From the NCBI GenBank assembly GCA_040388625.1, contig JAZKBK010000001.1, positions 1 through 64,000 on the forward strand: 64,000 bases of DNA. Direction: 5' to 3'. The translations under genes and the position numbers were made by a program. Shown here piece by piece: positions 1 to 64,000 of the stretch (positions within the stretch are counted from its first letter, which is position 1; each line of letters opens with the position of its first letter). The notes beneath the pieces are model-generated. The model was not told the DNA's origin, did no database searches, and worked only from the letters and a program-made list of their open reading frames with translations. This DNA is from Gemmatimonadota bacterium (lineage in GTDB: Bacteria; Gemmatimonadota; Gemmatimonadetes; Gemmatimonadales; Gemmatimonadaceae).

Positions 1-33
1 TTAGCTAGCTGGTACCGCGTGAGAGCGTCGTCG

Positions 34-55
34 GGGCAGGCACGGGGGCCTGCCC
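34..55 (-). terminator. Hairpin downstream of dnaK
   Basis: A perfect 8-bp inverted repeat (GGGCAGGC, 6-nt loop, GCCTGCCC) lies 6 bases past the dnaK stop codon in the direction of dnaK transcription. There is no clear T tract after it, so it is terminator-like rather than a certain intrinsic terminator. Confidence 0.5.
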
Positions 56-61
56 TTACGG

Positions 62-1984
62 CTACTTCTTGTCTTCGTCGACGATCTCGTAGTCGGCTTC
101 GACTACGTTATCGTCCGCGGGCTTCTCGGCCTCTGGCGCGGCTGCAGGCTCGCCGGGCTGCGCGGTCTGGTTCTGGGCCTGGTAGAAGGCCTGCCCAGCC
201 TCGCTGTACAGCTTGCTCAGCTCCTCCGCGGCGGCATTTATGGCCGCTACGTCGTCGCCCCGCAGAGCGGTACGTGCCTTCTCGACACCCTCTTCAAGAC
301 GCTTCCGCATGTCGTCGCCGAGCTTGTCGCCCCATTCCTTGGAGTTCTTCTCGACTTCGTAGGCAAGCGAGTCCAGACGGTTGCGTGCATCGATCTGCTC
401 GCGACGCGTCTTGTCTTCGGTTGCGTTCTTCTCGGCGTCCTTGACCATGCGATCGATCTCGGCATCGGACAATCCGCTGGATGCTTCGATGCGGATCTTC
501 TGCTCCTTGTTCGTCGCCTTGTCCTTGGCGGTGACGTTGAGGATTCCGTTCGCGTCGATGTCGAACGTGACCTCGACCTGCGGCACGCCGCGCGGTGCGG
601 GTGGAATTCCGGTGAGCTGGAATTTGCCGATCGTCTTGTTGTACGTGGCAAGCTCGCGCTCACCCTGCAACACGTGAATCTCCACCGTCGACTGATTGTC
701 ATCAGCAGTCGAGAACGTTTCCGACTTCTTGGTCGGAATGGTTGTGTTGCGTGGGATGAGAACCGTCATCACGCCGCCGAGCGTCTCGATTCCGAGCGAC
801 AGCGGTGTCACGTCGAGCAGCAATACATCCTTCTGCTCGCCGGTGAGAACGGCGCCCTGAACCGCCGCGCCGATCGCGACCACTTCATCGGGATTGACGC
901 CCTTGTTGGGCTCCTTGCCGAAGAACTTCTTGACCTCGTCCTGAATCTTCGGAATACGCGTCGATCCACCGACGAGAAGGACCTCGTCGATTTCGTTCGG
1001 CTGAATTCCGGCATCCTTCAACGCCTGCTGCATCGGCGGAATCACGCGCTTGATGAGGTCATCGACGAGCTGCTCGAACTTGGCGCGCGTGAGCGAATAG
1101 TTGAGGTGCTTGGGGCCAGTCTGGTCCGCGGTGATGAACGGAAGATTGATGTCGGTCGACTGCGTGGTGGACAGCTCCATCTTGGCCTTCTCGGCCGCTT
1201 CCTTCAGACGCTGCAGCGCCATCGGATCCTTGGAGAGATCGATGGCCTGATCGCGCTTGAATTCGGTGACGAGCCAGTCGATCACGCGTTGATCGAAGTC
1301 GTCGCCGCCGAGGTGTGTGTCACCATTGGTGGACTTGACCTCGAACTGGCGCGAGCCTTCGACGTCGTAGAGCTCGAGCACGGAGATGTCGTACGTACCG
1401 CCGCCCAAGTCGAACACCGCGACCTTCTCGTCCTTCTTTTTATCGAGACCGTACGCGAGTGCAGCTGCGGTCGGCTCGTTTATGATGCGGAGCACGTCGA
1501 GGCCGGCGATCTTGCCGGCATCCTTGGTTGCCTGGCGCTGCGAATCGTTGAAATAGGCAGGGACGGTGATGACAGCCTTGGTGACCTTGGTTCCGAGGTA
1601 ATCTTCAGCGGTCTGCTTCATCTTCTGAAGAATCATCGCGGATATCTCGGGCGGGGAGAACTTCTTGCCCTGGACTTCGACGACAACCATTTCGTTCGCC
1701 CCTGCTTCGACCTTGTAGGGAACGCGGGTCTTTTCCTCGCTGATCTCGTTCAGCTTGCGACCCATGAAGCGCTTGATCGAGAAGACGGTATTGGCGGGGT
1801 TGGTGACTGCCTGACGCTTGGCGATCTGACCTACGAGGCGCTCGCCATCTTTCGCGAATGCAACGACCGACGGCGTTGTCCGTCCGCCTTCCGCATTCGG
1901 GATGACGACCGGGTCTCCGCCTTCCATGACGGAAACGACGGAGTTGGTGGTGCCGAGGTCGATGCCGATGACTTTTTCTGCCAT
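62..1984 (-). CDS. dnaK: Molecular chaperone DnaK (Hsp70)
   Basis: ATP-dependent cytosolic Hsp70 chaperone of 640 residues, the usual length. The N-terminus opens with [10 protein letters not shown] (phosphate-1 loop), and [10 protein letters not shown] (phosphate-2) follows near residue 195. The substrate-binding domain begins near residue 390, and the protein ends in an acidic tail with VDEDKK. The start is the ATG encoding MAEKVIGID; an upstream in-frame extension of 17 residues is not conserved in the family. No grpE or dnaJ is adjacent, and the gene diverges from the rhomboid gene. I found no CIRCE element in the 166-bp upstream gap, so heat-shock control is not visible. Confidence 0.98.
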
Positions 1985-2150
1985 GACTGTATTATCTGGT
2001 TCGGGTGAAAACGACGCTGGAGAGCAGTACTGCAAGCCCCGAGCATGTGGGCGCCGTCGCTGTCTCGTGCACGGTGCTATCTGCGACCACTACTAGAGCA
2101 ACGCAAATGCCGAACTTTCCTGCCAGAATGGCACAGTCGCGGATAAACGC

Positions 2151-2888
2151 ATGATTCCAGTCGGAACCAGCCTGCCGACTCGGCGCATCGCCTGGATGAA
2201 CTACCTCATCATCCTGGTCACGATAGCTGTGTGGATTCAGGTCGAAGGTGCCGGTGTTGATCCGATGAGGCTCGCCGCGACGATCTGCAACTTCGGGATG
2301 GTTCCGGGCGAGATAACGCACGTCGCGCCGATCGGGCTCGCCGTTCCGCTCGGGCGCGGGCTGGCGTGCGTGGTGGACAACGATCCGATAAACATCCTGA
2401 CGCCGCTGTTCTCGATCTTCCTGCACGGGAGCTGGGCCCATCTGCTGGGCAACATGCTCTTTTTGTGGGTATTCGGCCGCGGGATCGAGGACACGATGGG
2501 GCCGGTCCGATATCTGGCGTTCTACCTCATCTGCGGGATCGTCGCATGTCTGGCTCAGATCGCCTCGAGCCCGGGCTCCCCGGTGCCGACGGTGGGCGCA
2601 TCGGGTGCGATTTCGGGGGTGATGGGCGCCTTCCTGCTGCTATATCCAAATGTTCGCGTGAAGATGTTCTTCTTCATCATTCTGGCGGACGTGCGGGCGT
2701 GGATCGTGTTGATCTACTGGTTCCTGTTGCAATTGTTCGAGGGGATAGCGATGTCGGGTCAGATGGGGTCGGAATTCTCGAGCGGGGTGGCGGTATGGGC
2801 CCACGTTGGTGGATTTGTGACCGGTCTTCTGCTGATCAAGTTCTTCACTTCGCGCGGGGCGGTGGCTGCACCGTTCCGGAGAGGCTAA
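2151..2888 (+). CDS. Rhomboid-family intramembrane serine protease
   Basis: Polytopic inner-membrane protein of 245 residues that cleaves transmembrane segments of other proteins. The family signature is clear: HGSWAHLLGNMLFLWVFG, then the nucleophile in GASG (Ser about 151), then AHVGG with the catalytic His at about 218. Five to six hydrophobic helices are visible, and a large loop between TM1 and TM2 is typical of bacterial rhomboids. It diverges from dnaK and is followed 66 bp later by a phosphate-related operon on the same strand. Its substrate is unknown. Confidence 0.92.
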   Translation: MIPVGTSLPTRRIAWMNYLIILVTIAVWIQVEGAGVDPMRLAATICNFGMVPGEITHVAPIGLAVPLGRGLACVVDNDPINILTPLFSIFLHGSWAHLLGNMLFLWVFGRGIEDTMGPVRYLAFYLICGIVACLAQIASSPGSPVPTVGASGAISGVMGAFLLLYPNVRVKMFFFIILADVRAWIVLIYWFLLQLFEGIAMSGQMGSEFSSGVAVWAHVGGFVTGLLLIKFFTSRGAVAAPFRRG

Positions 2889-2954
2889 CTTCGTACACTG
2901 TCGCGCTTGCAGCATCGCGACGATTCCCCAGTGCTAATCGATTCGGAGAGAAGT

Positions 2955-3566
2955 GTGCGGCTGATACCCCGCGACGAGCAGTTTTACGAATTATTCACGC
3001 AGCTCGCCGAACGTCTGTCGCTTGCGGCGCGGCTGTTGAACCAGCTTTTCCGGGAGCCGGAGCGGCGGGCCGAGCACGTTCAGGCCATCAAGTCCGCCGA
3101 GCATGAAGCGGACGAGATCACGCGCGAGATAATCGACCGGCTTGACAGAACTTTCATCACGCCGTTCGACCGCGAGGACATCCATCAGCTCGCGTCGGCG
3201 CTGGATGAAGTGGTCGATCTGCTGGACGGAGCCGCGCGACGGGTCGAGATATTCAGGATCACCACCGTTCATCAGGCTGCGGTCACGTTGTCAGATGTGA
3301 TGGTTCGTGCAGCGGTACAGGTCGAGGCCGCGGTACGCGGGATGAAGGACCCGAAAGTCGTTGGTCTCAAGGCGCAGGAGCTCAAGAAGCTGGAGGAAGA
3401 AGGCGACGCCATCTACCACGAGTCGATGGGTGCGCTGTTCGACGGCGCGCTCGACGCGATCGAAGTGATCAAGTGGAAGGAGCTGTACGACAAGGTCGAG
3501 GATGCACTGGACCAGGCGGAAGATGTCGCGAACGTCCTGCAGTCGATCGCACTCAAGAACGGATAG
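2955..3566 (+). CDS. DUF47 (PhoU-like) regulator of Pit transporter
   Basis: All-helical cytoplasmic protein of about 203 residues, related to PhoU. It matches the DUF47 family usually encoded beside Pit phosphate transporters, which it is thought to modulate. The chosen GTG start gives VRLIPRDEQFYELF, matching the family N-terminus; TTG at 2907 and GTG at 2931 are in-frame alternatives. The body holds repeated EHEADEI- and E.EGDAIYHE-like acidic helices of the kind that bind metals in PhoU proteins. The stop lies 3 bases before the pit start, so the two genes are almost certainly cotranscribed. Confidence 0.9.
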   Translation: MRLIPRDEQFYELFTQLAERLSLAARLLNQLFREPERRAEHVQAIKSAEHEADEITREIIDRLDRTFITPFDREDIHQLASALDEVVDLLDGAARRVEIFRITTVHQAAVTLSDVMVRAAVQVEAAVRGMKDPKVVGLKAQELKKLEEEGDAIYHESMGALFDGALDAIEVIKWKELYDKVEDALDQAEDVANVLQSIALKNG

Positions 3567-3569
3567 CGT

Positions 3570-4607
3570 GTGATCGGTTACGTCGTCGCGATAATCATCA
3601 TCGCGTTCGTCTTCGACTTCAGTAACGGCTTTCACGATTCCGCCAATTCGATTGCGACGATTGTCGGAACGCGTGTACTGAGTCCGGTTGCGGCGGTGGT
3701 GTGGGCTGCGTCGTTCAATTTTCTCGCGCTGTTCACCGTCGGCACCGCGGTCGCGAAGACAGTCGGAAGCGGGATGATCGATGTCGCGATCGTCAATCCG
3801 AACGTGATACTCGCCGCACTGCTGGGCGCGATCACGTGGAATCTCATAACGTGGGCCTATGGGATTCCGTCGAGTTCATCGCATGCGCTGATAGGCGGCT
3901 ATGCCGGCGCTGCTATTGCGAAATCAGGTTGGGCGGCGATCGTGTGGGGGCGCAAGTGGATCGAGACACTGTCCTTCATCGTCATCTCCCCGATCGTTGG
4001 CCTCGTCGTGGGGCTGGCCTTGATGACGGCGATCTACTGGATTTTCCGGCGCGTCTATCCGGGCAAGGTTGACAGACTCTTTCGTGTAATGCAGCTCGGG
4101 AGCTCGGCGCTCCTGTCCGTCGCGCACGGTGGCAACGACGCGCAGAAGACGATGGGAATCATCGTCGGGCTGCTGGTGTCGGTGCGGGCACTGACGGTGC
4201 ATCAGACCGGAATCCTGGGTCATCTCTACGTCGACAACGCCAACGGTGTCCCGTTCTGGGTCGAGGTGGCGGCGTACACGTCCATGTCCCTGGGGACGCT
4301 GTTTGGCGGGTGGCGGATTGTGGCGACGATGGGGCGCCGCATTACGAAGCTTCGGCCAGTGGGCGGGTTCGCGGCAGAGACGGCCGGCGCAATCGCGATT
4401 CTGGGAGCCACGTCGCTCGGAATTCCGGTGAGCACGACCCACACCATCACCGGTGCGATCGTGGGGGTGGGTGCCACAACTCGGCTGTCGGCCGTGCGCT
4501 GGGGAATCGCGAGAAGAATCGTCTGGGCCTGGATCGTCACAATTCCGGCCGCTGGCATCATGGCTGCAATCGCTTACTGGATACTGGCGTCGATCGTCAA
4601 ACTCTAG
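3570..4607 (+). CDS. pit: Inorganic phosphate transporter, PiT family
   Basis: Low-affinity secondary phosphate permease of the inner membrane, 345 residues with about ten hydrophobic helices. Both inverted PiT signature repeats are present: FDFSNGFHDSANSIAT near residues 10-25, and AHGGNDAQKTMGI near residues 184-196. A GTG start sits 3 bases after the DUF47 stop. The stop TAG is immediately followed by the ATG of ppk1, so uptake of phosphate is genetically coupled to its storage as polyphosphate. It complements the high-affinity Pst system encoded further along. Confidence 0.95.
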   Translation: MIGYVVAIIIIAFVFDFSNGFHDSANSIATIVGTRVLSPVAAVVWAASFNFLALFTVGTAVAKTVGSGMIDVAIVNPNVILAALLGAITWNLITWAYGIPSSSSHALIGGYAGAAIAKSGWAAIVWGRKWIETLSFIVISPIVGLVVGLALMTAIYWIFRRVYPGKVDRLFRVMQLGSSALLSVAHGGNDAQKTMGIIVGLLVSVRALTVHQTGILGHLYVDNANGVPFWVEVAAYTSMSLGTLFGGWRIVATMGRRITKLRPVGGFAAETAGAIAILGATSLGIPVSTTHTITGAIVGVGATTRLSAVRWGIARRIVWAWIVTIPAAGIMAAIAYWILASIVKL

Positions 4608-6734
4608 ATGGCAATCAATCCCGGGCTGTACATCAACCGTGAGCTTAGCTGGCTCGCGTTCGACGCTCGTGTGCTCAACGAGGCGTTCGACGCGCGAAAT
4701 CCATTGCTCGAGCGGCTCAAGTTTCTCTCGATCTTCAGCACGAACCTGGACGAATTCTACATGGTTCGCGTTGCCGGCTTGCGGCGCCAGCTTCTCGCCG
4801 GCGTGACGGCAGCAACGGGGCCCGATGGAATAGTTCCAGCGGAGCTGGTGAGTGCCATTCGCGCGCGCATTCTCGAGCTGGTGGGAATGCAGCAGCACTG
4901 CCTTCACGACATCCTGCTTCCGGCGCTTGAAACGCACGGCGTGCGGCTCGTGACGATGAGCGAGCTCAGCGCCGGCGAGTGGCAGACTGTGGATGATTTC
5001 TTCGAGTCCGACATCTTTCCGGTTCTTACGCCGCTTGGTGTCGATCCGACGCATCCGTTTCCGTATATCTCGAACCTCTCGTTGTCGCTCGCGGTGCAGC
5101 TGTACGATCCCGACAACAAGGTCGAGCGTTTCGCGCGCGTCAAGATTCCCAAGAGTCTGCCGCGCTGGGTCGGGATCGGGCGCGCAAATCATTTCGTCCC
5201 GGTGGAGCAGGTGATAAGCGCGAACCTCGGCGCGCTGTTTCCGGGCATGGAGATTCTCGGAAGCTGGGCCTTTCGCGTGACGCGCTACTCGGATCTGGAA
5301 GTGAAGGCGTCGGACGAGACCGAGGACTTGCTGACCGCGATCGAGGAGCAGGTATTCCAGCGCAGATTCACGGAAGTCGTGCGCGTCGAAGTGCAGACGG
5401 GGGTGCCGGATGAGATCCGTGCGATTCTGGTGGACGAGCTGCGCGAAGAACAGACACCGGAGTTCGCGCTCACGCCGGAGGATGTGGTGGATGGCGGGGC
5501 TCTGCTCGAGCTGGGCGATCTGATGACGCTGGCGACGCTGGACGTTCCTGAGCTGCGCGATCCGCCGTTCGCTCCGGTGACACCGGTACGCCTGCGCGAT
5601 ACCACGCGCTCGATCTTCGACGTGATCAAGGAGCGCGACCTGCTCGTGCATCATCCGTACGAGTCGTTCACGGCGAGCGTGGAGCAGTTCGTACAGGCGG
5701 CAGCGGTCGATCCCGATGTGCTCGCGATCAAGATGACGCTGTACCGGACGTCAGGTGACACGCCGATCGTGCGCGCGTTGACCGATGCGGCCGAGCGGGG
5801 GAAGCAGGTCGCTGTGCTGGTCGAGCTTCAAGCGCGGTTCGACGAGGCGAACAACATCACGTGGGCGCGCACGCTGGAAGATTATGGGGTGCACGTCGCT
5901 TACGGATTGCCGGGACTCAAGACTCACGCCAAGACCACACTCGTCGTGCGGCGCGAGCCAGACGGCATCCGAAGATACGTCCATGTCGGTACGGGCAACT
6001 ACAATTCAAAGACCGCGCGGTTGTACACGGATCTGGGCCTGTTCACGGTAAGCCGATCGATCGGCGCCGACATCACGGATCTGTTCAACGCACTGACCGG
6101 GTTTTCCAGACAGCGGTTGTATCGCAAGATCCTCGTCGCACCCGCGAACATGCGCGACCGGCTGATGGAGATGATCCAGCGGGAGACCGCGCTTGCGAGC
6201 GTGGGGAAGAAGGGACGCATAATCGCGAAGATGAACTCGATCGTCGACGAGCAGATCATCGAGGCTCTGTACGATGCGTCGCGCGCCGGTGTCCAGATCG
6301 ATCTCATCGTCCGCGGCATCTGCTGCCTGCGCCCCGGCATTCCCGGTGCCAGCGACAACATTCGGGTGATGAGCGTGATCGGGCGATTTCTGGAGCACTC
6401 CCGGCTGTTCTACTTTGCGAACGACAGCGAGCCGGAGTACTACATCGGGTCAGCAGACTGGATGACGCGCAACTTCGATCGCCGGGTGGAGGCGATCGTT
6501 CCGGTCGACGACGTGCTGTTGCATGAAAAGCTTCACTCGATTCTTACCACTTCGCTGACCGACAACCGCGAGGCGTGGGATCTTGCGCCGGATGGAAGCT
6601 ACACGCAGCGACAGCCCGGAGATGCGCCGGTGCGCGCGACGCAGGACATATTCCTGCGCGATCCGTGGGGCGGCGCGCCGCCGGATGCGCGGTCGGAAGA
6701 CACCCGCGCCGTGCACATAGCGCGCAGGAGCTGA
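4608..6734 (+). CDS. ppk1: Polyphosphate kinase 1
   Basis: Polymerises the gamma-phosphate of ATP into inorganic polyphosphate. The 708 residues match PPK1 length. The N-domain starts with INRELSWLAFDARVLNEA. The head domain and two phospholipase-D-like domains follow. The autophosphorylated His is in GLKTHAKTTLVV (His about 440), and the second conserved His is in RFLEHSRLFYF (His about 597). The start abuts the pit stop codon with no gap. The far end converges on the shortened aldehyde dehydrogenase gene with a 7-bp gap and no obvious terminator. Confidence 0.97.
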   Translation: MAINPGLYINRELSWLAFDARVLNEAFDARNPLLERLKFLSIFSTNLDEFYMVRVAGLRRQLLAGVTAATGPDGIVPAELVSAIRARILELVGMQQHCLHDILLPALETHGVRLVTMSELSAGEWQTVDDFFESDIFPVLTPLGVDPTHPFPYISNLSLSLAVQLYDPDNKVERFARVKIPKSLPRWVGIGRANHFVPVEQVISANLGALFPGMEILGSWAFRVTRYSDLEVKASDETEDLLTAIEEQVFQRRFTEVVRVEVQTGVPDEIRAILVDELREEQTPEFALTPEDVVDGGALLELGDLMTLATLDVPELRDPPFAPVTPVRLRDTTRSIFDVIKERDLLVHHPYESFTASVEQFVQAAAVDPDVLAIKMTLYRTSGDTPIVRALTDAAERGKQVAVLVELQARFDEANNITWARTLEDYGVHVAYGLPGLKTHAKTTLVVRREPDGIRRYVHVGTGNYNSKTARLYTDLGLFTVSRSIGADITDLFNALTGFSRQRLYRKILVAPANMRDRLMEMIQRETALASVGKKGRIIAKMNSIVDEQIIEALYDASRAGVQIDLIVRGICCLRPGIPGASDNIRVMSVIGRFLEHSRLFYFANDSEPEYYIGSADWMTRNFDRRVEAIVPVDDVLLHEKLHSILTTSLTDNREAWDLAPDGSYTQRQPGDAPVRATQDIFLRDPWGGAPPDARSEDTRAVHIARRS

Positions 6735-6741
6735 TCCAGGC

Positions 6742-7608
6742 TCACGCTCCTATGGGGTGCCAGACCGTCTTGAATTCCACGAAGTGCCGAATCTCGTAAA
6801 CGCCTTCCGCGCGGTCGGACGACCAGTCGATGTCCGGCTGGCGCACCTTCACTCGCTTGACGCTGTCTGCCGCGCCGCGCCGCAGCGACGTCGCATCATC
6901 ACCGGTTGCGACTGCATCGATTCCACGGATGTGTGTGTGCGTCGCGAAGGTCGGAATCAATTCCTTTTTGTAGCCCGTGATGATGTTGACCACACCGCCG
7001 GGTAGATCGGACGTCGCCAGCATCTCACCAAGGGTGATAGCAGGGTAGGGGGTCGATTCGGAGGCGAGCGCGACGATGGTGTTGCCGCTCACGATCGTCG
7101 CCGCGATCTGCGTGATGAGACCGAGCAACGGCGATGCGTCCGACGCGATGATTCCGATCACGCCGACGGGCTCGGTAATTGTGAAATTGAAGAACGGTGC
7201 GGCAACGGGGTTCGCGCTGCCCAGTACCTGTTCGTACTTGTCCGCCCAGCCAGCATAGTGGACCAGCCGATCGACGGATTCGGCGACCTCGCGCTCAGCG
7301 GCCGTCGTCCATTCCGGAGAGAACTGGCGTAGCACGCTCGTCACCTCGTCCGCGCGCGCCTCGAGCATTTCTGCGAGCCGATAAATGATCTGACCGCGAT
7401 TGTACGGCGTGCGCGCAGACCATCCAGGCCCCGCTTTCGCCGCGGCCTCGACCGCGTTGCGCAGATCCTTGCGCGTGCATTGCGGAACGTTGGCGACGAA
7501 CTGTCCGCCGCTATCGTACACGGGAAAGGTGCGGCCGCTCTCCGAGCGGATGAACGCGCCGCCGACGTACACTTTGGGCGTCTTCACTACCGGGATGCGC
7601 GCGGTCAT
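6742..7608 (-). CDS. Aldehyde dehydrogenase-like protein lacking the catalytic domain
   Basis: About 288 residues against roughly 480-500 for a complete family member. The N-terminal NAD-binding half is well preserved (VYVGGAFIRSESGRTFPVYD near residue 12, YAGWADKYEQV, EPVGVIGIIASD, LPGGVVNIITG). The segment that should contain FTGS, ELGGK and the catalytic Cys is absent. The sequence jumps to FVEFKTVW, which resembles the extreme C-terminal strand of aldehyde dehydrogenases. The start ATG overlaps the stop of the upstream full-length gene by 4 bases (ATGA), implying translational coupling. It is probably a noncatalytic partner subunit. An alternative is a decaying copy, although the frame is intact. 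Confidence 0.85.
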   Translation of the reverse strand: MTARIPVVKTPKVYVGGAFIRSESGRTFPVYDSGGQFVANVPQCTRKDLRNAVEAAAKAGPGWSARTPYNRGQIIYRLAEMLEARADEVTSVLRQFSPEWTTAAEREVAESVDRLVHYAGWADKYEQVLGSANPVAAPFFNFTITEPVGVIGIIASDASPLLGLITQIAATIVSGNTIVALASESTPYPAITLGEMLATSDLPGGVVNIITGYKKELIPTFATHTHIRGIDAVATGDDATSLRRGAADSVKRVKVRQPDIDWSSDRAEGVYEIRHFVEFKTVWHPIGA

Positions 7609-9137
7609 GACAGCTCCAGGTAATCGAGCAGGCCCTGGCGACCGCCCTCGCGTCCGAAGCCCGATTCCTTGTAACCGCCGAACGGCGACGATGGATCGAA
7701 CTTGTTGAACGTATTGGCCCATACCACGCCAGCCTTCAATTCCGCAGCCATGCGAAGAATGCGCGACCCCTTGTCGGTCCAGACGCCGGCCGACAGTCCG
7801 TACATCGTATTGTTGGCCTTCTCGATCGCTTCATCCATAGTACGGAACGTGAGGATGCTGAGCACTGGTCCGAAGATCTCTTCGCGCGCGATGCGATGGC
7901 TCTGCGTGACTTCGGTGAACAGCGTCGGGCGGAAGAAGAATCCACGCGACGGAAGCGAGCACGCGGGTTGGTACAGCTTTGCGCCTTCGGCGACACCGCT
8001 TTCCACCAGGTCGCAGATTCTGTCCAGCTGTTCGCGCGAATTGATGGCACCGATGTCGGTGTTCTTGTCCAGCGGATCCCCGACGCGGAGACTGGCCATG
8101 CGCTGTTGCAGCTTGTGCACGAACGAATCCGCTATCGATTCCTGAATCAGGAGACGACTGCCTGCGCAGCAGACGTGGCCCTGATTGAAGAAGATGCCGT
8201 TGACGACGCCCTCGACGGCCTGATCGATCGGTGAATCCTCGAAGACTACATTCGCTGCCTTGCCGCCCAGCTCCATCGTCATGCGCGTGCCACGCTCGGC
8301 GAGTTGTCGCATGATGAGCTTGCCGACTTCGGTCGAGCCCGTGAAAGCGATCTTGCGGGCGGCAGGATGGCCCGTGAGCGCAGCGCCGGTTTCTCCCGCT
8401 CCCGTTACAATGTTCACGACGCCATCGGGGAGTTCCGCTTCCTGTAGCAGCTCCGCGAATTTCATCGCCGTCGCGGAGGTCGTCTCCGCGGGCTTGAGCA
8501 CCACGCAATTACCTGCGGCCAGCGCCGGCGCGATCTTCCATGCGAGCATCATCAGCGGGAAGTTCCAGGGGATTACCTGGCCGACCACACCGATCGGTTC
8601 GACCGTGCGGCCGGGTGCGACGTACGCCAGCTTGTCGGCCCATCCTGCATGGTAGAAGAAGTGCGCCGCCGCCATGGGAACGTCGAAGTCGCGCGACTCG
8701 CGAATCGGCTTGCCGCCGTCGATCGACTCTGCGACCGCAAATTCGCGCGCACGATCCTGCAGCAACCGCGCGATGCGGTAGATGTACTTTCCGCGCTCGC
8801 GTCCCGGCATGTCGCGCCAGACTGTCTCGTACGCAAGCTGTGCAGCCATGTACGCAGAATCGACATCTGCCGAGTTGGCGAGTGCAATTTCGGTGACGGG
8901 CTGCTCCGTGGCCGGATTGATCGACGTGAAGTACTCGCCCGATTGCGGCGCGATGAAACGTCCACCGATGAACAGATCATACCGTTGACGGATGCGCGGA
9001 TCCGCGGTTTCCGGCGCGGGGTCGTACTCCCACAGGTCGCCGAAGATCAGTTCCGGCATCCCCTGCCTGCGTCCGTGTTTCTTCTTTGAATCCTTCGGTG
9101 CGGACTCGCTCTCGGACGGATCAAGTGTGGTTGCCAT
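7605..9137 (-). CDS. NAD(P)-dependent aldehyde dehydrogenase
   Basis: Full-length enzyme of 510 residues that oxidises an aldehyde to the acid. Visible motifs are IPWNFPLMMLAWKIAPALAAG, the cofactor loop FTGSTEVG, the general-base motif MELGGK and the nucleophile in GHVCCAGSR (Cys about 323). A charged, low-complexity N-terminal extension of about 30 residues (SESESAPKDSKKKHGRR) precedes the domain. It lies 2 bases downstream of deoC. The acetaldehyde released by the DeoC aldolase is therefore its likely substrate, although family membership alone does not fix specificity. Confidence 0.93.
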   Translation of the reverse strand: MATTLDPSESESAPKDSKKKHGRRQGMPELIFGDLWEYDPAPETADPRIRQRYDLFIGGRFIAPQSGEYFTSINPATEQPVTEIALANSADVDSAYMAAQLAYETVWRDMPGRERGKYIYRIARLLQDRAREFAVAESIDGGKPIRESRDFDVPMAAAHFFYHAGWADKLAYVAPGRTVEPIGVVGQVIPWNFPLMMLAWKIAPALAAGNCVVLKPAETTSATAMKFAELLQEAELPDGVVNIVTGAGETGAALTGHPAARKIAFTGSTEVGKLIMRQLAERGTRMTMELGGKAANVVFEDSPIDQAVEGVVNGIFFNQGHVCCAGSRLLIQESIADSFVHKLQQRMASLRVGDPLDKNTDIGAINSREQLDRICDLVESGVAEGAKLYQPACSLPSRGFFFRPTLFTEVTQSHRIAREEIFGPVLSILTFRTMDEAIEKANNTMYGLSAGVWTDKGSRILRMAAELKAGVVWANTFNKFDPSSPFGGYKESGFGREGGRQGLLDYLELS

Positions 9138-9139
9138 TT

Positions 9140-10057
9140 TCAGTAGCTCTCAGCGGCTTCGGAGAAATAGTACGGTGCCTGGTACGCGCCGTGCTTCTCC
9201 TTGTGAATCTGGCGGAGCAGGTCGTTCAACAACGAGCTTGCTCCGAAACGATAGCGCGACGAGTTGAGCCACGCATCACCGAGCGTTTCCTTGACGGCTA
9301 CGAGATAGTGCAGCGCCTGTTTTGCGGTCCTGATTCCGCCGGCTGGCTTCATTCCGATCGGAGTTCCAGTATCGAGATAGAAATCGCGGATCGCTTCCAG
9401 CATTACCTGCGTGTTGGCGAGGGTCGCGCTACCGCCGGCCTTTCCGGTGCTGGTCTTGATGAAGTCACCGGCGCGTAACACCTGCATCGCGATGAACGAG
9501 GCAGCGCGGATGTTGTCGTAAGTCTCCAGCTCGGAGACTTCGAGGATCACCTTGAGCGTTGCGTCTCCGCAGGCTTCGACGACTGCCGCGATCTCATCCT
9601 GCACCGCATCGTACTCGCCCGAGAGAAACAGTCCGCGATTGATCACCATGTCGATCTCGTCTGCGCCTGCATTCACAGCGTACTTCACTTCCTGCAGCCT
9701 GACCTTGAGCGAGCTCTGGCCGGACGGGAAAGCCGTCGCGACTGAGGCGATCTTGATGGGGGAATCGGCGAGGTGCTTGCGCGCTTCCTTGATGAGCGAT
9801 GGATAGATGCAGACGGCGGCGACGGGCGGAATCGTGGCGTCGTCGCTTGGCTGTCGGGCCTTCTGGCACAGCGACGCGACCTTGCCCGGTGTATCCTTGC
9901 CTTCGAGGGTCGTGAGATCGACCATCGAGACGGCAGTATGGAGGCCCCAGAGCTTGGAACGCCTCTTGATGCTGCGCGTGGTGAACTTGGCCACCCGCTC
10001 CTCGATCCCGACCCGGTCCACGGCGCCGAAATTATCCGCGATTGAATGCTTGGTCAC
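9140..10057 (-). CDS. deoC: Deoxyribose-phosphate aldolase
   Basis: Class I aldolase splitting 2-deoxyribose 5-phosphate into acetaldehyde and glyceraldehyde 3-phosphate. The Schiff-base lysine motif FIKTSTGK and the second active-site lysine in MKPAGGIRTAKQ are present, along with EIDMVINRG. The start chosen is GTG (VTKHSIADNFG). An upstream open extension of 50 residues has no family likeness and would run into the ppx gene. About 305 residues makes it longer than E. coli DeoC, with an added N-terminal segment. It is the first gene of a deoC-ALDH-ALDH operon for catabolism of deoxynucleoside sugar. Confidence 0.95.
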   Translation of the reverse strand: MTKHSIADNFGAVDRVGIEERVAKFTTRSIKRRSKLWGLHTAVSMVDLTTLEGKDTPGKVASLCQKARQPSDDATIPPVAAVCIYPSLIKEARKHLADSPIKIASVATAFPSGQSSLKVRLQEVKYAVNAGADEIDMVINRGLFLSGEYDAVQDEIAAVVEACGDATLKVILEVSELETYDNIRAASFIAMQVLRAGDFIKTSTGKAGGSATLANTQVMLEAIRDFYLDTGTPIGMKPAGGIRTAKQALHYLVAVKETLGDAWLNSSRYRFGASSLLNDLLRQIHKEKHGAYQAPYYFSEAAESY

Positions 10058-10115
10058 AGCTGAAATATAGGATGGCGGCGAGGGGGCAGCTCGGTGGGCT
10101 GGCCGGGCGCGGTCC

Positions 10116-11708
10116 CTACGCAGCCTCGATCCGCACGGGAACCCCGAGCGCTTCCTCCAGCAGCTCGCACTTCCGCGTCGCGCCCCACAGCTCGAGCCGT
10201 AGATCATAGGAGCTCGACGCTGGAATCGCCCGAATGACGAATTCAGTTCGCGTGAGTTCGGTGTCGACGTCCTTCACGGCGCTGGCATGGCCGCGATCCA
10301 GCCCGTCCGCAACCCGCAGGATCGCGGCCAGTCGCTTGATGCGGCGCCTGAGCTGGCGATCCAGGCCGGCATACGCGCGATGCTGGGCGGTCGGCGCCGC
10401 GCCACGATGGTATCGTGCAACATTCGCGACCATCACGCGCTCGGCCGGTGTCATGCCGAGCAGCTCGGCGTGCAGGATCAGATGATACGAATGCTTGTGA
10501 TGCGCTTCGAAGTTTATGTGATACCCGATGTCGTGCAGCAGCGCGGCGTCCGCGAGAACCGCTCGGTCGCTGGGGCCCAACTCCAGTTTCGCGGCAAGTG
10601 CATCGAAGATCTCGAGCGCGATTCGCCGAACCTGCTGTGCGTGCGGTGCTTCGTAATGCGAACGCTCGGCGAGCTGCATCACGGAGCGGCTGCGCGCCTC
10701 GCCCGGATCCGCGACGGCAGGCGTAATGCTCGCGGCTTCGAGCAGCAGCCCTTCGCGAATTCCATACGCCGACACCACCAGATCCCGCGCCTCGATGCGC
10801 GCCATCACTTCTGCGGCAACAGCGAGCCCCGCCACTATGATGTCCGCGCGCGCAGGCGACAGCCCTGGCACCGTCTGCCGTTCCGACGGTGACATCCCCT
10901 GCAACAGATCGAGCAGGTGCTCGATCTCCGCGCGTGTAACTATCGTTCCGTGAACACCCGACGCGCGCCCCATGCCTTGCCGCGACAGGATCATTCCGGC
11001 AAGATTGGTGAACGTCCCGCCGGAACCGATCAAACGAGCGCCGTGCCAGTCGCGACGGGACACTGCGGCGCGCAACTCCTTGCGCGCGAACCGACGCAGC
11101 TCCGCAAGTTCTCTGCGGCCGCGACTCTTGCGAAAGAACTGCTCAGTCATCGTGATGGCGCCCATGGGGAACGACATCAGTCCGTCGAGCAGACCGTCGG
11201 CGCTCAGTGCCAGCTCGAGCGAGCCGCCGCCGATGTCCATCACTACTGCCCGGCCCGTCGCCAGGTCGAAGTGCGCCAGCGCACTTCTGTAAGACAGCAG
11301 AGCTTCCTGATCGCCGTCCAGAATGCGAACCGTCAGCCCGGTCGTGTCGCGAACGGCGGCGATGAACTCGGCACCGTTCGCCGCGTCTCGCACGGCGCTG
11401 GTGGCTACAGCTTCGGTGCGAACAGCACCCATCTGCCGCGTGAGGGTGGCCATGCGGAGCAGCGCGTCGAGCGCGTTGCGGATTGCGGCTTCCCCGATAC
11501 GCCCGGTCTGGCCTACGCCCTCGCCAAGTCGCGGAGCGGCCTTCATCTCATCGATGACGCGGATCTCTCCGTCGGGAGATACGTCGGCAACGATCTGGCG
11601 AATGGAATTGGAGCCGATGCCTATGGCCGCGATGCGAACGTCATCCGCACGTGGCGCTGGGCGTTGCGATTGCGCGCCCGCGTGCGTCCCCTCAGCTTCG
11701 TTCGGCAT
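10116..11708 (-). CDS. ppx: Ppx/GppA family phosphatase with HD domain (exopolyphosphatase-like)
   Basis: Protein of 530 residues with an N-terminal actin-like phosphatase domain (residues about 25-320) and a C-terminal HD-like helical domain (HDIGYHINFEAHHKHSYHLI, about 405). Family members hydrolyse polyphosphate and/or (p)ppGpp. Motif VVMDIGGGSLEL is intact. Motif 1 reads AAIGIGSNSIRQ, where the family has Asp in place of the first Gly (about residue 30). It is the last gene of the pst-phoU operon direction, 70 bp after phoU, opposite in function to ppk1 nearby. Activity of this copy is uncertain because of the motif-1 change. Confidence 0.9.
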   Translation of the reverse strand: MPNEAEGTHAGAQSQRPAPRADDVRIAAIGIGSNSIRQIVADVSPDGEIRVIDEMKAAPRLGEGVGQTGRIGEAAIRNALDALLRMATLTRQMGAVRTEAVATSAVRDAANGAEFIAAVRDTTGLTVRILDGDQEALLSYRSALAHFDLATGRAVVMDIGGGSLELALSADGLLDGLMSFPMGAITMTEQFFRKSRGRRELAELRRFARKELRAAVSRRDWHGARLIGSGGTFTNLAGMILSRQGMGRASGVHGTIVTRAEIEHLLDLLQGMSPSERQTVPGLSPARADIIVAGLAVAAEVMARIEARDLVVSAYGIREGLLLEAASITPAVADPGEARSRSVMQLAERSHYEAPHAQQVRRIALEIFDALAAKLELGPSDRAVLADAALLHDIGYHINFEAHHKHSYHLILHAELLGMTPAERVMVANVARYHRGAAPTAQHRAYAGLDRQLRRRIKRLAAILRVADGLDRGHASAVKDVDTELTRTEFVIRAIPASSSYDLRLELWGATRKCELLEEALGVPVRIEAA

Positions 11709-11712
11709 TCAC

Positions 11713-11739
11713 ATTTCCTGCCAGAGCATGACAGGAAAT
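11713..11739. repeat. Inverted repeat between phoU and ppx
   Basis: A perfect 8-bp inverted repeat (ATTTCCTG, 11-nt spacer, CAGGAAAT) lies immediately upstream of the ppx start codon. Short direct repeats of GGTTGCCC/CCGGTCAGTC type follow. It may form a weak hairpin in the phoU-ppx spacer; there is no T tract. Confidence 0.4.
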
Positions 11740-11778
11740 CTAACGCGGGTTGCCCGGTTGCCCGGTCAGTCCTCGCGG

Positions 11779-12468
11779 TCAGTCTTCAAAGTGATGCTTG
11801 ATCTGCTTTCCTTCTGCGAGATATACCGCGTCCTCGCCGATGTTGGTTGCGAGGTCCGCAACGCGCTCGAGGTTTCGGCTTACCAGAAGGAGCTCCAGGG
11901 ACGGCGTGATGGTGCGGGCGTCGCCCATCATGTGTGTGAGCAGGATGCGGAAGATGGAATCGTGCAGCGCGTCGACTGCATCGTCAGCCTGGCAGACTCT
12001 TCTACCGAGCGCCCCGTCGCTGCGAAGAAACGCATCCAGCGAATCGCTCAGCATCAGTCGCGCGCGGCGCGCCATGTCCTCGATCTCCGGATCGGGGACG
12101 AGCGTTGCGCGCTGCTCGATCAGGCGCTGCGATGACTGCGCGATGTTCACCGCGTGATCCCCGATTCGCTCGAGGTCGCTGGACACCCGGATCGCGCCAA
12201 CGATGAAGCGAAGGTCGCGCGCCATGGGCTGCTGCAATGCAAGCAGTGCCACCGCGCGCTGCTCGATCTCCACTTCCAGCGCGTTGAGCTCGGCGTCGCT
12301 GGATATCACCATTTCGGCGATCCCCTGATCGTTGTGGAGCAGTGCATCGACTGCGTGCTCGATCATCTCCTCTGCGCGTGTGGACATGGCGAGCAGCCGA
12401 GCCTTGAGCTCGTCCATCTGATCGTGAAAGTGACGAAAGCCGTTCGGCGCGTCCTGAAGGGCGGTCAT
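11779..12468 (-). CDS. phoU: Phosphate signalling protein PhoU
   Basis: Cytoplasmic three-helix-bundle-repeat protein of 229 residues that links the Pst transporter to PhoR and holds the Pho response off when phosphate is plentiful. It opens with [28 protein letters not shown] and carries the two PhoU repeats with metal-binding acidic helices ([14 protein letters not shown] near residue 90, and [23 protein letters not shown] near the end). Its start codon overlaps the pstB1 stop by 4 bases, as expected for the last gene of a pst operon. Confidence 0.97.
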
Positions 12469-13259
12469 CCGAATCTCCCTGTGATGTATGCCTCGGTGCG
12501 GTCCTCGCGCGGTCGCGTGAACATTCTATCCGTGCTGTCAGCCTCGACCAGCTCGCCGAGGAAGAAGAACGCGGTGCGCGTCGAGATGCGTGCCGCTTGT
12601 TGCAGGTTGTGGGTAACGATCACGATCGTTAGCTCCGACTTGAGCTCGTGAAGCAACTGCTCGATCTTGCGCGTCGCAATCGGATCGAGCGCGCTAGCCG
12701 GCTCATCCAACAGGAGAACCTCGGGCCGATTTGCGAGTGCGCGCGCGATGCACAGGCGCTGTTGCTGTCCACCGGAGAGCCCAAGCGCGCTCCTGCGCAG
12801 GCGGTCCTTCACCTCATCCCAGAGTGCTGCGCGACGCAAAGCATCCTCCGCGAACTCGTCGAGCTGGGCGCGTGACGTCACGCCGTTGATGCGTGGACCG
12901 TACGTAACGTTGTCATAGATCGATGCCGGAAACGGATTCCAGCGTTGAAAAACCATGCCAACGCGCTGCCGGAGTGAGACAACATCCGTGCCACGCGCAT
13001 ATACGTCTGTTCCATCCAGGAGTATCGAGCCTTCCTGGCGCGTGCCGGGAATCGTGTCGTTCATCCGGTTGATCGACCGGAGGAATGTCGATTTACCGCA
13101 GCCTGACGGGCCAATGAGCGCGGTGACGCTGTGTGGCTCGATCGCAAGCGACACGTTGAACAATGCCTGCTTCTTTCCATAGAAGAAGGAGAAGTCGACA
13201 GCCTCGATCGTCCCTGTTGCGACGGAACTCGTGTCGGGCTCGACTGCCAGTGCACTCAT
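12465..13259 (-). CDS. pstB: Phosphate ABC transporter ATP-binding protein PstB (copy 1)
   Basis: ATPase subunit of the high-affinity phosphate importer, 264 residues. Walker A is GPSGCGKST (about residue 53), the Q-loop is VFQRWNPFP, the ABC signature is LSGGQQQR, Walker B is [12 protein letters not shown] and the switch His is in [17 protein letters not shown] is the PstB form of the Q-loop. It overlaps both neighbours by 4 bases. It is the second of two tandem pstB genes, a layout also known from Bacillus pst operons. Confidence 0.96.
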
Positions 13260-14176
13260 CCGAACCTCCCTGTAATATATGCTTCGGTGCGCGGATCACT
13301 CGGCGCGGTAAACAGCGTGTTGGTCGACGCGGCTTCGATCAATGCGCCGTCTAGCATGAACGCGGTGCGATCCGAGACACGCGCTGCCTGCTGCATGTTG
13401 TGCGTAACGATTCCAACCGTAACAGTGGAGCGAAGCTCATACACGAGCTCCTCGATCTTCTGGGTACTGGAAGGATCGAGCGACGCCGTCGGCTCATCCA
13501 GTAACAGCACACGCGGTTTGGTAGCCAGTGCACGCGCGATGCAGAGGCGTTGTTGTTGTCCGCCGGAAAGTGCGATGGCGCCGGTGCCGAGGCGATCCTT
13601 GACTTCCTGCCAGAGGGCGGCGCGGCGGAGTGCGTCCTCGACTATGTCGTCGATGTGCGAGCGCGACGGCACACTGCCGTGCGTTCTCAGTCCAGCGGCC
13701 ACGTTGTCGCGGATCGACATGGTGGGGAATGGCGTCGGCCGCTGAAATACCATGCCGACATGTCGCCTGACCGCAATGGCGCTTGTCCCACCGCCGTAGA
13801 GCTGCTCGCCGTCCAGTGTCACACTGCCGCTCGTGCGCGCACCGGGCACGGTTTCATGCATCCGATTCAGGCAGCGTAACAGTGTGGACTTGCCACAGCC
13901 GGACGGGCCTATGATCGCGGTGACGCTGCGCGGGTCGAGTGTGAGTGTCACATCCTTCACTGCGTGCCGCTGTCCGAAGTACGCATTCAACCCTGTGGCT
14001 TCGAGACGTGCGACGGATCCGTCCGTGCCGGCGGCTGCGATCGGGCGGTCCGCATTGGGGAACACGTGCCTGGCGACCGGTGCCTCCAGATGCCTGGTCG
14101 AGCCCGGCTCGGTCGCCAGCAATCGATCATCGAATTCTGCGTCAGCGGTCACTGCGACAATTCCTGGTTCAGTCAA
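13256..14176 (-). CDS. pstB: Phosphate ABC transporter ATP-binding protein PstB (copy 2, N-terminally extended)
   Basis: A second PstB-type ATPase with intact Walker A (GPSGCGKST), Q-loop (VFQRPTPFP), signature (LSGGQQQR), Walker B ([12 protein letters not shown]) and switch His. At 306 residues it has about 55 extra N-terminal residues before the first ABC strand. These have no recognisable motif. A later GTG near codon 55 would remove them, but the ATG used here overlaps the pstA stop by 8 bases, which favours the longer form. It differs clearly from copy 1 (PTPFP against WNPFP), so the pair is not a recent duplication. Confidence 0.93.
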
Positions 14177-15047
14177 CGGCGGCTCCGAATCGCGACCGCG
14201 TGGCGAACCGCGCGGCGATGCTAATGATCAGCACTATGCCGATCAGGACCAGCGCTCCCGCCCAGGCGAGAGAATGCCATTCGTCGTATGGGCTGATCGC
14301 GTACGTGAAGATCTGCAACGGCAGCGCAGCGATCGGTTGCCGCAGTGACGTAGACCAGAACTGATTGCCGAACGCGGTGAAGAGCAGCGGAGCCGTCTCG
14401 CCGGCGATTCGCGCGATCGCGACCAGCGCCCCCGTTACGATTCCGGGCATCGCGGTGCGCAGGATCACGCTGAGCGATGTGCGCCAGCGCTGATACCCGA
14501 GTGCGAGCGCCGCTTCGCGAAGCGAATTGGGAACGATGCGGATCATCTCCTCCGTGGTCCGCGTCACCAGCGGAATGATCATCGCGCCGAGCGCGACACC
14601 GCCGGAGAGAGCCGAGAAATGGCCGACGGGTCGGACGAGGAGCTGCCATGCGAAGATACCCATCACTATCGACGGAATGCCATTCAGCACGTCTGACAGA
14701 AACCGCACCGTATTCGCGAGCGGCGTTCGCTTGTGCTCGGCGAGATACAATCCCGCACCGATGCCGATGGGCACCCCGACCGCCGCGGCGATGCCGATAA
14801 GAATCAGGGTTCCCGAAATAGCATTCGCCATTCCGCCACCTGCCTCGCCGACAGGTTGGGGCATCTTCGTAAATAGATCGACGCTGATCGCGCCGGCCCC
14901 CAGCTTGACGATATGTATGACGATGAAGAGCAGCGGCAGTGTCGCAAGCGCCGCCGCGAGGTATGTCAGCGCGACCATCACTCCGCTCACACCGCGGCGC
15001 TTGGCCCGGTTCAAGCGCGTCGAGCGCGGTATCACGCCGGTGGTCAT
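14169..15047 (-). CDS. pstA: Phosphate ABC transporter permease PstA
   Basis: Inner-membrane permease subunit of about 292 residues with six hydrophobic helices. The EAA-type loop that contacts PstB reads [31 protein letters not shown]. The chosen ATG (MTTGVIPRS) overlaps the pstC stop as ATGA; an in-frame start 27 bases upstream is less likely. The N-terminal tail is basic (RLNRAKRRG) before TM1, consistent with an inside orientation. Confidence 0.96.
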
Positions 15048-16033
15048 GCTTCGTTCCTCACGGATACACTCCACACCAGCCAGCGCGCGATCGCGTTGAC
15101 GATGATGGTGATGACGAACAGCACCGCGCCGACGGCCATGAGCGCCGAGAGATGCATGTCGCTGGTCGCTTCACTGAATTCGTTCGCGATGAGCGACGCC
15201 ATTGTGTAGCCGGGCGCCAGCAGCGATGACGATATCTCTGCACGATTTCCGATCACCATGGTGACCGCCATGGTCTCACCGAGGGCGCGGCCGAGGCCGA
15301 GTATTACGCCGCCGATTATGCCCGAGCGTGCATTCGGGATCACGGCATCGCGTATTACTTCCCAGCGTGTTGCACCAAGTGCCAGAGCCGCCTCGCGCTG
15401 CGAGCGCGGAACGGCGCGGAGAACCTCGCGTGACACCGCTGAGATGTAGGGAAGCGCCATGATGGCGAGAATGATTCCAGCCGCCAGCATGCTTGGACCG
15501 TACGCGGGCCCCGCAAAGAACGGCGTTGCGCCGAGATGGAGGGTGTCACGCAGAAATGGCACGACGTCTTCGCGCAGCAGCGGAATCATGACAAAGATTC
15601 CCCACAGGCCGTAAACCACGCTGGGAATGGCGGCGAGCAGATCCACCAGAAATGCCACTGGTTGTTGCAGCCAGCGCGGGGCGAACTCGGACAGGAAGAT
15701 CGCGACACCCAGTGCGAGCGGAGTCGCGATGAGCAGCGCGATGAACGAGGAGACGATCGTGCCGAAAATGGCAGGCGCAGCACCGTACTTGCCCGCCGGA
15801 ACGTCCCATTCGCTCGACGTCAGGAATCCGAATCCGAACTGGTGCAGGGCAGGCCATGCCGCGCGTCCGATCTCGATCGCAATGGCGATGAGCAGCAGCG
15901 GGATGCAGACCGCAAACGCCGTCGTCATCACAGAGTAGACGCGGTCACCCAGATCGGAGCCGACGATCGACACGCGTGCGGTCGTTTCGCGCTCAGCGCC
16001 GCTCATTCCGCGAATTCTTTCGATGCCGTCCAT
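15044..16033 (-). CDS. pstC: Phosphate ABC transporter permease PstC
   Basis: Inner-membrane permease partner of PstA, 329 residues with six predicted helices. Family segments include FLTSSEWDVPAGKYGAAPAIFGTIVSS, LSEFAPRW, AAIPSVVYGLWGIFVM and the EAA loop [30 protein letters not shown]. It is the first gene of this operon. pstS is absent here and lies 9 kb away. The ATG at 16033 is used; ATG at 16006, with GAAAGAATTCGG just before it, is an alternative. A candidate Pho box lies 48 bp upstream. Confidence 0.95.
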   Translation of the reverse strand: MDGIERIRGMSGAERETTARVSIVGSDLGDRVYSVMTTAFAVCIPLLLIAIAIEIGRAAWPALHQFGFGFLTSSEWDVPAGKYGAAPAIFGTIVSSFIALLIATPLALGVAIFLSEFAPRWLQQPVAFLVDLLAAIPSVVYGLWGIFVMIPLLREDVVPFLRDTLHLGATPFFAGPAYGPSMLAAGIILAIMALPYISAVSREVLRAVPRSQREAALALGATRWEVIRDAVIPNARSGIIGGVILGLGRALGETMAVTMVIGNRAEISSSLLAPGYTMASLIANEFSEATSDMHLSALMAVGAVLFVITIIVNAIARWLVWSVSVRNEA

Positions 16034-16050
16034 GTTGATACTGAAAGCTA

Positions 16051-16116
16051 GAACGGCCCGCGGCGCTGGTGGGCAATACCATGTAACGGCATTGTCACAA
16101 GCGCTGCGGGCCGTTC
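16051..16116. repeat. Long inverted repeat flanking the pstC Pho box
   Basis: Two 17-bp arms (GAACGGCCCGCGGCGCT and AGCGCTGCGGGCCGTTC) match at 16 of 17 positions and enclose a 32-bp loop. The loop contains the candidate Pho box. The structure sits downstream of the small membrane-protein gene at 16155-16490 and upstream of pstC, so it could end the former transcript, act in the pstC leader, or both. Confidence 0.6.
16081..16098. promoter_or_regulatory. Candidate Pho box upstream of pstC
   Basis: Two 7-bp direct units 11 bp apart, ATGTAAC-GGCA-TTGTCAC on the plus strand. They closely match the pstS site (CCGTAAC-GGCT-ATGTCAC) and resemble the enterobacterial PhoB pattern of CTGTCAT-type heptamers repeated every 11 bp. 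The site is 48 bp from the pstC start. Recognition by PhoB is inferred. Confidence 0.6.
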
Positions 16117-16154
16117 ATACCCCGCGCCGGGTACGTACTGAAGCCAGCCTCCGG

Positions 16155-16490
16155 TTATCGGGTCGAGGAGCGGATTGGCGTTGCAGGACTGGACTGCTGC
16201 AGTCCACGCAGCGCAAACCACAACACCAGCGGCGGCCCGAATATCCATAGCGCCAGAGCACCGAGGCCGATCGAGCCGCTCCATGGTGCCGTGTGCGCGC
16301 TGCTCATAGTGACGTGGATCATGGTCCCGTCCAGCGATGCGTTGATTACGCCGTGTCCGGCGTCGGGGCGTGTAACGCGCCATCCGGCGATGATTGGCGG
16401 GCCCAGGAGGACCACTGCGAGAATGGCCCAGTAGCCAGTGGATCCGAGCAGGAACAAGCGTCTGCGCCATCTGTCGAAAGAAAACGGCAT
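16155..16490 (-). CDS. Hypothetical two-helix membrane protein
   Basis: Protein of 111 residues, not recognised. Two hydrophobic segments are visible (about residues 14-36 and 66-90), each rich in Trp, Gly and Pro (GYWAILAVVLLGPPIIAGW; LGALALWIFGPPLVLWFAL). They are separated by a polar loop of about 30 residues. The N-terminus is basic (FDRWRRRLF), consistent with a cytoplasmic N-terminus. GGAGACA lies about 5 bases upstream of the ATG and supports translation. It is the last gene before the pst operon and probably independent of it. Confidence 0.6.
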   Translation of the reverse strand: MPFSFDRWRRRLFLLGSTGYWAILAVVLLGPPIIAGWRVTRPDAGHGVINASLDGTMIHVTMSSAHTAPWSGSIGLGALALWIFGPPLVLWFALRGLQQSSPATPIRSSTR

Positions 16491-16589
16491 GAGTGTCTCC
16501 TTATGTCAGGCGCGCGGTGGATGGGATTGCGCCAGGAGCCGCATCAGAGGAGAATAGCGCGAGACAGTCATCGTCGCCACGGTGGCGCA

Positions 16590-16976
16590 TCAGGCGGGCG
16601 TAACGGGTCGCTTTGATCGGGTGTGCAGGCGAACGATCAGCGTGTATGCGGCGACGTTCACGAGCAGGGCGAAACTGCCGAGCGCAAGGCGTGCGTGCGA
16701 GTCGAGGCCGGATGGGTACAACGTTCGCAGAATGTAGTGCTCGATGAATCCGCCGGAGTAACCCGCAACGCCGGCCCGCGCGCGCAACGTGTTCTCGAGC
16801 GGTGTGAGCGGACAGATCCAGCCGCCATATTCGATCAACACACCCCACACGGCAGCCGGAACGTGCACCCATACGAGACGATGCCAGCGGAGCGCGAGGA
16901 ATCCACCGGCGACGACGAAGAGAACGAACGCCGCGTGGATGGTGATTACGGCGCCGGCAAGCAGGTGATCGATCAT
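16590..16976 (-). CDS. DUF2784-family membrane protein
   Basis: About 128 residues with four hydrophobic helices. The pattern HAAFVLFVVAGGFLALRW, then VHVPAAVWGVLIEYGGWICPLTPLENTLR, then YSGGFIEHYILRTLYPSGL is typical of DUF2784 proteins, which have no assigned function. The chosen start (MIDHLLAG) fits the family; an upstream extension of 26 residues is Arg/Cys-rich and unlike a membrane protein N-terminus. It has no clear operon partner. Confidence 0.8.
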   Translation of the reverse strand: MIDHLLAGAVITIHAAFVLFVVAGGFLALRWHRLVWVHVPAAVWGVLIEYGGWICPLTPLENTLRARAGVAGYSGGFIEHYILRTLYPSGLDSHARLALGSFALLVNVAAYTLIVRLHTRSKRPVTPA

Positions 16977-17026
16977 TTCAAATGATACAATTCGCGCACA
17001 GCATCTTACCGAGACGCCCGGATTCC

Positions 17027-17060
17027 GAGTAGGTGCGTACCTGATGGCACGCACCTACTC
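17027..17060 (-). terminator. Inverted repeat after the large lipoprotein gene
   Basis: A perfect 12-bp inverted repeat (GAGTAGGTGCGT, 10-nt loop, ACGCACCTACTC) starts 6 bases beyond the stop of the lipoprotein gene. No T tract follows. It probably protects or ends the transcript. Confidence 0.5.
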
Positions 17061-17066
17061 CGCAGA

Positions 17067-18971
17067 TTATGGCGTGACGCGAATCCTGGTATCGACGTAC
17101 GCGGCGGTACCGCGATCCCGTGCTCTGATGGCCAGAACGTGCGACCCGCCGAGCGATGGAATCGGGAACGTGTAGCTGTCTCGTGTGGCGCAGTTGTCGT
17201 GCATGACGAAGCCGCTGCCGGGGTCATATCCAGCGGCGCCTGTCGGTGTGACATTCACACCATCGACGTAGGCCTTGAAGTCGTTGTCGATCGCAATGCC
17301 GACCGTGAGTCCGGCGGTCCACCACGCGGGGAGCGTGAATGTCTTGCGCAGCAGCATGTCCGTCGGCCCGGACGGATTGTTCGTCCATATCGTACCGACG
17401 CTTGCAGTCAACGCCGAGCAGGACGCCGCAAGATTGGAGCTTGCGAACGCAGCGCCGCCCGTGCTCCACCCGTTCTGCGGCGTCGCAGCGAAGTTGGGTT
17501 GCTCGAAGCCCGGCGCGATGCCATCGGCGCCGGAGAGGTACATGTAGCCGCTCGCCTCGTATGGAATTACGTCGGTGCTCGTTGCGGTGAACGTGAGCGG
17601 GTTACCCGATACGACCACCGCGGCGCCGGCGCCAAGACCCGAAGTCGGGAATCCCGAGATGCTCGTTGGCAGCGTGAAGCTCGCGTTCGCGGTGACGGAG
17701 TTCGCGGGTCCGACACCGAGCGTCCAGTTCTGGACGGTTGCGAGTCCGTTGGCGTCGGTGGTGAGCGCGAGGGAAGTGGTCCGTGTCGAGCTCGATGCGG
17801 GTCCGAGGCTTCCGCCACCGGAAGCAACGTCGAACGTTACGGAAGCACCGCCGAGCGGTGTGTGCCCGTTCACCGTTTGCACCAATGCGGACGGCGCCGA
17901 GGCGACTGACGAGCCTGCGGGTGCGGTTTGCGGTTGAGCCGGGAAGTTTGCGGGCATCTTCACAACTACAGCGGTGTCGACGCCGCCGAACGGGCTGAAT
18001 GAGGTGGTCTTTCCACCCACACCACTCGATACGAGTGCGTAGGCCGGCGTCGGAGAAAACAAGCCGAGCGCGTCCGAGCCGAGCCGCTTCGCCGCGCGCC
18101 CGTACTCTCCATTGCGGGCGAGATCGAACACGCTTGGCTGCGGGGCGAGCGCAGTTGCGCCACAAACCAGAAATGGCACCGGTACCTGCGGAAGAATCTG
18201 GATCCCCGTCCCAACGTTGTGCGCGAGATCGACGCTCGATGGCGGTTGATCGCCAGCTGGCGTCTGGAGACATGCCGCGGCAACAACCGGCGTGGTGAAC
18301 GTTTGCTGTGGGATGACCTTGAAATCGAAGAATGGACCGTACTGATCCAGTTTGGTATTGAGCGGACCCGCGGGGAAAGTGTATGTCGCGGGGAGAATCG
18401 AGATGGAAATCGTCACTGGTTGCGACAGCGTCCCGCCAGGGATCAGCAATCCTGCGTGTTTCGAGCCCGTGACGATCGTCTGATCGCTCGATGAGGGCAT
18501 CACGACGGCGACGACGTTGTCAGCGTCGAGCAGGGTCGAGCCGAGTGTCAGGGCAGACCCGTCGAGACCGACGAGGCAATAGAGCGCGCTCCCGAATGCG
18601 AGGGTCTTTGTCTGTGTCAGTGTCGACGTGCCGCCGCGGAGATCACCGGCGTAGTACTTGTCGAGCGTGAATTTCCACTCCGCATACATGTCGTTGATCG
18701 CATCGCTATTGCGGTGCTGCCGAAGATCGTTCTCGATCCGTACGAAGCCGACCGTTGCCTTGCCGATATCCCCGGGCCCGAAGAGATCGACTATCTGCGA
18801 GTGTGTTGCGACCTGACATGTCGGGCCAGCGGACTGTACGCCGCGGCTTGCACTTGCCGATGCGGCGGTACTCGCGGGCGCGGTTTGGCGATCGGTTGAA
18901 CAGGCGGCGAGCAATAACACTCCTGGGATGAAGACGCCAAGGAGCGCGGAAAGCGGGGAGCTGCGACGCAT
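17067..18971 (-). CDS. Large secreted lipoprotein with Ig-like and C-terminal sugar-binding-like region
   Basis: Protein of 634 residues with a lipoprotein signal (GVLLLAAC, Cys about 24) followed by an Ala/Ser/Thr linker. Residues about 340-460 look like a bacterial Ig-like (Big-1-type) domain: PLGGASVTFDVASGGGSLG, then TTDANGLATVQNWTLG. Residues about 490-634 form a jelly-roll-like region with FTLPAWWTAGLTVGIAIDNDFKAYVDG and SHVLAIRARDRG, resembling domains that follow adhesins or sugar-binding modules. No catalytic motif is seen. The surface location is inferred from the signal, and the role is unknown. It is cotranscribed with nothing obvious. Confidence 0.75.
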   Translation of the reverse strand: MRRSSPLSALLGVFIPGVLLLAACSTDRQTAPASTAASASASRGVQSAGPTCQVATHSQIVDLFGPGDIGKATVGFVRIENDLRQHRNSDAINDMYAEWKFTLDKYYAGDLRGGTSTLTQTKTLAFGSALYCLVGLDGSALTLGSTLLDADNVVAVVMPSSSDQTIVTGSKHAGLLIPGGTLSQPVTISISILPATYTFPAGPLNTKLDQYGPFFDFKVIPQQTFTTPVVAAACLQTPAGDQPPSSVDLAHNVGTGIQILPQVPVPFLVCGATALAPQPSVFDLARNGEYGRAAKRLGSDALGLFSPTPAYALVSSGVGGKTTSFSPFGGVDTAVVVKMPANFPAQPQTAPAGSSVASAPSALVQTVNGHTPLGGASVTFDVASGGGSLGPASSSTRTTSLALTTDANGLATVQNWTLGVGPANSVTANASFTLPTSISGFPTSGLGAGAAVVVSGNPLTFTATSTDVIPYEASGYMYLSGADGIAPGFEQPNFAATPQNGWSTGGAAFASSNLAASCSALTASVGTIWTNNPSGPTDMLLRKTFTLPAWWTAGLTVGIAIDNDFKAYVDGVNVTPTGAAGYDPGSGFVMHDNCATRDSYTFPIPSLGGSHVLAIRARDRGTAAYVDTRIRVTP

Positions 18972-18991
18972 TGGATACTCCGGTCGGGATC

Positions 18992-19007
18992 GTCCGGTTT
19001 TCCGGAC
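18992..19007. repeat. Short hairpin between the kinase and lipoprotein genes
   Basis: A 6-bp perfect stem (GTCCGG/CCGGAC) with a TTTT loop lies in the 54-bp spacer after the kinase stop and before the lipoprotein start. It is weak as a terminator. Confidence 0.3.
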
Positions 19008-19025
19008 TTCCCGAAGATAGAAGTT

Positions 19026-21563
19026 TTACTTTTTCGGCTTAACGACGACCGCTTGAAAGCGCGGATCGTCGTGGATACTGCGCCATTGCCAGTTGCGCTC
19101 GCCGTCGAAGTCGATGGCACGCGCCGGGTTGGCGCTAAGGTACAGAGCGAGAGCGCTTATTGCCTTGTCCTTCTTACCGAGCAGAGTCCAGACAAATGCT
19201 TCGGTCTCCGTAACGTCCTTGGTGGGATCAATGTCGGAAGGATCTTCCAGCTTCGCAAGGACGTGCTCCGCGCTGTCGGCGAGTCCAGCACGAGCGAGCG
19301 CCGCCGCCACGAGGGCCTGCCCATTGAGTCTGGCGAGCGGCCGGTCGGGGGCCTTCGACACCCTGACGAGAGAGTCGGCGAGGCGCCAGGCGCGCGGAAT
19401 GTCGGGCTTGACGGCGGTGGTCCCCATCATGAGGAGGTTGCACTGGGCGAGCAGCGCATTTGTGGGAAACCGGGCGGTTCCCACTTCGCACCAGTGAATC
19501 GCGTCCGGGAATTGTTCCAGGTCGAACGATGAAATGAAGAGCCTCCACACGATGCGGTCGGCGTCACTGAGGTACGCATCCTCTTCGTACGCACGGCGTG
19601 CGGCAAGTTTCGCGTTCACTACATCATTGTATTGATAGTAGAGATGACTGAGCACCGACCACGCAGTGGGCCGATTGGGCGAGAGTTCGGTCGCGCTCTC
19701 GAGATCCTTGCGCGAATCATCGAGGAGCGCCTTCGCCTTCACCGGATCCGGCTCGATCGCGAGAAGCCAACGCCAGTAGTGAAGTGTCCCGCGCAGCTCG
19801 AGCGCGTCTGGATCCTTGGGTGCGATCTGGATCGCCTGCGCCACCTGCGCGAGACCCTTGTCGATCCATTGATTTGCACGGAGCTGATCGCTGCCGAAGA
19901 AACGCGACGCGCGATAATCGATTCGTCCGCGCAGTGTCGGAAGCTGTGCCCAGTCCGGATCGATGGCTGCCGCTCGCATCAGCGTCGAGTCCGCTCGTGC
20001 ATAGTCGCGCAGTATGCCAGCCGTGTCGTTCAAGGTTGCCGAACTGTCGCCGCTCCGCATCTCGAGCTTGGCCTGCTGCAGCAGCGACCACGCCTGCGGA
20101 TTGCTGGTGCCAGCACGCTCCTCTCTCAGATTGATCTCCTGGCCGAGGCGCTGGCGCAGGAAGCTCGTAACACGTTCCGCGAGCGTATCACGCAGCGCCA
20201 GCGGATTCGACGCGGCAGCTTCGAACGTCGCGCGCTGAAAGTCAGTACCGGTCGCGTCCTTGAGTCTCACACTCACACTGATTCTGTCGCCGTGTTGCTC
20301 GACGCTGCCGTCGACGAGCGTGCCGACACCCAATGCGCGCGCGATGCTGTCTCGCGGGACATCCTTGTTCGCGAACAGCGCGGAACCGTTCTTCGACGTC
20401 ACCTGCAACTCGGGAATCGCCGAGAGCCGGTCGATCAGCCCTTCCGTCAGACCACTCGCGAGGTAGCCCAGCTTGTGCCCGTCGCTCTCATCACCGAAGT
20501 AAAGAACGGCGATTCGTCGTGGGTCCGGTCCGCCCGCGGCGCCAACGCCGGCTGTCCTGTGCGTACTTCGCCACACGCCGTAGCCGCCGGCGGCCACAAC
20601 TGCAACCGCGGCAATCCCGATCGCGACGCGTTTCCAGAGCGGCATCGCTCGCGACTCGAACTGCGCCGGTTGCACGGCCCGAAATGTCTGCGTCTCGGGA
20701 TGCCGCAATGCCGAGATGAACTCTCCCGCCGTCGGGTACCGGTCCGCCGGGACCTTCGACAGCGCCTTCATCAGGATCCGTTCTATCTGCGGCGGTACGG
20801 TGCTTCGTATGATCGTCAGCGACGGCACGGAGTCCAGCATGTGTCGCGCGATTACGGCCTGCGCGGTAGGTCCGGTGAACGGCGGCTGGCCACCGATCAT
20901 CTCGTACGCAACGCACGCAAGACTGTACAGGTCGCTCCGGCCATCCAGCGCTCGCTCCGCGGATGCCTGCTCCGGACTCATGTATGTCGGCGTGCCAAGC
21001 GAGATGCCCGTCTGCGTGAGACGTTGTTCGCCGACCTGCGCCATCGCGTGTGCGATTCCGAAATCGGCGAGCACCGCGCGATCGCCGTCGAGCAGAATGT
21101 TCTCCGGCTTGATGTCGCGATGCACGATCCCATGTTGATGCGCGTACTCGAGTGCGTCGCCAATCTCGCACGTGATGCGGATCGCATCGTCGATGGAAAG
21201 ACTGCGCTCGCGATCCAGCCGCGCGCGCAGTGACTCTCCCTCCACATACGGCATCACATAGTAGAGTGAATTGCCGGCCTGGCCAGAGTCGAGTATCGGA
21301 AGAATGTGGGGGTGCACAAGCGCGGTCGTAACCTCGATCTCGCGTCTGAAGCGTTCGGCGCCGAGGACGATCGACACGTCGGTACTGAGCACTTTTACCG
21401 CTACCGGACGGTCGTGCTCGACGTCGCGGGCGAGATACACGGTGGCCATGCCTCCCTGGCCAACTTCTCGCTCGACAACGTACCGGTCGCTGATGGAGGA
21501 CCGAACTCTTTCTATCAACGCTGACACGGGCCCGTCTTTCGCTCGGGGGGAATCCTCCAACAT
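19026..21563 (-). CDS. Membrane Ser/Thr protein kinase with TolB-like and TPR sensor region
   Basis: Hanks-type kinase of about 845 residues. The kinase domain (about residues 25-285) has the glycine loop VGQGGMATVYLA, the ATP lysine in VAVKVL, HRDIKPENIL, DFG and the SPE motif MSPEQA. A single transmembrane helix follows (AIGIAAVAVVAAGGYGVW, about 317). Outside lies a TolB/CsgG-like domain (RRIAVLYFGDESD... LIDRLSAIPELQV), then a helical repeat region of TPR type to the C-terminus. The ATG at 21563 is used, but GTG at 21527 (VSALIERVRSS) is an equally good start. Targets are unknown. Confidence 0.92.
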   Translation of the reverse strand: MLEDSPRAKDGPVSALIERVRSSISDRYVVEREVGQGGMATVYLARDVEHDRPVAVKVLSTDVSIVLGAERFRREIEVTTALVHPHILPILDSGQAGNSLYYVMPYVEGESLRARLDRERSLSIDDAIRITCEIGDALEYAHQHGIVHRDIKPENILLDGDRAVLADFGIAHAMAQVGEQRLTQTGISLGTPTYMSPEQASAERALDGRSDLYSLACVAYEMIGGQPPFTGPTAQAVIARHMLDSVPSLTIIRSTVPPQIERILMKALSKVPADRYPTAGEFISALRHPETQTFRAVQPAQFESRAMPLWKRVAIGIAAVAVVAAGGYGVWRSTHRTAGVGAAGGPDPRRIAVLYFGDESDGHKLGYLASGLTEGLIDRLSAIPELQVTSKNGSALFANKDVPRDSIARALGVGTLVDGSVEQHGDRISVSVRLKDATGTDFQRATFEAAASNPLALRDTLAERVTSFLRQRLGQEINLREERAGTSNPQAWSLLQQAKLEMRSGDSSATLNDTAGILRDYARADSTLMRAAAIDPDWAQLPTLRGRIDYRASRFFGSDQLRANQWIDKGLAQVAQAIQIAPKDPDALELRGTLHYWRWLLAIEPDPVKAKALLDDSRKDLESATELSPNRPTAWSVLSHLYYQYNDVVNAKLAARRAYEEDAYLSDADRIVWRLFISSFDLEQFPDAIHWCEVGTARFPTNALLAQCNLLMMGTTAVKPDIPRAWRLADSLVRVSKAPDRPLARLNGQALVAAALARAGLADSAEHVLAKLEDPSDIDPTKDVTETEAFVWTLLGKKDKAISALALYLSANPARAIDFDGERNWQWRSIHDDPRFQAVVVKPKK

Positions 21564-21707
21564 GACGCAAAACACAAGGATGCGCCAGACGCGGGTTTCT
21601 GCGCCATCCCCCCGGTCGGCGAGGCTGGCCCGCCGTGCGCCGGAATTGCGGCCCCTCTGACAGCCTCCGCGGCGCGGTTCTCCCTCCCCGCGTGCGGTCG
21701 CACGAGC

Positions 21708-22505
21708 TCAGCCGGGCTGCGTCTCCGTGGAGTACGTCGTCGGATCCTGACGATAGAATTCGCGAAGCGCCCGGAACAGCTCGGGGTGCCGCTCCTGCAA
21801 TGCCAGCGGCAGCTCGAAGAACGCTTCCGTGGCGACAGCGAAGAATTCGGCCGGATTCGCTGCCCCGTACGTGTCCAGAACGGTCGGAAGGCCGGCGTCG
21901 TCGGCATCGCGCAACGCCCGGAGTTCAGCGCTCATCACGCGCGCCCACGCGACGTACGCCCCTTTCGTCTGCAGTTCCGGAGTTCCATCGGCGACGAGAT
22001 TCTCGAAATCCAGCTGATGCGCGAATTCATGGAGGACGAGGTTCCTCCCATCGCCTGGATCGGCCGCGCCCTGTTTCGCGGCGTCCCATGCCAGCACCAT
22101 CGCGCGCAGCTCCCGCGCGGTGTGCCCCAGTCGTTCCTGCCCGCCTTCCTCCCAGATCCAGCCACCGATTGGGCGTTGCTCGTACGCGGTGTATCCCGAT
22201 GGATACACGATTATGGAGGTGAGCTCGGGATAGTAGTCGGTCTCACGATGCAGCAGCAGCATGCACGCCTGCGCCGCGATCGTCACGCGGATCTCGTCCG
22301 TCATCTCGAGTCCGCCGCTCGCTTCGAAGTGCTTCTCGGCGAGAAATACCTGCACGTGGCCGAGCAGCTCGGTCTGATCCGCGGCAGGAAGCCGGCGGAA
22401 TACAGGAAGATTTCGCTCTACGATGGCGCGCCATGCTTGCGGGAACGGCTGCTTGCGAAGGCGCTCCCGCCGCCGCTTGGTGCCAAAGCCAAAGACCATA
22501 CGCAA
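21708..22505 (-). CDS. mtfA: MtfA-type zinc peptidase (M90)
   Basis: Zinc metallopeptidase of 265 residues related to MtfA, which in E. coli interacts with the Mlc repressor. The active-site motif HEFAH (in LVLHEFAHQLDFEN, about residue 161) and the downstream family block EFFAVATEAFFELP are present. The N-terminus is basic and not membrane-like, so a cytoplasmic location is likely. No mlc or PTS gene is nearby, so its regulatory partner here is unknown. Confidence 0.92.
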   Translation of the reverse strand: MRMVFGFGTKRRRERLRKQPFPQAWRAIVERNLPVFRRLPAADQTELLGHVQVFLAEKHFEASGGLEMTDEIRVTIAAQACMLLLHRETDYYPELTSIIVYPSGYTAYEQRPIGGWIWEEGGQERLGHTARELRAMVLAWDAAKQGAADPGDGRNLVLHEFAHQLDFENLVADGTPELQTKGAYVAWARVMSAELRALRDADDAGLPTVLDTYGAANPAEFFAVATEAFFELPLALQERHPELFRALREFYRQDPTTYSTETQPG

Positions 22506-22526
22506 AGTTAACCGCGGCGCAGCGTG

Positions 22527-23711
22527 CTATCTCTTTCCGACGTTGTATTTCGCCAGTATCGCGCGCACGCGATCCAGCGGTATCGCGTCGACGGTTCGGC
22601 CTTCGCTTGTCACCGATGTCGCCATGAACAGCGAGTTGTAAACCGCTTCTTCCGTCGATTCTATCACCGCTTCGAACAGTGGCGACATGTCGTCGTTCGA
22701 TACGTCCTGGGTGCTTCGCAACACGGGCTTCGGATCCTGTAAGCTTCCGCTCGACGCGGTGATCCGGCGACGCACTCCTTCGGCGGTGGAGAAGGCGATC
22801 ACGTAGTCGCCGGATCCGTTCGAGGCGCTCGACCCCGTGCGCGCGATTCCCATCATTGCGCGCGCCGCGAGGCGCTCGAGGTTGCGGTCCGAAAGCGGTG
22901 CGTCGGTTGCGACAACGATCATCACGGAACCATCGCCGCGCTGGTGCTCGACGTCGTTCCTGTACGCGTATTTCCCGAGCTCCCGGCCAACCGGCGCTCC
23001 CATTACCTGGAGCACTCCGCCGAAGTTGGTCTGAACCAGCACGCCCACGGTCCAGCCGCCGAGCGGCGCCGGAAGTACGCGTGACGACGTGCCGATACCA
23101 CCCTTCCACTGGAATACGATAGTCCCCGCACCCGCGCCCACGCTCCCTTCAGCGACAGGTCCGCTGCTCGCGGATGCAAGCGCATGGTGAACGTCTGCCG
23201 GGGAGATCGGGCGCGATCGGATGGCGTTCAACGTTCCGTCGTTCGTCTCGCCGACGACAGGATTGATCGATCTTACCTTCTCCATTCCGGGCATGCTCAA
23301 CAGTTCCGCCGTGAGTGCATCTGCCGCGCGCCACACACACAGCGTGCACGTCAGCAGGATTGGCGTCTCCAGCTCACCCAGCTCCTTGAGCTGCGTTGCG
23401 CCGACCAGCTTGCCGAATGCGTTCCCCACGAACACGGCTGCCGGGACGCGATCGAAAAACATGTTGCCGCTGTGCGGAAGAATCGCGGTCACGCCTGTGT
23501 GTACCGAATCGCCAGCGATCACGGTCGACTGCCCGACAAGCACACCAGCGACGTCGGTAATTGCGTTCTGCTTTCCCGGCGTGAAGATGCCGGGCGCGAC
23601 GCCAAGCGCTCGCGCGCGCACCCGCGGTTCCTGCGCGTTGAGCACGCCGGCGGCTGACAGGACCGCGAGGCAGATGCCGAGCACTCTGCTGGTTGAGCTG
23701 GTTGGGCGCAT
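22527..23711 (-). CDS. P1/S58-family aminopeptidase (DmpA-like), exported
   Basis: Autoprocessing N-terminal-nucleophile aminopeptidase of 394 residues. A signal peptide is visible (LGICLAVLSAAGVLNAQ). Family motifs are ITDVAGVLVGQST, PVVGETNDGTLN, EGSVGAGAGTIVFQWKGGIGTSSR and GDGSVMIVVATDAPL. The Ser of the last motif (about 262) is the expected nucleophile exposed by self-cleavage. Substrates in the family include D-amino-acid amides, beta-peptides and L-amino-acid peptides. It is 21 bp upstream of mtfA on the same strand, so the two may be cotranscribed. Confidence 0.92.
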   Translation of the reverse strand: MRPTSSTSRVLGICLAVLSAAGVLNAQEPRVRARALGVAPGIFTPGKQNAITDVAGVLVGQSTVIAGDSVHTGVTAILPHSGNMFFDRVPAAVFVGNAFGKLVGATQLKELGELETPILLTCTLCVWRAADALTAELLSMPGMEKVRSINPVVGETNDGTLNAIRSRPISPADVHHALASASSGPVAEGSVGAGAGTIVFQWKGGIGTSSRVLPAPLGGWTVGVLVQTNFGGVLQVMGAPVGRELGKYAYRNDVEHQRGDGSVMIVVATDAPLSDRNLERLAARAMMGIARTGSSASNGSGDYVIAFSTAEGVRRRITASSGSLQDPKPVLRSTQDVSNDDMSPLFEAVIESTEEAVYNSLFMATSVTSEGRTVDAIPLDRVRAILAKYNVGKR

Positions 23712-23859
23712 GCGTGTGGATGGTTGGAGTCACGAATCATACCACCGCTTGGGCGAGAACGACATTGGACAGCGCCGCCGTGCCCTTCGGCGACCAGCTG
23801 ATCGATGCGCTGCTCCCGGCTCGCGGGTAGCTCGAACAACTCCGCCGCTGGCGCACGGT

Positions 23860-23897
23860 AAAAAAATACCGGCAGCGCGATGGTGCGCCGCCGGTAT
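23860..23897 (-). terminator. Intrinsic terminator of the pstS-porin operon
   Basis: On the minus strand a 13-bp stem with one mismatch and a 6-nt loop (arms starting ATACCGGC and ending GCCGGTAT) runs directly into a run of seven T. It lies about 70 bases after the porin stop, so the pstS-porin transcript very likely ends here. Confidence 0.85.
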
Positions 23898-23920
23898 GGT
23901 TCGGTCTGTCAATTCATCAC

Positions 23921-23947
23921 AAGGAGCGTAAGGAGCGTAAGGAACGG
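23921..23947. repeat. 9-bp tandem repeat
   Basis: Three adjacent copies of AAGGAGCGT, the third degenerate, lie between the porin stop and its terminator. It may simply be replication slippage. Confidence 0.5.
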
Positions 23948-23966
23948 CGCGTCATGACGTTAGTCG

Positions 23967-25133
23967 TCAGAAATTCGCAACCCAGTGCATGTAGTAAGTC
24001 TTTGTAGGCGCGACCGGCGCGCCATTGGCTGGTGTCGCTTCCTGGTAGTCGAGTGATATCGAAGTCTTGGATGTCAGATCCCAGCTCAGTCCGCCGATGA
24101 ACGTGTTGATTTTCGGACTGGTCGAGGTGTTTGGAGTCACCTGGTCGTATCTCAGCACGATGCCGAGCGGGATCGTCGACTTCGAGTCGAGCATCCTGAA
24201 TGGCTTGGCGACGACGTAGCCCGCGACGAGACGTCCGGTGCTATCGGCGATCCCGGCGGGCGAGGCAACCGTGTTCGCACCCGTATCCATTCCGTCCTGC
24301 CGTTGCGCGTAGTCGACACCGAGCACCAGACGCGGATCGCGAATTCCGACGAAGGCGCCGTAGCGGTTGCGTTCCAGTCCGGTACCGATCGGACCGAGCT
24401 GACCACTCCCGCCATTCACGAACTTGCTGGCGAGATCGCCGCGATACACCCATCCGTCGATCGCGAGTGTGCGGAGATACGACATGTCGCTGTTGCCGAG
24501 AGGTGTGATCGTGAGGCGCGCCTGATAGTCCTTGAACCTGTCAGTCTCGCGCGACGCGTATCCGGATCCGTTGGTCACGGCGAGATATGCTTCGCCCAAC
24601 TTGTTCGGTAGCGTAACGATTCCGGCGATTCCCGCGTCTGCGGACGAGAAGTAGCCAGCGCGCTCGACCGGAGTCAGCGACAACCAGCGCGGCCAGAAGT
24701 TTTCCTCGTGGTCGATGAACATCGTGTGCAGGAGACCGATCCTGCTGATGAATCCCCAGTCTCCGCTCTTCTTCGGCTTGAGAAAATCGTACTGCAGGTA
24801 CGCGTACTTGGCGCGCAGTACCCAGCCCTTGTAGTATGAATCGCTGCCGGAGGCGGTCTGCTGGTACAGATCGCCGGTTACGCGGATGCTCGCGCGATCA
24901 CCGGCCGGCATCTTGAACGTGAGATAGGCGCGCTCGACGTCGAACTTGTTCTGGTTCTTGTTCGCGCCGGCAGCGGCCTGATACTGGTAGTTTCCGAATA
25001 CGACGCCGGAGAAGTCGATCGGAATTGTTACCTTCGTAACGGTTTTGGTGGTATCGGTCCGGGTCGTGTCCTGGGCCATGAGCGTCGGCGGGAGCAACAC
25101 GGCGACTGCGAGTAGCGAGGCGGATATCCGCAT
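23967..25133 (-). CDS. Outer-membrane porin cotranscribed with pstS (phosphate-porin-like)
   Basis: Protein of 388 residues with a signal peptide (LLAVAVLLPPTLMAQ) and beta-barrel texture throughout: alternating aromatic strands such as ARLTITPLGNSD and YGAFVGIRDPRLVLGVDYAQR. It ends in Phe, the usual outer-membrane insertion signal. It begins 2 bases after the pstS stop, which strongly suggests that it passes phosphate through the outer membrane to PstS. It looks like the OprO/OprP-type porin group, but specificity is inferred from context only. Confidence 0.85.
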   Translation of the reverse strand: MRISASLLAVAVLLPPTLMAQDTTRTDTTKTVTKVTIPIDFSGVVFGNYQYQAAAGANKNQNKFDVERAYLTFKMPAGDRASIRVTGDLYQQTASGSDSYYKGWVLRAKYAYLQYDFLKPKKSGDWGFISRIGLLHTMFIDHEENFWPRWLSLTPVERAGYFSSADAGIAGIVTLPNKLGEAYLAVTNGSGYASRETDRFKDYQARLTITPLGNSDMSYLRTLAIDGWVYRGDLASKFVNGGSGQLGPIGTGLERNRYGAFVGIRDPRLVLGVDYAQRQDGMDTGANTVASPAGIADSTGRLVAGYVVAKPFRMLDSKSTIPLGIVLRYDQVTPNTSTSPKINTFIGGLSWDLTSKTSISLDYQEATPANGAPVAPTKTYYMHWVANF

Positions 25134-25135
25134 GT

Positions 25136-26176
25136 TTACTTGCCCGCTCCGAGCGCGGTGAGACGCGCGTCAAGCCGACGGATCATCGTTGCCGGTAGTG
25201 GTGCATAGTCGAGCGATCCTGCAACCGCCTCGCCGTCCGTGTATGCCCAACGCAGGAATTTGGCGAGTGCCTTTCCCTTTGCGGCATCCTTGGGATGCTG
25301 GTAAACGAGTATCCATGTGAACGAAGAGATCGGATACGCACCCTTGCCCGGCGCATTCACGATCGAGATGCGGTAATCGGTATTCGCGGGAATCTTTGCC
25401 GCCGCTCCAGCAGCGGCTGCGGTAACCGATTGCAGCGTCGGGGCAACCCACTCACCAGCCGCATTTCTGATCAGCGCAACGGGAAGCTTGTTCTGCTTCG
25501 CGTACGACAGCTCGACGTAACCGACTGCGCCGGGAAGCTGTTTGATCTGGCCCGTAACGCCTTCGCTGCCCTTGCCGCCCAGTCCCACGGGCCAGTTGAG
25601 GCTCTGTCCTCGACCCACCTTGCCCGCCCATGGCGTGCTGACCGTTGCGAGATAGTCGCTGAAGATGAACGTCGTGCCGCTGCCATCGGCGCGGTGTACC
25701 ACGATCACGTCAGTCGATGGAAGCTTCACACCGGGGTTGAGCGCCGCGACGCGGGAGTCGTTCCACTTGGTGATGCCGCCCATGAAGATATCGGCCAGCA
25801 CCGGTCCGGTGAGCTTGAGCGGCTGCGTCACGCCCGGAAGATTGTAGGTTACCGCGACACCACCCAGAACCGTCGGGAAGTGCAGGATCGCGCCACCTTT
25901 CGCCTTCGCGAGCTGCTCGTCGGTCATCGGCCCGTCGGTTGCGCCGAAATCGACGATCTCGTCGGACAGCTGACGGATGCCACCGCTCGAGCCGATCGAC
26001 TGGTAGTTGATCTTCACTCCAGTCTTCGCCGCGTACATGGCGGCCCACTTGGAGTAGATCGGGTACGCGAAGCTCGATCCGGCGCCAGTGAGGTTGGTTG
26101 CTTGCGCGCACGCTATCGAGATGCATGCGCCTGACATCACCGCAGTCAGTGCCGCAATACGAACAGGTCGAATCAC
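25136..26176 (-). CDS. pstS: Phosphate-binding protein PstS
   Basis: Periplasmic receptor of the Pst importer, about 346 residues. The GTG start at 26176 has GGAG 9 bases upstream and gives an N-terminus VIRPVRIAALTAVMSGACISIACAQA that ends in a signal-peptidase site. An in-frame GTG at 26218 is less likely because it leaves only 30 bp to the Pho box. Binding motifs are GAGSSFAYPIYSKW, SSGGIRQL and DFGATDGPM, then HRADGSGTTFIFSDYL. It is separated from pstCAB by 9 kb and paired with a porin instead. Confidence 0.95.
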   Translation of the reverse strand: MIRPVRIAALTAVMSGACISIACAQATNLTGAGSSFAYPIYSKWAAMYAAKTGVKINYQSIGSSGGIRQLSDEIVDFGATDGPMTDEQLAKAKGGAILHFPTVLGGVAVTYNLPGVTQPLKLTGPVLADIFMGGITKWNDSRVAALNPGVKLPSTDVIVVHRADGSGTTFIFSDYLATVSTPWAGKVGRGQSLNWPVGLGGKGSEGVTGQIKQLPGAVGYVELSYAKQNKLPVALIRNAAGEWVAPTLQSVTAAAAGAAAKIPANTDYRISIVNAPGKGAYPISSFTWILVYQHPKDAAKGKALAKFLRWAYTDGEAVAGSLDYAPLPATMIRRLDARLTALGAGK

Positions 26177-26247
26177 AGGGTACTCCGTGAGAGGGTTTGA
26201 ACAACGTCTAATAGTCACTCTCGCACATCACGGAATTCACCGCGGTT

Positions 26248-26265
26248 CCGTAACGGCTATGTCAC
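26248..26265. promoter_or_regulatory. Candidate Pho box upstream of pstS
   Basis: Two heptamers 11 bp apart, CCGTAAC-GGCT-ATGTCAC on the plus strand (GTGACATAGCCGTTACGG on the coding strand of pstS). The site is 72 bp from the preferred pstS start and just beyond the phoR stop. It matches the pstC site at 13 of 18 positions. Binding by PhoB is inferred. Confidence 0.6.
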
Positions 26266-26275
26266 GGCTGATCCA

Positions 26276-28000
26276 TCATGTCTCGCGCGGCGTCGACACG
26301 GCTGCCGGAAAGGAGGCGCTCACCGTTGTCCCCCGTCCGAGCACACTCTCGGCTTGCACCGTTCCTCCGTGCGCCTCCACGAGATGCTTCACGATCGCCA
26401 GACCGAGCCCGGTCCCGCCCTTGTCGCGCGAACGGGCCTGGTCGGCGCGGTAGAACCGCTCGAAGATGCGCGGCAGATGCGCGGGCGCAATCCCGACTCC
26501 GGAGTCTCTCACGCCGACTACAGTGTATCCGCCTCCGTCGCGATGAGCGAATACCGTGACTGTTCCATGTGATGTATGGCGGACGGCATTCTCCACCAGG
26601 TTGGAGATTACCTGACGCAGGGCCGTGCGATCTGCATACACCCAGCGTGCATCGTTCGATACCTGTGCTTCCGTTATGACGTCATTGGCCGCGGCAACTT
26701 CGGCGCTGGAGGCGATCGCTTCCGCAGCGACGGCAGCGACGTCCACGTTCACCGGCCGCGGTACCCAACCGCCCGACTCGATGCGCGACAGATCCAGCAG
26801 CTCGTCGACGATGCGTTGCATGCGCGCAGTGTTGGATTGTATCAACGATGCGAATCTGATGCGATCACCCTCTTCCACACCGGGCTCGCTGAGCGTTTCG
26901 GCGAATCCGCCGATTACGGTGAGAGGCGTGCGCAGCTCGTGCGATACATTTGCGACGAAATCCCGCCGCATCGCTTCCAGTCGCCGCGTCCTGGTAAGGT
27001 CCGTAAGGGCGAGTACCGCGCCACCATCCGGTAGCGGGCGTGCCGCCACGGCCACCATCCGTCCCGAGACCTCCATGGGTTCAGCGTCGGACGGTACGCC
27101 GTTCAGTGCGCTCTCGAGTGCTGCATGCAGCTCTCGCTCACGTGGTATGTGATCCGCAGAGAATGGTACCTGCTCATGAATGCCGAGCATTCCGCGCGCG
27201 GCCGTATTGATGCGTAACACGGAACGGCGAGCGCTGACCGCGAGTACTCCTTCACTGAGCGACTCCACGACCGCCGACACCAGAGCCTCGTCATCCTGCA
27301 ACGCCTTGAGACGCGCACCCAGCTGCTCCGACAGGCTGTACAGTGCGCGCGCCAGATCGCCAACCTCGCCCGGAGCCGACAGCGATGGCCGGCGCGACAG
27401 GTCGCCGTCGGCGATTGCGCGTGCGACATCGCGCAGTTCCACTACGGGACGCGACACCGTTCGGGCGAAAACGATTGCGAGCAACAGCGCGATGGCCGCA
27501 GCAGCCGCACCGGCAAATGCTACATCGCCCAGCGCAGTGTTGAATATGGTGTCGAACGACGCAGTGCTCTGTGAGACGCGTGCTGCACCGAGCTGCGCAG
27601 GTACCGCGACGTACACCTCGTCGTCTCCTTCCGACGGACTGAGCCGGCGCGATGTGCCGACCCGGCCCGCGAAGGCGGCGATCACCTCCGGTCTTCCAGA
27701 GTGGTTCTGCAACCCCGCGACACCCGCCGAGTCGAACTGCGAATCTCCGAGCACGACTCCATCGCGACGGATCAACGTGACTCGATGGCCCAGCGTTCTT
27801 CCAGCATCGTGAGCCAGATCGGGTGCGTTGACGCCGGGTGTCCATTGCGACGCCACGAACTGAGCCTCGCGCGCGAGCTCATCGGTACGCTCCGCAGTGA
27901 GACGCCGGTGCAGCTGCCCATCCATGATGAACGCGACCGTCAACGTCAGCGCGATGATTATTGCGAGTGACGAAAGCAGTATGCGATTGGCGAGTCTCAC
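26276..28000 (-). CDS. phoR: Phosphate-regulon sensor histidine kinase PhoR
   Basis: Inner-membrane sensor kinase of 574 residues. TM1 is at residues about 7-26, a periplasmic loop of about 140 residues follows, and TM2 (AGAAAAAIALLLAIVFA) leads into a HAMP domain. Next come a PAS-like segment (about 240-330), the phosphoacceptor HisKA motif DFVANVSHELRTPL (His about 354) and HATPase boxes ending in GGTGLGLAIVKHLVEAHGG. Its start overlaps the phoB stop by 4 bases. The periplasmic loop is larger than in E. coli PhoR, which has almost none, so it may sense an extracytoplasmic signal too. Confidence 0.93.
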   Translation of the reverse strand: MRLANRILLSSLAIIIALTLTVAFIMDGQLHRRLTAERTDELAREAQFVASQWTPGVNAPDLAHDAGRTLGHRVTLIRRDGVVLGDSQFDSAGVAGLQNHSGRPEVIAAFAGRVGTSRRLSPSEGDDEVYVAVPAQLGAARVSQSTASFDTIFNTALGDVAFAGAAAAAIALLLAIVFARTVSRPVVELRDVARAIADGDLSRRPSLSAPGEVGDLARALYSLSEQLGARLKALQDDEALVSAVVESLSEGVLAVSARRSVLRINTAARGMLGIHEQVPFSADHIPRERELHAALESALNGVPSDAEPMEVSGRMVAVAARPLPDGGAVLALTDLTRTRRLEAMRRDFVANVSHELRTPLTVIGGFAETLSEPGVEEGDRIRFASLIQSNTARMQRIVDELLDLSRIESGGWVPRPVNVDVAAVAAEAIASSAEVAAANDVITEAQVSNDARWVYADRTALRQVISNLVENAVRHTSHGTVTVFAHRDGGGYTVVGVRDSGVGIAPAHLPRIFERFYRADQARSRDKGGTGLGLAIVKHLVEAHGGTVQAESVLGRGTTVSASFPAAVSTPRET

Positions 28001-28737
28001 AAGCTCCTCGGCGGCGCCGCATTGATTCGATAGCCAAAACCGCGTACGGTTTCGATCATGTCACCGGAGGCGCCGAGCTTGGTGCGAAGTCGCTGTACGT
28101 GCATGTCGACGGTGCGTGTCTGTATGTCTGGAGCAGCCTCCCACACTGTTTCCAGCAGCAACGTGCGCGCAAGCACGCGGCCACGACGCTCCGCCAGTGT
28201 CAGCAGGAGCTTGTATTCGGTGGGAGTGAGATCGATCAGATCGCCATCGACTCGCACCTCGTGAGCAGCGCGGTCGATCCGCACGGCTCCCACCCTGACG
28301 ACGTCGTTCTGTACCGTGGCTGGTGCACGAAGCCGCCTGAGGATCGCGCCAACGCGGAGCGTGAGTTCCTGCGGTGAGAATGGCTTGGTGAGATAATCGT
28401 CGGCACCGAGGACCAGGCCGCGCACCCGATCGGGTTCGTCGCGTCGCGCGGTAAGCATCAGAACCGCGATGTTCGCAGTGGCCGGATCCGCGCGCAGTTT
28501 CTCGATGACCTCGAATCCCGACATCCCGGGAAGCATGAGGTCGAGCACCATGAGCGCAGGCGACTCGGCGCCGGCCTTCGCCAGTGCCTCCGGTCCCGTG
28601 CTGGCTGTCGAGACACCATAGCCCGCTCGGGCGAGATGGTAAGCGACAAGAGCGACTATATCCGGTTCGTCATCGACAACCAGTATTCGCTCCGTAACTG
28701 CGCCGTTGTCGTCGTTTCCAGACATCATGATCGTCAC
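27997..28737 (-). CDS. phoB: Phosphate-regulon response regulator PhoB
   Basis: OmpR/PhoB-type regulator of 246 residues: receiver domain with acidic pocket VDDEPD, phosphoacceptor Asp in LMVLDLMLPG (about 66) and Lys in DDYLTKPFS; then a winged-helix DNA-binding domain with LTPTEYKLLLTLAERRGRVLAR and RTVDMHVQRLRTKLG. A GTG start at 28737 is used with GGGAAG upstream; ATG codons at 28728 and 28725 are alternatives. It is translationally coupled to phoR. A Pho-box-like site 40 bp upstream suggests autoregulation. Confidence 0.94.
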   Translation of the reverse strand: MTIMMSGNDDNGAVTERILVVDDEPDIVALVAYHLARAGYGVSTASTGPEALAKAGAESPALMVLDLMLPGMSGFEVIEKLRADPATANIAVLMLTARRDEPDRVRGLVLGADDYLTKPFSPQELTLRVGAILRRLRAPATVQNDVVRVGAVRIDRAAHEVRVDGDLIDLTPTEYKLLLTLAERRGRVLARTLLLETVWEAAPDIQTRTVDMHVQRLRTKLGASGDMIETVRGFGYRINAAPPRSL

Positions 28738-28776
28738 GAAAGTTCGCTTCCCGGAGGCATCGATGGGAGCGTGGAT

Positions 28777-28794
28777 CTGTCACGAAGGTGTATC
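28777..28794. promoter_or_regulatory. Candidate Pho box between phoB and 5'-nucleotidase
   Basis: CTGTCAC-GAAG-GTGTATC on the plus strand: two heptamers with the same 11-bp period as the pstC and pstS sites, but with a weaker second unit. It lies 40 bp from phoB and 55 bp from the divergent nucleotidase gene, so it could serve either or both. Confidence 0.45.
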
Positions 28795-28848
28795 AACCCC
28801 GGCTGACCTGCGGTTTCGGGCCATCGCCGTCCCCGATAACTTATCCTG

Positions 28849-30525
28849 ATGTTCGGACCTGCCTGTCGAGGCTTGCTGCTTTGCGCTGCCAGCGCACTAC
28901 TGGCGCCAGTCGCCCTGCTGGGCGGCCGGCCGGCTGATACCGGCTGCCGCGCCGGTGCCGAGGTTAGTCTGCGCATTGCCGCGACAACGGATGTCCATGG
29001 GCACATTCGCGGCTGGGACTACTACGAGAACCGGGCAGATCCACAGAGGGGACTCGCCCGGGCCGCGACCATAGTCGATTCCGTACGGGGCGCCAACCGG
29101 AGCAGGGTCATCCTCGTCGACGCCGGAGACATGCTCCAGGGCACGCCGCTCGCATATGTCGCTGCAAGGATGTCGACGACGGGGCACAATCCAATCGTCG
29201 CGGCAATGAATTCGATGCGCTACGACGCCGCGGCTATCGGGAATCATGAGTTCAACTACGGAGTTCCGTATCTCGACAGCGCGGTTGCTCATGCACGGTT
29301 TCCGATGCTTGCGGCGAACGTGAGTCGCGCGGGGCAGCCGCACGCGTACAGATCGTTCACCATCGTTGAGCGGGCGGGCGTGCGAGTCGGAATCGTGGGT
29401 GCGACGACGCCGGGATCCAATCTGTGGGATTCGAGCAACCTCGCAAGAGCGAAGATGCACGTCGGCGATATTGTGCCGGCGATTCGCGCTGCAATTGCGG
29501 AAGCGCGCAAGGCGGGCGCGGACGTCATCGTCGTCGTGCTGCATTCCGGACTCGACGAGCCGTCCAGCTACGACACCGTGAGCACCGGTGTAGCGAGCGA
29601 GAACGTCGCTGCACGCGTTGCCGCTGAAATACCGGGAATTGCCGCAGTGGTCTACGGACACTCGCACCGTGAGAATCCCGGTCGGATGATCAGAAACACG
29701 CTCGTGATTCAACCCAGGAACTGGGCCACGAGCGTCGCGGTGGTGACTCTGCCGATGACGTGCAGCGCGGGTCGCACGTGGACGAGCGCTCCCGCAACTG
29801 GCGCTGTGATTCAGAGCAAGGATCATCCCGAGGACGCACGCGTCGTCGCCGCGGTACGACAGGCGCATCGGGCAACTGTGCGGTATGTGAACTCCGCGAT
29901 TGGCTCGACGCCGGACGCGTGGCGCGCTGATTCCGCCCGGATAGTCTCGACCGGCATCACGGGCTTCATTCTGGATGTGGAGCGCCGCGCCACCAACGCC
30001 GACATCGCGTCCACCGCTGCGTTCGACCTTCACTCGAGGCTCGGCCCGGGACGCATCACGGTCGCGCAGCTGGCGCAGTTGTATCCATACGACAACACAC
30101 TCCGCGCCATCCGCATAAGCGGTGCACAGTTGAAACAGTACATCGAGTTCAGCAGTCGCTACTACCGGACCGACGCAACCCGGTCCCTGGTTGTCGACAC
30201 GTCCGTCGCTGGTTACAACTTCGACGTCGTCAGTGGCGTGAATTACGCGATCGACGTCAGTCGCCCGATCGGCGAGCGCGTCACGGTGCTCACTTTCCGT
30301 GGGAATCCAGTTGCTGCGACCGACTCGTTCACCCTTGCATTGAGCAATTATCGCCAGACCGGCGGCGGAGGCTACTCGATGCTTCGGGGTGCGCCAGTCG
30401 TCTATGACAGACAGCAGGACATCCGTCAACTGCTCATCGATGAAGTGCGACGCAAGCACACGCTTCATGAGTCAGATTACAACGAACACAACTGGTCATT
30501 CGTGAAACCCGGAACGACACATTGA
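28849..30525 (+). CDS. Exported 5'-nucleotidase/UDP-sugar hydrolase-type phosphoesterase
   Basis: Metal-dependent enzyme of 558 residues that releases phosphate from extracellular nucleotides. A hydrophobic N-terminus (LLLCAASALLAPVALLGG) serves as export signal. The metallophosphoesterase domain has TTDVHGHI, VDAGDMLQGTP, AIGNHEFNYG, VVLHSGLDE and VYGHSHRE. The C-terminal 5'-nucleotidase domain (about 330-540) contains AAFDLHSRLGPGRIT, LYPYDNTL and the substrate-stacking region NYRQTGGGGY. It leads an operon with adenosine deaminase and nucleoside phosphorylase, giving a nucleotide-to-base salvage route. Confidence 0.93.
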   Translation: MFGPACRGLLLCAASALLAPVALLGGRPADTGCRAGAEVSLRIAATTDVHGHIRGWDYYENRADPQRGLARAATIVDSVRGANRSRVILVDAGDMLQGTPLAYVAARMSTTGHNPIVAAMNSMRYDAAAIGNHEFNYGVPYLDSAVAHARFPMLAANVSRAGQPHAYRSFTIVERAGVRVGIVGATTPGSNLWDSSNLARAKMHVGDIVPAIRAAIAEARKAGADVIVVVLHSGLDEPSSYDTVSTGVASENVAARVAAEIPGIAAVVYGHSHRENPGRMIRNTLVIQPRNWATSVAVVTLPMTCSAGRTWTSAPATGAVIQSKDHPEDARVVAAVRQAHRATVRYVNSAIGSTPDAWRADSARIVSTGITGFILDVERRATNADIASTAAFDLHSRLGPGRITVAQLAQLYPYDNTLRAIRISGAQLKQYIEFSSRYYRTDATRSLVVDTSVAGYNFDVVSGVNYAIDVSRPIGERVTVLTFRGNPVAATDSFTLALSNYRQTGGGGYSMLRGAPVVYDRQQDIRQLLIDEVRRKHTLHESDYNEHNWSFVKPGTTH

Positions 30526-30764
30526 CTTCTCCCTTCCTTATCTTCGTGGACGGCACACCTGTCTCCGCCATCCCAGGCCAGACCACGCTCGACGCCATTA
30601 CCGCATGGAATCCGGAGGTGGCAGGATTGCTCGGAAATACGCGCAATCTTGCCGATAGCCGCGGCCTTCCCGCCGATCCCGGCTTGCCCGCGTACGCTGG
30701 TGCAATCTTTCGGGTCGTAAGCGGTCGGCAGTCCGGTGTGCCGGATGAGGTCGCGCCAGAGTGA
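30522..30764 (+). CDS. Small conserved-looking protein in purine salvage operon
   Basis: An 80-residue protein, not recognised. It starts at a TTG that overlaps the nucleotidase stop (TTGA) and ends by overlapping the adenosine deaminase start (GTGA), so it is embedded in the operon. The beginning FLIFVDGTPVSAIPGQTTLDAITAW resembles a beta-grasp (ferredoxin-like) strand-turn-strand-helix, yet it has no cysteine and cannot hold a cluster. The second half has ADSRGLPADPGLPAYAGAIFRVV. No signal peptide is present, so a cytoplasmic location is likely. Confidence 0.65.
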   Translation: MTSPFLIFVDGTPVSAIPGQTTLDAITAWNPEVAGLLGNTRNLADSRGLPADPGLPAYAGAIFRVVSGRQSGVPDEVAPE

Positions 30765-31834
30765 CGGGGGTAGACCGCAACCAGCATTTCGCGGACACAG
30801 TCACAGCAGACGACCTGCGTCGCATGCCCAAAGCCGAGCTCCACTGCCACCTGGACGGCTCGCTTCGGCCCGGGACGATGCTGGATCTCGCGCGTGATCA
30901 CGGTATCACACTTCCCAGAGATGACGCTGCAGCGTTGCGCAGATACATGTGCGCCGACAATGTCACCGACCTGGGCGACTACCTTCATCGCTTCGATACC
31001 ACGATCTCGATTCTCCAGACTGCGCCGGCACTGGAGCGCGTTGCATACGAACTGGTGGAAGATGCAAGCAAGGATGGTCTGCGCTACATCGAGATACGGA
31101 ACGCACCGCATCTGAACATTGGCGCCGGCCTCACGGTCGATGAAGTAATCGAAGCGACTCTGCGCGGGCTGCGACGCGGTGAGCGCGATTTCGGAACCAT
31201 CGCGCGTTTCATCACCTGTTCTCTGCGTCACTGGGATCCCGCTCGCTCGCTCGAAGCCGCGCAGGCTGCTGTGCGGCACATGAGATCCGGCGTCGTTGGT
31301 TTCGATCTCGCCGGCGCTGAAGCGGAGTTCTCCGCGGCCGATCATGCTGCGGCATTTGCCTATGCACGCAGGCACTTTCTCCAGGTAACGTGCCACGCGG
31401 GTGAGGCTGCCGGTCCGGCCTCGATCGAGAGTGCGCTCTTCGACTGCAATGTGTCGCGTCTGGGACACGGCGTACGCGCAGGTGAAGACCCTGCGTTGCT
31501 GGACTATATCAGGGATCGGGGCATCACACTCGAGATGTGTCCCACGAGCAACGAGCAGACGCACGCGGTTCCGAGCTACAGGCAGCATCCGATCAAGCGC
31601 TATCTCGATTCCGGAGTGCGAGTCACGATCAACACCGACAGCCGTCTGATAAGCGACGTCACGCTCAGCGACGAATACGCCAGAGCGGTGAACGAGCTTG
31701 GCATGACGATCGCCGATCTCTGCCGCTGCGTCCTCAACGCGTGCGAGGCATCATTTCTGCCGTTCGCCGAACGCGCGCAGCTAATTGCGTCGGTGCGGAC
31801 GGATCTCGCGCGCGACTGGGGATATCAATCGTGA
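30761..31834 (+). CDS. add: Adenosine deaminase
   Basis: Zinc-dependent hydrolase of 357 residues converting adenosine to inosine. Metal ligands and active-site motifs are visible: AELHCHLDGSLRP near residue 25, CHAGEAAGP, RLGHGV, CPTSNEQTHAV and TINTDSRLISDVTLSDEY. These fit bacterial Add rather than adenine deaminase; aminodeoxyfutalosine deaminase is a relative but would normally sit with menaquinone genes. The GTG start overlaps the previous stop, and the stop overlaps the next GTG. Confidence 0.92.
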   Translation: MTGVDRNQHFADTVTADDLRRMPKAELHCHLDGSLRPGTMLDLARDHGITLPRDDAAALRRYMCADNVTDLGDYLHRFDTTISILQTAPALERVAYELVEDASKDGLRYIEIRNAPHLNIGAGLTVDEVIEATLRGLRRGERDFGTIARFITCSLRHWDPARSLEAAQAAVRHMRSGVVGFDLAGAEAEFSAADHAAAFAYARRHFLQVTCHAGEAAGPASIESALFDCNVSRLGHGVRAGEDPALLDYIRDRGITLEMCPTSNEQTHAVPSYRQHPIKRYLDSGVRVTINTDSRLISDVTLSDEYARAVNELGMTIADLCRCVLNACEASFLPFAERAQLIASVRTDLARDWGYQS

Positions 31835-32655
31835 GACCATACGGCGGCGAGGCGGCCCGCGAGGCGGCAACGAGCATCCTGCCACTCATCGGAGACCTTG
31901 CCCCAACCGTTGCGATAATACTTGGCTCCGGGCTGGGCGGTCTCGTCGACGATGTTCGCGATCACGTCACGATACCGTATGGAGAGATACCCGGATTGCC
32001 TGGGGTGGGCGTGGAAGGACATGCCGGCAAGCTCGTGATCGGCGACATCGAAGGCAGAAAAGTAGCGGTGTTTGCGGGCCGATTTCACGCCTACGAGGGC
32101 CATCCGCCACAGCTCACGGCCTTCCCGGTTCGCATCGCTCACGCGCTCGGTGTGCGGACACTATTTGTCTCGAACGCGGCCGGCGGCGTCAACAAGAGCT
32201 TCGCCGCGGGCGATCTGATGGTCATCGAAGACCATCTCAACCTCACCTTCACGTCACCACTTACAGGATCTGCGGAGCCGGGTGAGACTCGATTCCCCGA
32301 CATGTCGAATGCGTATGATCCGGCCCTGCGTGCGCAATTGCATGCTGCAGGATCGCATCTCGGGATGGAGCTGCGCGACGGTGTCTATGCGATGCTGCCG
32401 GGCCCCGCGTACGAAACGCCGGCGGAAGTACGGATGCTTCGCACGCTCGGCGCCGATGCGGTGGGCATGTCCACTGTGCCGGAAGTCACGATGGCGCGTA
32501 CGCTGGGCCTGCGCGTGGCAGGCGTGAGCTGCATCACGAATGCTGCGGCCGGCATCGAGCAGGCTCCGCTGGCTCACGCCGAAGTTCTCGAGACGACCGC
32601 ACGCGTGGCAGCGCAATTTCAGGCGCTCGTGCGCGCCTTCGTGCATACGCTCTGA
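31831..32655 (+). CDS. punA: Purine-nucleoside phosphorylase (class I, trimeric type)
   Basis: Phosphorolyses inosine or guanosine to base plus ribose 1-phosphate; about 274 residues. Motifs are ILGSGLGG (phosphate loop), FAGRFHAYEGH, SNAAGGVN, the purine-site MSTVPEV and CITNAAAG, whose Asn favours 6-oxopurines. The GTG start (VRPYGGEAARE) overlaps the add stop as GTGA; a longer upstream frame lies wholly within add. It completes the chain from nucleotide to nucleoside to inosine to hypoxanthine in this operon. Confidence 0.95.
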   Translation: MRPYGGEAAREAATSILPLIGDLAPTVAIILGSGLGGLVDDVRDHVTIPYGEIPGLPGVGVEGHAGKLVIGDIEGRKVAVFAGRFHAYEGHPPQLTAFPVRIAHALGVRTLFVSNAAGGVNKSFAAGDLMVIEDHLNLTFTSPLTGSAEPGETRFPDMSNAYDPALRAQLHAAGSHLGMELRDGVYAMLPGPAYETPAEVRMLRTLGADAVGMSTVPEVTMARTLGLRVAGVSCITNAAAGIEQAPLAHAEVLETTARVAAQFQALVRAFVHTL

Positions 32656-32659
32656 CTTC

Positions 32660-32682
32660 GCGCGGGCGCACAGCGCCCGCGC
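32660..32682. terminator. Hairpin between convergent genes
   Basis: A perfect 9-bp GC stem (GCGCGGGCG, 5-nt loop, CGCCCGCGC) sits 5 bases after the phosphorylase stop and before the end of the convergent M48 gene. It has no T tract. It is probably a bidirectional transcript end. Confidence 0.5.
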
Positions 32683-32700
32683 TGTCATGCACGACCGTCG

Positions 32701-33495
32701 CTACTTGGAGATCGGCGCGGCTGGCAGCGCGGCCAGGCGGTCCTTGAAGGTGTGAAAGTTCTTCGAGTCCTTGGTGAGCGACGCCAGTTGCTGCGGCGTG
32801 AGCGTATTGATCAGCTTCTGGACGTCTGCGATGCGATCTTCTTCGAGTGGATGCGTCGCGAACCATGCGTCAACCGTGCCCGGGCTCCTCTGCCGTTCAT
32901 CGATCAACGTCTGGAACATCGTCACCAGTCCTTCCGGTGATATTCCGGCCCGGACCACGTTCCTGAATCCTTCCTCGTCCGCCTCTGCCTCGTCGCCGCG
33001 GCTGAATTTCGCGAACAGCGCAGTCGCGCCGACGTTTATCGCCGTTCCCGTCGCCTGGTTGTTGCAGACACCGGTTAGCACGCACGCGAGCGTGATGCCG
33101 ATGTTCGCGCCCTGCTCCTGTTGCATCTGCTTCACCGTGTGACGCTTCACCACGTGTCCGATCTCGTGGCCCACCACACCCGCCAGTTCATCCATGGTCC
33201 TGGCGCGCTCGATCAGGCCACGGTTCACGTACACGTATCCGCCCGGCACGGCGAACGCATTGACCTCCGAGCTGTTGACGACAAAGAAATGCCAGTCGAG
33301 ATCGCGGCGACTCGTCACGTGCGCGATAGAATCGCCCAGCACGTTGATGTAGCGCACTATCTCGGGATCATTTATGAGCGGCAGTTGCTGCGCTATCTGC
33401 GCGGAATACTGCTGGCCCATCTGGACTTCCTGCTGTTGACTGACGGCACACCCGCACAGCGTGACGGCCGCGATCAAAGTCACTATTCGTTTCAT
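32701..33495 (-). CDS. M48-family metalloprotease lipoprotein
   Basis: Periplasm-facing zinc protease of 264 residues, related to BepA/LoiP-type M48 proteins that handle outer-membrane proteins. It has a lipoprotein signal (VTLCGC, Cys about 16), VNSSEVNAFAVPGGYVYVNRGL, the zinc site HEIGH (about residue 110) and the third ligand in RGDEAEADEEGF. There is no TPR tail as in BepA. It stands alone, convergent with the nucleoside phosphorylase and divergent from the RNA methyltransferase. Confidence 0.93.
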   Translation of the reverse strand: MKRIVTLIAAVTLCGCAVSQQQEVQMGQQYSAQIAQQLPLINDPEIVRYINVLGDSIAHVTSRRDLDWHFFVVNSSEVNAFAVPGGYVYVNRGLIERARTMDELAGVVGHEIGHVVKRHTVKQMQQEQGANIGITLACVLTGVCNNQATGTAINVGATALFAKFSRGDEAEADEEGFRNVVRAGISPEGLVTMFQTLIDERQRSPGTVDAWFATHPLEEDRIADVQKLINTLTPQQLASLTKDSKNFHTFKDRLAALPAAPISK

Positions 33496-33577
33496 TCAGG
33501 ATCTCACTGTAGATTTCCGCTGCCACTGGCAAAAGCTATTCCATGCATACACACCAACAACCCCCAAGCCCGCACTC

Positions 33578-34342
33578 GTGAAGTCGCTCACCGTCGCCCG
33601 CGATCTGCAACGCCGGCGCGCGCGTGAGCGCACGAGCCTGTTCACCGCCGAAGGCGTTCGTTGCGTGGAGGAATTGCTGGCGTCTCCGCTGCGCATCCGT
33701 TCTGCACTCGTTGCCCCTGGCCTCCGCGAAACCGATCGCGGCGCCGCGCTCGAAGCAGCCCTGCGCTCGGCGGCCGCCAGTCACGGATTCGACGTCGACG
33801 AAACGACTGACGCCGAGTTGGCTGCTGCGTCGGGTACAGATACACCACAGGGCGTCATCGTGATCGCCGAACAGCCCGAACGCTCGTTCGAAAACATCGA
33901 AAGGCCCCATTTGATCCTCGTTCTGGACGGAATCCAGGATCCTGGCAATGTCGGGACGATTCTCCGGACCGCTCAGGCCTTCGGCGTCTCCGCAACGATT
34001 GCATTGCCCGGAACGGTGGACCTTTTCAATCCGAAAGTCGTGCGCTCCGCGATGGGGGCGCTCTTCTCGCACGTCGCCTTTCACGCAACGGTAAGCGGTA
34101 CATTGGAGTTTCTCAGGGACAGGGCGATCCCGATCTGGGCCACGAGCGTCACCGGCGAGCCGGTCCATGCGCCGGGTGGCGACAGTGATGTTGCAATCGT
34201 CGTTGGAAACGAAGGAAGCGGAGTGTCGAGCGAACTCGTCGACGCTGCGAGTCGCACCGTCGCGATCCCGATTCGCGCCGTGGAATCACTCAACGTTGCA
34301 GTCGCGACAGGGATTCTCCTCTATGCCGTTACAAGAGTATGA
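33578..34342 (+). CDS. SpoU/TrmH-family 23S rRNA-type 2'-O-methyltransferase
   Basis: SPOUT-fold RNA methyltransferase of about 254 residues. The N-terminal substrate-binding domain (TSLFTAEGVRCVEELLAS) precedes the SpoU domain with LDGIQDPGNVGTILRTAQAFG (motif 1), IVVGNEGSGVSSELV (motif 2) and VAIPIRAVESLNVAVATGILLY (motif 3, knot). The GTG start at 33578 gives a family-like N-terminus. No strong ribosome site is visible, so an upstream start cannot be excluded. Its stop overlaps the prepilin peptidase ATG. Confidence 0.9.
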   Translation: MKSLTVARDLQRRRARERTSLFTAEGVRCVEELLASPLRIRSALVAPGLRETDRGAALEAALRSAAASHGFDVDETTDAELAAASGTDTPQGVIVIAEQPERSFENIERPHLILVLDGIQDPGNVGTILRTAQAFGVSATIALPGTVDLFNPKVVRSAMGALFSHVAFHATVSGTLEFLRDRAIPIWATSVTGEPVHAPGGDSDVAIVVGNEGSGVSSELVDAASRTVAIPIRAVESLNVAVATGILLYAVTRV

Positions 34343-35193
34343 GTGACGTGCTGCTCGGCGCGGTCTTCGCGTTTCTGATCGGCGCGTGCATCGGCTCGTT
34401 TCTCAATGTCTGCATTGCGCGCTGGCCAGCCGGAATGTCGATAGTAACGCCGCCGTCGCGCTGCCCGGCTTGCGAGCGTCCGATTCGCGCCTACGAGAAC
34501 GTGCCCATCTTCGGGTGGATCGCGTTGCGTGGGCGCTGCGCTGGTTGCAAGTCGGCGATATCTGCGCAGTACCCACTGGTCGAGCTGCTCGTCGCACTCG
34601 TCTGGCTCGGCGCCGTCCTCCTGTTCGGTCCGACGCTGCTCGCACTGCGCGTCGCCGTGTTCGTGACACTCATGACCGGCATCGCGATCACCGATGCGAA
34701 GCACTATGTAATCCCTGACGGCTTCACGATCTTCGGCCTGATATGGCTGCTCGTCACCGCGTTCGCTGCCGTGTTCATGCACTCACAATCAGCCTTTGCA
34801 ACGCCCTATGATGCAATGATGGGTGCACTCGCCGGCGCTGGTGCGATCGCGATCGCGGGCTGGCTTGGCGAGGCTGCGCTCAAGCGCGAGGCGATGGGAT
34901 TCGGCGACGTCACTCTGATGGCGGTCGTCGGTGCGGCGCTCGGTCCGCAACGCGCACTGCTCACGATCTTCATCGGAGCGGCAATGGGCGTGGTCGTCTT
35001 TGTCGGGGTTGTGCTTCCGGTTACGCGCTTGCGTCCGCGTTCGGATAACACCGCCGCCACGGGCGACGGCACGGAAGTCGCGACGCTTCCGCTGGTGCCG
35101 TTTGGCGTATTTCTCGCGCCTGCCGCCATTGTCTCGCTCTTCTATGGCAATGCGCTGATCCAGTGGTACTTCACTCATTTCATCGGTCAATGA
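34339..35193 (+). CDS. Prepilin peptidase (A24, PilD-like)
   Basis: Bifunctional inner-membrane enzyme of 284 residues that cleaves and N-methylates type IV prepilins or pseudopilins. The N-terminal methylase domain has GSFLNVCIARWP and a four-Cys zinc site (CPAC...CAGC). The aspartyl protease sites are AITDAKHYVIPDG and GFGDVTLMA. Multiple membrane helices are present. It overlaps both neighbours by 4 bases. No pilin genes are in the window. Confidence 0.95.
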   Translation: MSDVLLGAVFAFLIGACIGSFLNVCIARWPAGMSIVTPPSRCPACERPIRAYENVPIFGWIALRGRCAGCKSAISAQYPLVELLVALVWLGAVLLFGPTLLALRVAVFVTLMTGIAITDAKHYVIPDGFTIFGLIWLLVTAFAAVFMHSQSAFATPYDAMMGALAGAGAIAIAGWLGEAALKREAMGFGDVTLMAVVGAALGPQRALLTIFIGAAMGVVVFVGVVLPVTRLRPRSDNTAATGDGTEVATLPLVPFGVFLAPAAIVSLFYGNALIQWYFTHFIGQ

Positions 35194-36437
35194 TGCAGCG
35201 CATTTCTGACAATGTCCGGCGTGTGGTGCGGACGGTAGCAGTGTCACTCCTCGTCATTGCGAGTGCGTCGTGCCGCAGCCGTCCCGAGAGTGCGGGCGGG
35301 CCTTATGGCGACATCGTCGCGCAGGCGGTTCCCGCCGTCGAGAAAGCGGTCGGTCTCCAGTTCAAGACGCCGCCCAGAATCGAAGTGCGCAGCAAGGAGC
35401 AGGTGCGCGACTACGTGCTCAAGCAGCTTGCAGATACCGCAACCATGCGAGCGATCGCGGGACAGTCCGCTGCCTACAAGCTGCTCGGCATGATCCCCGA
35501 CACGCTCGATCTCCCCAAGCTGATGACCCGCCTGCTCGAAGAGCAGATCGTGGGATTTTATGATCCGGAGACGAAGGTGCTTTACATCGTCCAGGGATCA
35601 CCCAAGGAATCGGCGCAGGTGATCGTGACGCATGAGTTGGTGCACGCGTTGCAGGATCAGTACGTGAATCTCGATTCGATCCAGAAGCTCACGAGCGACA
35701 ACGATCGTCAATCCGCGCAACAGGCAGTGTTCGAGGGCGAGGCGGTGTACGAGCAGATACACGCGATGCTGGGACCGGGCAACATTGCCGTCGCGATGCC
35801 CGGTGGATGGGACCGCGTGCGGCAGACCATTCGCGACAATCAGGCGGCGATGCCGGTCTACGCCAGCGCGCCGATGGTGATTCAGGAAGCGCTGGTGTTT
35901 CCATATCTGAGTGGTGCGGAATTCGTGAGGAACTTCCGCGCACGCGAGCCTGGCAAGGTGCCGTTCCGGGACTTGCCCGTATCGACGTCCCAGATCCTGC
36001 ATCAGAACGAATTCTTCGACAAGCGCGTGGCACCAACTCCGGTCTCGTTCGCCCCCGTTTCAGTTGTCGTTCCGACCTACAGCAACAATCTCGGCGAGTT
36101 CGAGACTCGACTGTATCTCTATCAGTATCTGAACGACGTGGATGAAGCCGCGCGCGGTGCATCAGGTTGGAACGGTGACCGCTACGTCACCTGGAACACA
36201 CCGAGCGGGCCGGCCATCGCGTGGGCGACCGTGTGGCTGACGCCAGCACGCGCCGCGGACTTCTATGAGTTGATGCAACAAGTCGCCACCGCGAGAGAGC
36301 CTGCGAAGCACGGACGGGCAGAAAAGGTCACCACAGGCATGGTCGACGGCCGACCGGTAGTGCTACTGGTCGATACACCGGCCGGAATCGCGCCTCCGAT
36401 CAGCGTGCGAGACGTGCGTTTAGGGAAGGCTCGGTAG
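35190..36437 (+). CDS. Putative metallopeptidase lipoprotein with HELVH motif
   Basis: About 415 residues, with a membrane-targeting N-terminus ending in a lipobox-like LVIASASC (Cys about 28). The zincin-like motif HELVHALQDQ is at about residue 148, with an acidic partner FEGEAVYEQ roughly 35 residues later, as expected for a gluzincin third ligand. LEEQIVGFYDPETKVLYIV lies before the motif. This arrangement recurs in uncharacterised proteins of several phyla. The start codon is within the prepilin peptidase stop (ATGATG). Function is unknown, but secreted proteolysis is plausible. Confidence 0.75.
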   Translation: MMQRISDNVRRVVRTVAVSLLVIASASCRSRPESAGGPYGDIVAQAVPAVEKAVGLQFKTPPRIEVRSKEQVRDYVLKQLADTATMRAIAGQSAAYKLLGMIPDTLDLPKLMTRLLEEQIVGFYDPETKVLYIVQGSPKESAQVIVTHELVHALQDQYVNLDSIQKLTSDNDRQSAQQAVFEGEAVYEQIHAMLGPGNIAVAMPGGWDRVRQTIRDNQAAMPVYASAPMVIQEALVFPYLSGAEFVRNFRAREPGKVPFRDLPVSTSQILHQNEFFDKRVAPTPVSFAPVSVVVPTYSNNLGEFETRLYLYQYLNDVDEAARGASGWNGDRYVTWNTPSGPAIAWATVWLTPARAADFYELMQQVATAREPAKHGRAEKVTTGMVDGRPVVLLVDTPAGIAPPISVRDVRLGKAR

Positions 36438-36507
36438 CTCGCACGCGCCGCGAATGTGGAAAACCATGCGTTTGTGATCCCGCGCCGACATCGCGTGGTG
36501 CGAGCTT

Positions 36508-37164
36508 TTACTTCTCCGCGCGACTCTCCGGCTCGGACGAGGGTGTCCGATTTGTGTCCACATTGTGTTGCACGTCTGCAACAATTCTCTCCGCGAGTGC
36601 ATCTTCATACGTCCGCGCGAGATCGATGACGTCGATGTCGGCAATCCGATATTTGCCGATGATGTCGGCCAGCTGCTGAGCATCCAGCCCGCGCAGTTCC
36701 TGCCGCAGTGTGTACTCGCCGGAATGCCTGTAAACCGCAAACGGGTCCAGCACCGGCTCGTCGCTTACGGTCTGGGTTGCCTCGAGGACCGGCTCACCCT
36801 CAGCATCGTCGCCAACGTCCGGAAGCCGCGCGCTTGCGTCGGCGTGCTGCGCTTCGTGAGGGGCCAGTGCCCTGGCGAGTGCGTCTCTCAACTGATCTCT
36901 CGTAATGCCAGCGGCCCAGAAACGAAGGTCGCCTCGAGATAGTTGTTCGGTCTCGCGCGGCGTACGCACGGGGTCGCCGCCAATTCGCGGCTGAAACTCG
37001 ATCCAAGCTTCCCACAGTCCTGTCGGAAGTCGATTTCCCCGAACTTCCGCGGTAAACATCCTGCCGTCTGCGCTCAGCTGAGGTTCGTCGAATTGAACCA
37101 GTACGTCCGACATGGCATCGAGGGCGGCGACGAGTCGCCGGTACCGTTGTAGTACCGGAAGCAT
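36508..37164 (-). CDS. Hypothetical protein
   Basis: About 218 residues, not recognised, with no signal peptide or membrane segment. The N-terminal half has strands typical of a small beta-rich domain (FTAEVRGNRLPTGLWEAWIEFQPRIGGDPVRTPRETEQLSRGDLRFWAAGIT). The C-terminal half is helical with LRQELRGLDAQQLADIIGKYRIADIDVIDLARTYEDALAERI, then a polar tail. The start is chosen at MLPVLQRYR because GGGAA lies 9 bases upstream; the longer frame begins with composition unlike a protein. Confidence 0.6.
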   Translation of the reverse strand: MLPVLQRYRRLVAALDAMSDVLVQFDEPQLSADGRMFTAEVRGNRLPTGLWEAWIEFQPRIGGDPVRTPRETEQLSRGDLRFWAAGITRDQLRDALARALAPHEAQHADASARLPDVGDDAEGEPVLEATQTVSDEPVLDPFAVYRHSGEYTLRQELRGLDAQQLADIIGKYRIADIDVIDLARTYEDALAERIVADVQHNVDTNRTPSSEPESRAEK

Positions 37165-37357
37165 CGTCGATTTTCCCGCGGCGTAATGCAAGCAGCTGGC
37201 CATGCGTGATCGCGACGATCTGTCATTCTGCCGACAGGAAGTCCAGGCCGCCCAGCGGACCGGAAACATCTGCTTTCGAGAGAATCGTATCCAGGATCCA
37301 ATAATTGTGATGCCCCGCGGCCCCCGAATCGACTGGGTGCCACGTTAACATTCAGCG

Positions 37358-38674
37358 GTGACGATGCACGACTCGCCAACGATCCGAGAACCGGAGCCCC
37401 GACTGATCATCGCAGCGCCGCCGATCGCCGATGAAGCGCTCAAACGCGACCGTCTGGTCCGCATGAAGCGTTTCGCCCTGCTGCTGCTCCTTGCCTCGGG
37501 CATCGTTTTCGTCATCGCTCTCATAATGGAGCGGCATTACGGGTGGATCTGGCTCGGCTACGTACGAGCAGCCGCCGAGGCGTCCGTCGTCGGTGGCGTG
37601 GCGGACTGGTTTGCCGTGACGGCCCTGTTTCGGCATCCGCTCGGTATTCCAATTCCGCACACCGCCATCGTACCGGCACGCAAGGATCGGATCGGGCGCG
37701 CGCTCGGAAATTTCGTCCAGCAGAATTTTCTGGACAGGGAAGTGGTCGCGCGCAAGCTCGCCGCCCTCCGGCTGGGCGACCGCACGGCGCAGTGGCTGTC
37801 GGAGCCTGCGAACGCGCGCACCGTAACGCGCGCCACCGCGCACGCGCTCACTTCTGCTGCTAACGTCCTGCGCGATGAGGATGTGCAGTCCTTTCTGGAG
37901 CGTACCGCCGGCGACCGTCTGCGTAGCGTTCAGGTTGCACCGTTACTCGGTCGCGCCTTGCGGTTGCTCACGGCGGATGGCCGCCATCAGGAGCTGCTGG
38001 ATGAAGCGCTTCGCCTCGCTGCACGTGCGACTGAAGCGAACGACACGCTCATTCGCGAGAAGGTCCAGGAGCAGACGCCCTGGTGGATACCCACCATCGT
38101 GGACAGGCGCATCTCGGATCGCGTGGTGAGTGGAATTGGCCGAACGTTGGCGGAGGTAAGCGCCGATCCGGATCATCCGCTGCGGCTCAAGTTCGACCAC
38201 GCAGTCCGCAATTTCATCGAGCGTCTGCAGTCGTCGCCCGAAACCATCGCGCGGGCGGAAGCGTTGAAGGAGGAGCTGCTCGCGGATGCAGCGACGCGCG
38301 AATTCATCGGCACCGTCTGGTCCGACGTCAAGCGCAAACTCAGGGATTACGCGCTGCTCACGGAAGACGCGGAGTTTTCTGGTGGCAAGTTGGAGGGAGC
38401 GATTGCGTCGCTTGCCCATAACGCGCTGGAAGATCCCGTGCTGTCGGAGAAACTGAATAACTGGATCGATCAGGCTGTGCTCGCGGCTGTCGACGTGTCA
38501 CGCGCGGAGATCGCGCAGCTCATCTCCGGAACGGTGAGCGCGTGGGACCCGCAGGAAACATCACGGCGCATCGAGCTTCAGATCGGGCGGGATCTTCAGT
38601 TCGTGCGAATCAATGGCACCATCGTGGGTGGAATGGTCGGCCTGCTGCTGTATGCTCTCACGCGCGCACTGTAG
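37358..38674 (+). CDS. DUF445-family membrane protein
   Basis: Protein of 438 residues with one N-terminal transmembrane helix (about 37-57) and a family block VRAAAEASVVGGVADWFAVTALFRHPLGIPIPHTAIVP. A long helical cytoplasmic or periplasmic body and a second hydrophobic C-terminal segment (TIVGGMVGLLLYALTRAL) follow. DUF445 proteins have no established biochemical role. A GTG start at 37358 is used; ATG at 37364 is an alternative. It converges on lon. Confidence 0.88.
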   Translation: MTMHDSPTIREPEPRLIIAAPPIADEALKRDRLVRMKRFALLLLLASGIVFVIALIMERHYGWIWLGYVRAAAEASVVGGVADWFAVTALFRHPLGIPIPHTAIVPARKDRIGRALGNFVQQNFLDREVVARKLAALRLGDRTAQWLSEPANARTVTRATAHALTSAANVLRDEDVQSFLERTAGDRLRSVQVAPLLGRALRLLTADGRHQELLDEALRLAARATEANDTLIREKVQEQTPWWIPTIVDRRISDRVVSGIGRTLAEVSADPDHPLRLKFDHAVRNFIERLQSSPETIARAEALKEELLADAATREFIGTVWSDVKRKLRDYALLTEDAEFSGGKLEGAIASLAHNALEDPVLSEKLNNWIDQAVLAAVDVSRAEIAQLISGTVSAWDPQETSRRIELQIGRDLQFVRINGTIVGGMVGLLLYALTRAL

Positions 38675-38689
38675 CGGCGCGCGTGAGAG
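38655..38689. terminator. Hairpin spanning the DUF445 stop codon
   Basis: A perfect 13-bp inverted repeat (CTCTCACGCGCGC and GCGCGCGTGAGAG, 9-nt loop). The left arm encodes the last residues of the DUF445 protein and the stop codon lies in the loop. Position between two convergent genes suggests a bidirectional terminator without a T tract. Confidence 0.55.
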
Positions 38690-38709
38690 TGAACGCATGA
38701 TCGGCGCAG

Positions 38710-41175
38710 TTACGCACGCACTTCGGCGTCCGCCATGGCGGGGGGGGGAGCGAAGTCCGCGAGTTGCGTCGGCGCATCCGGCTCTGTAGCGGCATCGACC
38801 AGCGGCGGCTCCCGCTGCGGTAGCAGCGCAACGCGCAGAACGTCATCCATGTCCGCAGCGAAGGTGAATTTCATTGCCTGCCGCACCTCGTCGGGAATTT
38901 CGCGCAGATCCTTCTCGTTCGAGGCGGGCATCATCACCTCTCTCAGGCCGGCGCGATACGCGGCCAGCACTTTCTCCTTCACGCCACCGATCTCGAGCAC
39001 CTTGCCGCGCAGCGTTACCTCGCCTGTCATCGCGAGATCGCGTCGCACGGGACGCCGGCTCAGCACGCTCGCGATCGCGAGTGTCACAGCCGCGCCCGCA
39101 CTCGGACCGTCCTTCGGAATCGCGCCGGCGGGGAAGTGGATGTGAACGTCGGTCTCCTTGAAATCATCGGCCGGGATACCCAGCTCCTTGCCGCGCGCGC
39201 GGACGTACGAATACGCCGCGTCCACCGATTCGCGCATCACGTCGCCGAGCTGACCCGTGACGATGAGTCGTCCGGTGCCGGGCATGCGCAGCGCTTCGAT
39301 CTGCATCAGGTCGCCCCCGGTCGCCGTCCACGCCAGCCCGGTCACCGCTCCGATCTCGGGCTCCATCTCGGCTTCTTCCACGTTGTAGCGCGGGACGCCG
39401 AGTACTTCGTTCACCATCGGGATGTCGACTATCCACGCGCCTTCCTCGCCCTCCGCCTTGCGCCTCGCGCGCTTTCGCATGATCGCGGCAAGATTGCGCT
39501 CGAAATTGCGCAAACCTGCTTCGCGCGAATAACGATTGGCGATGAAAGCGAGTGTCTCATCAGTGAACTGGATGTCCTTGTCGCTGATACCGTGGTCCTC
39601 CAGCAGACGCGGCAGCAGATAGCGCCACGCGATCTCGACCTTTTCCTCGACAGTGTAGCCGGAGATGCGAATTATCTCCATTCTGTCGCGCAATGCGGGC
39701 GGAATGTCGAAGAGATTGTTCGCGGTGCATATGAACAGGATCGACGAAAGGTCGAACGGCAGATTGAGGTAGTGATCGACGAAAGTCTTGTTCTGCGATG
39801 GATCGAGCACTTCGAGCATCGCTGCAGTCGGATCACCAGAGGGCCCGCCCTGCGTCATCTTGTCGATCTCGTCGATCATCATCACCGGGTCGCGCACAGC
39901 GACGCGTCGGAGCGCCTGGATGATGAGTCCCGGCATCGCGCCAACGTACGTGCGGCGGTGTCCGCGAATCTCGGCCTCGTCGCGCACACCGCCGACCGAG
40001 ATGCGATAGAATTGTCGCCCGATCGAGGTGGCGATCGCTTCGCCGAGTGAGGTCTTGCCCGTGCCCGGCGGCCCGACGAAGCAGAGAATGGGACCGTGCT
40101 GCTCGCCGCCGCGCAGCTTGCGCACTGCGAGATATTCGATGATGCGTTCCTTGGCGTCGCTCAATCCGTAATGTCGCGAGTCCAGCGCCTCTTCCACGGC
40201 CTTGAGCTCGATCTGATCTGCGCCGGTGCGCGCGTGCCACGGCAGCGACAGAATCCAGTCGAGATACGTGCGAATCACCTGGTACTCGCTCGACGCCGGC
40301 GACAGCATGCGCAACCGTTCGGTCTCGCGTTTCGCTTCCGCCAGTGCGCGCTCCGGGAGATTCGCCTCTTCCACGCGACGCAGCAGCTGCACCGAATCCT
40401 TTTCGCCGGGATCCGCCTCACCGAGTTCCGCCTGGATCGCGCGCAACTGTTGGCGAAGATAGAACTCGCGCTGATGTTGCTCGATCTTGATTTCCGTCTG
40501 TCGCTTGACGTCCTCGACGACGCGCGCGCGCGCGACCTCGCGCTCGAGCCGCGTAAGGATGAAGCGAAGCCGCTGACCGATGTCGAGGCGCTGGAGAACC
40601 TCGTCCTTGTCCGCAATGCGGAAGTTCATGTTCGTCGCGGCGAGATCGGCGAAGCGCCCAGGATCGGAGATGTTCATCTTCAGAATCGCGGGAACCTCGT
40701 CCGGGATCCTGTCGATCAGCTCGGCAAGTGTTTCGGACGCGGATGCAACGCGCGTCACGAGGTCATCGACTTCGAGAGCATCCGGCGCAACCTCGCGCGC
40801 CGGCTTGATGTTCGCTTCGGGATAAGGCTCCGTCTGAACGATGTCGCCGATCACGATCCGGCGCAGCCCCTGCATCGTGATCTGCACCGTGTCACCCGGG
40901 AGATTGATGCGCTCGTGAATGCGTGCGGCGACGCCAACCCTGCCGACGAAGCGCGCAAGGTCGGCGTCCTGATCGTGATCGCCGGTCGCCACCACGAGTG
41001 CCACGATCAGTCCCGGTTCCTCGTGCGCCTTGAGCAGTGCCAGATTCTCCGGCGCGCCCATCTGCACCGCGATGGTGCCGAGTGGATAGACGATGGTGGA
41101 TCGGAGTGCCATCAGCGGAAGCGTCGGCGGCAGTTCCGAACGGAGGATCTCTTCCTTGCGTTGTGGCTTGGGCAT
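38710..41175 (-). CDS. lon: ATP-dependent protease Lon
   Basis: Cytosolic AAA+ serine protease of 821 residues. The N-terminal LAN domain starts near residue 15 (LPLMALRSTIVYPLGTIAVQ). The ATPase domain has GPPGTGKTSLGEAIA (about 373) and MMIDEIDKM. The catalytic dyad is Ser in KDGPSAG (about 689) and Lys in GGVKEK (about 732). The C-terminus carries an extra, low-complexity tail rich in Pro/Ala. No heat-shock promoter is evident in the repeat-bearing upstream region. Confidence 0.97.
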   Translation of the reverse strand: MPKPQRKEEILRSELPPTLPLMALRSTIVYPLGTIAVQMGAPENLALLKAHEEPGLIVALVVATGDHDQDADLARFVGRVGVAARIHERINLPGDTVQITMQGLRRIVIGDIVQTEPYPEANIKPAREVAPDALEVDDLVTRVASASETLAELIDRIPDEVPAILKMNISDPGRFADLAATNMNFRIADKDEVLQRLDIGQRLRFILTRLEREVARARVVEDVKRQTEIKIEQHQREFYLRQQLRAIQAELGEADPGEKDSVQLLRRVEEANLPERALAEAKRETERLRMLSPASSEYQVIRTYLDWILSLPWHARTGADQIELKAVEEALDSRHYGLSDAKERIIEYLAVRKLRGGEQHGPILCFVGPPGTGKTSLGEAIATSIGRQFYRISVGGVRDEAEIRGHRRTYVGAMPGLIIQALRRVAVRDPVMMIDEIDKMTQGGPSGDPTAAMLEVLDPSQNKTFVDHYLNLPFDLSSILFICTANNLFDIPPALRDRMEIIRISGYTVEEKVEIAWRYLLPRLLEDHGISDKDIQFTDETLAFIANRYSREAGLRNFERNLAAIMRKRARRKAEGEEGAWIVDIPMVNEVLGVPRYNVEEAEMEPEIGAVTGLAWTATGGDLMQIEALRMPGTGRLIVTGQLGDVMRESVDAAYSYVRARGKELGIPADDFKETDVHIHFPAGAIPKDGPSAGAAVTLAIASVLSRRPVRRDLAMTGEVTLRGKVLEIGGVKEKVLAAYRAGLREVMMPASNEKDLREIPDEVRQAMKFTFAADMDDVLRVALLPQREPPLVDAATEPDAPTQLADFAPPPAMADAEVRA

Positions 41176-41243
41176 GTATGAGAATCTAGGTCGCTAGACC
41201 GGCATAGTTAAGCGCCAGGGACGCGGATATGTCCCCGCCTTTC

Positions 41244-41335
41244 GTTGCACCCGCGAAAGCGGGAACCCTCTTGACCGTCATACGCGCGAAATCGGAGATC
41301 CATCCAACCGTCATCCCCGCGGAAGCGGGGATCCA
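41244..41335. repeat. Degenerate tandem palindromic array (3 units)
   Basis: Three related units of about 27 bp begin at 41244, 41276 and 41309, giving a 32-33 bp period. The best unit reads CGTCATCCCCGCGGAAGCGG followed by GGATCCA. Each is an imperfect stem around a GAA-containing loop. The same element occurs as a perfect palindrome at 62309-62336, so this is a dispersed REP-like family. Confidence 0.7.
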
Positions 41336-41405
41336 TTTTTGACCATGCCATGGCGGTTTGCAACGGTCCCGTATCGATCGGGTCTCGCTTGCATCCAGAG
41401 AGACA

Positions 41406-41425
41406 GGTGCGGATGCATCCGCACC
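41406..41425. repeat. Perfect 20-bp palindrome
   Basis: GGTGCGGATGCATCCGCACC is fully self-complementary. Its core (GCGGATGCATCCGC) recurs with one inserted base near 62355, again beside the dispersed palindromic element. Confidence 0.7.
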
Positions 41426-41607
41426 CCACATTCGCATGGCATCTTTGCCGGTGGCACCGGGACAACGCGCCGAAGATTGCAGGGGAAATCTTCTCCCAGC
41501 CGAACGCGCACGCTTCGCGTAATCTCGCGCGCGTACGAATCTCGTTCCAGCTCAATCCCCTCTGGCGGGTTTGGTCCTATGTATCACGCGGATCGATAAT
41601 CCTGCAA

Positions 41608-42066
41608 TCATTCCCGCACCAATCTGAGGTCGAACCGGAACGGAAGCATGCGTACCACTGTGATTGCACCTGCATCTTGGTGGCGCGGATTTATCAACAC
41701 ATTGGTTTCTCCCGGCACGATTGCGGACGGCACCAGCAGGGCGACAGTGTCGCCACGCGCGAGCCAGGCGTCGCCCAACGCACGCGACGCGGGGTGCGAT
41801 GGCTTGTCCTGCCATTCCGGCGGAAGCACGTCATTCGGAATGGTCGTTGTGCGCAAGTTGTCGGGGATCTCCATCTCGTAACTCATGAGATCTGGTGGCA
41901 CTGTGTCCGGCTCAACATGTACCAGCACCTCCAGCACTGCAAGCGACAGCCGCTCGGATGCATACACGACGGGATTGCCGGGGGAATTCCATCGTCCGCC
42001 GCGCCGGCGCGCGCCCTCGCCCGCGAGGGGCGGCCATACCGGCCGCGCAATGCGCCAGACGCGCAC
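41608..42066 (-). CDS. RES-domain toxin
   Basis: Toxin of 152 residues from the RES family, whose characterised members act on NAD. The family pattern is clear: VWRIAR, then ARRRGGRWNSPGNPVVYASERLSLAVLEVLVH, a central GDAWLARGDTVALLVPSAIVPGETNVLINPRH block, then FDLRL. Conserved Arg, Ser and Glu of the active site appear in the first half. The GTG start lies 3 bases after the antitoxin stop, so the two are a single operon. Confidence 0.92.
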   Translation of the reverse strand: MRVWRIARPVWPPLAGEGARRRGGRWNSPGNPVVYASERLSLAVLEVLVHVEPDTVPPDLMSYEMEIPDNLRTTTIPNDVLPPEWQDKPSHPASRALGDAWLARGDTVALLVPSAIVPGETNVLINPRHQDAGAITVVRMLPFRFDLRLVRE

Positions 42067-42069
42067 TCG

Positions 42070-42501
42070 CTATTCGTACACGCCGTCGTCGATGCGGACG
42101 AGGACACTCTCGACGATCAGTGCCCCCTCGCCCGTCATCAGGAGATCGAGCGGCGCTCGCCTGTCGAGCGCCCTGTTCGGCCCACGCAGCCACGTCGCTG
42201 CCCGCTCCGGGGATCCGAACGTCTCCTCGGCGCGCGCGGCGATGCGCGCCACGCGTGCAAGCCGATCGGATTCGTCGAGCGACAGCCGCTGGCGATGCTT
42301 GCGGCGGTATGCAAGGGTCCGGCGGGGCAGGACGATGCGATCGGCTTCGTCCGCGGTCAGTCGTCCTGCTCGAATCACACTCTCGAGTGCGCTGACGGGC
42401 AACCCGCGCTCCACGGCGACTAGAAGATCGGCGTCCGTGAAATGCGCCGCCTGTGGTCCCCGCGCCCCGCCCAGCCATGCTGCTATTGCCGCTGCCGTCA
42501 T
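42070..42501 (-). CDS. Xre/MbcA/ParS-type antitoxin (DUF2384)
   Basis: Antitoxin partner of the RES toxin, 143 residues. The N-terminal Xre-like helical part (LLVAVERGLPVSALESVIRAGRLTADEADRIVLPRRTLAYRRKHRQRLSLDESDRLARVARI) binds DNA in this family. The C-terminal DUF2384 toxin-binding part (FGSPERAATWLRGPNRALDRRAPLDLLMTGEGALIVESVLVRIDDGVYE) is typical. It diverges from ffh, with a 132-bp shared upstream region holding an inverted repeat. Confidence 0.92.
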   Translation of the reverse strand: MTAAAIAAWLGGARGPQAAHFTDADLLVAVERGLPVSALESVIRAGRLTADEADRIVLPRRTLAYRRKHRQRLSLDESDRLARVARIAARAEETFGSPERAATWLRGPNRALDRRAPLDLLMTGEGALIVESVLVRIDDGVYE

Positions 42502-42542
42502 TTACGCCCCACGCAGTGATGCCTGAAATATACAGCAAGATT

Positions 42543-42574
42543 GCCAGACGTGATTCCGATTGGAAGCGTCTGGC
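42543..42574. promoter_or_regulatory. Candidate operator of the RES/Xre operon
   Basis: A perfect 8-bp inverted repeat (GCCAGACG, 16-bp spacer, CGTCTGGC) lies 42 bp upstream of the antitoxin start, in the region shared with ffh. Xre-type antitoxins generally repress their own promoter through such repeats; binding here is inferred. Confidence 0.45.
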
Positions 42575-42633
42575 ACCAGGGGCACCTCTGGCGCTGATCC
42601 CGTCGGAGCGGTCCGCCCCCTTATCTTTCAGGG

Positions 42634-43971
42634 ATGTTCGAAGAACTATCCGATAAACTCGAAAACACCTTCGCCAAGCTGCGTGGGCGTGGCGTTCTCA
42701 CCGAAGCCGATATCAAGGAAGGCCTCCGCGAGGTGCGCCGCGTTCTGCTCGAAGCGGACGTGTCGTTCACGCTCACGCGCGAGTTTCTCGAGCGCGTCGA
42801 GGCCAAGGCTGTCGGCATCACGCAGCTCAAGAGCGTCTCGCCGGCGCAGCAGCTCATCAAGGTCGTCTACGAAGAGCTCACCGCGATGCTCGGCGAGCGT
42901 CGCGAAGGGCTCAAGCTGTCGTCCATTCCGCCGACCGTGGTGATGCTCGTCGGCCTCCAGGGATCGGGCAAGACGACCACCGCAGGCAAGCTCGCTCTCA
43001 AGTTGAAAAAGGAAGGCCGCGCTACGCGTCTCGTCGCTGCCGACGTCTATCGCCCCGCGGCTATCGATCAGCTCGAAACGCTCGGCAAGCAGCTCGACGT
43101 TCCCGTGTACGCCGATCGCTCGACGCAGGACGTCGTGCGCATCGCGAAGGCCGGAATCGAGGAAGCGAAGCGCGAGCGCGACCGTGTCGTCATCGTCGAT
43201 ACCGCCGGCCGCCTGCAGATCGACGAGTCGATGATGCAGGAGCTGCAGCGCCTGAAGAAGGAAATCCAGCCGACCGAAATCCTGCTCGTCGCCGATGGCA
43301 TGACCGGTCAGGATGCAGTGCGCATCGCCGAGGGATTCGACAAGGCGCTCAACGTCACAGGCGTCATCCTCACCAAGATGGACGGCGACGCGCGCGGCGG
43401 TGCCGCGCTCTCGATCTACGGCGTCACCAAGAAGCCGATCAAGTACATCGGTGTCGGCGAGAAGTCCGATGCGCTCGAGGATTTCTATCCCGACCGAATG
43501 GCCGGACGCATTCTGCAGCAGGGCGACGTGCTCACGCTGGTCGAGAAGGCCCAGGGCGCGTTCGATGCCGCAGAGGCCAAGAAGCTGGAGAAGAAGGTCC
43601 GCAAGGAAGGAATGGACCTGGCCGATTTCCTCACAGCGATGAAGCAGATCGAGAAGCTCGGCCCGCTGGAAGGAATCCTCAAGATGCTGCCTGGCGTCAA
43701 TACCAAGGCCCTCAAGCAGATGAAGACGGAGCCCAAGCGGCTCAAGCACGTCGAGGCGATGATTCTGTCGATGACCCCTGCTGAGCGACGGGATCCCAGT
43801 CTGCTGAACGGATCCAGGAGAGCCCGGGTAGCCCGCGGCTCGGGCCGAACCATCCAGGAAGTGAACCGGCTCCTGGAGCAGTTCCGTGACATGCAGAAGA
43901 TGATGAAGAAAATGGGCACCAAGCCCGGTGGCCGGATGCCGGCACTGCCGGGCATGTTCGGGATGCGTTAA
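42634..43971 (+). CDS. ffh: Signal recognition particle protein Ffh
   Basis: GTPase of 445 residues that targets nascent membrane proteins with 4.5S RNA and FtsY. N-domain helices come first. The G domain has G1 GLQGSGKTTTAGKLA (about residue 107), DTAGRL, TKMDGDARGGAALS and GVGEK. The methionine-rich M domain has the RNA-binding RRARVARGSGRTIQEVNRLLEQF and MQKMMKKM. It heads the conserved ffh-rpsP-rimM-trmD-rplS cluster. Confidence 0.98.
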   Translation: MFEELSDKLENTFAKLRGRGVLTEADIKEGLREVRRVLLEADVSFTLTREFLERVEAKAVGITQLKSVSPAQQLIKVVYEELTAMLGERREGLKLSSIPPTVVMLVGLQGSGKTTTAGKLALKLKKEGRATRLVAADVYRPAAIDQLETLGKQLDVPVYADRSTQDVVRIAKAGIEEAKRERDRVVIVDTAGRLQIDESMMQELQRLKKEIQPTEILLVADGMTGQDAVRIAEGFDKALNVTGVILTKMDGDARGGAALSIYGVTKKPIKYIGVGEKSDALEDFYPDRMAGRILQQGDVLTLVEKAQGAFDAAEAKKLEKKVRKEGMDLADFLTAMKQIEKLGPLEGILKMLPGVNTKALKQMKTEPKRLKHVEAMILSMTPAERRDPSLLNGSRRARVARGSGRTIQEVNRLLEQFRDMQKMMKKMGTKPGGRMPALPGMFGMR

Positions 43972-43995
43972 TTTCATCAGGCTGTACCGGATGCG

Positions 43996-44012
43996 CCGCG
44001 GAAACTCCGCGG
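43996..44012 (+). other. Hairpin in the rpsP leader
   Basis: A perfect 7-bp stem (CCGCGGA/TCCGCGG) with a 3-nt AAC loop lies between ffh and rpsP, about 50 bases before the S16 start. It could be a processing site or weak attenuator. No T tract follows. Confidence 0.4.
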
Positions 44013-44061
44013 ACGCGATGAGTCCGGCGTTCGACCCGCTACCTCATAAAGGGAGTATCAC

Positions 44062-44418
44062 ATGGTTCGTATCCGTCTCCGCCGCATCGGCCGCAAAAAG
44101 GCACCGGTGTATCGTATCGTCGTCGCAGACTCGCAGAGCCCGCGCGATGGCAAGTTCATCGAGATCATCGGTCAGTATGCTCCTCGCCAGACCGAGGGCG
44201 GGTTGAACGTCAATGAGGATCGCGCCAACTACTGGATGAACGTCGGCGCTCAGCCGAGCGACACGGTTCGGTCGTTGCTGCGTCGCGCTGGTATTCTCAA
44301 GCGCCGTCACGAGCTGCGCACCGGACGCGTCGTAACCTCCAAGGCCGCTCCGGTCGAAGAGCAGCCCGATCTGTCCAACGTCATTCCGATCAACGAAGAG
44401 CCGGCCGCCGAAGCGTGA
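44062..44418 (+). CDS. rpsP: 30S ribosomal protein S16
   Basis: Small-subunit protein of 118 residues that begins MVRIRLRRIGRKKAPVYRIVVAD and has the family block GKFIEIIGQYAPRQ. A C-terminal Glu/Ala/Pro-rich extension of about 30 residues follows the conserved core of about 80. GGGAG sits about 8 bases upstream of the ATG. An intrinsic terminator follows closely. Confidence 0.98.
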   Translation: MVRIRLRRIGRKKAPVYRIVVADSQSPRDGKFIEIIGQYAPRQTEGGLNVNEDRANYWMNVGAQPSDTVRSLLRRAGILKRRHELRTGRVVTSKAAPVEEQPDLSNVIPINEEPAAEA

Positions 44419-44440
44419 TGCTTCAGCGCGCATAAATTGC

Positions 44441-44473
44441 AAGGCCGGCCCCGTGGCCGGCCTTACTTTTTTT
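44441..44473 (+). terminator. Intrinsic terminator/attenuator between rpsP and rimM
   Basis: A perfect 10-bp stem (AAGGCCGGCC, 4-nt loop CCGT, GGCCGGCCTT) followed by AC and seven T. It ends 5 bases before the rimM ATG, so read-through must be regulated or partial for rimM and trmD to be expressed from upstream. Confidence 0.9.
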
Positions 44474-44478
44474 CATTG

Positions 44479-45036
44479 ATGCCAGATAACGCATTCGCCA
44501 TCGTCGGTCGAATCCGGAAGCCGCAGGGTATTCGCGGCGACGTGACCGTCGAGCTGCTCACCGACGAGCCTGCGCGTTTCTTCGCGCCTGGAAGTCGCGT
44601 CTTCGCAGGAACGATAACGGGCGATATCGCACAGCATCCATCCGATCGCAGGAACCCGCTGAGCCGGGAGGAGCTGCGTGTGGAGGACGCCTCACCGTAC
44701 AAGGGCGGTCTCGTCGTGAAGTTCGACGCGATACCGGATCGCACTGCCGCCGAGATGTGGCGTCAGCGGTATCTGCTCGTGCCTGCGGATGAACTGACCC
44801 CGCCGAGCGGCGACGAGGTATTCATGCACGATCTCATCGGAATGCACGTACGCGGCGATGATGGAACCGAGATCGGTGAAGTGACTGGACTGTACGAATT
44901 GCCGCAGGGACTCACGCTCGATGTTAAGCGCGAGGGCGGGGACGTCCTCGTCCCGTATCGTCCATCGGTCGTACGTGAAGTCGATCTCGATGCGCGTGTG
45001 GTGCTCGTCGAGATGTCGTCCGGATTGTTCGAGTGA
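44479..45036 (+). CDS. rimM: Ribosome maturation factor RimM
   Basis: Assists 30S head assembly by binding S19; about 185 residues. The N-terminal RimM domain begins FAIVGRIRKPQGIRGDVTVELLTD and the C-terminal PRC-barrel-like domain contains HDLIGMHVRGDDGTEIGEVTGLYELPQG. The ATG at 44479 gives MPDNAFAIVG. No Shine-Dalgarno sequence is available because the terminator T tract fills the site, suggesting poor or unusual initiation. Confidence 0.94.
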   Translation: MPDNAFAIVGRIRKPQGIRGDVTVELLTDEPARFFAPGSRVFAGTITGDIAQHPSDRRNPLSREELRVEDASPYKGGLVVKFDAIPDRTAAEMWRQRYLLVPADELTPPSGDEVFMHDLIGMHVRGDDGTEIGEVTGLYELPQGLTLDVKREGGDVLVPYRPSVVREVDLDARVVLVEMSSGLFE

Positions 45037-45075
45037 CGTCACACTCACGTCGCGCGTGACCGCAATGCGATCAAC

Positions 45076-45711
45076 ATGCTGACGATAAACGTCGTAACGA
45101 TATTCCCCGATTTCTTCACGACGCCGCTCGCGCTCAGCATTCCGTCACGCGCTGCTGCGGCTGGTTCCGTGAAGTACAATGTCGTCGACCTGCGCGATTT
45201 CACGCACGATCGTCACCGCACGGTGGATGATTATCCCTACGGCGGCGGCCCCGGAATGGTGATGAAACCGGACCCATTCTTCGAAGCGGTCGATGCACTT
45301 GGTGCGAGCGCTCCGATTGTACTGCTGTCGCCGCGCGGGCGCCGCTTCGACCAGTCGGATGCGGTACGATTTGCAAGCGGCACCGATCTCACGCTACTGT
45401 GCGGTCACTACAAGGACGTCGATCAGCGCGTCGCCGATCATCTCGCCACGGAGGAGCTGTCACTCGGTGACTTCGTCGTGAGCGGCGGGGAAGTCGCCGC
45501 ACTCGCGATCATCGACGCGACCGCGCGCCTCTTGCCCGGGGCCATGTCGGACCTCGAGAGCGCCTACGGCGATTCGTTCTACGACGGCCGCGGAATTTCC
45601 GCACCGAGCTACACGCGGCCGCCCGAGTTCAGAGGTCACGCGGTCCCGGAAATTCTGTTGTCCGGCGATCATGCGAAGATCGCCAGGTGGAAGAAGGAGC
45701 AGGAGCGGTAG
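45076..45711 (+). CDS. trmD: tRNA (guanine-37-N1)-methyltransferase TrmD, C-terminally short
   Basis: Knotted methyltransferase making m1G37 in tRNAs. Motifs are INVVTIFPDFF, the loop DDYPYGGGPGMVMKPDP, LLSPRGRRFDQ, CGHYKDVDQRV and SLGDFVVSGGEVAALAIIDATARLLPG. At 211 residues it ends at WKKEQER, where family members usually continue with an Arg-rich helix (R.TRERRPDLL type). The stop is shortly before a Uma2 gene that breaks the usual trmD-rplS junction, so the tail may have been lost on insertion. Confidence 0.95.
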   Translation: MLTINVVTIFPDFFTTPLALSIPSRAAAAGSVKYNVVDLRDFTHDRHRTVDDYPYGGGPGMVMKPDPFFEAVDALGASAPIVLLSPRGRRFDQSDAVRFASGTDLTLLCGHYKDVDQRVADHLATEELSLGDFVVSGGEVAALAIIDATARLLPGAMSDLESAYGDSFYDGRGISAPSYTRPPEFRGHAVPEILLSGDHAKIARWKKEQER

Positions 45712-45917
45712 GCGCAGGCTGCAGAGTGGGGAGATCCGAACATCGACGTCGCGTACGACGACCTGTGGCAGTTGTTGATGGATGGGTTGTGCGTCGCGAA
45801 GAATCCCGTTGCGTGCGTATGATGATCGGCGACGAGAGATGCTGGAGCCACATCCCGGACGGCGTCGCAACATTGGCGTATGCCTACTTGCCCACTCGGC
45901 GCCGAGGAGCCTATTGT

Positions 45918-46514
45918 ATGTCTATGGCAGTCGTTATCGACACCAATCACAAGCATTGGACCGCGGCTGATCTGCGTGAGATTCCAGACGACCGGAATCG
46001 GTACGAGATCATTGACGGTGAGCTGTTCGTGACGCCGTCTCCGTCCATGGGTCACCAGGGCATCGCCGCGGAGTTCTTCGCACGCCTGCATGCGTATCTT
46101 CGCGATCGGCATGTCGGGAATGTCTACTTCGCCCCGGTGGACATTCACTTTTCCGACGACACGGTGGTTGAGCCCGATCTGTTCGTGGTTCCTCTCGTCG
46201 ATGGAAGAAGGGCCCGGTCCTGGGAAGAAGCTGGTCGGCTGCTGCTTGTGATCGAGATTCTTTCGCCCAGCACGGCGCGAGCCGACCGGACGGTGAAGCG
46301 GCACAAGTATCAGCGCGGTGGCGTACCAGAGTATTGGATCGTTGACGGTGATGCGCGGGTGGTGGAGCGTTGGAAGCCGGAGGACGATCGGCCGGAGATC
46401 ATATCGGAAACGCTTGCGTGGCAGGCTGACCACGAGGTGCCGGCGCTGACGATCGACCTGAAGGGGTTATTCGCGGGCGCGCTCGGCGATCAGGGTCTAT
46501 CGGCCGGCGGGTAG
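45918..46514 (+). CDS. Uma2-family (DUF820) restriction-fold protein
   Basis: About 198 residues from the PD-(D/E)XK-like Uma2 family. Motifs include WTAADLREIPDDRNRYEIIDGELFVTPSPSMGHQGIAAEFFARL, VEPDLFVVP, LVIEILSPSTARADRTVKRHKYQRGGVPEYWIVD; the acidic and Glu-x-Leu residues of the core are present. The start has GAGGAG about 9 bases upstream. These genes are often multicopy in a genome and mobile in position. Here it splits a ribosomal operon. Its cellular role is unknown. Confidence 0.9.
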   Translation: MSMAVVIDTNHKHWTAADLREIPDDRNRYEIIDGELFVTPSPSMGHQGIAAEFFARLHAYLRDRHVGNVYFAPVDIHFSDDTVVEPDLFVVPLVDGRRARSWEEAGRLLLVIEILSPSTARADRTVKRHKYQRGGVPEYWIVDGDARVVERWKPEDDRPEIISETLAWQADHEVPALTIDLKGLFAGALGDQGLSAGG

Positions 46515-46617
46515 CTCGACAGCCGGCGTCGCGACGCCAGTAGGGATGGCCCCCTTCCACCAGCCCCATCTCCCGGCTATGTTTTGAGACTGTCCCCGAA
46601 AACGCCGAGAAGATCCC

Positions 46618-46992
46618 ATGCACGCCTTTAGCGAAACCCAGAAAGAGTGGCTCCGTACCGATGTTCCCCCCTTCCGGGCCGGCGATACGGTGCGCGTGAA
46701 CGTCCGGGTCAAAGAGGGTGACAAGGAGCGCGTTCAGGCTTTCGAGGGCGTCTGCATCGCCCGCCGCGGCGCTGGCGTCTCGGCCAGCTTCACGGTTCGG
46801 AAGATCTCGAACGGCATTGGCGTCGAGCGCATTTTCCCGCTCCATTCGCCCATGCTTGCCGACATCGCAGTCGTCCGCCGCGGCCGTGTCCGCCGCGCCA
46901 AGCTGTTCTATCTCCGGGCACTAACGGGCAAGGCCACGCGCATCAAGGAGCGCAAGGCCAAGCCAGCGACGGCACAGGCCGCCAACGCCTGA
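46618..46992 (+). CDS. rplS: 50S ribosomal protein L19
   Basis: Large-subunit protein of 124 residues at the subunit interface. Conserved blocks are [59 protein letters not shown] and [25 protein letters not shown]. The C-terminus has a short Ala/Lys tail. The stop codon shares one base with the rnhB start. It would normally follow trmD directly. Confidence 0.98.
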
Positions 46993-47609
46993 TGCGGTGG
47001 GGCCCTGTGGAGCGTGAACTGCGCTCCGCCGGTGGGCTCCTTCTGGCTGGAGTCGACGAAGTCGGACGGGGCCCCCTTGCGGGCCCCGTTGTCGCATGTG
47101 CCGTCGTCATGGACCCCGACGCCGCCACCATAAATGGCGTCGCCGACTCCAAGACCGTGGGTGCCGCCGCGCGCCGCGAGCTGGCGGTGAAGATCCTGGA
47201 TCGTGCGATCTGTGTCGGATTGGGGGCTGCGTCGGTTCGTGAGATCGACAGCTTAAACATCTACCACGCGAGCACGCTCGCGATCCGGCGGGCGATCGGG
47301 AAGCTTCGCATCGTCCCGAATCACGTGCTGATCGACGGCAACCCCATTCGCGCGCTCGAGGTGGAGCATCGAGCGATCGTGGGTGGAGACGCGACCTGCT
47401 ACAGCATCGCGTGCGCATCGATCGTCGCCAAGGTCACCCGCGACAGATTGATGGTCTCCCTCGCGCGACGATATCCAGCGTATCTTTGGGAGCACAACGT
47501 TGGTTACAGCACCAGCGCGCATCTGTCGGCTCTCAACTCCGCGGGACCGACCGTCCATCATCGCAAGAGCTTCGGTCCAGTCGCACAGTGTCAGTTTCAA
47601 CTCCGGTAA
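46992..47609 (+). CDS. rnhB: Ribonuclease HII
   Basis: Removes RNA from RNA-DNA hybrids, including single ribonucleotides; 205 residues. Catalytic acidic residues are in [14 protein letters not shown] (Asp, Glu) and the later HVLIDGNPI and [13 protein letters not shown] blocks; [10 protein letters not shown] is also typical. It overlaps rplS by one base at its start, and its last 22 bases overlap the GTG start of purE. Confidence 0.96.
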
Positions 47610-48091
47610 TAGGCGTCATCATGGGGTCGCAGTCGGACTGGGAGACGATGTCCCACGCCGCGACCACCCTGGAGCAGCTCGGCGTTCCGTTCGAGACGCG
47701 TGTCGTGAGCGCTCATCGAACGCCGGACTTGCTGTTCGAGTACGCATCGACTGCGGCAGAGAGAGGACTAGAAGTGATCATCGCTGGCGCTGGCGGCGCG
47801 GCGCATCTTCCCGGCATGTGCGCGTCGAAAACGTTGTTGCCGGTGCTCGGCGTTCCCGTCGAGTCCAAGGCGTTGCACGGGATGGATTCACTTTTGTCGA
47901 TAGTGCAGATGCCGGCTGGAGTTCCAGTCGGCGCGCTTGCGATCGGGCGCGCGGGAGCGATAAACGCTGCGTTGCTCGCGTCTGCAATCGTCGCGAACAG
48001 ACATCCCGAGTTTCGCGATGCGCTGAGTCGGTTCCGGGCGGAACAGACGCGGAAGGTGCTTGATTCCCCTGAACCGCGAGGGGCCGCTTGA
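47588..48091 (+). CDS. purE: N5-carboxyaminoimidazole ribonucleotide mutase
   Basis: Class I PurE of about 167 residues; moves the carboxyl group in purine synthesis after Pur[42 protein letters not shown] and [20 protein letters not shown] are all canonical. A GTG start inside rnhB ([14 protein letters not shown]) is chosen because a later ATG would cut off the first strand. It is followed by purK, its pathway partner. Confidence 0.95.
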
Positions 48092-48176
48092 TGTACTGGA
48101 TGGTGCGGCGGCTCCTGCGCTGGTTGGTCGGCTGGCTCATTCCGTGACCGGACCGTCGCAACGCGATGGCACAACC

Positions 48177-49271
48177 ATGCGGGTCGGAATTCTCGGTGCT
48201 GGCCAGTTGGGACAGATGCTTGCGCTGGCCGGAATCCCGCTGGGGATGCGCTTCGACTTTTTCTCGCCAACGCCTAGCGCGTCCGCCGCGGCTGTCGGCA
48301 ACGTGATCATCGGCGAGTACGATGATATCGCGGCGCTGCGGGAGTTTGCGCGCAATGTCGACGTTGTCACGTACGAGTTCGAGAATGTATCGTCGGACGC
48401 CGTCGCAGAAATCGAGCAGATGTGTCCTGTATGGCCCCCGCGTTCTGCACTCGTGACGTCGCAGGACCGCGGGCTCGAGAAGCAGGAATTCGCGCGACTC
48501 GGAATTCCGATTGCGCCGTACCGGCTGATCGACTCGCTCGCCGATCTGGAAAGTGCCGTCCGCGATGTGGGGGTGCCGGGCATCCTCAAGACGCGCCGCT
48601 TCGGATACGATGGAAAGGGACAGGTGAGGATCACGGCGCGCAGTGACGCCGAGTCCGCATGGAACGCACTGGGCCCCGTTCCGCTGATATATGAAGGGCT
48701 GGTACAGTTCGAGCGGGAGCTGTCTGTGATCGCAGTGCGATCCGCCGATGGAAAGACGCTGTGCTATCCGGTCGCCGAGAACCATCATCGGGACGGGATT
48801 TTGCGGACGTCGTTCGCGCCGGCCGACAGGCTGAGCGACGCCAAGCGTCATCAGGCGGAGAGCTATGCGCGCGCGTTGCTGGCTGCGTTCGGATATGTCG
48901 GTGTCTTCGCGATCGAGATGTTCGATACGGCGTCCGGCCTGGTAGCGAACGAGATGGCCCCGCGGGTGCACAATTCCGGCCACTGGACGATCGAGGGTGC
49001 GGAGACGAGTCAGTTCGAGAATCACGTGCGCGCAGTGTGCAATTTCCCGCTTGGCGAGTGCGCTCCTGTCGGGTATTCCGCGATGTTCAATCTGATCGCA
49101 GAGCATCCGGATACGGCAAGCGTGCTGGCCATTCCCGATACGCATCTTCACCTGTACGGAAAGAGCGAGCGGAGCGGGCGCAAGCTTGGACATGTCACCA
49201 TCAGATCGCGGACTCGCGAAGATCTGCAGCGGCACGTCGCGTCGCTGCGTGCGATTCCGCGTATCGTCTAG
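48177..49271 (+). CDS. purK: N5-carboxyaminoimidazole ribonucleotide synthase
   Basis: ATP-grasp enzyme of about 364 residues acting before PurE. It begins MRVGILGAGQLGQMLALAG and contains FEFENVSSDAV-type strand, ILKTRRFGYDGKGQ, FERELSVIAVRS, YPVAENHHRDGILRTSFAP and NEMAPRVHNSGHWTIEGA. The ATG at 48177 fits the family start. An in-frame GTG at 48144 is possible. It lies 85 bp from purE. Confidence 0.95.
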   Translation: MRVGILGAGQLGQMLALAGIPLGMRFDFFSPTPSASAAAVGNVIIGEYDDIAALREFARNVDVVTYEFENVSSDAVAEIEQMCPVWPPRSALVTSQDRGLEKQEFARLGIPIAPYRLIDSLADLESAVRDVGVPGILKTRRFGYDGKGQVRITARSDAESAWNALGPVPLIYEGLVQFERELSVIAVRSADGKTLCYPVAENHHRDGILRTSFAPADRLSDAKRHQAESYARALLAAFGYVGVFAIEMFDTASGLVANEMAPRVHNSGHWTIEGAETSQFENHVRAVCNFPLGECAPVGYSAMFNLIAEHPDTASVLAIPDTHLHLYGKSERSGRKLGHVTIRSRTREDLQRHVASLRAIPRIV

Positions 49272-49283
49272 GCGGCTGCGCCC

Positions 49284-49934
49284 TTGATCAATCAGTCGAC
49301 CGTCGCGTTCACGACGCTCGCGTTCACATCGCTTCTCGCGATCGTGAATCCATTGAGCGCAGTTCCACTTTACGTTACAGCGACTTCCGATCTCGACGAC
49401 AAGCAACGTGCGTCCACGCTCCGGCTCGCCGTTGCAACCGGAATAATCGCGCTGGTCGCATTTGGACTCGCGGGCACGTACATACTGCGTTTCTTCGGAA
49501 TAACTACGTACGCGTTCCGCATTGCCGGCGGAATCATCTTCCTTGGAATCGGCAGCGACATGCTCAAGGCGCGACGATCGCGCGATCGAACCAGCCGCGG
49601 TGAACAGGAGGCCGCCGAGCAGAAGGCGGAGGTCGGGATCATTCCTCTTGGAATACCGACACTCGCCGGGCCGGGCTCCATTACCACTGTGATCACGCTC
49701 ACTGCACAAGCGGACACGCGTATGGAGCTGGTGGGTCTGTACGGCGCGATCGTTGCGGTGATGGTTCTGTCGTGGATGGTGTTGGCCGTGGCGCCATTCA
49801 TCGTTCAACGCGTCGGCCGTACCGGAATGAACGTGATGACGCGGTTGATGGGTCTCCTTATCATGGTAATTGGTGTGCAGTTCATCATCGAGGGTGTCCG
49901 GACTGTTGCACTCGACATCCTGCGTCACGCGTGA
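49284..49934 (+). CDS. MarC-family (UPF0056) membrane protein
   Basis: Inner-membrane protein of 216 residues with six hydrophobic helices. Family features are FTSLLAIVNPLSAVPLYV at the start, FRIAGGIIFLGIGSDML, and IIPLGIPTLAGPGSITTVITL in the middle. Biochemical function is unknown. E. coli MarC was once linked to antibiotic resistance, but that link was later withdrawn. The start is TTG, 12 bases after purK, and the stop overlaps the GTG of the following fusion gene. Confidence 0.92.
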   Translation: MINQSTVAFTTLAFTSLLAIVNPLSAVPLYVTATSDLDDKQRASTLRLAVATGIIALVAFGLAGTYILRFFGITTYAFRIAGGIIFLGIGSDMLKARRSRDRTSRGEQEAAEQKAEVGIIPLGIPTLAGPGSITTVITLTAQADTRMELVGLYGAIVAVMVLSWMVLAVAPFIVQRVGRTGMNVMTRLMGLLIMVIGVQFIIEGVRTVALDILRHA

Positions 49935-52900
49935 CCGACGACTATCTGGACGACGAGGAACCGTCCGGCCCCGTATTTCTGGATAGAACCGGGCGCCGCT
50001 GGCCGCGCGTGCGTCGTTTGGCGACAGTGATTGGCGTGGTGACCACGCTGCTGTTGCTGTCACTTGCAGGTATCATGGTTCTCGCGCCGCCTGCGCTGCC
50101 CGCGTTTCATCCTGCTCAGACAACCGTCACGCCGCGGTTCGTCGGTGCGCGCGAAAACAGACGCCGCCGGACCAAACGCAGCGAGCTGTATGCCGCGCTC
50201 CAGGTGCAGAAGACTGCCCGTTCCATTCGCAAGGCCGCCGCCGCGATCGAGCGTGAGTTGACCGGAGTGCCGAGTGCGCGTCAGATACGCGCCGGTTTCT
50301 ACGTGTGGTGGGCCGACAACTCGTTTGCGTCGTTCCAGCGCAACTATGACGATCTCGACTGGATAGTATCGGAGTGGGGGTACCTGTCGGCTGCTGGCGA
50401 CAGCGTCGATCTAAGCATGATTCAGAAGGACACCAGCTTTTTCGGCATGTACGACTCGATTCCGTCGCCGCCGAAGGTGCTGCTCCTCGTCAACAACATA
50501 GATCGCAAGACGCAGTTGTTCAGCTCGGCGGGGGTTACGGCGATGCTTGCGACGCCCGTCGCGCGGAGCAAGGTGGAGAATCAGATCGTCGGCGCAGTTC
50601 TGCACTACAAGTTCGCCGGTGTGACGATCGACTTCGAGAACGTGCCGGAGAGCTCCACCGCCAATCTGGTGCTGTTCCAGCGCGAGCTTGGCGCGATGCT
50701 GCATGCGCACAAGTTGATGCTGACGCAGACGGTAGGAGTCAACACCGCCCCGCGCGACCTGAAGGAGTTCTCCGCGGTCAACGACTATCTCTTTCTGATG
50801 CTCTACGACGAGCACTATGGAAAGGGCGACCCCGGGCCGGTCGCGAGCCAGCAGTGGTACGTCGATCGTGCGCGCGAGATGTTGCGAAGCGTGCCGGCGA
50901 AGAAGGCGATCTTCGCACTTGGTGCCTACGGCTACGATTGGAACGACGCGGGGCCGGCGAATTCGGGCGAGTCGTACACGTTTCAGGAAGTGCTTGCCAA
51001 GGGGCGCGATAATCCGGGCAGCTCTCACATGGGCTTCGACCGGGAAGCGCTCAACCCTTACATGACCTGGACCGACCCGGATTCCACCGACCATCTCGTA
51101 TGGTATCTCGACGGGGCGAGCGCATACAATCAGGTGCGCGCAGAGCGCGCGCTGGGCGGAGCGGGCTATGCTGTCTGGCGGCTCGGCGCGGAAGACCCGG
51201 CGCTGTGGAAGGCGGTCGCTGAAGATCGCGTTGCAGACGCTGCGAGCGTGCTGTCGGACATTCCGGCTGGCTACGAGACCGAGTTCATCGGCGACGGCGA
51301 GATACTTCAGATCGTTGCATCGCCGCGCACTGGACGACGCGTCGTCACACCAGACACCTCACGCGGGGTGATCACCAACGAGCGGATCGTCGACTACCCG
51401 TCGCCCTACATCGTCCGGAAGTACGGCAAGTCGGAGCACGAGGTCACGCTGACTTTCGACGACGGTCCCGATGGGACATGGACACCGCAGATTCTCGACA
51501 CGCTCGAGTCCAGACACGTGATCGGAACGTTCTTCGTGATCGGGCGCAACGTCGAGGCGCACATACCGTTGATGCGACGGATAGTGCGCGAAGGGCATCT
51601 GTTCGGCAATCACACATTCACGCATCCCAATCTCGCGCTGACGTCCGATTTCGTCACCAAGCTCGAGATCGACGCGAACCAGCGATTGCTCGAAGCGATT
51701 CTGGATCGTCGCTCGTTCTTCTTCCGGCCGCCGTATTTCGGCGATGCCGAGCCCACGACTACAGACGAACTGGTCCCAGTCGACATTGCGAGCAAGCGCG
51801 GCTACGTGACGGTTGGTCTGCATATCGACGCCGAAGACTGGCAGCCGATATCGGCGAATCAGATCGTCAAGAACGTCATGGATCAGCGCTACTACGGCGG
51901 CGTCGTGACTGCTGGCGGACTGCGCTCGGGTGGCAACGTGATACTGCTGCACGACGGCGGCGGCAATCGCGCTCAGACGGTGAAGGCGCTCGGTCCGATC
52001 ATCGACTCGCTGCGCGCGCACGGGGATACGGTCGTTCCGCTCTCCCAGCTGGCGGGAATCTCCGAGCAGGAGGCGATCCCGGGACTTCCGCCTCGTAGCG
52101 CGGTGACACGCGGGATCGAGCTCGCCACGTTCTCATTCGTCAGTGGGCTCGAATGGACACTCTACTGGCTGTTTTTCATTGCAGTGGTGGTTGGCGCGAT
52201 ACGACTGGTCGTCATCATCATACTTGCGACATACCAGCGATATCACTCGCGCAAGCCTACGCCGGATTACACACCGTCGGTGACGATCATCGTACCCTCG
52301 TACAATGAAGAGCGCGTCATAGTATCGACCGTGAGGAGCCTGTTGAACCAGGAGTATCGCGGCGAGCTCAACATTCTGATCGTCGATGATGGATCGCCGG
52401 ACGAGACGTTCAACGTTGCGCAGCGCGAATTCGGCGACGATCCACGCGTTACCGTGCTGCGCAAGGAAAATGGGGGCAAGGCCAGTGCGCTGAACTTCGG
52501 AATCGCGCGCGCTCGCGGCGAGATCATAGTATGCCTCGACGCCGACACGCAGTTCACGCCGACCACGGTCGAGCGGCTCGTCGCACCGATGAGCGATCAG
52601 AAGGTCGGAGCAGTTGCCGGAAATGCGAAGGTCGGTAATCGCCACAACATCGTCACGCGTTGGCAGGCGCTGGAGTACGTGACCAGCCAGAATCTTGAGC
52701 GGCGCGCATTTGCCGTGCTGAATGCAATAACCATAGTTCCCGGTGCTGTCGGCGCGTGGCGCAAGTCCTACGTGCAGGCGGTCGGCGGATTCAGCGATGA
52801 CACGCTCGCGGAGGACCAGGATCTGACCTGGGCGCTGGGCGAGGAAGGGGTGCGAGTCACGTACGCCGATGACGCCATTGCGTACACGGAAGCGCCGGAC

Positions 52901-53461
52901 ACTCTCAGCACGCTGATTCGCCAGCGGTTCAGATGGTCATTCGGAACGCTTCAGTCGGTCTGGAAACACAAGAAGATCACCTTCCGGCCAAAGTACGGCG
53001 CCCTCGGGATGATCGCGATGCCGAACGTCTGGATCTTTCAGCTGTTCTACACCGCGATATCACCACTCGCCGACATCCTGTTCGCGTGGAGTCTCTTCTC
53101 GGTTCTGATTGCGCGTTACCAGCACGGTGACCGGTACGCGTTGAGCAATCTCGAAGACGTGCTGAAGTTGTACGTCATATTTCTCGTGGTTGACTGGCTT
53201 GCGGCCGTCGTTGCGTTCCTCATGGAGCCTGGTGAGGAAAAGGCGCTCACCTGGCTGGTGCTGATTCAACGCTTCGTTTTCCGGCAGACGATGTATTGGG
53301 TCGTGGTAAAGTCGATTGCGGCGGCGCTGCGTGGACACGTCGTGGGGTGGGGCAAACTGGAGCGCAAGGGAATGAATCTCCTGCCGACCAGCGCGCACGC
53401 GTCGAGTCATGCACCCACCCCGCCACCGGCGCAGGCCGTTCCACCCGGTCCAGTGGCGTGA
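49931..53461 (+). CDS. GH18-NodB deacetylase-GT2 glycosyltransferase fusion
   Basis: Membrane protein of about 1176 residues with three enzyme modules. After a TM helix (about 29-53) comes a GH18-like domain (about 116-436, acidic motif GVTIDFENV). A NodB polysaccharide deacetylase follows (about 503-700; TFDDGPDGTW, HTFTHPN), then a TM segment (about 735-765). A processive GT2 synthase follows (VTIIVPSYNEERV, CLDADTQF, AEDQDLTW, QRFRW) with further C-terminal helices. This suggests synthesis, trimming and deacetylation of an N-acetylglucosamine-type polymer by one chain. The GTG start overlaps the MarC stop. A Pro-rich tail ends the protein. Confidence 0.92.
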   Translation: MTDDYLDDEEPSGPVFLDRTGRRWPRVRRLATVIGVVTTLLLLSLAGIMVLAPPALPAFHPAQTTVTPRFVGARENRRRRTKRSELYAALQVQKTARSIRKAAAAIERELTGVPSARQIRAGFYVWWADNSFASFQRNYDDLDWIVSEWGYLSAAGDSVDLSMIQKDTSFFGMYDSIPSPPKVLLLVNNIDRKTQLFSSAGVTAMLATPVARSKVENQIVGAVLHYKFAGVTIDFENVPESSTANLVLFQRELGAMLHAHKLMLTQTVGVNTAPRDLKEFSAVNDYLFLMLYDEHYGKGDPGPVASQQWYVDRAREMLRSVPAKKAIFALGAYGYDWNDAGPANSGESYTFQEVLAKGRDNPGSSHMGFDREALNPYMTWTDPDSTDHLVWYLDGASAYNQVRAERALGGAGYAVWRLGAEDPALWKAVAEDRVADAASVLSDIPAGYETEFIGDGEILQIVASPRTGRRVVTPDTSRGVITNERIVDYPSPYIVRKYGKSEHEVTLTFDDGPDGTWTPQILDTLESRHVIGTFFVIGRNVEAHIPLMRRIVREGHLFGNHTFTHPNLALTSDFVTKLEIDANQRLLEAILDRRSFFFRPPYFGDAEPTTTDELVPVDIASKRGYVTVGLHIDAEDWQPISANQIVKNVMDQRYYGGVVTAGGLRSGGNVILLHDGGGNRAQTVKALGPIIDSLRAHGDTVVPLSQLAGISEQEAIPGLPPRSAVTRGIELATFSFVSGLEWTLYWLFFIAVVVGAIRLVVIIILATYQRYHSRKPTPDYTPSVTIIVPSYNEERVIVSTVRSLLNQEYRGELNILIVDDGSPDETFNVAQREFGDDPRVTVLRKENGGKASALNFGIARARGEIIVCLDADTQFTPTTVERLVAPMSDQKVGAVAGNAKVGNRHNIVTRWQALEYVTSQNLERRAFAVLNAITIVPGAVGAWRKSYVQAVGGFSDDTLAEDQDLTWALGEEGVRVTYADDAIAYTEAPDTLSTLIRQRFRWSFGTLQSVWKHKKITFRPKYGALGMIAMPNVWIFQLFYTAISPLADILFAWSLFSVLIARYQHGDRYALSNLEDVLKLYVIFLVVDWLAAVVAFLMEPGEEKALTWLVLIQRFVFRQTMYWVVVKSIAAALRGHVVGWGKLERKGMNLLPTSAHASSHAPTPPPAQAVPPGPVA

Positions 53462-53708
53462 TGCGGCACGATGTCGTCGAGTGCATGCCGGCTCTCCGGG
53501 ATGTGGCGTGCCCTGAGCGCACGCTGGATACAGGATACAGAAGCGCAAGGCATCGTCGAGCCATTTGTTCAGGTATCGGCGGAGATCGGTCACAACTGAG
53601 CCGTTAACGCGGGTCCGGGGTATTCGTCTCAGAGTTCGACAACCTGCGCAACCATTTTCGTTTCGGCGTCGTCTAATCGGAAACCACCTCGATCAAAGAC
53701 AGCAACCA
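53462..53708. other. Intergenic stretch before second kinase
   Basis: The 247 bp show no convincing gene on either strand. The kinase frame is open through part of it, but the Arg-rich translation has no family likeness. I see no terminator with a T tract after the fusion gene. Confidence 0.5.
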
Positions 53709-55118
53709 GTGACCTCCTCCATACCCGAAATCATGCGCGCCGAGCTTGGCGACGCGTATGTCATCGAGCGAGAGCTCGACGGAGGAATGTCATGCGTCTT
53801 TGTCGCCGAGGACCGTGAGCTGGCTCGCCGCGTCGTCATCAAGGTTCTGCACCCGCATCTCGCCGCGTCTGTTTCGGTCGAACGGTTCAGGCGCGAAATC
53901 CTCACGGTTGCGGGGCTCCAGCACCCGCACATAGTCGGGGTTCTTCGCACGGGCACTGCGGCCGGCTTGCCGTATTTCATCATGCCGTACGTCGACGGCG
54001 AATCCCTGGCCAGACGCATCGCATCGGGGCCCATGCCCGTGCGCGACGCCGTTGCGATTCTCAAGGATGTGGCTCGCGCGCTTGCATTCGCCCACGAGCG
54101 CGGCGTGGTGCATCGCGACATCAAGCCGGGAAACATCCTTCTCGCGGGTGGCTCGGCGATGGTCACGGACTTTGGCGTCGCCAAGGCGCTGTCGTCGGCG
54201 CGCCGCACCGGCCCGGACGCCGCAGGGCGTGGCCTGACGACCGACGGCGCGTCGATCGGGACGCTCCTCTACATGGCGCCAGAGCAGGCCGCCGCCGATC
54301 CGGACATAGACGGACGGGCTGACATCTACGCGCTCGGCGTCACTGCTTACGAGATGTTGACTGGCTCGCCACCATTCGCCGGTCTCTCGGCGCGAGCGAT
54401 GCTGGCAGCGCGGATGAGCACGCTCCCGCCGGCGATCTCCACGGTTCGCTCCGACGTTCCGGCTGAGCTGAACGATCTCATCATGCAGTGTCTCGCGACC
54501 GATCCGGCCGATCGGCCAGCGAGTGCGCAGGACCTGGTCGATGCGCTTGAGCAGCCGGGCGTGGTCAGCGGAGAGTTTCTCAGGGCCGCGCACCCCAGAA
54601 TGCGCCGGCGCGGACTGGCGGGAATTGCGGCGGGCCTCGCGCTCGTCGCCATTGTCGGTGCAGGCGTTGCGAGCAGCCGCAGCCATGCTTACGGCAGTGC
54701 GAGCGTGCGCACGGCGGCAATGGTGACGCCGCTGGGTGAGATTGCCGTCGTCCCGTTCGTGGACCTTGGCTCGGATGCGGCTGATTCGAGCGTGGCAATT
54801 GGGATAACCAATGCCGTTGCCGACAACCTCACGAAGTCCGCGCATCTCAAGGTGATCTCACCGACTGCGTCCGCTGCGCTCGTCCGCGGCATACGAGCCG
54901 GTACGACTTCGGTCAGCAAGACGCCTCCCAAGCTGCTGCTCGAGGGCACCGTGCAGCGTGAAGGTTCCAAGCTGCGGGTCACTGCACGGCTCAGCAACGC
55001 GTCGGATGGCGTGATGCGCTGGGCCGATGTGTACGATCGCGACGGCCGCGATCTGTTCAAGGTGACGGACGACATCGCTGCTGCGATCGTTGCATCCATC
55101 AAGCATCCTTCCGCCTAG
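53709..55118 (+). CDS. Membrane Ser/Thr protein kinase with TolB-like extracytoplasmic domain
   Basis: About 469 residues. Kinase domain with ATP lysine in VVIKVLHPHL, HRDIKPGNILL, DFG in VTDFGVAKAL and APEQAAADPDIDGRADIYALG. The glycine loop is altered to ELDGGMSCVF, where relatives usually have GGGGMS. A TM helix is at about 306-324 (GIAAGLALVAIVGAGVA). The outer domain (IAVVPFVDLGSDAADSSVAIGITNAVADNLTKSAHLKVIS) is TolB/FlgO-like. There are no TPRs, unlike the kinase at 19026-21563. The GTG start gives VTSSIPEIMRAELGDAY, typical of this kinase group. Confidence 0.92.
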   Translation: MTSSIPEIMRAELGDAYVIERELDGGMSCVFVAEDRELARRVVIKVLHPHLAASVSVERFRREILTVAGLQHPHIVGVLRTGTAAGLPYFIMPYVDGESLARRIASGPMPVRDAVAILKDVARALAFAHERGVVHRDIKPGNILLAGGSAMVTDFGVAKALSSARRTGPDAAGRGLTTDGASIGTLLYMAPEQAAADPDIDGRADIYALGVTAYEMLTGSPPFAGLSARAMLAARMSTLPPAISTVRSDVPAELNDLIMQCLATDPADRPASAQDLVDALEQPGVVSGEFLRAAHPRMRRRGLAGIAAGLALVAIVGAGVASSRSHAYGSASVRTAAMVTPLGEIAVVPFVDLGSDAADSSVAIGITNAVADNLTKSAHLKVISPTASAALVRGIRAGTTSVSKTPPKLLLEGTVQREGSKLRVTARLSNASDGVMRWADVYDRDGRDLFKVTDDIAAAIVASIKHPSA

Positions 55119-55323
55119 CGCGCCTGTCTTCCGCGCGCTTTCGCCCCCCGGAAGTCGATCATAACAAATGTTGATGAATTCTTAGCATCGGCGATCGACG
55201 AATGCCGGCTCACTGGCGTGTGCGCTGCAACGGCGACGTTTGCGAACGATCGGTGTACGCCTTCTTGCCGAATTTGTCGTGCTTCGGCCACAGCGAGTGA
55301 CGCTGTTCAAACGTACCGATTCG

Positions 55324-56817
55324 ATGCCTCTTTCAAACCGATTGCGTACCTCCGCTCTTTCCATCGCAACTCTCTGTCTCGCAGCGTGCACATATGGGCC
55401 GCCGAGTGTCAACGGCGTTCCTGGAGCGCCAGCCTCGCCAAGTACGACCTGGACGCGCCCCAGCCACGGCATTCCTTCTGAACCACCGCAGACGGTTTCT
55501 GCACTTCCTCCCGACGTTCTCGAGCGCGCCAGCCAGCTGACCCTCGGCGATGTGATCGACGTCGCGTTGCGTAACAATCCCGTGACGCGCGTGTCGTGGG
55601 CGCAGGCACGAGCGGCCGCCGCGGAGTACGGATCGACGCGTGGTTCGTTTCTCCCGGCAATTAACGGATCCGCGACTGTGTCCAGGACCAAATCCGTTCC
55701 CGTGAACGGTGGGGAGTCGATCGAGCGCACGCAGGTCAATCCCGCGCTCACGCTGAGTTATCTGTTGCTCGACTTCGGTGGCCGCAGCGGCACGATCGAC
55801 GAAGCACGACAGAATCTCTTCGCCGCCGATCTCACGCACAACGCGACGATCCAGAATGTAGTGCTGCAGGTCGAGACGGCGTATTTCACCTACATGGCGA
55901 ACAGCGCGTTGCTGCGCGCTGAGCGTTCGGCGATCGCCGAAGCGCAGGCGAATCTCTCGTCGGCGCAACAGCGAGACAGCGTCGGTCTCGCGACCATCGC
56001 CGACGTTCTGCAGGCGCGGACCGCGCTGGCACAGGAACAACTCAATCTCGAATCCATCCAGGGCAGTCTGCAAACGGCGCGCGGCAATCTCGCGGCTGCG
56101 ATGGGGATTCCCGCGAACGTGTCGTACGATCTCGGGCCACTGTCCGGCGCTGTTCCCGTACGCGCGGTATCGGTGACGGTGGATAGTCTGATAGCCGACG
56201 CGCTTGCGCGCCGACCGGACCTCGCCGCTGCTCGTGCTCAGGCGGCAGCGGCATCGGCGGAGATCAGAGTTGCCAAATCCTCGGCGTTGCCGGCGCTCAC
56301 ATTTGGAAGTACAGCCGGCAGGACCTACGCCGATCCGAGCAAGTACGGGGGCGGGTCGTACGGAATTAGTCTCGGTGTGTCGGTGCCCATCTTCAGCGGG
56401 TTCTCGCAGCAGTACAACATCGTCGCTGCACGTGCGCGTGCCGACGCGGCAACGGCTCAGGCTGACATCCTGCGGCAGGAAGTTACGACGCAGGTCTTCA
56501 CGTCATATTACGGACTCCAGACAGCTGGGCAGAGAGTGATAACCGCGGATGCGCTGCTGGCGAGCGCAGAGCAGTCCGAGCAGGTCGCGGCGGGACGATA
56601 CCGTGAGGGAGTCGGGAGCATCATCGACCTTCTCACGGCACAGTCCGCCCTGGCCAACGCGCGCGCGCAGCAGGTTCAGTCGCGCTGGCAGTGGTACACA
56701 GCACTGGCACAACTCGCGCACGATGCCGGAGTGCTCGGCACACGTGGCGAAACGCCATTCCCTTTCGTGTCGAGCACCGACACGACTCCAACGTCGCAGA
56801 CCGTCCAGCATCCATGA
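55324..56817 (+). CDS. TolC-family outer-membrane efflux lipoprotein
   Basis: Outer-membrane channel of an RND efflux system, about 497 residues. A lipoprotein signal (ATLCLAAC, Cys about 19) is followed by the two OEP repeats: LTLGDVIDVALRNNPVTRVSWAQARAAAAEYGS, and DALARRPDLAAARAQAAAASAEIRVAKSSALPAL. The long helical segments are rich in Ala and Gln. The chosen ATG gives a clean signal peptide. Its stop overlaps the adaptor start (ATGA). Confidence 0.94.
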   Translation: MPLSNRLRTSALSIATLCLAACTYGPPSVNGVPGAPASPSTTWTRPSHGIPSEPPQTVSALPPDVLERASQLTLGDVIDVALRNNPVTRVSWAQARAAAAEYGSTRGSFLPAINGSATVSRTKSVPVNGGESIERTQVNPALTLSYLLLDFGGRSGTIDEARQNLFAADLTHNATIQNVVLQVETAYFTYMANSALLRAERSAIAEAQANLSSAQQRDSVGLATIADVLQARTALAQEQLNLESIQGSLQTARGNLAAAMGIPANVSYDLGPLSGAVPVRAVSVTVDSLIADALARRPDLAAARAQAAAASAEIRVAKSSALPALTFGSTAGRTYADPSKYGGGSYGISLGVSVPIFSGFSQQYNIVAARARADAATAQADILRQEVTTQVFTSYYGLQTAGQRVITADALLASAEQSEQVAAGRYREGVGSIIDLLTAQSALANARAQQVQSRWQWYTALAQLAHDAGVLGTRGETPFPFVSSTDTTPTSQTVQHP

Positions 56818-58061
56818 GTTATAGACAGCAGTCGTCGTTAACAATATTCGTATCGATCGTGCTCGCAGCGGGCTGCTCGAAAGCCCCGCCGGAGAAGCAG
56901 CCAAAGGTCCCGGTGATCGTTGCCACAGCGCGACGGACCGCCGTGCCCTACACACTGACAACCAACGGAGTGGTCGAGCCACTTCAGACCGCCGCCGTCG
57001 AGGCACAGGTAGGCGGAATCCTGACGCGTGTCGCGTTCAAGGAAGGTCAGGTAGTCAAGGCTGGCGACGTTCTCTTCCAGATCGATGCGCGCCCCTACGT
57101 CGCGGCCCTGGATCAGGCCCGGGGCCAGCTCGCCCGCGATCAGGCACAAGCTGCGAGCGCGGCACGCGACTCGGTGCGGTATTCGGCGCTGGTACAGAAG
57201 GATTATGTAACCCGTTCCCAGGCCGATCAGATCGTTGCAACTGCTGCTTCGGCCGCCGCGACCGTGGACGCGGATCGCGCCGCTGTCGAGCGTGCACAGG
57301 TCGACGTGTCGAACTGTACCATCCGCGCACCGATTTCGGGCCGCACCGGCGCGCTCCTGGTTCGTCAGGGAAACCTGGTAAAGGCCAACGCATCGACTCC
57401 GATGGTCGTGATAAATCAGATCGAACCGATCCTGGTACGATTCTCGGTGCCGCAGGGCGATCTGCCTGATATTCAGCGGTACTTCGGAGCTGGCAAGCCG
57501 CTGGCCGTCCAGGCGCTCGCGTCCGAAGGGCCGGGATCGACACTGGACGGCACGCTCGCGTTCGTGGATAACGCGGTCGACTCGACTACCGGTACCGTTT
57601 TGCTCAAGGCCAAGTTCGAGAACAGCAAGTCGACGCTGTGGCCAGGCCAGTTCGTGGACGTGACGCTCCGGCTGTACATCGACCCGAACGCGCTCACCGT
57701 TCCGTCTGCGGCGGTACTCACGGGCCAGAACGGATCGTACGTATTCACCGTGGATAACGCCGGCGACGCGCGCCAACAGCCGGTGCAGGTCGTCAGAACC
57801 GCTGACACTCTCTCCGTGATTGGAACCGGGCTCAACGACGGCGATCGTGTAATAACGGACGGCCAGTCACGTCTGGTCGCGGGGTCCAAGGTCGTCATAC
57901 GACCGGCGAGCGCCGCCGGAGCAACCCCACGAATTGCTGATTCCGGCGCGGCCGGCGCAGCCAACCCATATGCGCCGTCGGGATCGCCGTCGACTGCTGG
58001 CCAACCCTCTGGAACTGCAGGACCAGGGAGCGGTAGCAGCAAACCGGGGCACCGACCATGA
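56814..58061 (+). CDS. RND efflux periplasmic adaptor (membrane-fusion) lipoprotein
   Basis: Links the RND pump with the outer-membrane channel; about 415 residues. A lipobox lies at IVLAAGC (Cys about 20). The biotinyl-lipoyl-like halves are AAVEAQVGGILTRVAFKEGQVVKAGDVLFQIDARPY and NCTIRAPISGRTGALLVRQGNLVKAN, with a helical hairpin between. A Gly/Ser/Pro-rich low-complexity tail of about 60 residues is unusual for the family. It overlaps both neighbours by 4 bases. Confidence 0.94.
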   Translation: MSYRQQSSLTIFVSIVLAAGCSKAPPEKQPKVPVIVATARRTAVPYTLTTNGVVEPLQTAAVEAQVGGILTRVAFKEGQVVKAGDVLFQIDARPYVAALDQARGQLARDQAQAASAARDSVRYSALVQKDYVTRSQADQIVATAASAAATVDADRAAVERAQVDVSNCTIRAPISGRTGALLVRQGNLVKANASTPMVVINQIEPILVRFSVPQGDLPDIQRYFGAGKPLAVQALASEGPGSTLDGTLAFVDNAVDSTTGTVLLKAKFENSKSTLWPGQFVDVTLRLYIDPNALTVPSAAVLTGQNGSYVFTVDNAGDARQQPVQVVRTADTLSVIGTGLNDGDRVITDGQSRLVAGSKVVIRPASAAGATPRIADSGAAGAANPYAPSGSPSTAGQPSGTAGPGSGSSKPGHRP

Positions 58062-61000
58062 CAGCATTATTCATTCGACGGCCGATCATGACGACTCTCG
58101 TCATGGTCTCCATTCTGTTCTTTGGCGTCGTTTCATACCAGCGACTTCCGGTAAGCGACCTTCCATCAGTCGACTTCCCGACGATCAGCGTGAATGCGAA
58201 TCTCCCCGGTGCAAGTCCGGAGACGATGGCATCATCCGTCGCCACGCCCCTCGAAAAGCAGTTCTCCACGATCGCCGGCATCGACAACATGACGTCGACG
58301 AGCCAGCTCGGATCGACTTCGATCACGATTCAGTTCACACTGGATCGCGACATCGACGCCGCCGCGCAGGATGTGAACGCGGCGATCTCGCAAACGCTGC
58401 GCAGATTGCCGCTCGGCATTCTCCCCCCGTCATATCGAAAGGTGAATCCGGCCGATTCGCCCATCCTGTATCTCGCGCTCACGTCCAACACGATGCCACT
58501 ATCGCAGCTCGACGAGTACGGCGAGACAGTGATGGCGCAGCAGATCTCGATGACGCCGGGCATTGCGCAGGTAGTCGTGTACGGCGCACAGAAGTACGCC
58601 GTTCGTGTCCAGCTGGACCCCACGTCGCTGGCCAATCGCGGTATCGGGATAGACGAGGTCGCCAGCGCGATCAATTCGCAGAACGTGAGCATGCCAACGG
58701 GCACGCTCTGGGGCCCCAATCGCGCCCTGACCGTCGAAACCAACGGCCAGCTTCAGAACGCCGCGCAGTTTCGTCAGATGGTCGTGGCATATCGCGACGG
58801 TGCCCCGGTACACCTGAGCGAACTGGGCCAGGTGTTGGACGACGTCGAAAACAACAAGACGGCAAGCTGGTACAACGGCGACCGCGCGGTAGTGCTTGCG
58901 GTGCAGCGCCAGCCGGGTACCAACACCGTCGCGGTCGCGCAGGGCGTGAAGGATCTGCTCGCATCGCTGCGCACGCAGATCCCGGCGAGCGTCAAGATAA
59001 GCGTCCTCTACGACCGCTCTGCGTCGATCGAGGCGTCGGTCAATGACGTGAAGTCCACACTCGTGCTCACGCTGTTCCTTGTGATCATGGTGATCTTCCT
59101 GTTCCTGAGAAACATCTCGGCGACTGTCATCCCGAGTCTCGCGCTCCCGATGTCGCTGGTGGGAACGTTCGCCGTGATGTACCTGCTCGGCTACTCGCTG
59201 GATAATCTGTCGCTGATGGCGCTCACTCTCGCCGTCGGATTCGTCGTCGACGACGCGATCGTCATGCTCGAGAACATCGTGCGACACATGGAGATGGGAA
59301 AGACTCCGCTGCAGGCGGCGTTCGACGGATCCGCCGAGATCGGCTTCACGATTCTGTCGATGACCCTGTCGCTCACGGCGGTGTTCATCCCTCTCCTGTT
59401 CATGGGCGGTATTGTGGGCCGCCTGTTCCACGAATTTGCGGTGACCATCGGCGCGGCGATTCTTGTCTCCGGCTTCGTGTCGCTCACGCTGACGCCGATG
59501 TTGTCGAGCCGGTTCCTCAAGCCACCGTCGCACGACCACGGGCGCATGTTCAACGCCACGGAGCGTGCATACGAGAAGCTCGCCGGCGGATACACCAACA
59601 GCCTCGGCTGGGTGATGCGCCACCGGTTTGCGGCGTTGATGTTCTCGCTCCTGATACTCGTCGCCACCGGAGTGTTGGCCAAGGTCGTTCAGACCGGCTT
59701 CATTCCAACTCAGGACACAGGTCAGATCTCCGCTACAACAGAGGCGGCACAGGGAACGTCGTTCGCGGATATGGTCACGCACCAGAAGCAGATTGCCGAC
59801 ATCGTCGCGAAGGATACGAACGTGGCCGCGTACATGTCTTCCGTCGGCTCCGGTGGTGGCAGCGGAAATCAGGGGCGCATTTTTCTCAGTCTCAAGCCGT
59901 TCGGCCAGCGGCTGAGTGCTGATGAGATCGTCAACGAGCTGCGCCCCAAGCTTACCGGCGTTCCCGGCATGAACGTGTTCATGCAGGTGCCCCCCGCCAT
60001 TCAGATCGGTTCCCGCTCGTCGAAGAGTCTGTATCAGTACACGATGCAGGGTCCTGATATCGCGGCACTGGATGCGGCCGCGGAAAAAATGGAAGTGCGC
60101 ATGCGTGGCCTTCCCGAGTTGCAGGATGTGACGAGCGATCTGCAGATTGCCAATCCGCAGGTGAACGTGAACATCGACCGCGATCATGCGTCCGCACTCG
60201 GAGTCACTGCTCAGGATATCGAAACTGCGCTGAACGACGCGTACGGTTCGCGCCAGGTCTCGAACATCTACACGCCGAACAACGAGTACTTCGTCATCAT
60301 GGAGCTGCTCCCGCAGTTTCAGCAGGATATCAACGCGCTGCGCATGCTGTACGTCAAATCGTCGGCGACGCACACACTCGTTCCGTTGAGTACGGTCGCG
60401 ACGCTGACGCAGACAGTCGGTCCGCTCGCAATAAACCACTCTGGCCAGCTGCCGTCCGTTACAATCTCGTTCAACACGCGCCCCGGTTCGGCGCTCGGCG
60501 AGGCCACCAGCGCGATTCAGGCGGCGGCCGCCACCACCGTTCCTCCCGGCATAACCACGAGTTTCTCCGGTACCGCACAGGCATTTCAGCAGAGTCAGCA
60601 GGGGCTCGTTGCACTTCTCATCCTGGCGATCTTCGTGATCTACATGGTGCTTGGAATTCTCTACGAGAGTTTCATTCACCCGCTGACGATTCTCACGGGG
60701 TTGCCGTTCGCCGCCTTCGGCGCGCTGCTGTCGCTGTACATCTTCCACATGCCGCTCGACGTGTACGGCTTTGTGGGACTCATTCTGCTCGTAGGCATTG
60801 TGAAGAAGAACGCGATCATGATGATCGACTTTGCGATCGAAGCAGAGCGCAACGAGCACAAGAGTCCGGCGGACGCGATCGTCGAGGCGGCGAGCGTAAG
60901 ATTTCGCCCGATCATGATGACGTCGATGGCCGCCCTCATGGCGACGCTGCCGATCGCGCTCGGGACCGGAGCGGGCGCCGAGTCCAGACGTCCGCTTGGT

Positions 61001-61177
61001 ATCGCGGTGGTCGGGGGTCTCGCGTTCTCTCAGCTCGTCACGCTGTACGTGACACCGGTGTTCTACACGTACTTCGACGAGCTTCCCGGCAGGATTCGCG
61101 ACATGGCCCGCAGCGTAACATCCAGGATACGCGGAACACGCGGCGCTCTCGCGCCGCGGACGGCACGGCCGGAATAG
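58058..61177 (+). CDS. RND multidrug efflux permease (MdtB/MdtC/AcrB class)
   Basis: Proton-driven inner-membrane pump of 1039 residues with 12 helices and two large periplasmic loops. It begins with the family FIRRPIMTTLVMVSILFFGVVSYQRLPVSDLP. TM4 carries the proton-relay pair in GFVVDDAIVMLENIVRHMEMG, and TM10 has GIVKKNAIMMIDFAIEAER. The loop FIPTQDTGQISATTEAAQGTSF is typical of the MdtBC-like branch. Drug range is not predictable. No local repressor gene is seen; the membrane kinase upstream is the nearest regulator. Confidence 0.96.
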   Translation: MTALFIRRPIMTTLVMVSILFFGVVSYQRLPVSDLPSVDFPTISVNANLPGASPETMASSVATPLEKQFSTIAGIDNMTSTSQLGSTSITIQFTLDRDIDAAAQDVNAAISQTLRRLPLGILPPSYRKVNPADSPILYLALTSNTMPLSQLDEYGETVMAQQISMTPGIAQVVVYGAQKYAVRVQLDPTSLANRGIGIDEVASAINSQNVSMPTGTLWGPNRALTVETNGQLQNAAQFRQMVVAYRDGAPVHLSELGQVLDDVENNKTASWYNGDRAVVLAVQRQPGTNTVAVAQGVKDLLASLRTQIPASVKISVLYDRSASIEASVNDVKSTLVLTLFLVIMVIFLFLRNISATVIPSLALPMSLVGTFAVMYLLGYSLDNLSLMALTLAVGFVVDDAIVMLENIVRHMEMGKTPLQAAFDGSAEIGFTILSMTLSLTAVFIPLLFMGGIVGRLFHEFAVTIGAAILVSGFVSLTLTPMLSSRFLKPPSHDHGRMFNATERAYEKLAGGYTNSLGWVMRHRFAALMFSLLILVATGVLAKVVQTGFIPTQDTGQISATTEAAQGTSFADMVTHQKQIADIVAKDTNVAAYMSSVGSGGGSGNQGRIFLSLKPFGQRLSADEIVNELRPKLTGVPGMNVFMQVPPAIQIGSRSSKSLYQYTMQGPDIAALDAAAEKMEVRMRGLPELQDVTSDLQIANPQVNVNIDRDHASALGVTAQDIETALNDAYGSRQVSNIYTPNNEYFVIMELLPQFQQDINALRMLYVKSSATHTLVPLSTVATLTQTVGPLAINHSGQLPSVTISFNTRPGSALGEATSAIQAAAATTVPPGITTSFSGTAQAFQQSQQGLVALLILAIFVIYMVLGILYESFIHPLTILTGLPFAAFGALLSLYIFHMPLDVYGFVGLILLVGIVKKNAIMMIDFAIEAERNEHKSPADAIVEAASVRFRPIMMTSMAALMATLPIALGTGAGAESRRPLGIAVVGGLAFSQLVTLYVTPVFYTYFDELPGRIRDMARSVTSRIRGTRGALAPRTARPE

Positions 61178-61180
61178 TGA

Positions 61181-61186
61181 TATAAT
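61181..61186 (+). promoter_or_regulatory. Possible -10 box before acetamidase-like gene
   Basis: A perfect TATAAT lies 4 bases after the RND pump stop and 55 bp before the next start. No good TTGACA is found 16-18 bp upstream. A 10-bp hairpin (61194-61217, one G-T pair) follows in what would be the leader. Confidence 0.35.
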
Positions 61187-61240
61187 CGTCTCTGGTGCGA
61201 TGCACGGGCATCGCGCCGGTCACCTTTACACTGTCCTAAC

Positions 61241-62281
61241 ATGTCGCGAATCGTGCCGCTTCTGGGGGCCATCGTGTGCGCATCGGCCAGCGTCGCCGCG
61301 CAATCGTCTCCCGTGTCACACACGCTGATGCCGAGCCCTACGACAGTTGCCTGGGGCTATTATGACGCAGCGGCGAAGCCAGTGCTGCACATCAATTCCG
61401 GAGATCAGATCGTCGTTGGCACACTGATAACCTCGAGCCCCACGCGTCTCGAAGGGGCGGGTGTTAAGCCGGCTGACGTGGAGCAGTCTCTGCGCGACAT
61501 TTACGCCAAGGTCACCGACAAGGGGCCAGGCGGACACATTCTCACCGGCCCCATATACGTGAACGGGGCGGACTCCGGTGACGTGCTGGAGGTGCGCATA
61601 AAGAAGATCGATCTGGCGATTCCGTATGCGTACAACGCGTTCGGCGGGAAGAGTGGCTTTCTGCCCGAGGATTTCGGCTACTCCAGAATGCGCATAATTC
61701 CGCTCGACAAGCAGAAAATGCTCGCGCACTTCGCTGACGGAATCGACATTCCACTGCGACCGTTCTTCGGCAGCATAGGTGACGCGCCGGATCCCGCACT
61801 CGGCCGGCTCAACAGCGCGCCGCCGGGAATGCACGCCGGCAACCTCGATAACAAGGAGCTTGTCGCCGGCACTACACTGTATATCCCGGTCCACACCGCC
61901 GGTGCGCTGCTCGAGATCGGCGACGGACATGCAGGCCAGGGAAATGGCGAGGTGGACATCACTGCGCTGGAAACCTCGCTCGTCGGAACATTTCACGTGA
62001 TTGTCCGTAAGGACATGCACCTTACGTGGCCGCGCGCCGAGACTCCGACCCACTGGATCACCATGGGCACCGACAAGGATCTCGTTACTGCGACCAAGAC
62101 GGCGATCCGTCAGGCCATCGACTTCCTTATGAGCCGCGGGCTCAGCAAGGACGACGCATACATGCTCGTGAGTGTCGCCTGCGACGTCGATATTACTCAG
62201 CTCGTCGACGGGAACGTCGGTGTCCACGTGATGATTCCCAAGTCGATCTTCACGAAGGAAACGGCCACCGCCAAGAGGTAG
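61241..62281 (+). CDS. Exported acetamidase/formamidase-family protein
   Basis: Protein of 346 residues from the FmdA/AmdA family, which hydrolyses short amides to ammonia and acid. A signal peptide (LLGAIVCASASVAAQ) indicates export, which is uncommon for this enzyme group. Family blocks are GHILTGPIYVNGADSGDVLEVRI, GMHAGNLDNKELVAGTTLYIPVHTAGALLEIGDGHAGQGNGEVDITALE, and the C-terminal VACDVDITQLVDGNVGVHVMIPKSIF. Substrate is unknown. It ends before a perfect palindrome. Confidence 0.92.
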   Translation: MSRIVPLLGAIVCASASVAAQSSPVSHTLMPSPTTVAWGYYDAAAKPVLHINSGDQIVVGTLITSSPTRLEGAGVKPADVEQSLRDIYAKVTDKGPGGHILTGPIYVNGADSGDVLEVRIKKIDLAIPYAYNAFGGKSGFLPEDFGYSRMRIIPLDKQKMLAHFADGIDIPLRPFFGSIGDAPDPALGRLNSAPPGMHAGNLDNKELVAGTTLYIPVHTAGALLEIGDGHAGQGNGEVDITALETSLVGTFHVIVRKDMHLTWPRAETPTHWITMGTDKDLVTATKTAIRQAIDFLMSRGLSKDDAYMLVSVACDVDITQLVDGNVGVHVMIPKSIFTKETATAKR

Positions 62282-62308
62282 CGCGTCGGATGACGTGAGA
62301 GAGATTTC

Positions 62309-62336
62309 GTCATTCCCGCGAAAGCGGGAATGACGA
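62309..62336. repeat. Perfect 12-bp-arm palindrome with GAAA loop
   Basis: Arms CGTCATTCCCGC and GCGGGAATGACG are fully complementary around a GAAA tetraloop. It follows the acetamidase-like gene by 27 bases and may act as its transcript end. It is the same element as the degenerate array near lon. Confidence 0.75.
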
Positions 62337-62353
62337 CGGGTCGCCGGGTCCCG

Positions 62354-62373
62354 CGGCGGAATGCATCCGCCTC
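62354..62373. repeat. Palindromic GCGGAATGCATCCGC element
   Basis: GGCGGA-ATGCA-TCCGCC with a short spacer lies 18 bases after the GAAA-loop palindrome. It differs by one inserted base from the core of the 20-bp palindrome at 41406-41425. Confidence 0.5.
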
Positions 62374-62415
62374 CGCCGGCAATTCGTTTAAATTCCCTTG
62401 CCGTAAGTGGATTTC

Positions 62416-62489
62416 GGGCGGGTAGCTCAGTTGGTTAGAGCAGGAGCCTTTTAAGCTTCAGGTCGTGGGTTCGATTCCCACCCCGCTCA
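62416..62489 (+). tRNA. tRNA-Lys (anticodon UUU)
   Basis: A complete 74-nt cloverleaf: acceptor GGGCGGG/CCCGCTC with one G-T pair, D arm GCTC/GAGC, anticodon stem GGAGC/GCTTC with loop CTTTTAA (anticodon TTT at 62450-62452), variable loop AGGTC, T arm GTGGG-TTCGATT-CCCAC and discriminator A. The 3' CCA is not encoded. Confidence 0.96.
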
Positions 62490-62569
62490 TTGTGGTTGGG
62501 CCGCTCCCAGCCCGCGCTCGCGACTTCGTCCTTGCCACGGGACCGCGGCGCCCGTAACGTCATTCTTCC

Positions 62570-62860
62570 ATGAACGACACTGGCGGCCTCGACTCAGATC
62601 TACCGCAGCTTCCCGACCCAGGCGTTTCCGCTGTCACAGAGCGGGTCGAACATGTGAACGAACTCGTCCGGCATCTCTGGAATGCCATTCACGGGCTCAA
62701 TCACATGGCGCCGGATGACACGCGCGATGAAGTGTCCGCAGCCCGAATCATGGTCCGCGATCTCAAGCGAGAGATCATGGAAAGCATCGAGCGGCTCCCA
62801 GCCGACTACGCCCGCGTCTACAACTCCGCGGTCATAGCTGTCTATTCACTTCTGCGATAG
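62570..62860 (+). CDS. Small helical hypothetical protein
   Basis: A 96-residue protein, not recognised. It is acidic and almost entirely helical in appearance after a Pro-rich start (DLPQLPDPGVSAVTERVEHVNELVRHLWNAIHGLNHMAPDDTRDEVSAARIMVRDLKREIMESIERLPADYARVY). It has no signal or membrane segment. It stands 80 bp after tRNA-Lys. The codon use fits its neighbours, which supports it being real. Confidence 0.6.
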   Translation: MNDTGGLDSDLPQLPDPGVSAVTERVEHVNELVRHLWNAIHGLNHMAPDDTRDEVSAARIMVRDLKREIMESIERLPADYARVYNSAVIAVYSLLR

Positions 62861-63001
62861 CACAGCGCGCCGAAGCGGCCATTCGTGCCGCAACGTAATC
62901 GTTGGGTGATGGTTTGCAGTTTGTACTGGCGCCGCTGCGATCCCACACCTATCGTGGTGTCTGTCAGACCCACCATCAGGATCTCCTGCGGCGAGGCTAC
63001 G

Positions 63002-63838
63002 ATGGATACGAAAGATCTGCTTTCGTCGTGGATCTGTTGCCGGCACGGATACAGCCGCGCGTTCATAACGGGATGCGTACTGGCGCTCGCTTTCGCCAGC
63101 TCGACCGGAGCCCAGCAACCCCTCGCTGGCGCGCCGACGACAAGGCCTCCTGACCAGGCTATTCAGCGACCTTCGTCGGTTCGCGGTCTCGTTCGGGACT
63201 CCGCCGATACTCCCATTCCATTTGCGACGGTCGTCTGGGGCGAAGCGCGCCAGGTCATCACCACCACTGACTCGGGCGAATTCTCGCTTACCGACATACC
63301 GGCCGGCAAGACGCGATTCACTATTCGGCGTCTCGGATACGTTCCCGTCGATTTCGATCTGATCCTCAAGCCTGGAACGATCAAGCCCGTCGTCGTACAT
63401 CTCTCGCCCACCCCTCCATCGCTCACGACCGTCGACGTCGAAGCGGCGCGCGCGATGGGAACTGACCCGTATCGTGACGACCGGTTTCGGGCGACTGGAT
63501 TCTTCGATAGAAAGGCACATCTCTCCGGCTACTTCATTTCACCCGACGAGGTCGAGCGGCGCCGGCCCACCTCGGTAAGCGACCTCATGTATGGTGTTCC
63601 AGGTGTGACGTTGATCGGCCGGCCGCATACGTCATCTGCACGCTATGTCTCCTCGAGCGATCATTGCCGTCTGCAGGTGTACCTGGACGGCCATCCTGTG
63701 CCGGACGGAGATGACTTCGTCGCCGGAAGCGACATCAAGGCGGTCGAGGTTTACAGTAGCCTCCTTCGCGCATCGGACAGATTTCTTCCGTCGCCGCAGA
63801 AGGGTTATTGCGGCAGTATCGTCGTCTGGACCAAGTAG
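63002..63838 (+). CDS. Exported carboxypeptidase-regulatory/TonB-plug-like protein without a barrel
   Basis: About 278 residues. After a signal-like segment (FITGCVLALAFASSTGAQ) comes a carboxypeptidase regulatory-like beta-sandwich (VRGLVRDSADTPIPFATVVWGEARQVITTTDSGEFSLTDIPAGKTRFTIRRLGYVPV). A region like a TonB-receptor plug follows (ISPDEVERRRPTSVSDLMYGVPGVTLIG... LQVYLDGHPV... SDIKAVEVYSS). It ends at IVVWTK with no beta-barrel, and the next 160 bp do not continue one. Two or more Cys pairs (C near 220 and 272) could form a disulphide. It is probably periplasmic; its partner is unknown. Confidence 0.8.
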   Translation: MDTKDLLSSWICCRHGYSRAFITGCVLALAFASSTGAQQPLAGAPTTRPPDQAIQRPSSVRGLVRDSADTPIPFATVVWGEARQVITTTDSGEFSLTDIPAGKTRFTIRRLGYVPVDFDLILKPGTIKPVVVHLSPTPPSLTTVDVEAARAMGTDPYRDDRFRATGFFDRKAHLSGYFISPDEVERRRPTSVSDLMYGVPGVTLIGRPHTSSARYVSSSDHCRLQVYLDGHPVPDGDDFVAGSDIKAVEVYSSLLRASDRFLPSPQKGYCGSIVVWTK

Positions 63839-63844
63839 CAGCGT

Positions 63845-63877
63845 ACGTGATGTGCACGTGATGTGCACGTGATGTGC
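63845..63877. repeat. 11-bp tandem repeat (3 copies)
   Basis: Three perfect copies of ACGTGATGTGC follow the last gene's stop. Each contains GTGCAC at the junction. The remaining 120 bp to the window edge show no start of a recognisable gene. Confidence 0.6.
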
Positions 63878-64000
63878 ACCTAACGCGTCGCGGCAATACG
63901 CCTACGCGCTTCCGGTGGATCGCGTCGCCGTGCTGCCGCCGCGCCGCTCGGGGCCGATGTATGTGCGAGAGGAAATGTCGGTTGAATGCCCGCCGGGTCG

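Follow-up and report, generated by a model that had tools for sequence, protein, structure and literature searches.

A three-module GH18-NodB-GT2 protein from Gemmatimonadota and its possible role in making a cationic envelope glycan

Described systems and the window gene

The PgaABCD and IcaADBC systems contain a GlcNAc polymerase and a deacetylase, and PgaB also carries a hydrolase domain, giving the same three activities as the protein considered here (PMC5933820, available excerpt). These activities lie on separate proteins, together with a PgaA pore and PgaD, and the excerpt places the PgaB hydrolase in a distinct family that lacks the GH18 catalytic motif. Streptomyces MatB (with MatA) is a CE4-GT2 fusion required for PNAG staining, a single chain in which a TM helix joins the CE4/NodB domain outside the cell to a PgaC-like GT2 inside it, while the calcofluor-stained beta-1,4 glycan is independent of MatB (PMC5972031, PMC4391728). 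A GH18 is not described in the excerpts of these papers, the host is monoderm, and matB is co-transcribed with matA. GT-PgaB fusions also join a deacetylase to a GT, in Gram-negative bacteria and without pgaA or pgaD, and novel regulation and export were suggested for them; the excerpt includes no GH18 module and mentions no mprF linkage (Bundalovic-Torma et al. 2020, PMC7112194). Rhizobial NodB and NodC, a deacetylase and a GlcNAc synthase, are adjacent and in the same order as the modules here, but they are separate proteins with a chito-oligosaccharide product and no GH18.

Three other systems are related to envelope lipids or flippases. HexSDF of C. difficile, under the HexRK two-component system (PMC10128005), and GpgSDF of P. 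aeruginosa (PMC12713373) each pair a glycosyltransferase and a deacetylase with an MprF-like or AglD-type flippase, and both have been tested experimentally. As excerpted, they use separate genes and other GT types, have a lipid product, and do not mention GH18. The Agrobacterium lpiA-acvB (mprF-virJ) operon encodes a Lys-PG synthase together with a periplasmic Lys-PG hydrolase, with no glycan synthase mentioned in the excerpt (PMC13197417). In a 2015 archaeal survey, a homologue of the MprF flippase was noted next to a glycosyltransferase and a polysaccharide deacetylase (PMC5898192, excerpt).

The window, a 64,000-nucleotide stretch of a Gemmatimonadota genome, has one gene (49931..53461, + strand) that encodes GH18, NodB (CE4) and GT2 modules in a single open frame of 1176 aa. 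Its GTG start overlaps the stop of marC, which encodes a MarC-family membrane protein (49284..49934, +), and a Ser/Thr protein kinase gene lies downstream (53565..55118, +); both neighbours are kept in a same-genus locus (L037). The flanking genes are purK, marC, the Ser/Thr kinase, and genes for an outer-membrane efflux protein and a HlyD-type protein. The first-pass annotation had seen no further exopolysaccharide gene nearby, and this was borne out as far as tested, since the five other NodB-domain matches and 13 PgaC-profile GT2 matches of the genome all lie outside the window. PgaA (TIGR03939) gave no match over the cut-off in this genome, with a positive E. coli control, and a full pga system was therefore rejected. 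PADLOC gave no match.

The G+C by codon position of 49931-53461 (0.63/0.44/0.76) is typical of a coding frame. Full-length homologues are present in 83 of 395 sampled Gemmatimonadota genomes, this one included, and also in Acidobacteriota, Cyanobacteriota, Pseudomonadota, Bacteroidota, Deinococcota and Planctomycetota, which together with the codon-position G+C excludes chance, a frame artefact or mis-assembly as the origin of the fusion. PgaA was found in 10 genomes of the phylum sample, and these do not overlap with the 83 that carry the three-module gene; the homologue count used 395 genomes and the PgaA and PF09924 searches 390, which are overlapping draws not proved identical. The family is large, and public records label its members only 'glycosyltransferase'. 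No paper on a GH18-CE4-GT2 chain was among those listed in the literature search, which also gave no reported polymer for a GH18-containing member. The three-module design is widespread but unstudied. CE4-GT2 and GT-PgaB fusions are already published, so that PgaB and PgaC activities are not always separate, as had been supposed, and the new element is the linkage to mprF, seen outside the window.

Modules, topology and catalytic residues

All three modules score above their Pfam cut-offs and in the order originally proposed: GH18 at residues 203-420 (47.5 bits, cut-off 29.6), Polysacc_deac_1 at 500-602 (96.5 bits, cut-off 23.1) and Glycos_transf_2 at 785-946 (120.2 bits, cut-off 23.3). The proposed topology, in which GH18 and NodB face outward and GT2 lies inside, agrees with the TM-like segments from hydropathy and with the AlphaFold2 helices. 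TM-like segment 1 (residues 27-59; 50009..50107, +) has a positive N-terminal flank, predicting an N-in orientation, and coincides with a model helix at 23-51 that has low confidence. Segment 2 (residues 736-770; 52136..52240, +), found by both methods, would return the chain to the cytoplasm. Both methods also place membrane helices at the C-terminus (residues 1025-1133; 53003..53329, +), where the hydropathy segments are 1042-1061 and 1075-1101. The protein thus has the MatB-type layout of extracellular NodB, TM helix and PgaC-like GT2. Residue conservation was counted in 122 relatives, and denominators below 122 are those aligned at the position. In the catalytic-residue check, set beforehand as a refuting test, all checked GH18, CE4 and GT2 residues were present and no module had lost them.

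The GH18 module (residues about 116-441; 50276..51253, +) is a (beta/alpha)8 fold delimited by Pfam, PDB sequence matches, Foldseek and VIA-align, the last giving Z 31 to 4q6t and Z 30.6 to 5jh8. It has the catalytic D234-x-E236 pair in the motif TIDFE (50630..50638, +), with D234 in 118/118 and E236 in 117/118 aligned relatives, and also Y292, D293 and W416, taken to be the YD pair and floor Trp. W416 is kept in 118 of 120 relatives, and among the 119 aligned at position 292 there are 105 with Y and 14 with F. A dead GH18 was rejected for the window copy and nearly all of its kin. The closest relatives by PDB sequence matches and Foldseek include SleL and YdhD, and blastp of the GH18 or NodB module against E. 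coli PgaB gave no match at E<0.1. The GH18 module is of the SleL/YdhD type and not the PgaB hydrolase type.

The NodB/CE4 module (residues about 498-713; 51422..52069, +) is PgdA-like by profile and structure-relative matches. It contains FDDGP, HxxxH, R, DW and LxH, presumably the CE4/NodB deacetylase motifs; D510, D511, R599, D636, W637 and H674 are found in all 122 relatives, and H561 and H565 in 121, with a gap in the remaining one (L092). Its closest solved relative is the peptidoglycan GlcNAc deacetylase 5o6y. Peptidoglycan is the best-known substrate of both SleL-type GH18 and PgdA-type CE4 domains, which counts against the polymer reading given below. With these relatives in mind, GH18 and NodB could remodel peptidoglycan, with GT2 merely decorating wall precursors. 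This seems improbable, since the best conserved part of the protein is a processive-type GT2 with translocation helices, which is not of the lipid-II enzyme family, and since MatB, a two-module relative without GH18, was needed for PNAG (PMC5972031, excerpt).

The GT2 module (residues 782-1005; 52274..52945, +) was defined by profiles and structural superposition, and with its helices (residues 743-1140) it has the hyaluronan synthase fold (Z 30, 372 residues, rmsd 2.9). D819, D820, D870, D872, E961, D962, Q998, R1001 and W1002 occur in 122/122 relatives, and the last three form the QxxRW motif (52922..52936, +), which we take as the signature of processive beta-glycosyltransferases. The best NCBIfam model is PgaC/IcaA (TIGR03937) at 187 bits (191 bits in the genome-wide profile search), under its equivalog cut-off of 422.3, and NodC (TIGR04242) scores 130.6 bits, under its cut-off of 550. 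GT2 identity is 39% to the CE4-GT2 protein of Streptomyces, 38% to that of Kocuria, 30% to E. coli PgaC and, over a shorter span, 32% to NodC. These bifunctional Streptomyces and Kocuria proteins are the nearest of those compared, ahead of PgaC and NodC; the Streptomyces homologue is 37-39% identical to the window protein.

The PgaC score is far below its cut-off and NodC is close behind, so a beta-1,4 linkage is conceivable as well. The protein would then be a NodB-NodC fusion with a length-setting chitinase, making a chitin- or chitosan-like oligomer or polymer, a question of linkage that overlaps the main reading. Chains of beta-1,4 GlcNAc are the usual substrate of GH18 and PgdA/NodB domains, the GH18 fold is that of a chitinase (Z 31), and the rhizobial nodB-nodC pair, in the same order, matches in tandem. 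The lead of the PgaC/IcaA profile over NodC (187 vs 131 bits) makes this linkage rather unlikely, as do the PNAG obtained with MatB and the MatB-independence of the calcofluor-stained glycan (PMC5972031, excerpt).

Linkage to mprF and proposed function

The three-module gene repeatedly adjoins mprF (Lys-PG synthase/flippase) in Gemmatimonadota and sphingomonads, and virJ/acvB (Lys-PG hydrolase) or two-component genes are frequently there too. MprF (PF09924) lies within 5 kb in 15 of 87 gene places of the phylum sample, where about 0.2 would be expected; the remaining 72 have none within that distance, and contig ends truncate a few of the 87. These places come from the 83 genomes, with two-piece matches in G107 and G390 joined; matches confined to the C-terminal GT2 part were left out, as were small fragments (G375, G393, G362:C50, G383:C371 and others). 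A strong MprF match is near the gene in 16 of 123 loci (nine Gemmatimonadota, seven sphingomonads), not counting a weak match in an acidobacterial locus (L062). Neighbours were found by tblastn with annotated neighbours, and clustering of greedy ORF calls was dropped because of antisense false ORFs. The linkage counts are lower bounds, some flanks being 1.5 kb or cut, yet they may be inflated by related genomes. On a FastTree tree of 123 rows the MprF label needs at least eight changes, with long branches and unsure deep placements.

In Sphingobium the genes form an overlapping operon, three-module gene-virJ-mprF-RR-HK, and in Gemmatimonadota the order is three-module gene-mprF-virJ, or a divergent pair with RR/HK. 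The mprF-virJ pair beside the gene in these relatives is the lpiA-acvB pair of Agrobacterium. In the window itself mprF is not beside the gene, and the PF09924 matches of this genome are on another contig. The earlier description of a 'self-contained' polymer system was too strong, given that in 15/87 phylum places and some sphingomonads the gene has mprF, virJ or two-component genes beside it. In the literature search, no title or abstract opening described a three-module protein beside mprF.

The recurrent mprF, virJ and RR/HK linkage fits lipid chemistry, and the main rival explanation is a cationic glycolipid, for which HexSDF and GpgSDF are precedents. GT2 would place GlcNAc on a membrane lipid such as phosphatidylglycerol, NodB would deacetylate it, MprF or another flippase would move the lipid, and GH18 would remove or recycle the sugar. 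We consider this unlikely, because QxxRW is invariant in the relatives and the GT2 has the hyaluronan synthase fold, the linked MprF proteins retain their own LPG-synthase domain, and GH18, having a chitinase fold, is better suited to a chain than to a single lipid-borne sugar. In addition, the annotations, monogalactosyldiacylglycerol synthase for HexS and GT4 for GpgS, are not those of a processive GT2 (PMC10128005, PMC12713373, excerpts).

The preferred reading, with a probability of about 0.6, is that the protein sits in the inner membrane and processively builds a partly de-N-acetylated, cationic poly-GlcNAc-type envelope glycan without PgaA. The cytoplasmic GT2 would polymerise GlcNAc from UDP-GlcNAc and pass the growing chain across the membrane by way of its own helices. 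In the periplasm, NodB would strip some N-acetyl groups from the emerging chain to leave cationic glucosamine residues, and the N-terminal GH18 may cut or trim the chain. The window locus and the 72 phylum places that lack an mprF neighbour weigh against this reading, and the analysis turned up no outer-membrane exporter. The glycan would be cationic because it is partly de-N-acetylated, and the co-encoding with MprF, VirJ/AcvB or a two-component system in several lineages hints at a likely role in tuning the positive charge of the envelope under stress.

A tentative extension, to which we give somewhat less than even odds, is that the three-module synthase, MprF, VirJ/AcvB and an OmpR-type two-component system constitute an unrecognised envelope-charging module, with rearranged forms common to Gemmatimonadota and sphingomonads. 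A glucosamine polymer would be made in step with lysyl-phosphatidylglycerol, and single copies such as that in the window would act at a distance from mprF. If so, diderm bacteria would have a way to a cationic glycan that needs a single protein and no PgaA. Were the proposal right, one protein would do the work of the four-gene pga operon in many diderm soil and plant-associated bacteria, yielding a PNAG- or chitosan-like glycan. A large family labelled only 'glycosyltransferase' would gain a function, and the question would arise of whether the chain crosses the outer membrane, and by what export route, or stays periplasmic. The mprF-virJ link makes joint lipid and glycan control of envelope charge directly testable.

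GH18 among hosts

Two Sulfitobacter plasmid copies (L120, L145) look degenerate in GH18. The monoderm proteins compared, from Kocuria (L139) and Streptomyces (L140), have no GH18. GH18 as a marker of diderm hosts, with its absence marking monoderms, is suggestive at most, as few monoderms were sampled. In Kocuria a weak GH18 match lies in a neighbouring, separate gene, and a metagenome bin titled Bacillota (L071) encodes the full three-module protein, GH18 included.

Module layout and catalytic residues

The three-module gene (window 49931-53461, + strand) is a single open frame. It begins with a GTG that overlaps the stop codon of the preceding MarC-family gene, and its G+C at the three codon positions (0.63/0.44/0.76) has a coding-frame pattern. 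As the first-pass annotation had described, its 1176-residue product carries GH18 (residues 203-420), NodB (residues 500-602) and GT2 (residues 785-946) modules, all over the Pfam cut-off. By hydropathy, TM-like segments lie at residues 27-59, 736-770, 1042-1061 and 1075-1101, and the module order relative to these segments places GH18 and NodB on the outer side of the membrane and GT2 on the inner side, the topology originally proposed. An AlphaFold2 model built with 30 homologues (mean pLDDT 74.5) has folded GH18, NodB and GT2 modules as well as the C-terminal helices, with a pTM of 0.54 that makes the placement of the modules relative to each other unreliable. In structure alignments, with Foldseek searched as well, the GH18 part superposes on the bacterial chitinases 4q6t and 5jh8 (Z 31) and on SleL (Z 29-30), and residues 743-1140 superpose on hyaluronan synthase from a Chlorella virus (Z 30 over 372 residues, rmsd 2.9). 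The best matches to NodB are peptidoglycan GlcNAc deacetylases.

Across 122 related loci (L008-L120, L135-L140, L143-L145), CE4 (NodB) residues D510, D511, R599, D636, W637 and H674 are invariant, as is every GT2 residue tested, including QxxRW; H561 and H565 are present in 121, the remaining locus having a gap. Compared with the classic chitinase motif, the GH18 motif here, TIDFE, is missing the leading aspartates. A check of the GH18 catalytic residues, suggested in the first-pass annotation, found the D234-x-E236 pair retained, and alignments have D-x-E likewise in the solved relatives YdhD, SleL and 5jh8. D234 is found in all 118 loci aligned at that position; E236 is found in 117 of the 118 and is missing from one Sulfitobacter plasmid copy. 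Since catalytic residues are kept in CE4, GT2 and GH18, all three modules are predicted to be active. The Sulfitobacter plasmid copies (L120:7497-10562 and L145:5383-8754) have lost GH18 catalytic residues or no longer align in that region, and a DUF3131 gene lies directly downstream of them.

Relation to known synthases and proposed product

The top NCBIfam model is PgaC/IcaA (187 bits, cut-off 422), followed by NodC (131 bits, cut-off 550). In direct comparison, the GT2 is nearest to CE4-GT2 proteins of Streptomyces and Kocuria (39% and 38% identity, respectively); the figure for E. coli PgaC is 30%, and a shorter alignment with NodC gives 32%. The accessible text on Streptomyces MatB gives the same NodB-TM-GT2 order, and PNAG staining there requires MatB, with dispersin B serving as a test (PMC5972031, PMC4391728). 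A 2020 survey, in its accessible part, lists GT-PgaB fusions from Gram-negative bacteria that have neither pgaA nor pgaD, and proposes alternative export routes (PMC7112194). Synthase-deacetylase fusion is therefore already known, and the added GH18 module is the distinguishing feature of the three-module family. The PgaB hydrolase, as far as its accessible description goes, is without the GH18 catalytic motif, and the GH18 here is a different hydrolase (PMC5933820). The three-module observation itself is confirmed, and the proposal that one polypeptide makes, deacetylates and trims a PNAG-like polymer is supported in part. On the Kocuria rosea plasmid (L139:3668-6973), a two-module CE4-GT2 gene converges on a separate gene annotated as chitinase (GH18, scoring under the Pfam cut-off), which resembles an unfused form of the third module.

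In the window's genome the PgaA model gave two weak matches only, neither reaching cut-off. It matches 10 of 390 phylum genomes (E<=1e-30), all in another family, and none of these is among the 83 three-module genomes; because kinship alone could cause this separation, it shows only that the three-module protein is kept without PgaA. Members of that family (f5; L131-L134 and others) bear PgaA-type exporters, and the phylum thus contains both designs. Membership of the Pga/Ica family is not claimed, as the PgaC equivalog score lies under its cut-off and the PgaA search gave no exporter.

In effect the protein would be a PNAG or chitosan synthase in fused form that does without PgaA, of the MatB type but extended by a GH18 module. 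Most likely, GT2 would polymerise UDP-GlcNAc and extrude the chain through its own helices, NodB would take off part of the N-acetyl groups at the periplasmic face, and GH18 would trim the chain. The linkage may be beta-1,6 or beta-1,4; the beta-1,4 option overlaps the main reading, and confidence in the two is not exclusive. The main competing explanation has a cationic glycolipid in place of a glycan chain, since the tested HexSDF and GpgSDF, in the accessible accounts, unite a glycosyltransferase and a deacetylase with a flippase that is MprF-like or of AglD type (PMC10128005, PMC12713373); their transferases, however, are of other types, and the GT2 here has processive-synthase features that favour the glycan chain.

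Distribution and gene neighbourhood

Matches at E<=1e-60 occur in 108 of 395 phylum genomes; judged by coverage, 83 of these hold the three-module protein (87 places) and the others GT2 only or small fragments. Named kin are Gemmatimonadota, the same-genus locus L037 being nearest (85%). Full-length or near-full-length relatives at 39-46% occur in Acidobacteriota, Cyanobacteriota, Pseudomonadota, Planctomycetota and bins titled Bacillota and Ca. Taylorbacteria, and plasmid copies in Deinococcus and Prevotella at 37-41%. Rows of a quick tree group mostly by phylum, which fits an old family. In public records the annotation goes no further than "glycosyltransferase" or "glycosyl transferase family 2".

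The neighbours vary between loci, with one recurring association, mprF. The MprF profile PF09924 lies within 5 kb at 15 of the 87 places (about 0.2 expected; 79 same-genome pairs), 11 directly downstream and four divergent. A strong MprF match lies close by in 16 of 123 loci (nine Gemmatimonadota, seven sphingomonads), and VirJ is near the gene in both groups. Sphingobium TomMM7A has virJ, mprF and then genes for a response regulator and a kinase after the three-module gene, with overlaps or 4-base gaps throughout; in Gemmatimonadota L146, L149 and L150 the three-module gene is followed by mprF and then virJ. In L153 the gene is divergent from mprF, and mprF is followed by a response regulator and kinase; among other divergent pairs, a kinase is visible in L152 and L154 and a cut response regulator in L155. 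The association of mprF, virJ and a two-component system recurs in two phyla, and literature searches found no published description of it with the three-module gene. VirJ and AcvB hydrolyse Lys-PG; the accessible text places lpiA (an mprF homologue) and acvB in one Agrobacterium operon (PMC13197417; PMC13135905). The linkage with Lys-PG genes suggests that positive charge is the purpose of the product. Clusters with mprF, virJ/acvB and an OmpR-type two-component system are seen at L144:7812-16532, L146, L147, L149, L150 and L152-L155.

The window's own copy lies outside any mprF cluster, the PF09924 matches of its genome being on another contig. In its genus, purK-marC lies upstream and a Ser/Thr kinase downstream. 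As far as NodB and PgaC-profile GT2 genes go, the claim that no other exopolysaccharide gene is near holds: the further matches in the genome (five and 13, respectively) all fall outside the window. Shortly downstream (55240-58061), overlapping genes for a TolC-type outer-membrane efflux protein and an HlyD-type fusion protein probably form an efflux system. A response regulator at 28024-28698 (- strand), 21.6 kb from the three-module gene, is 38% identical to one beside the Sphingomonas copy, and may be generic.
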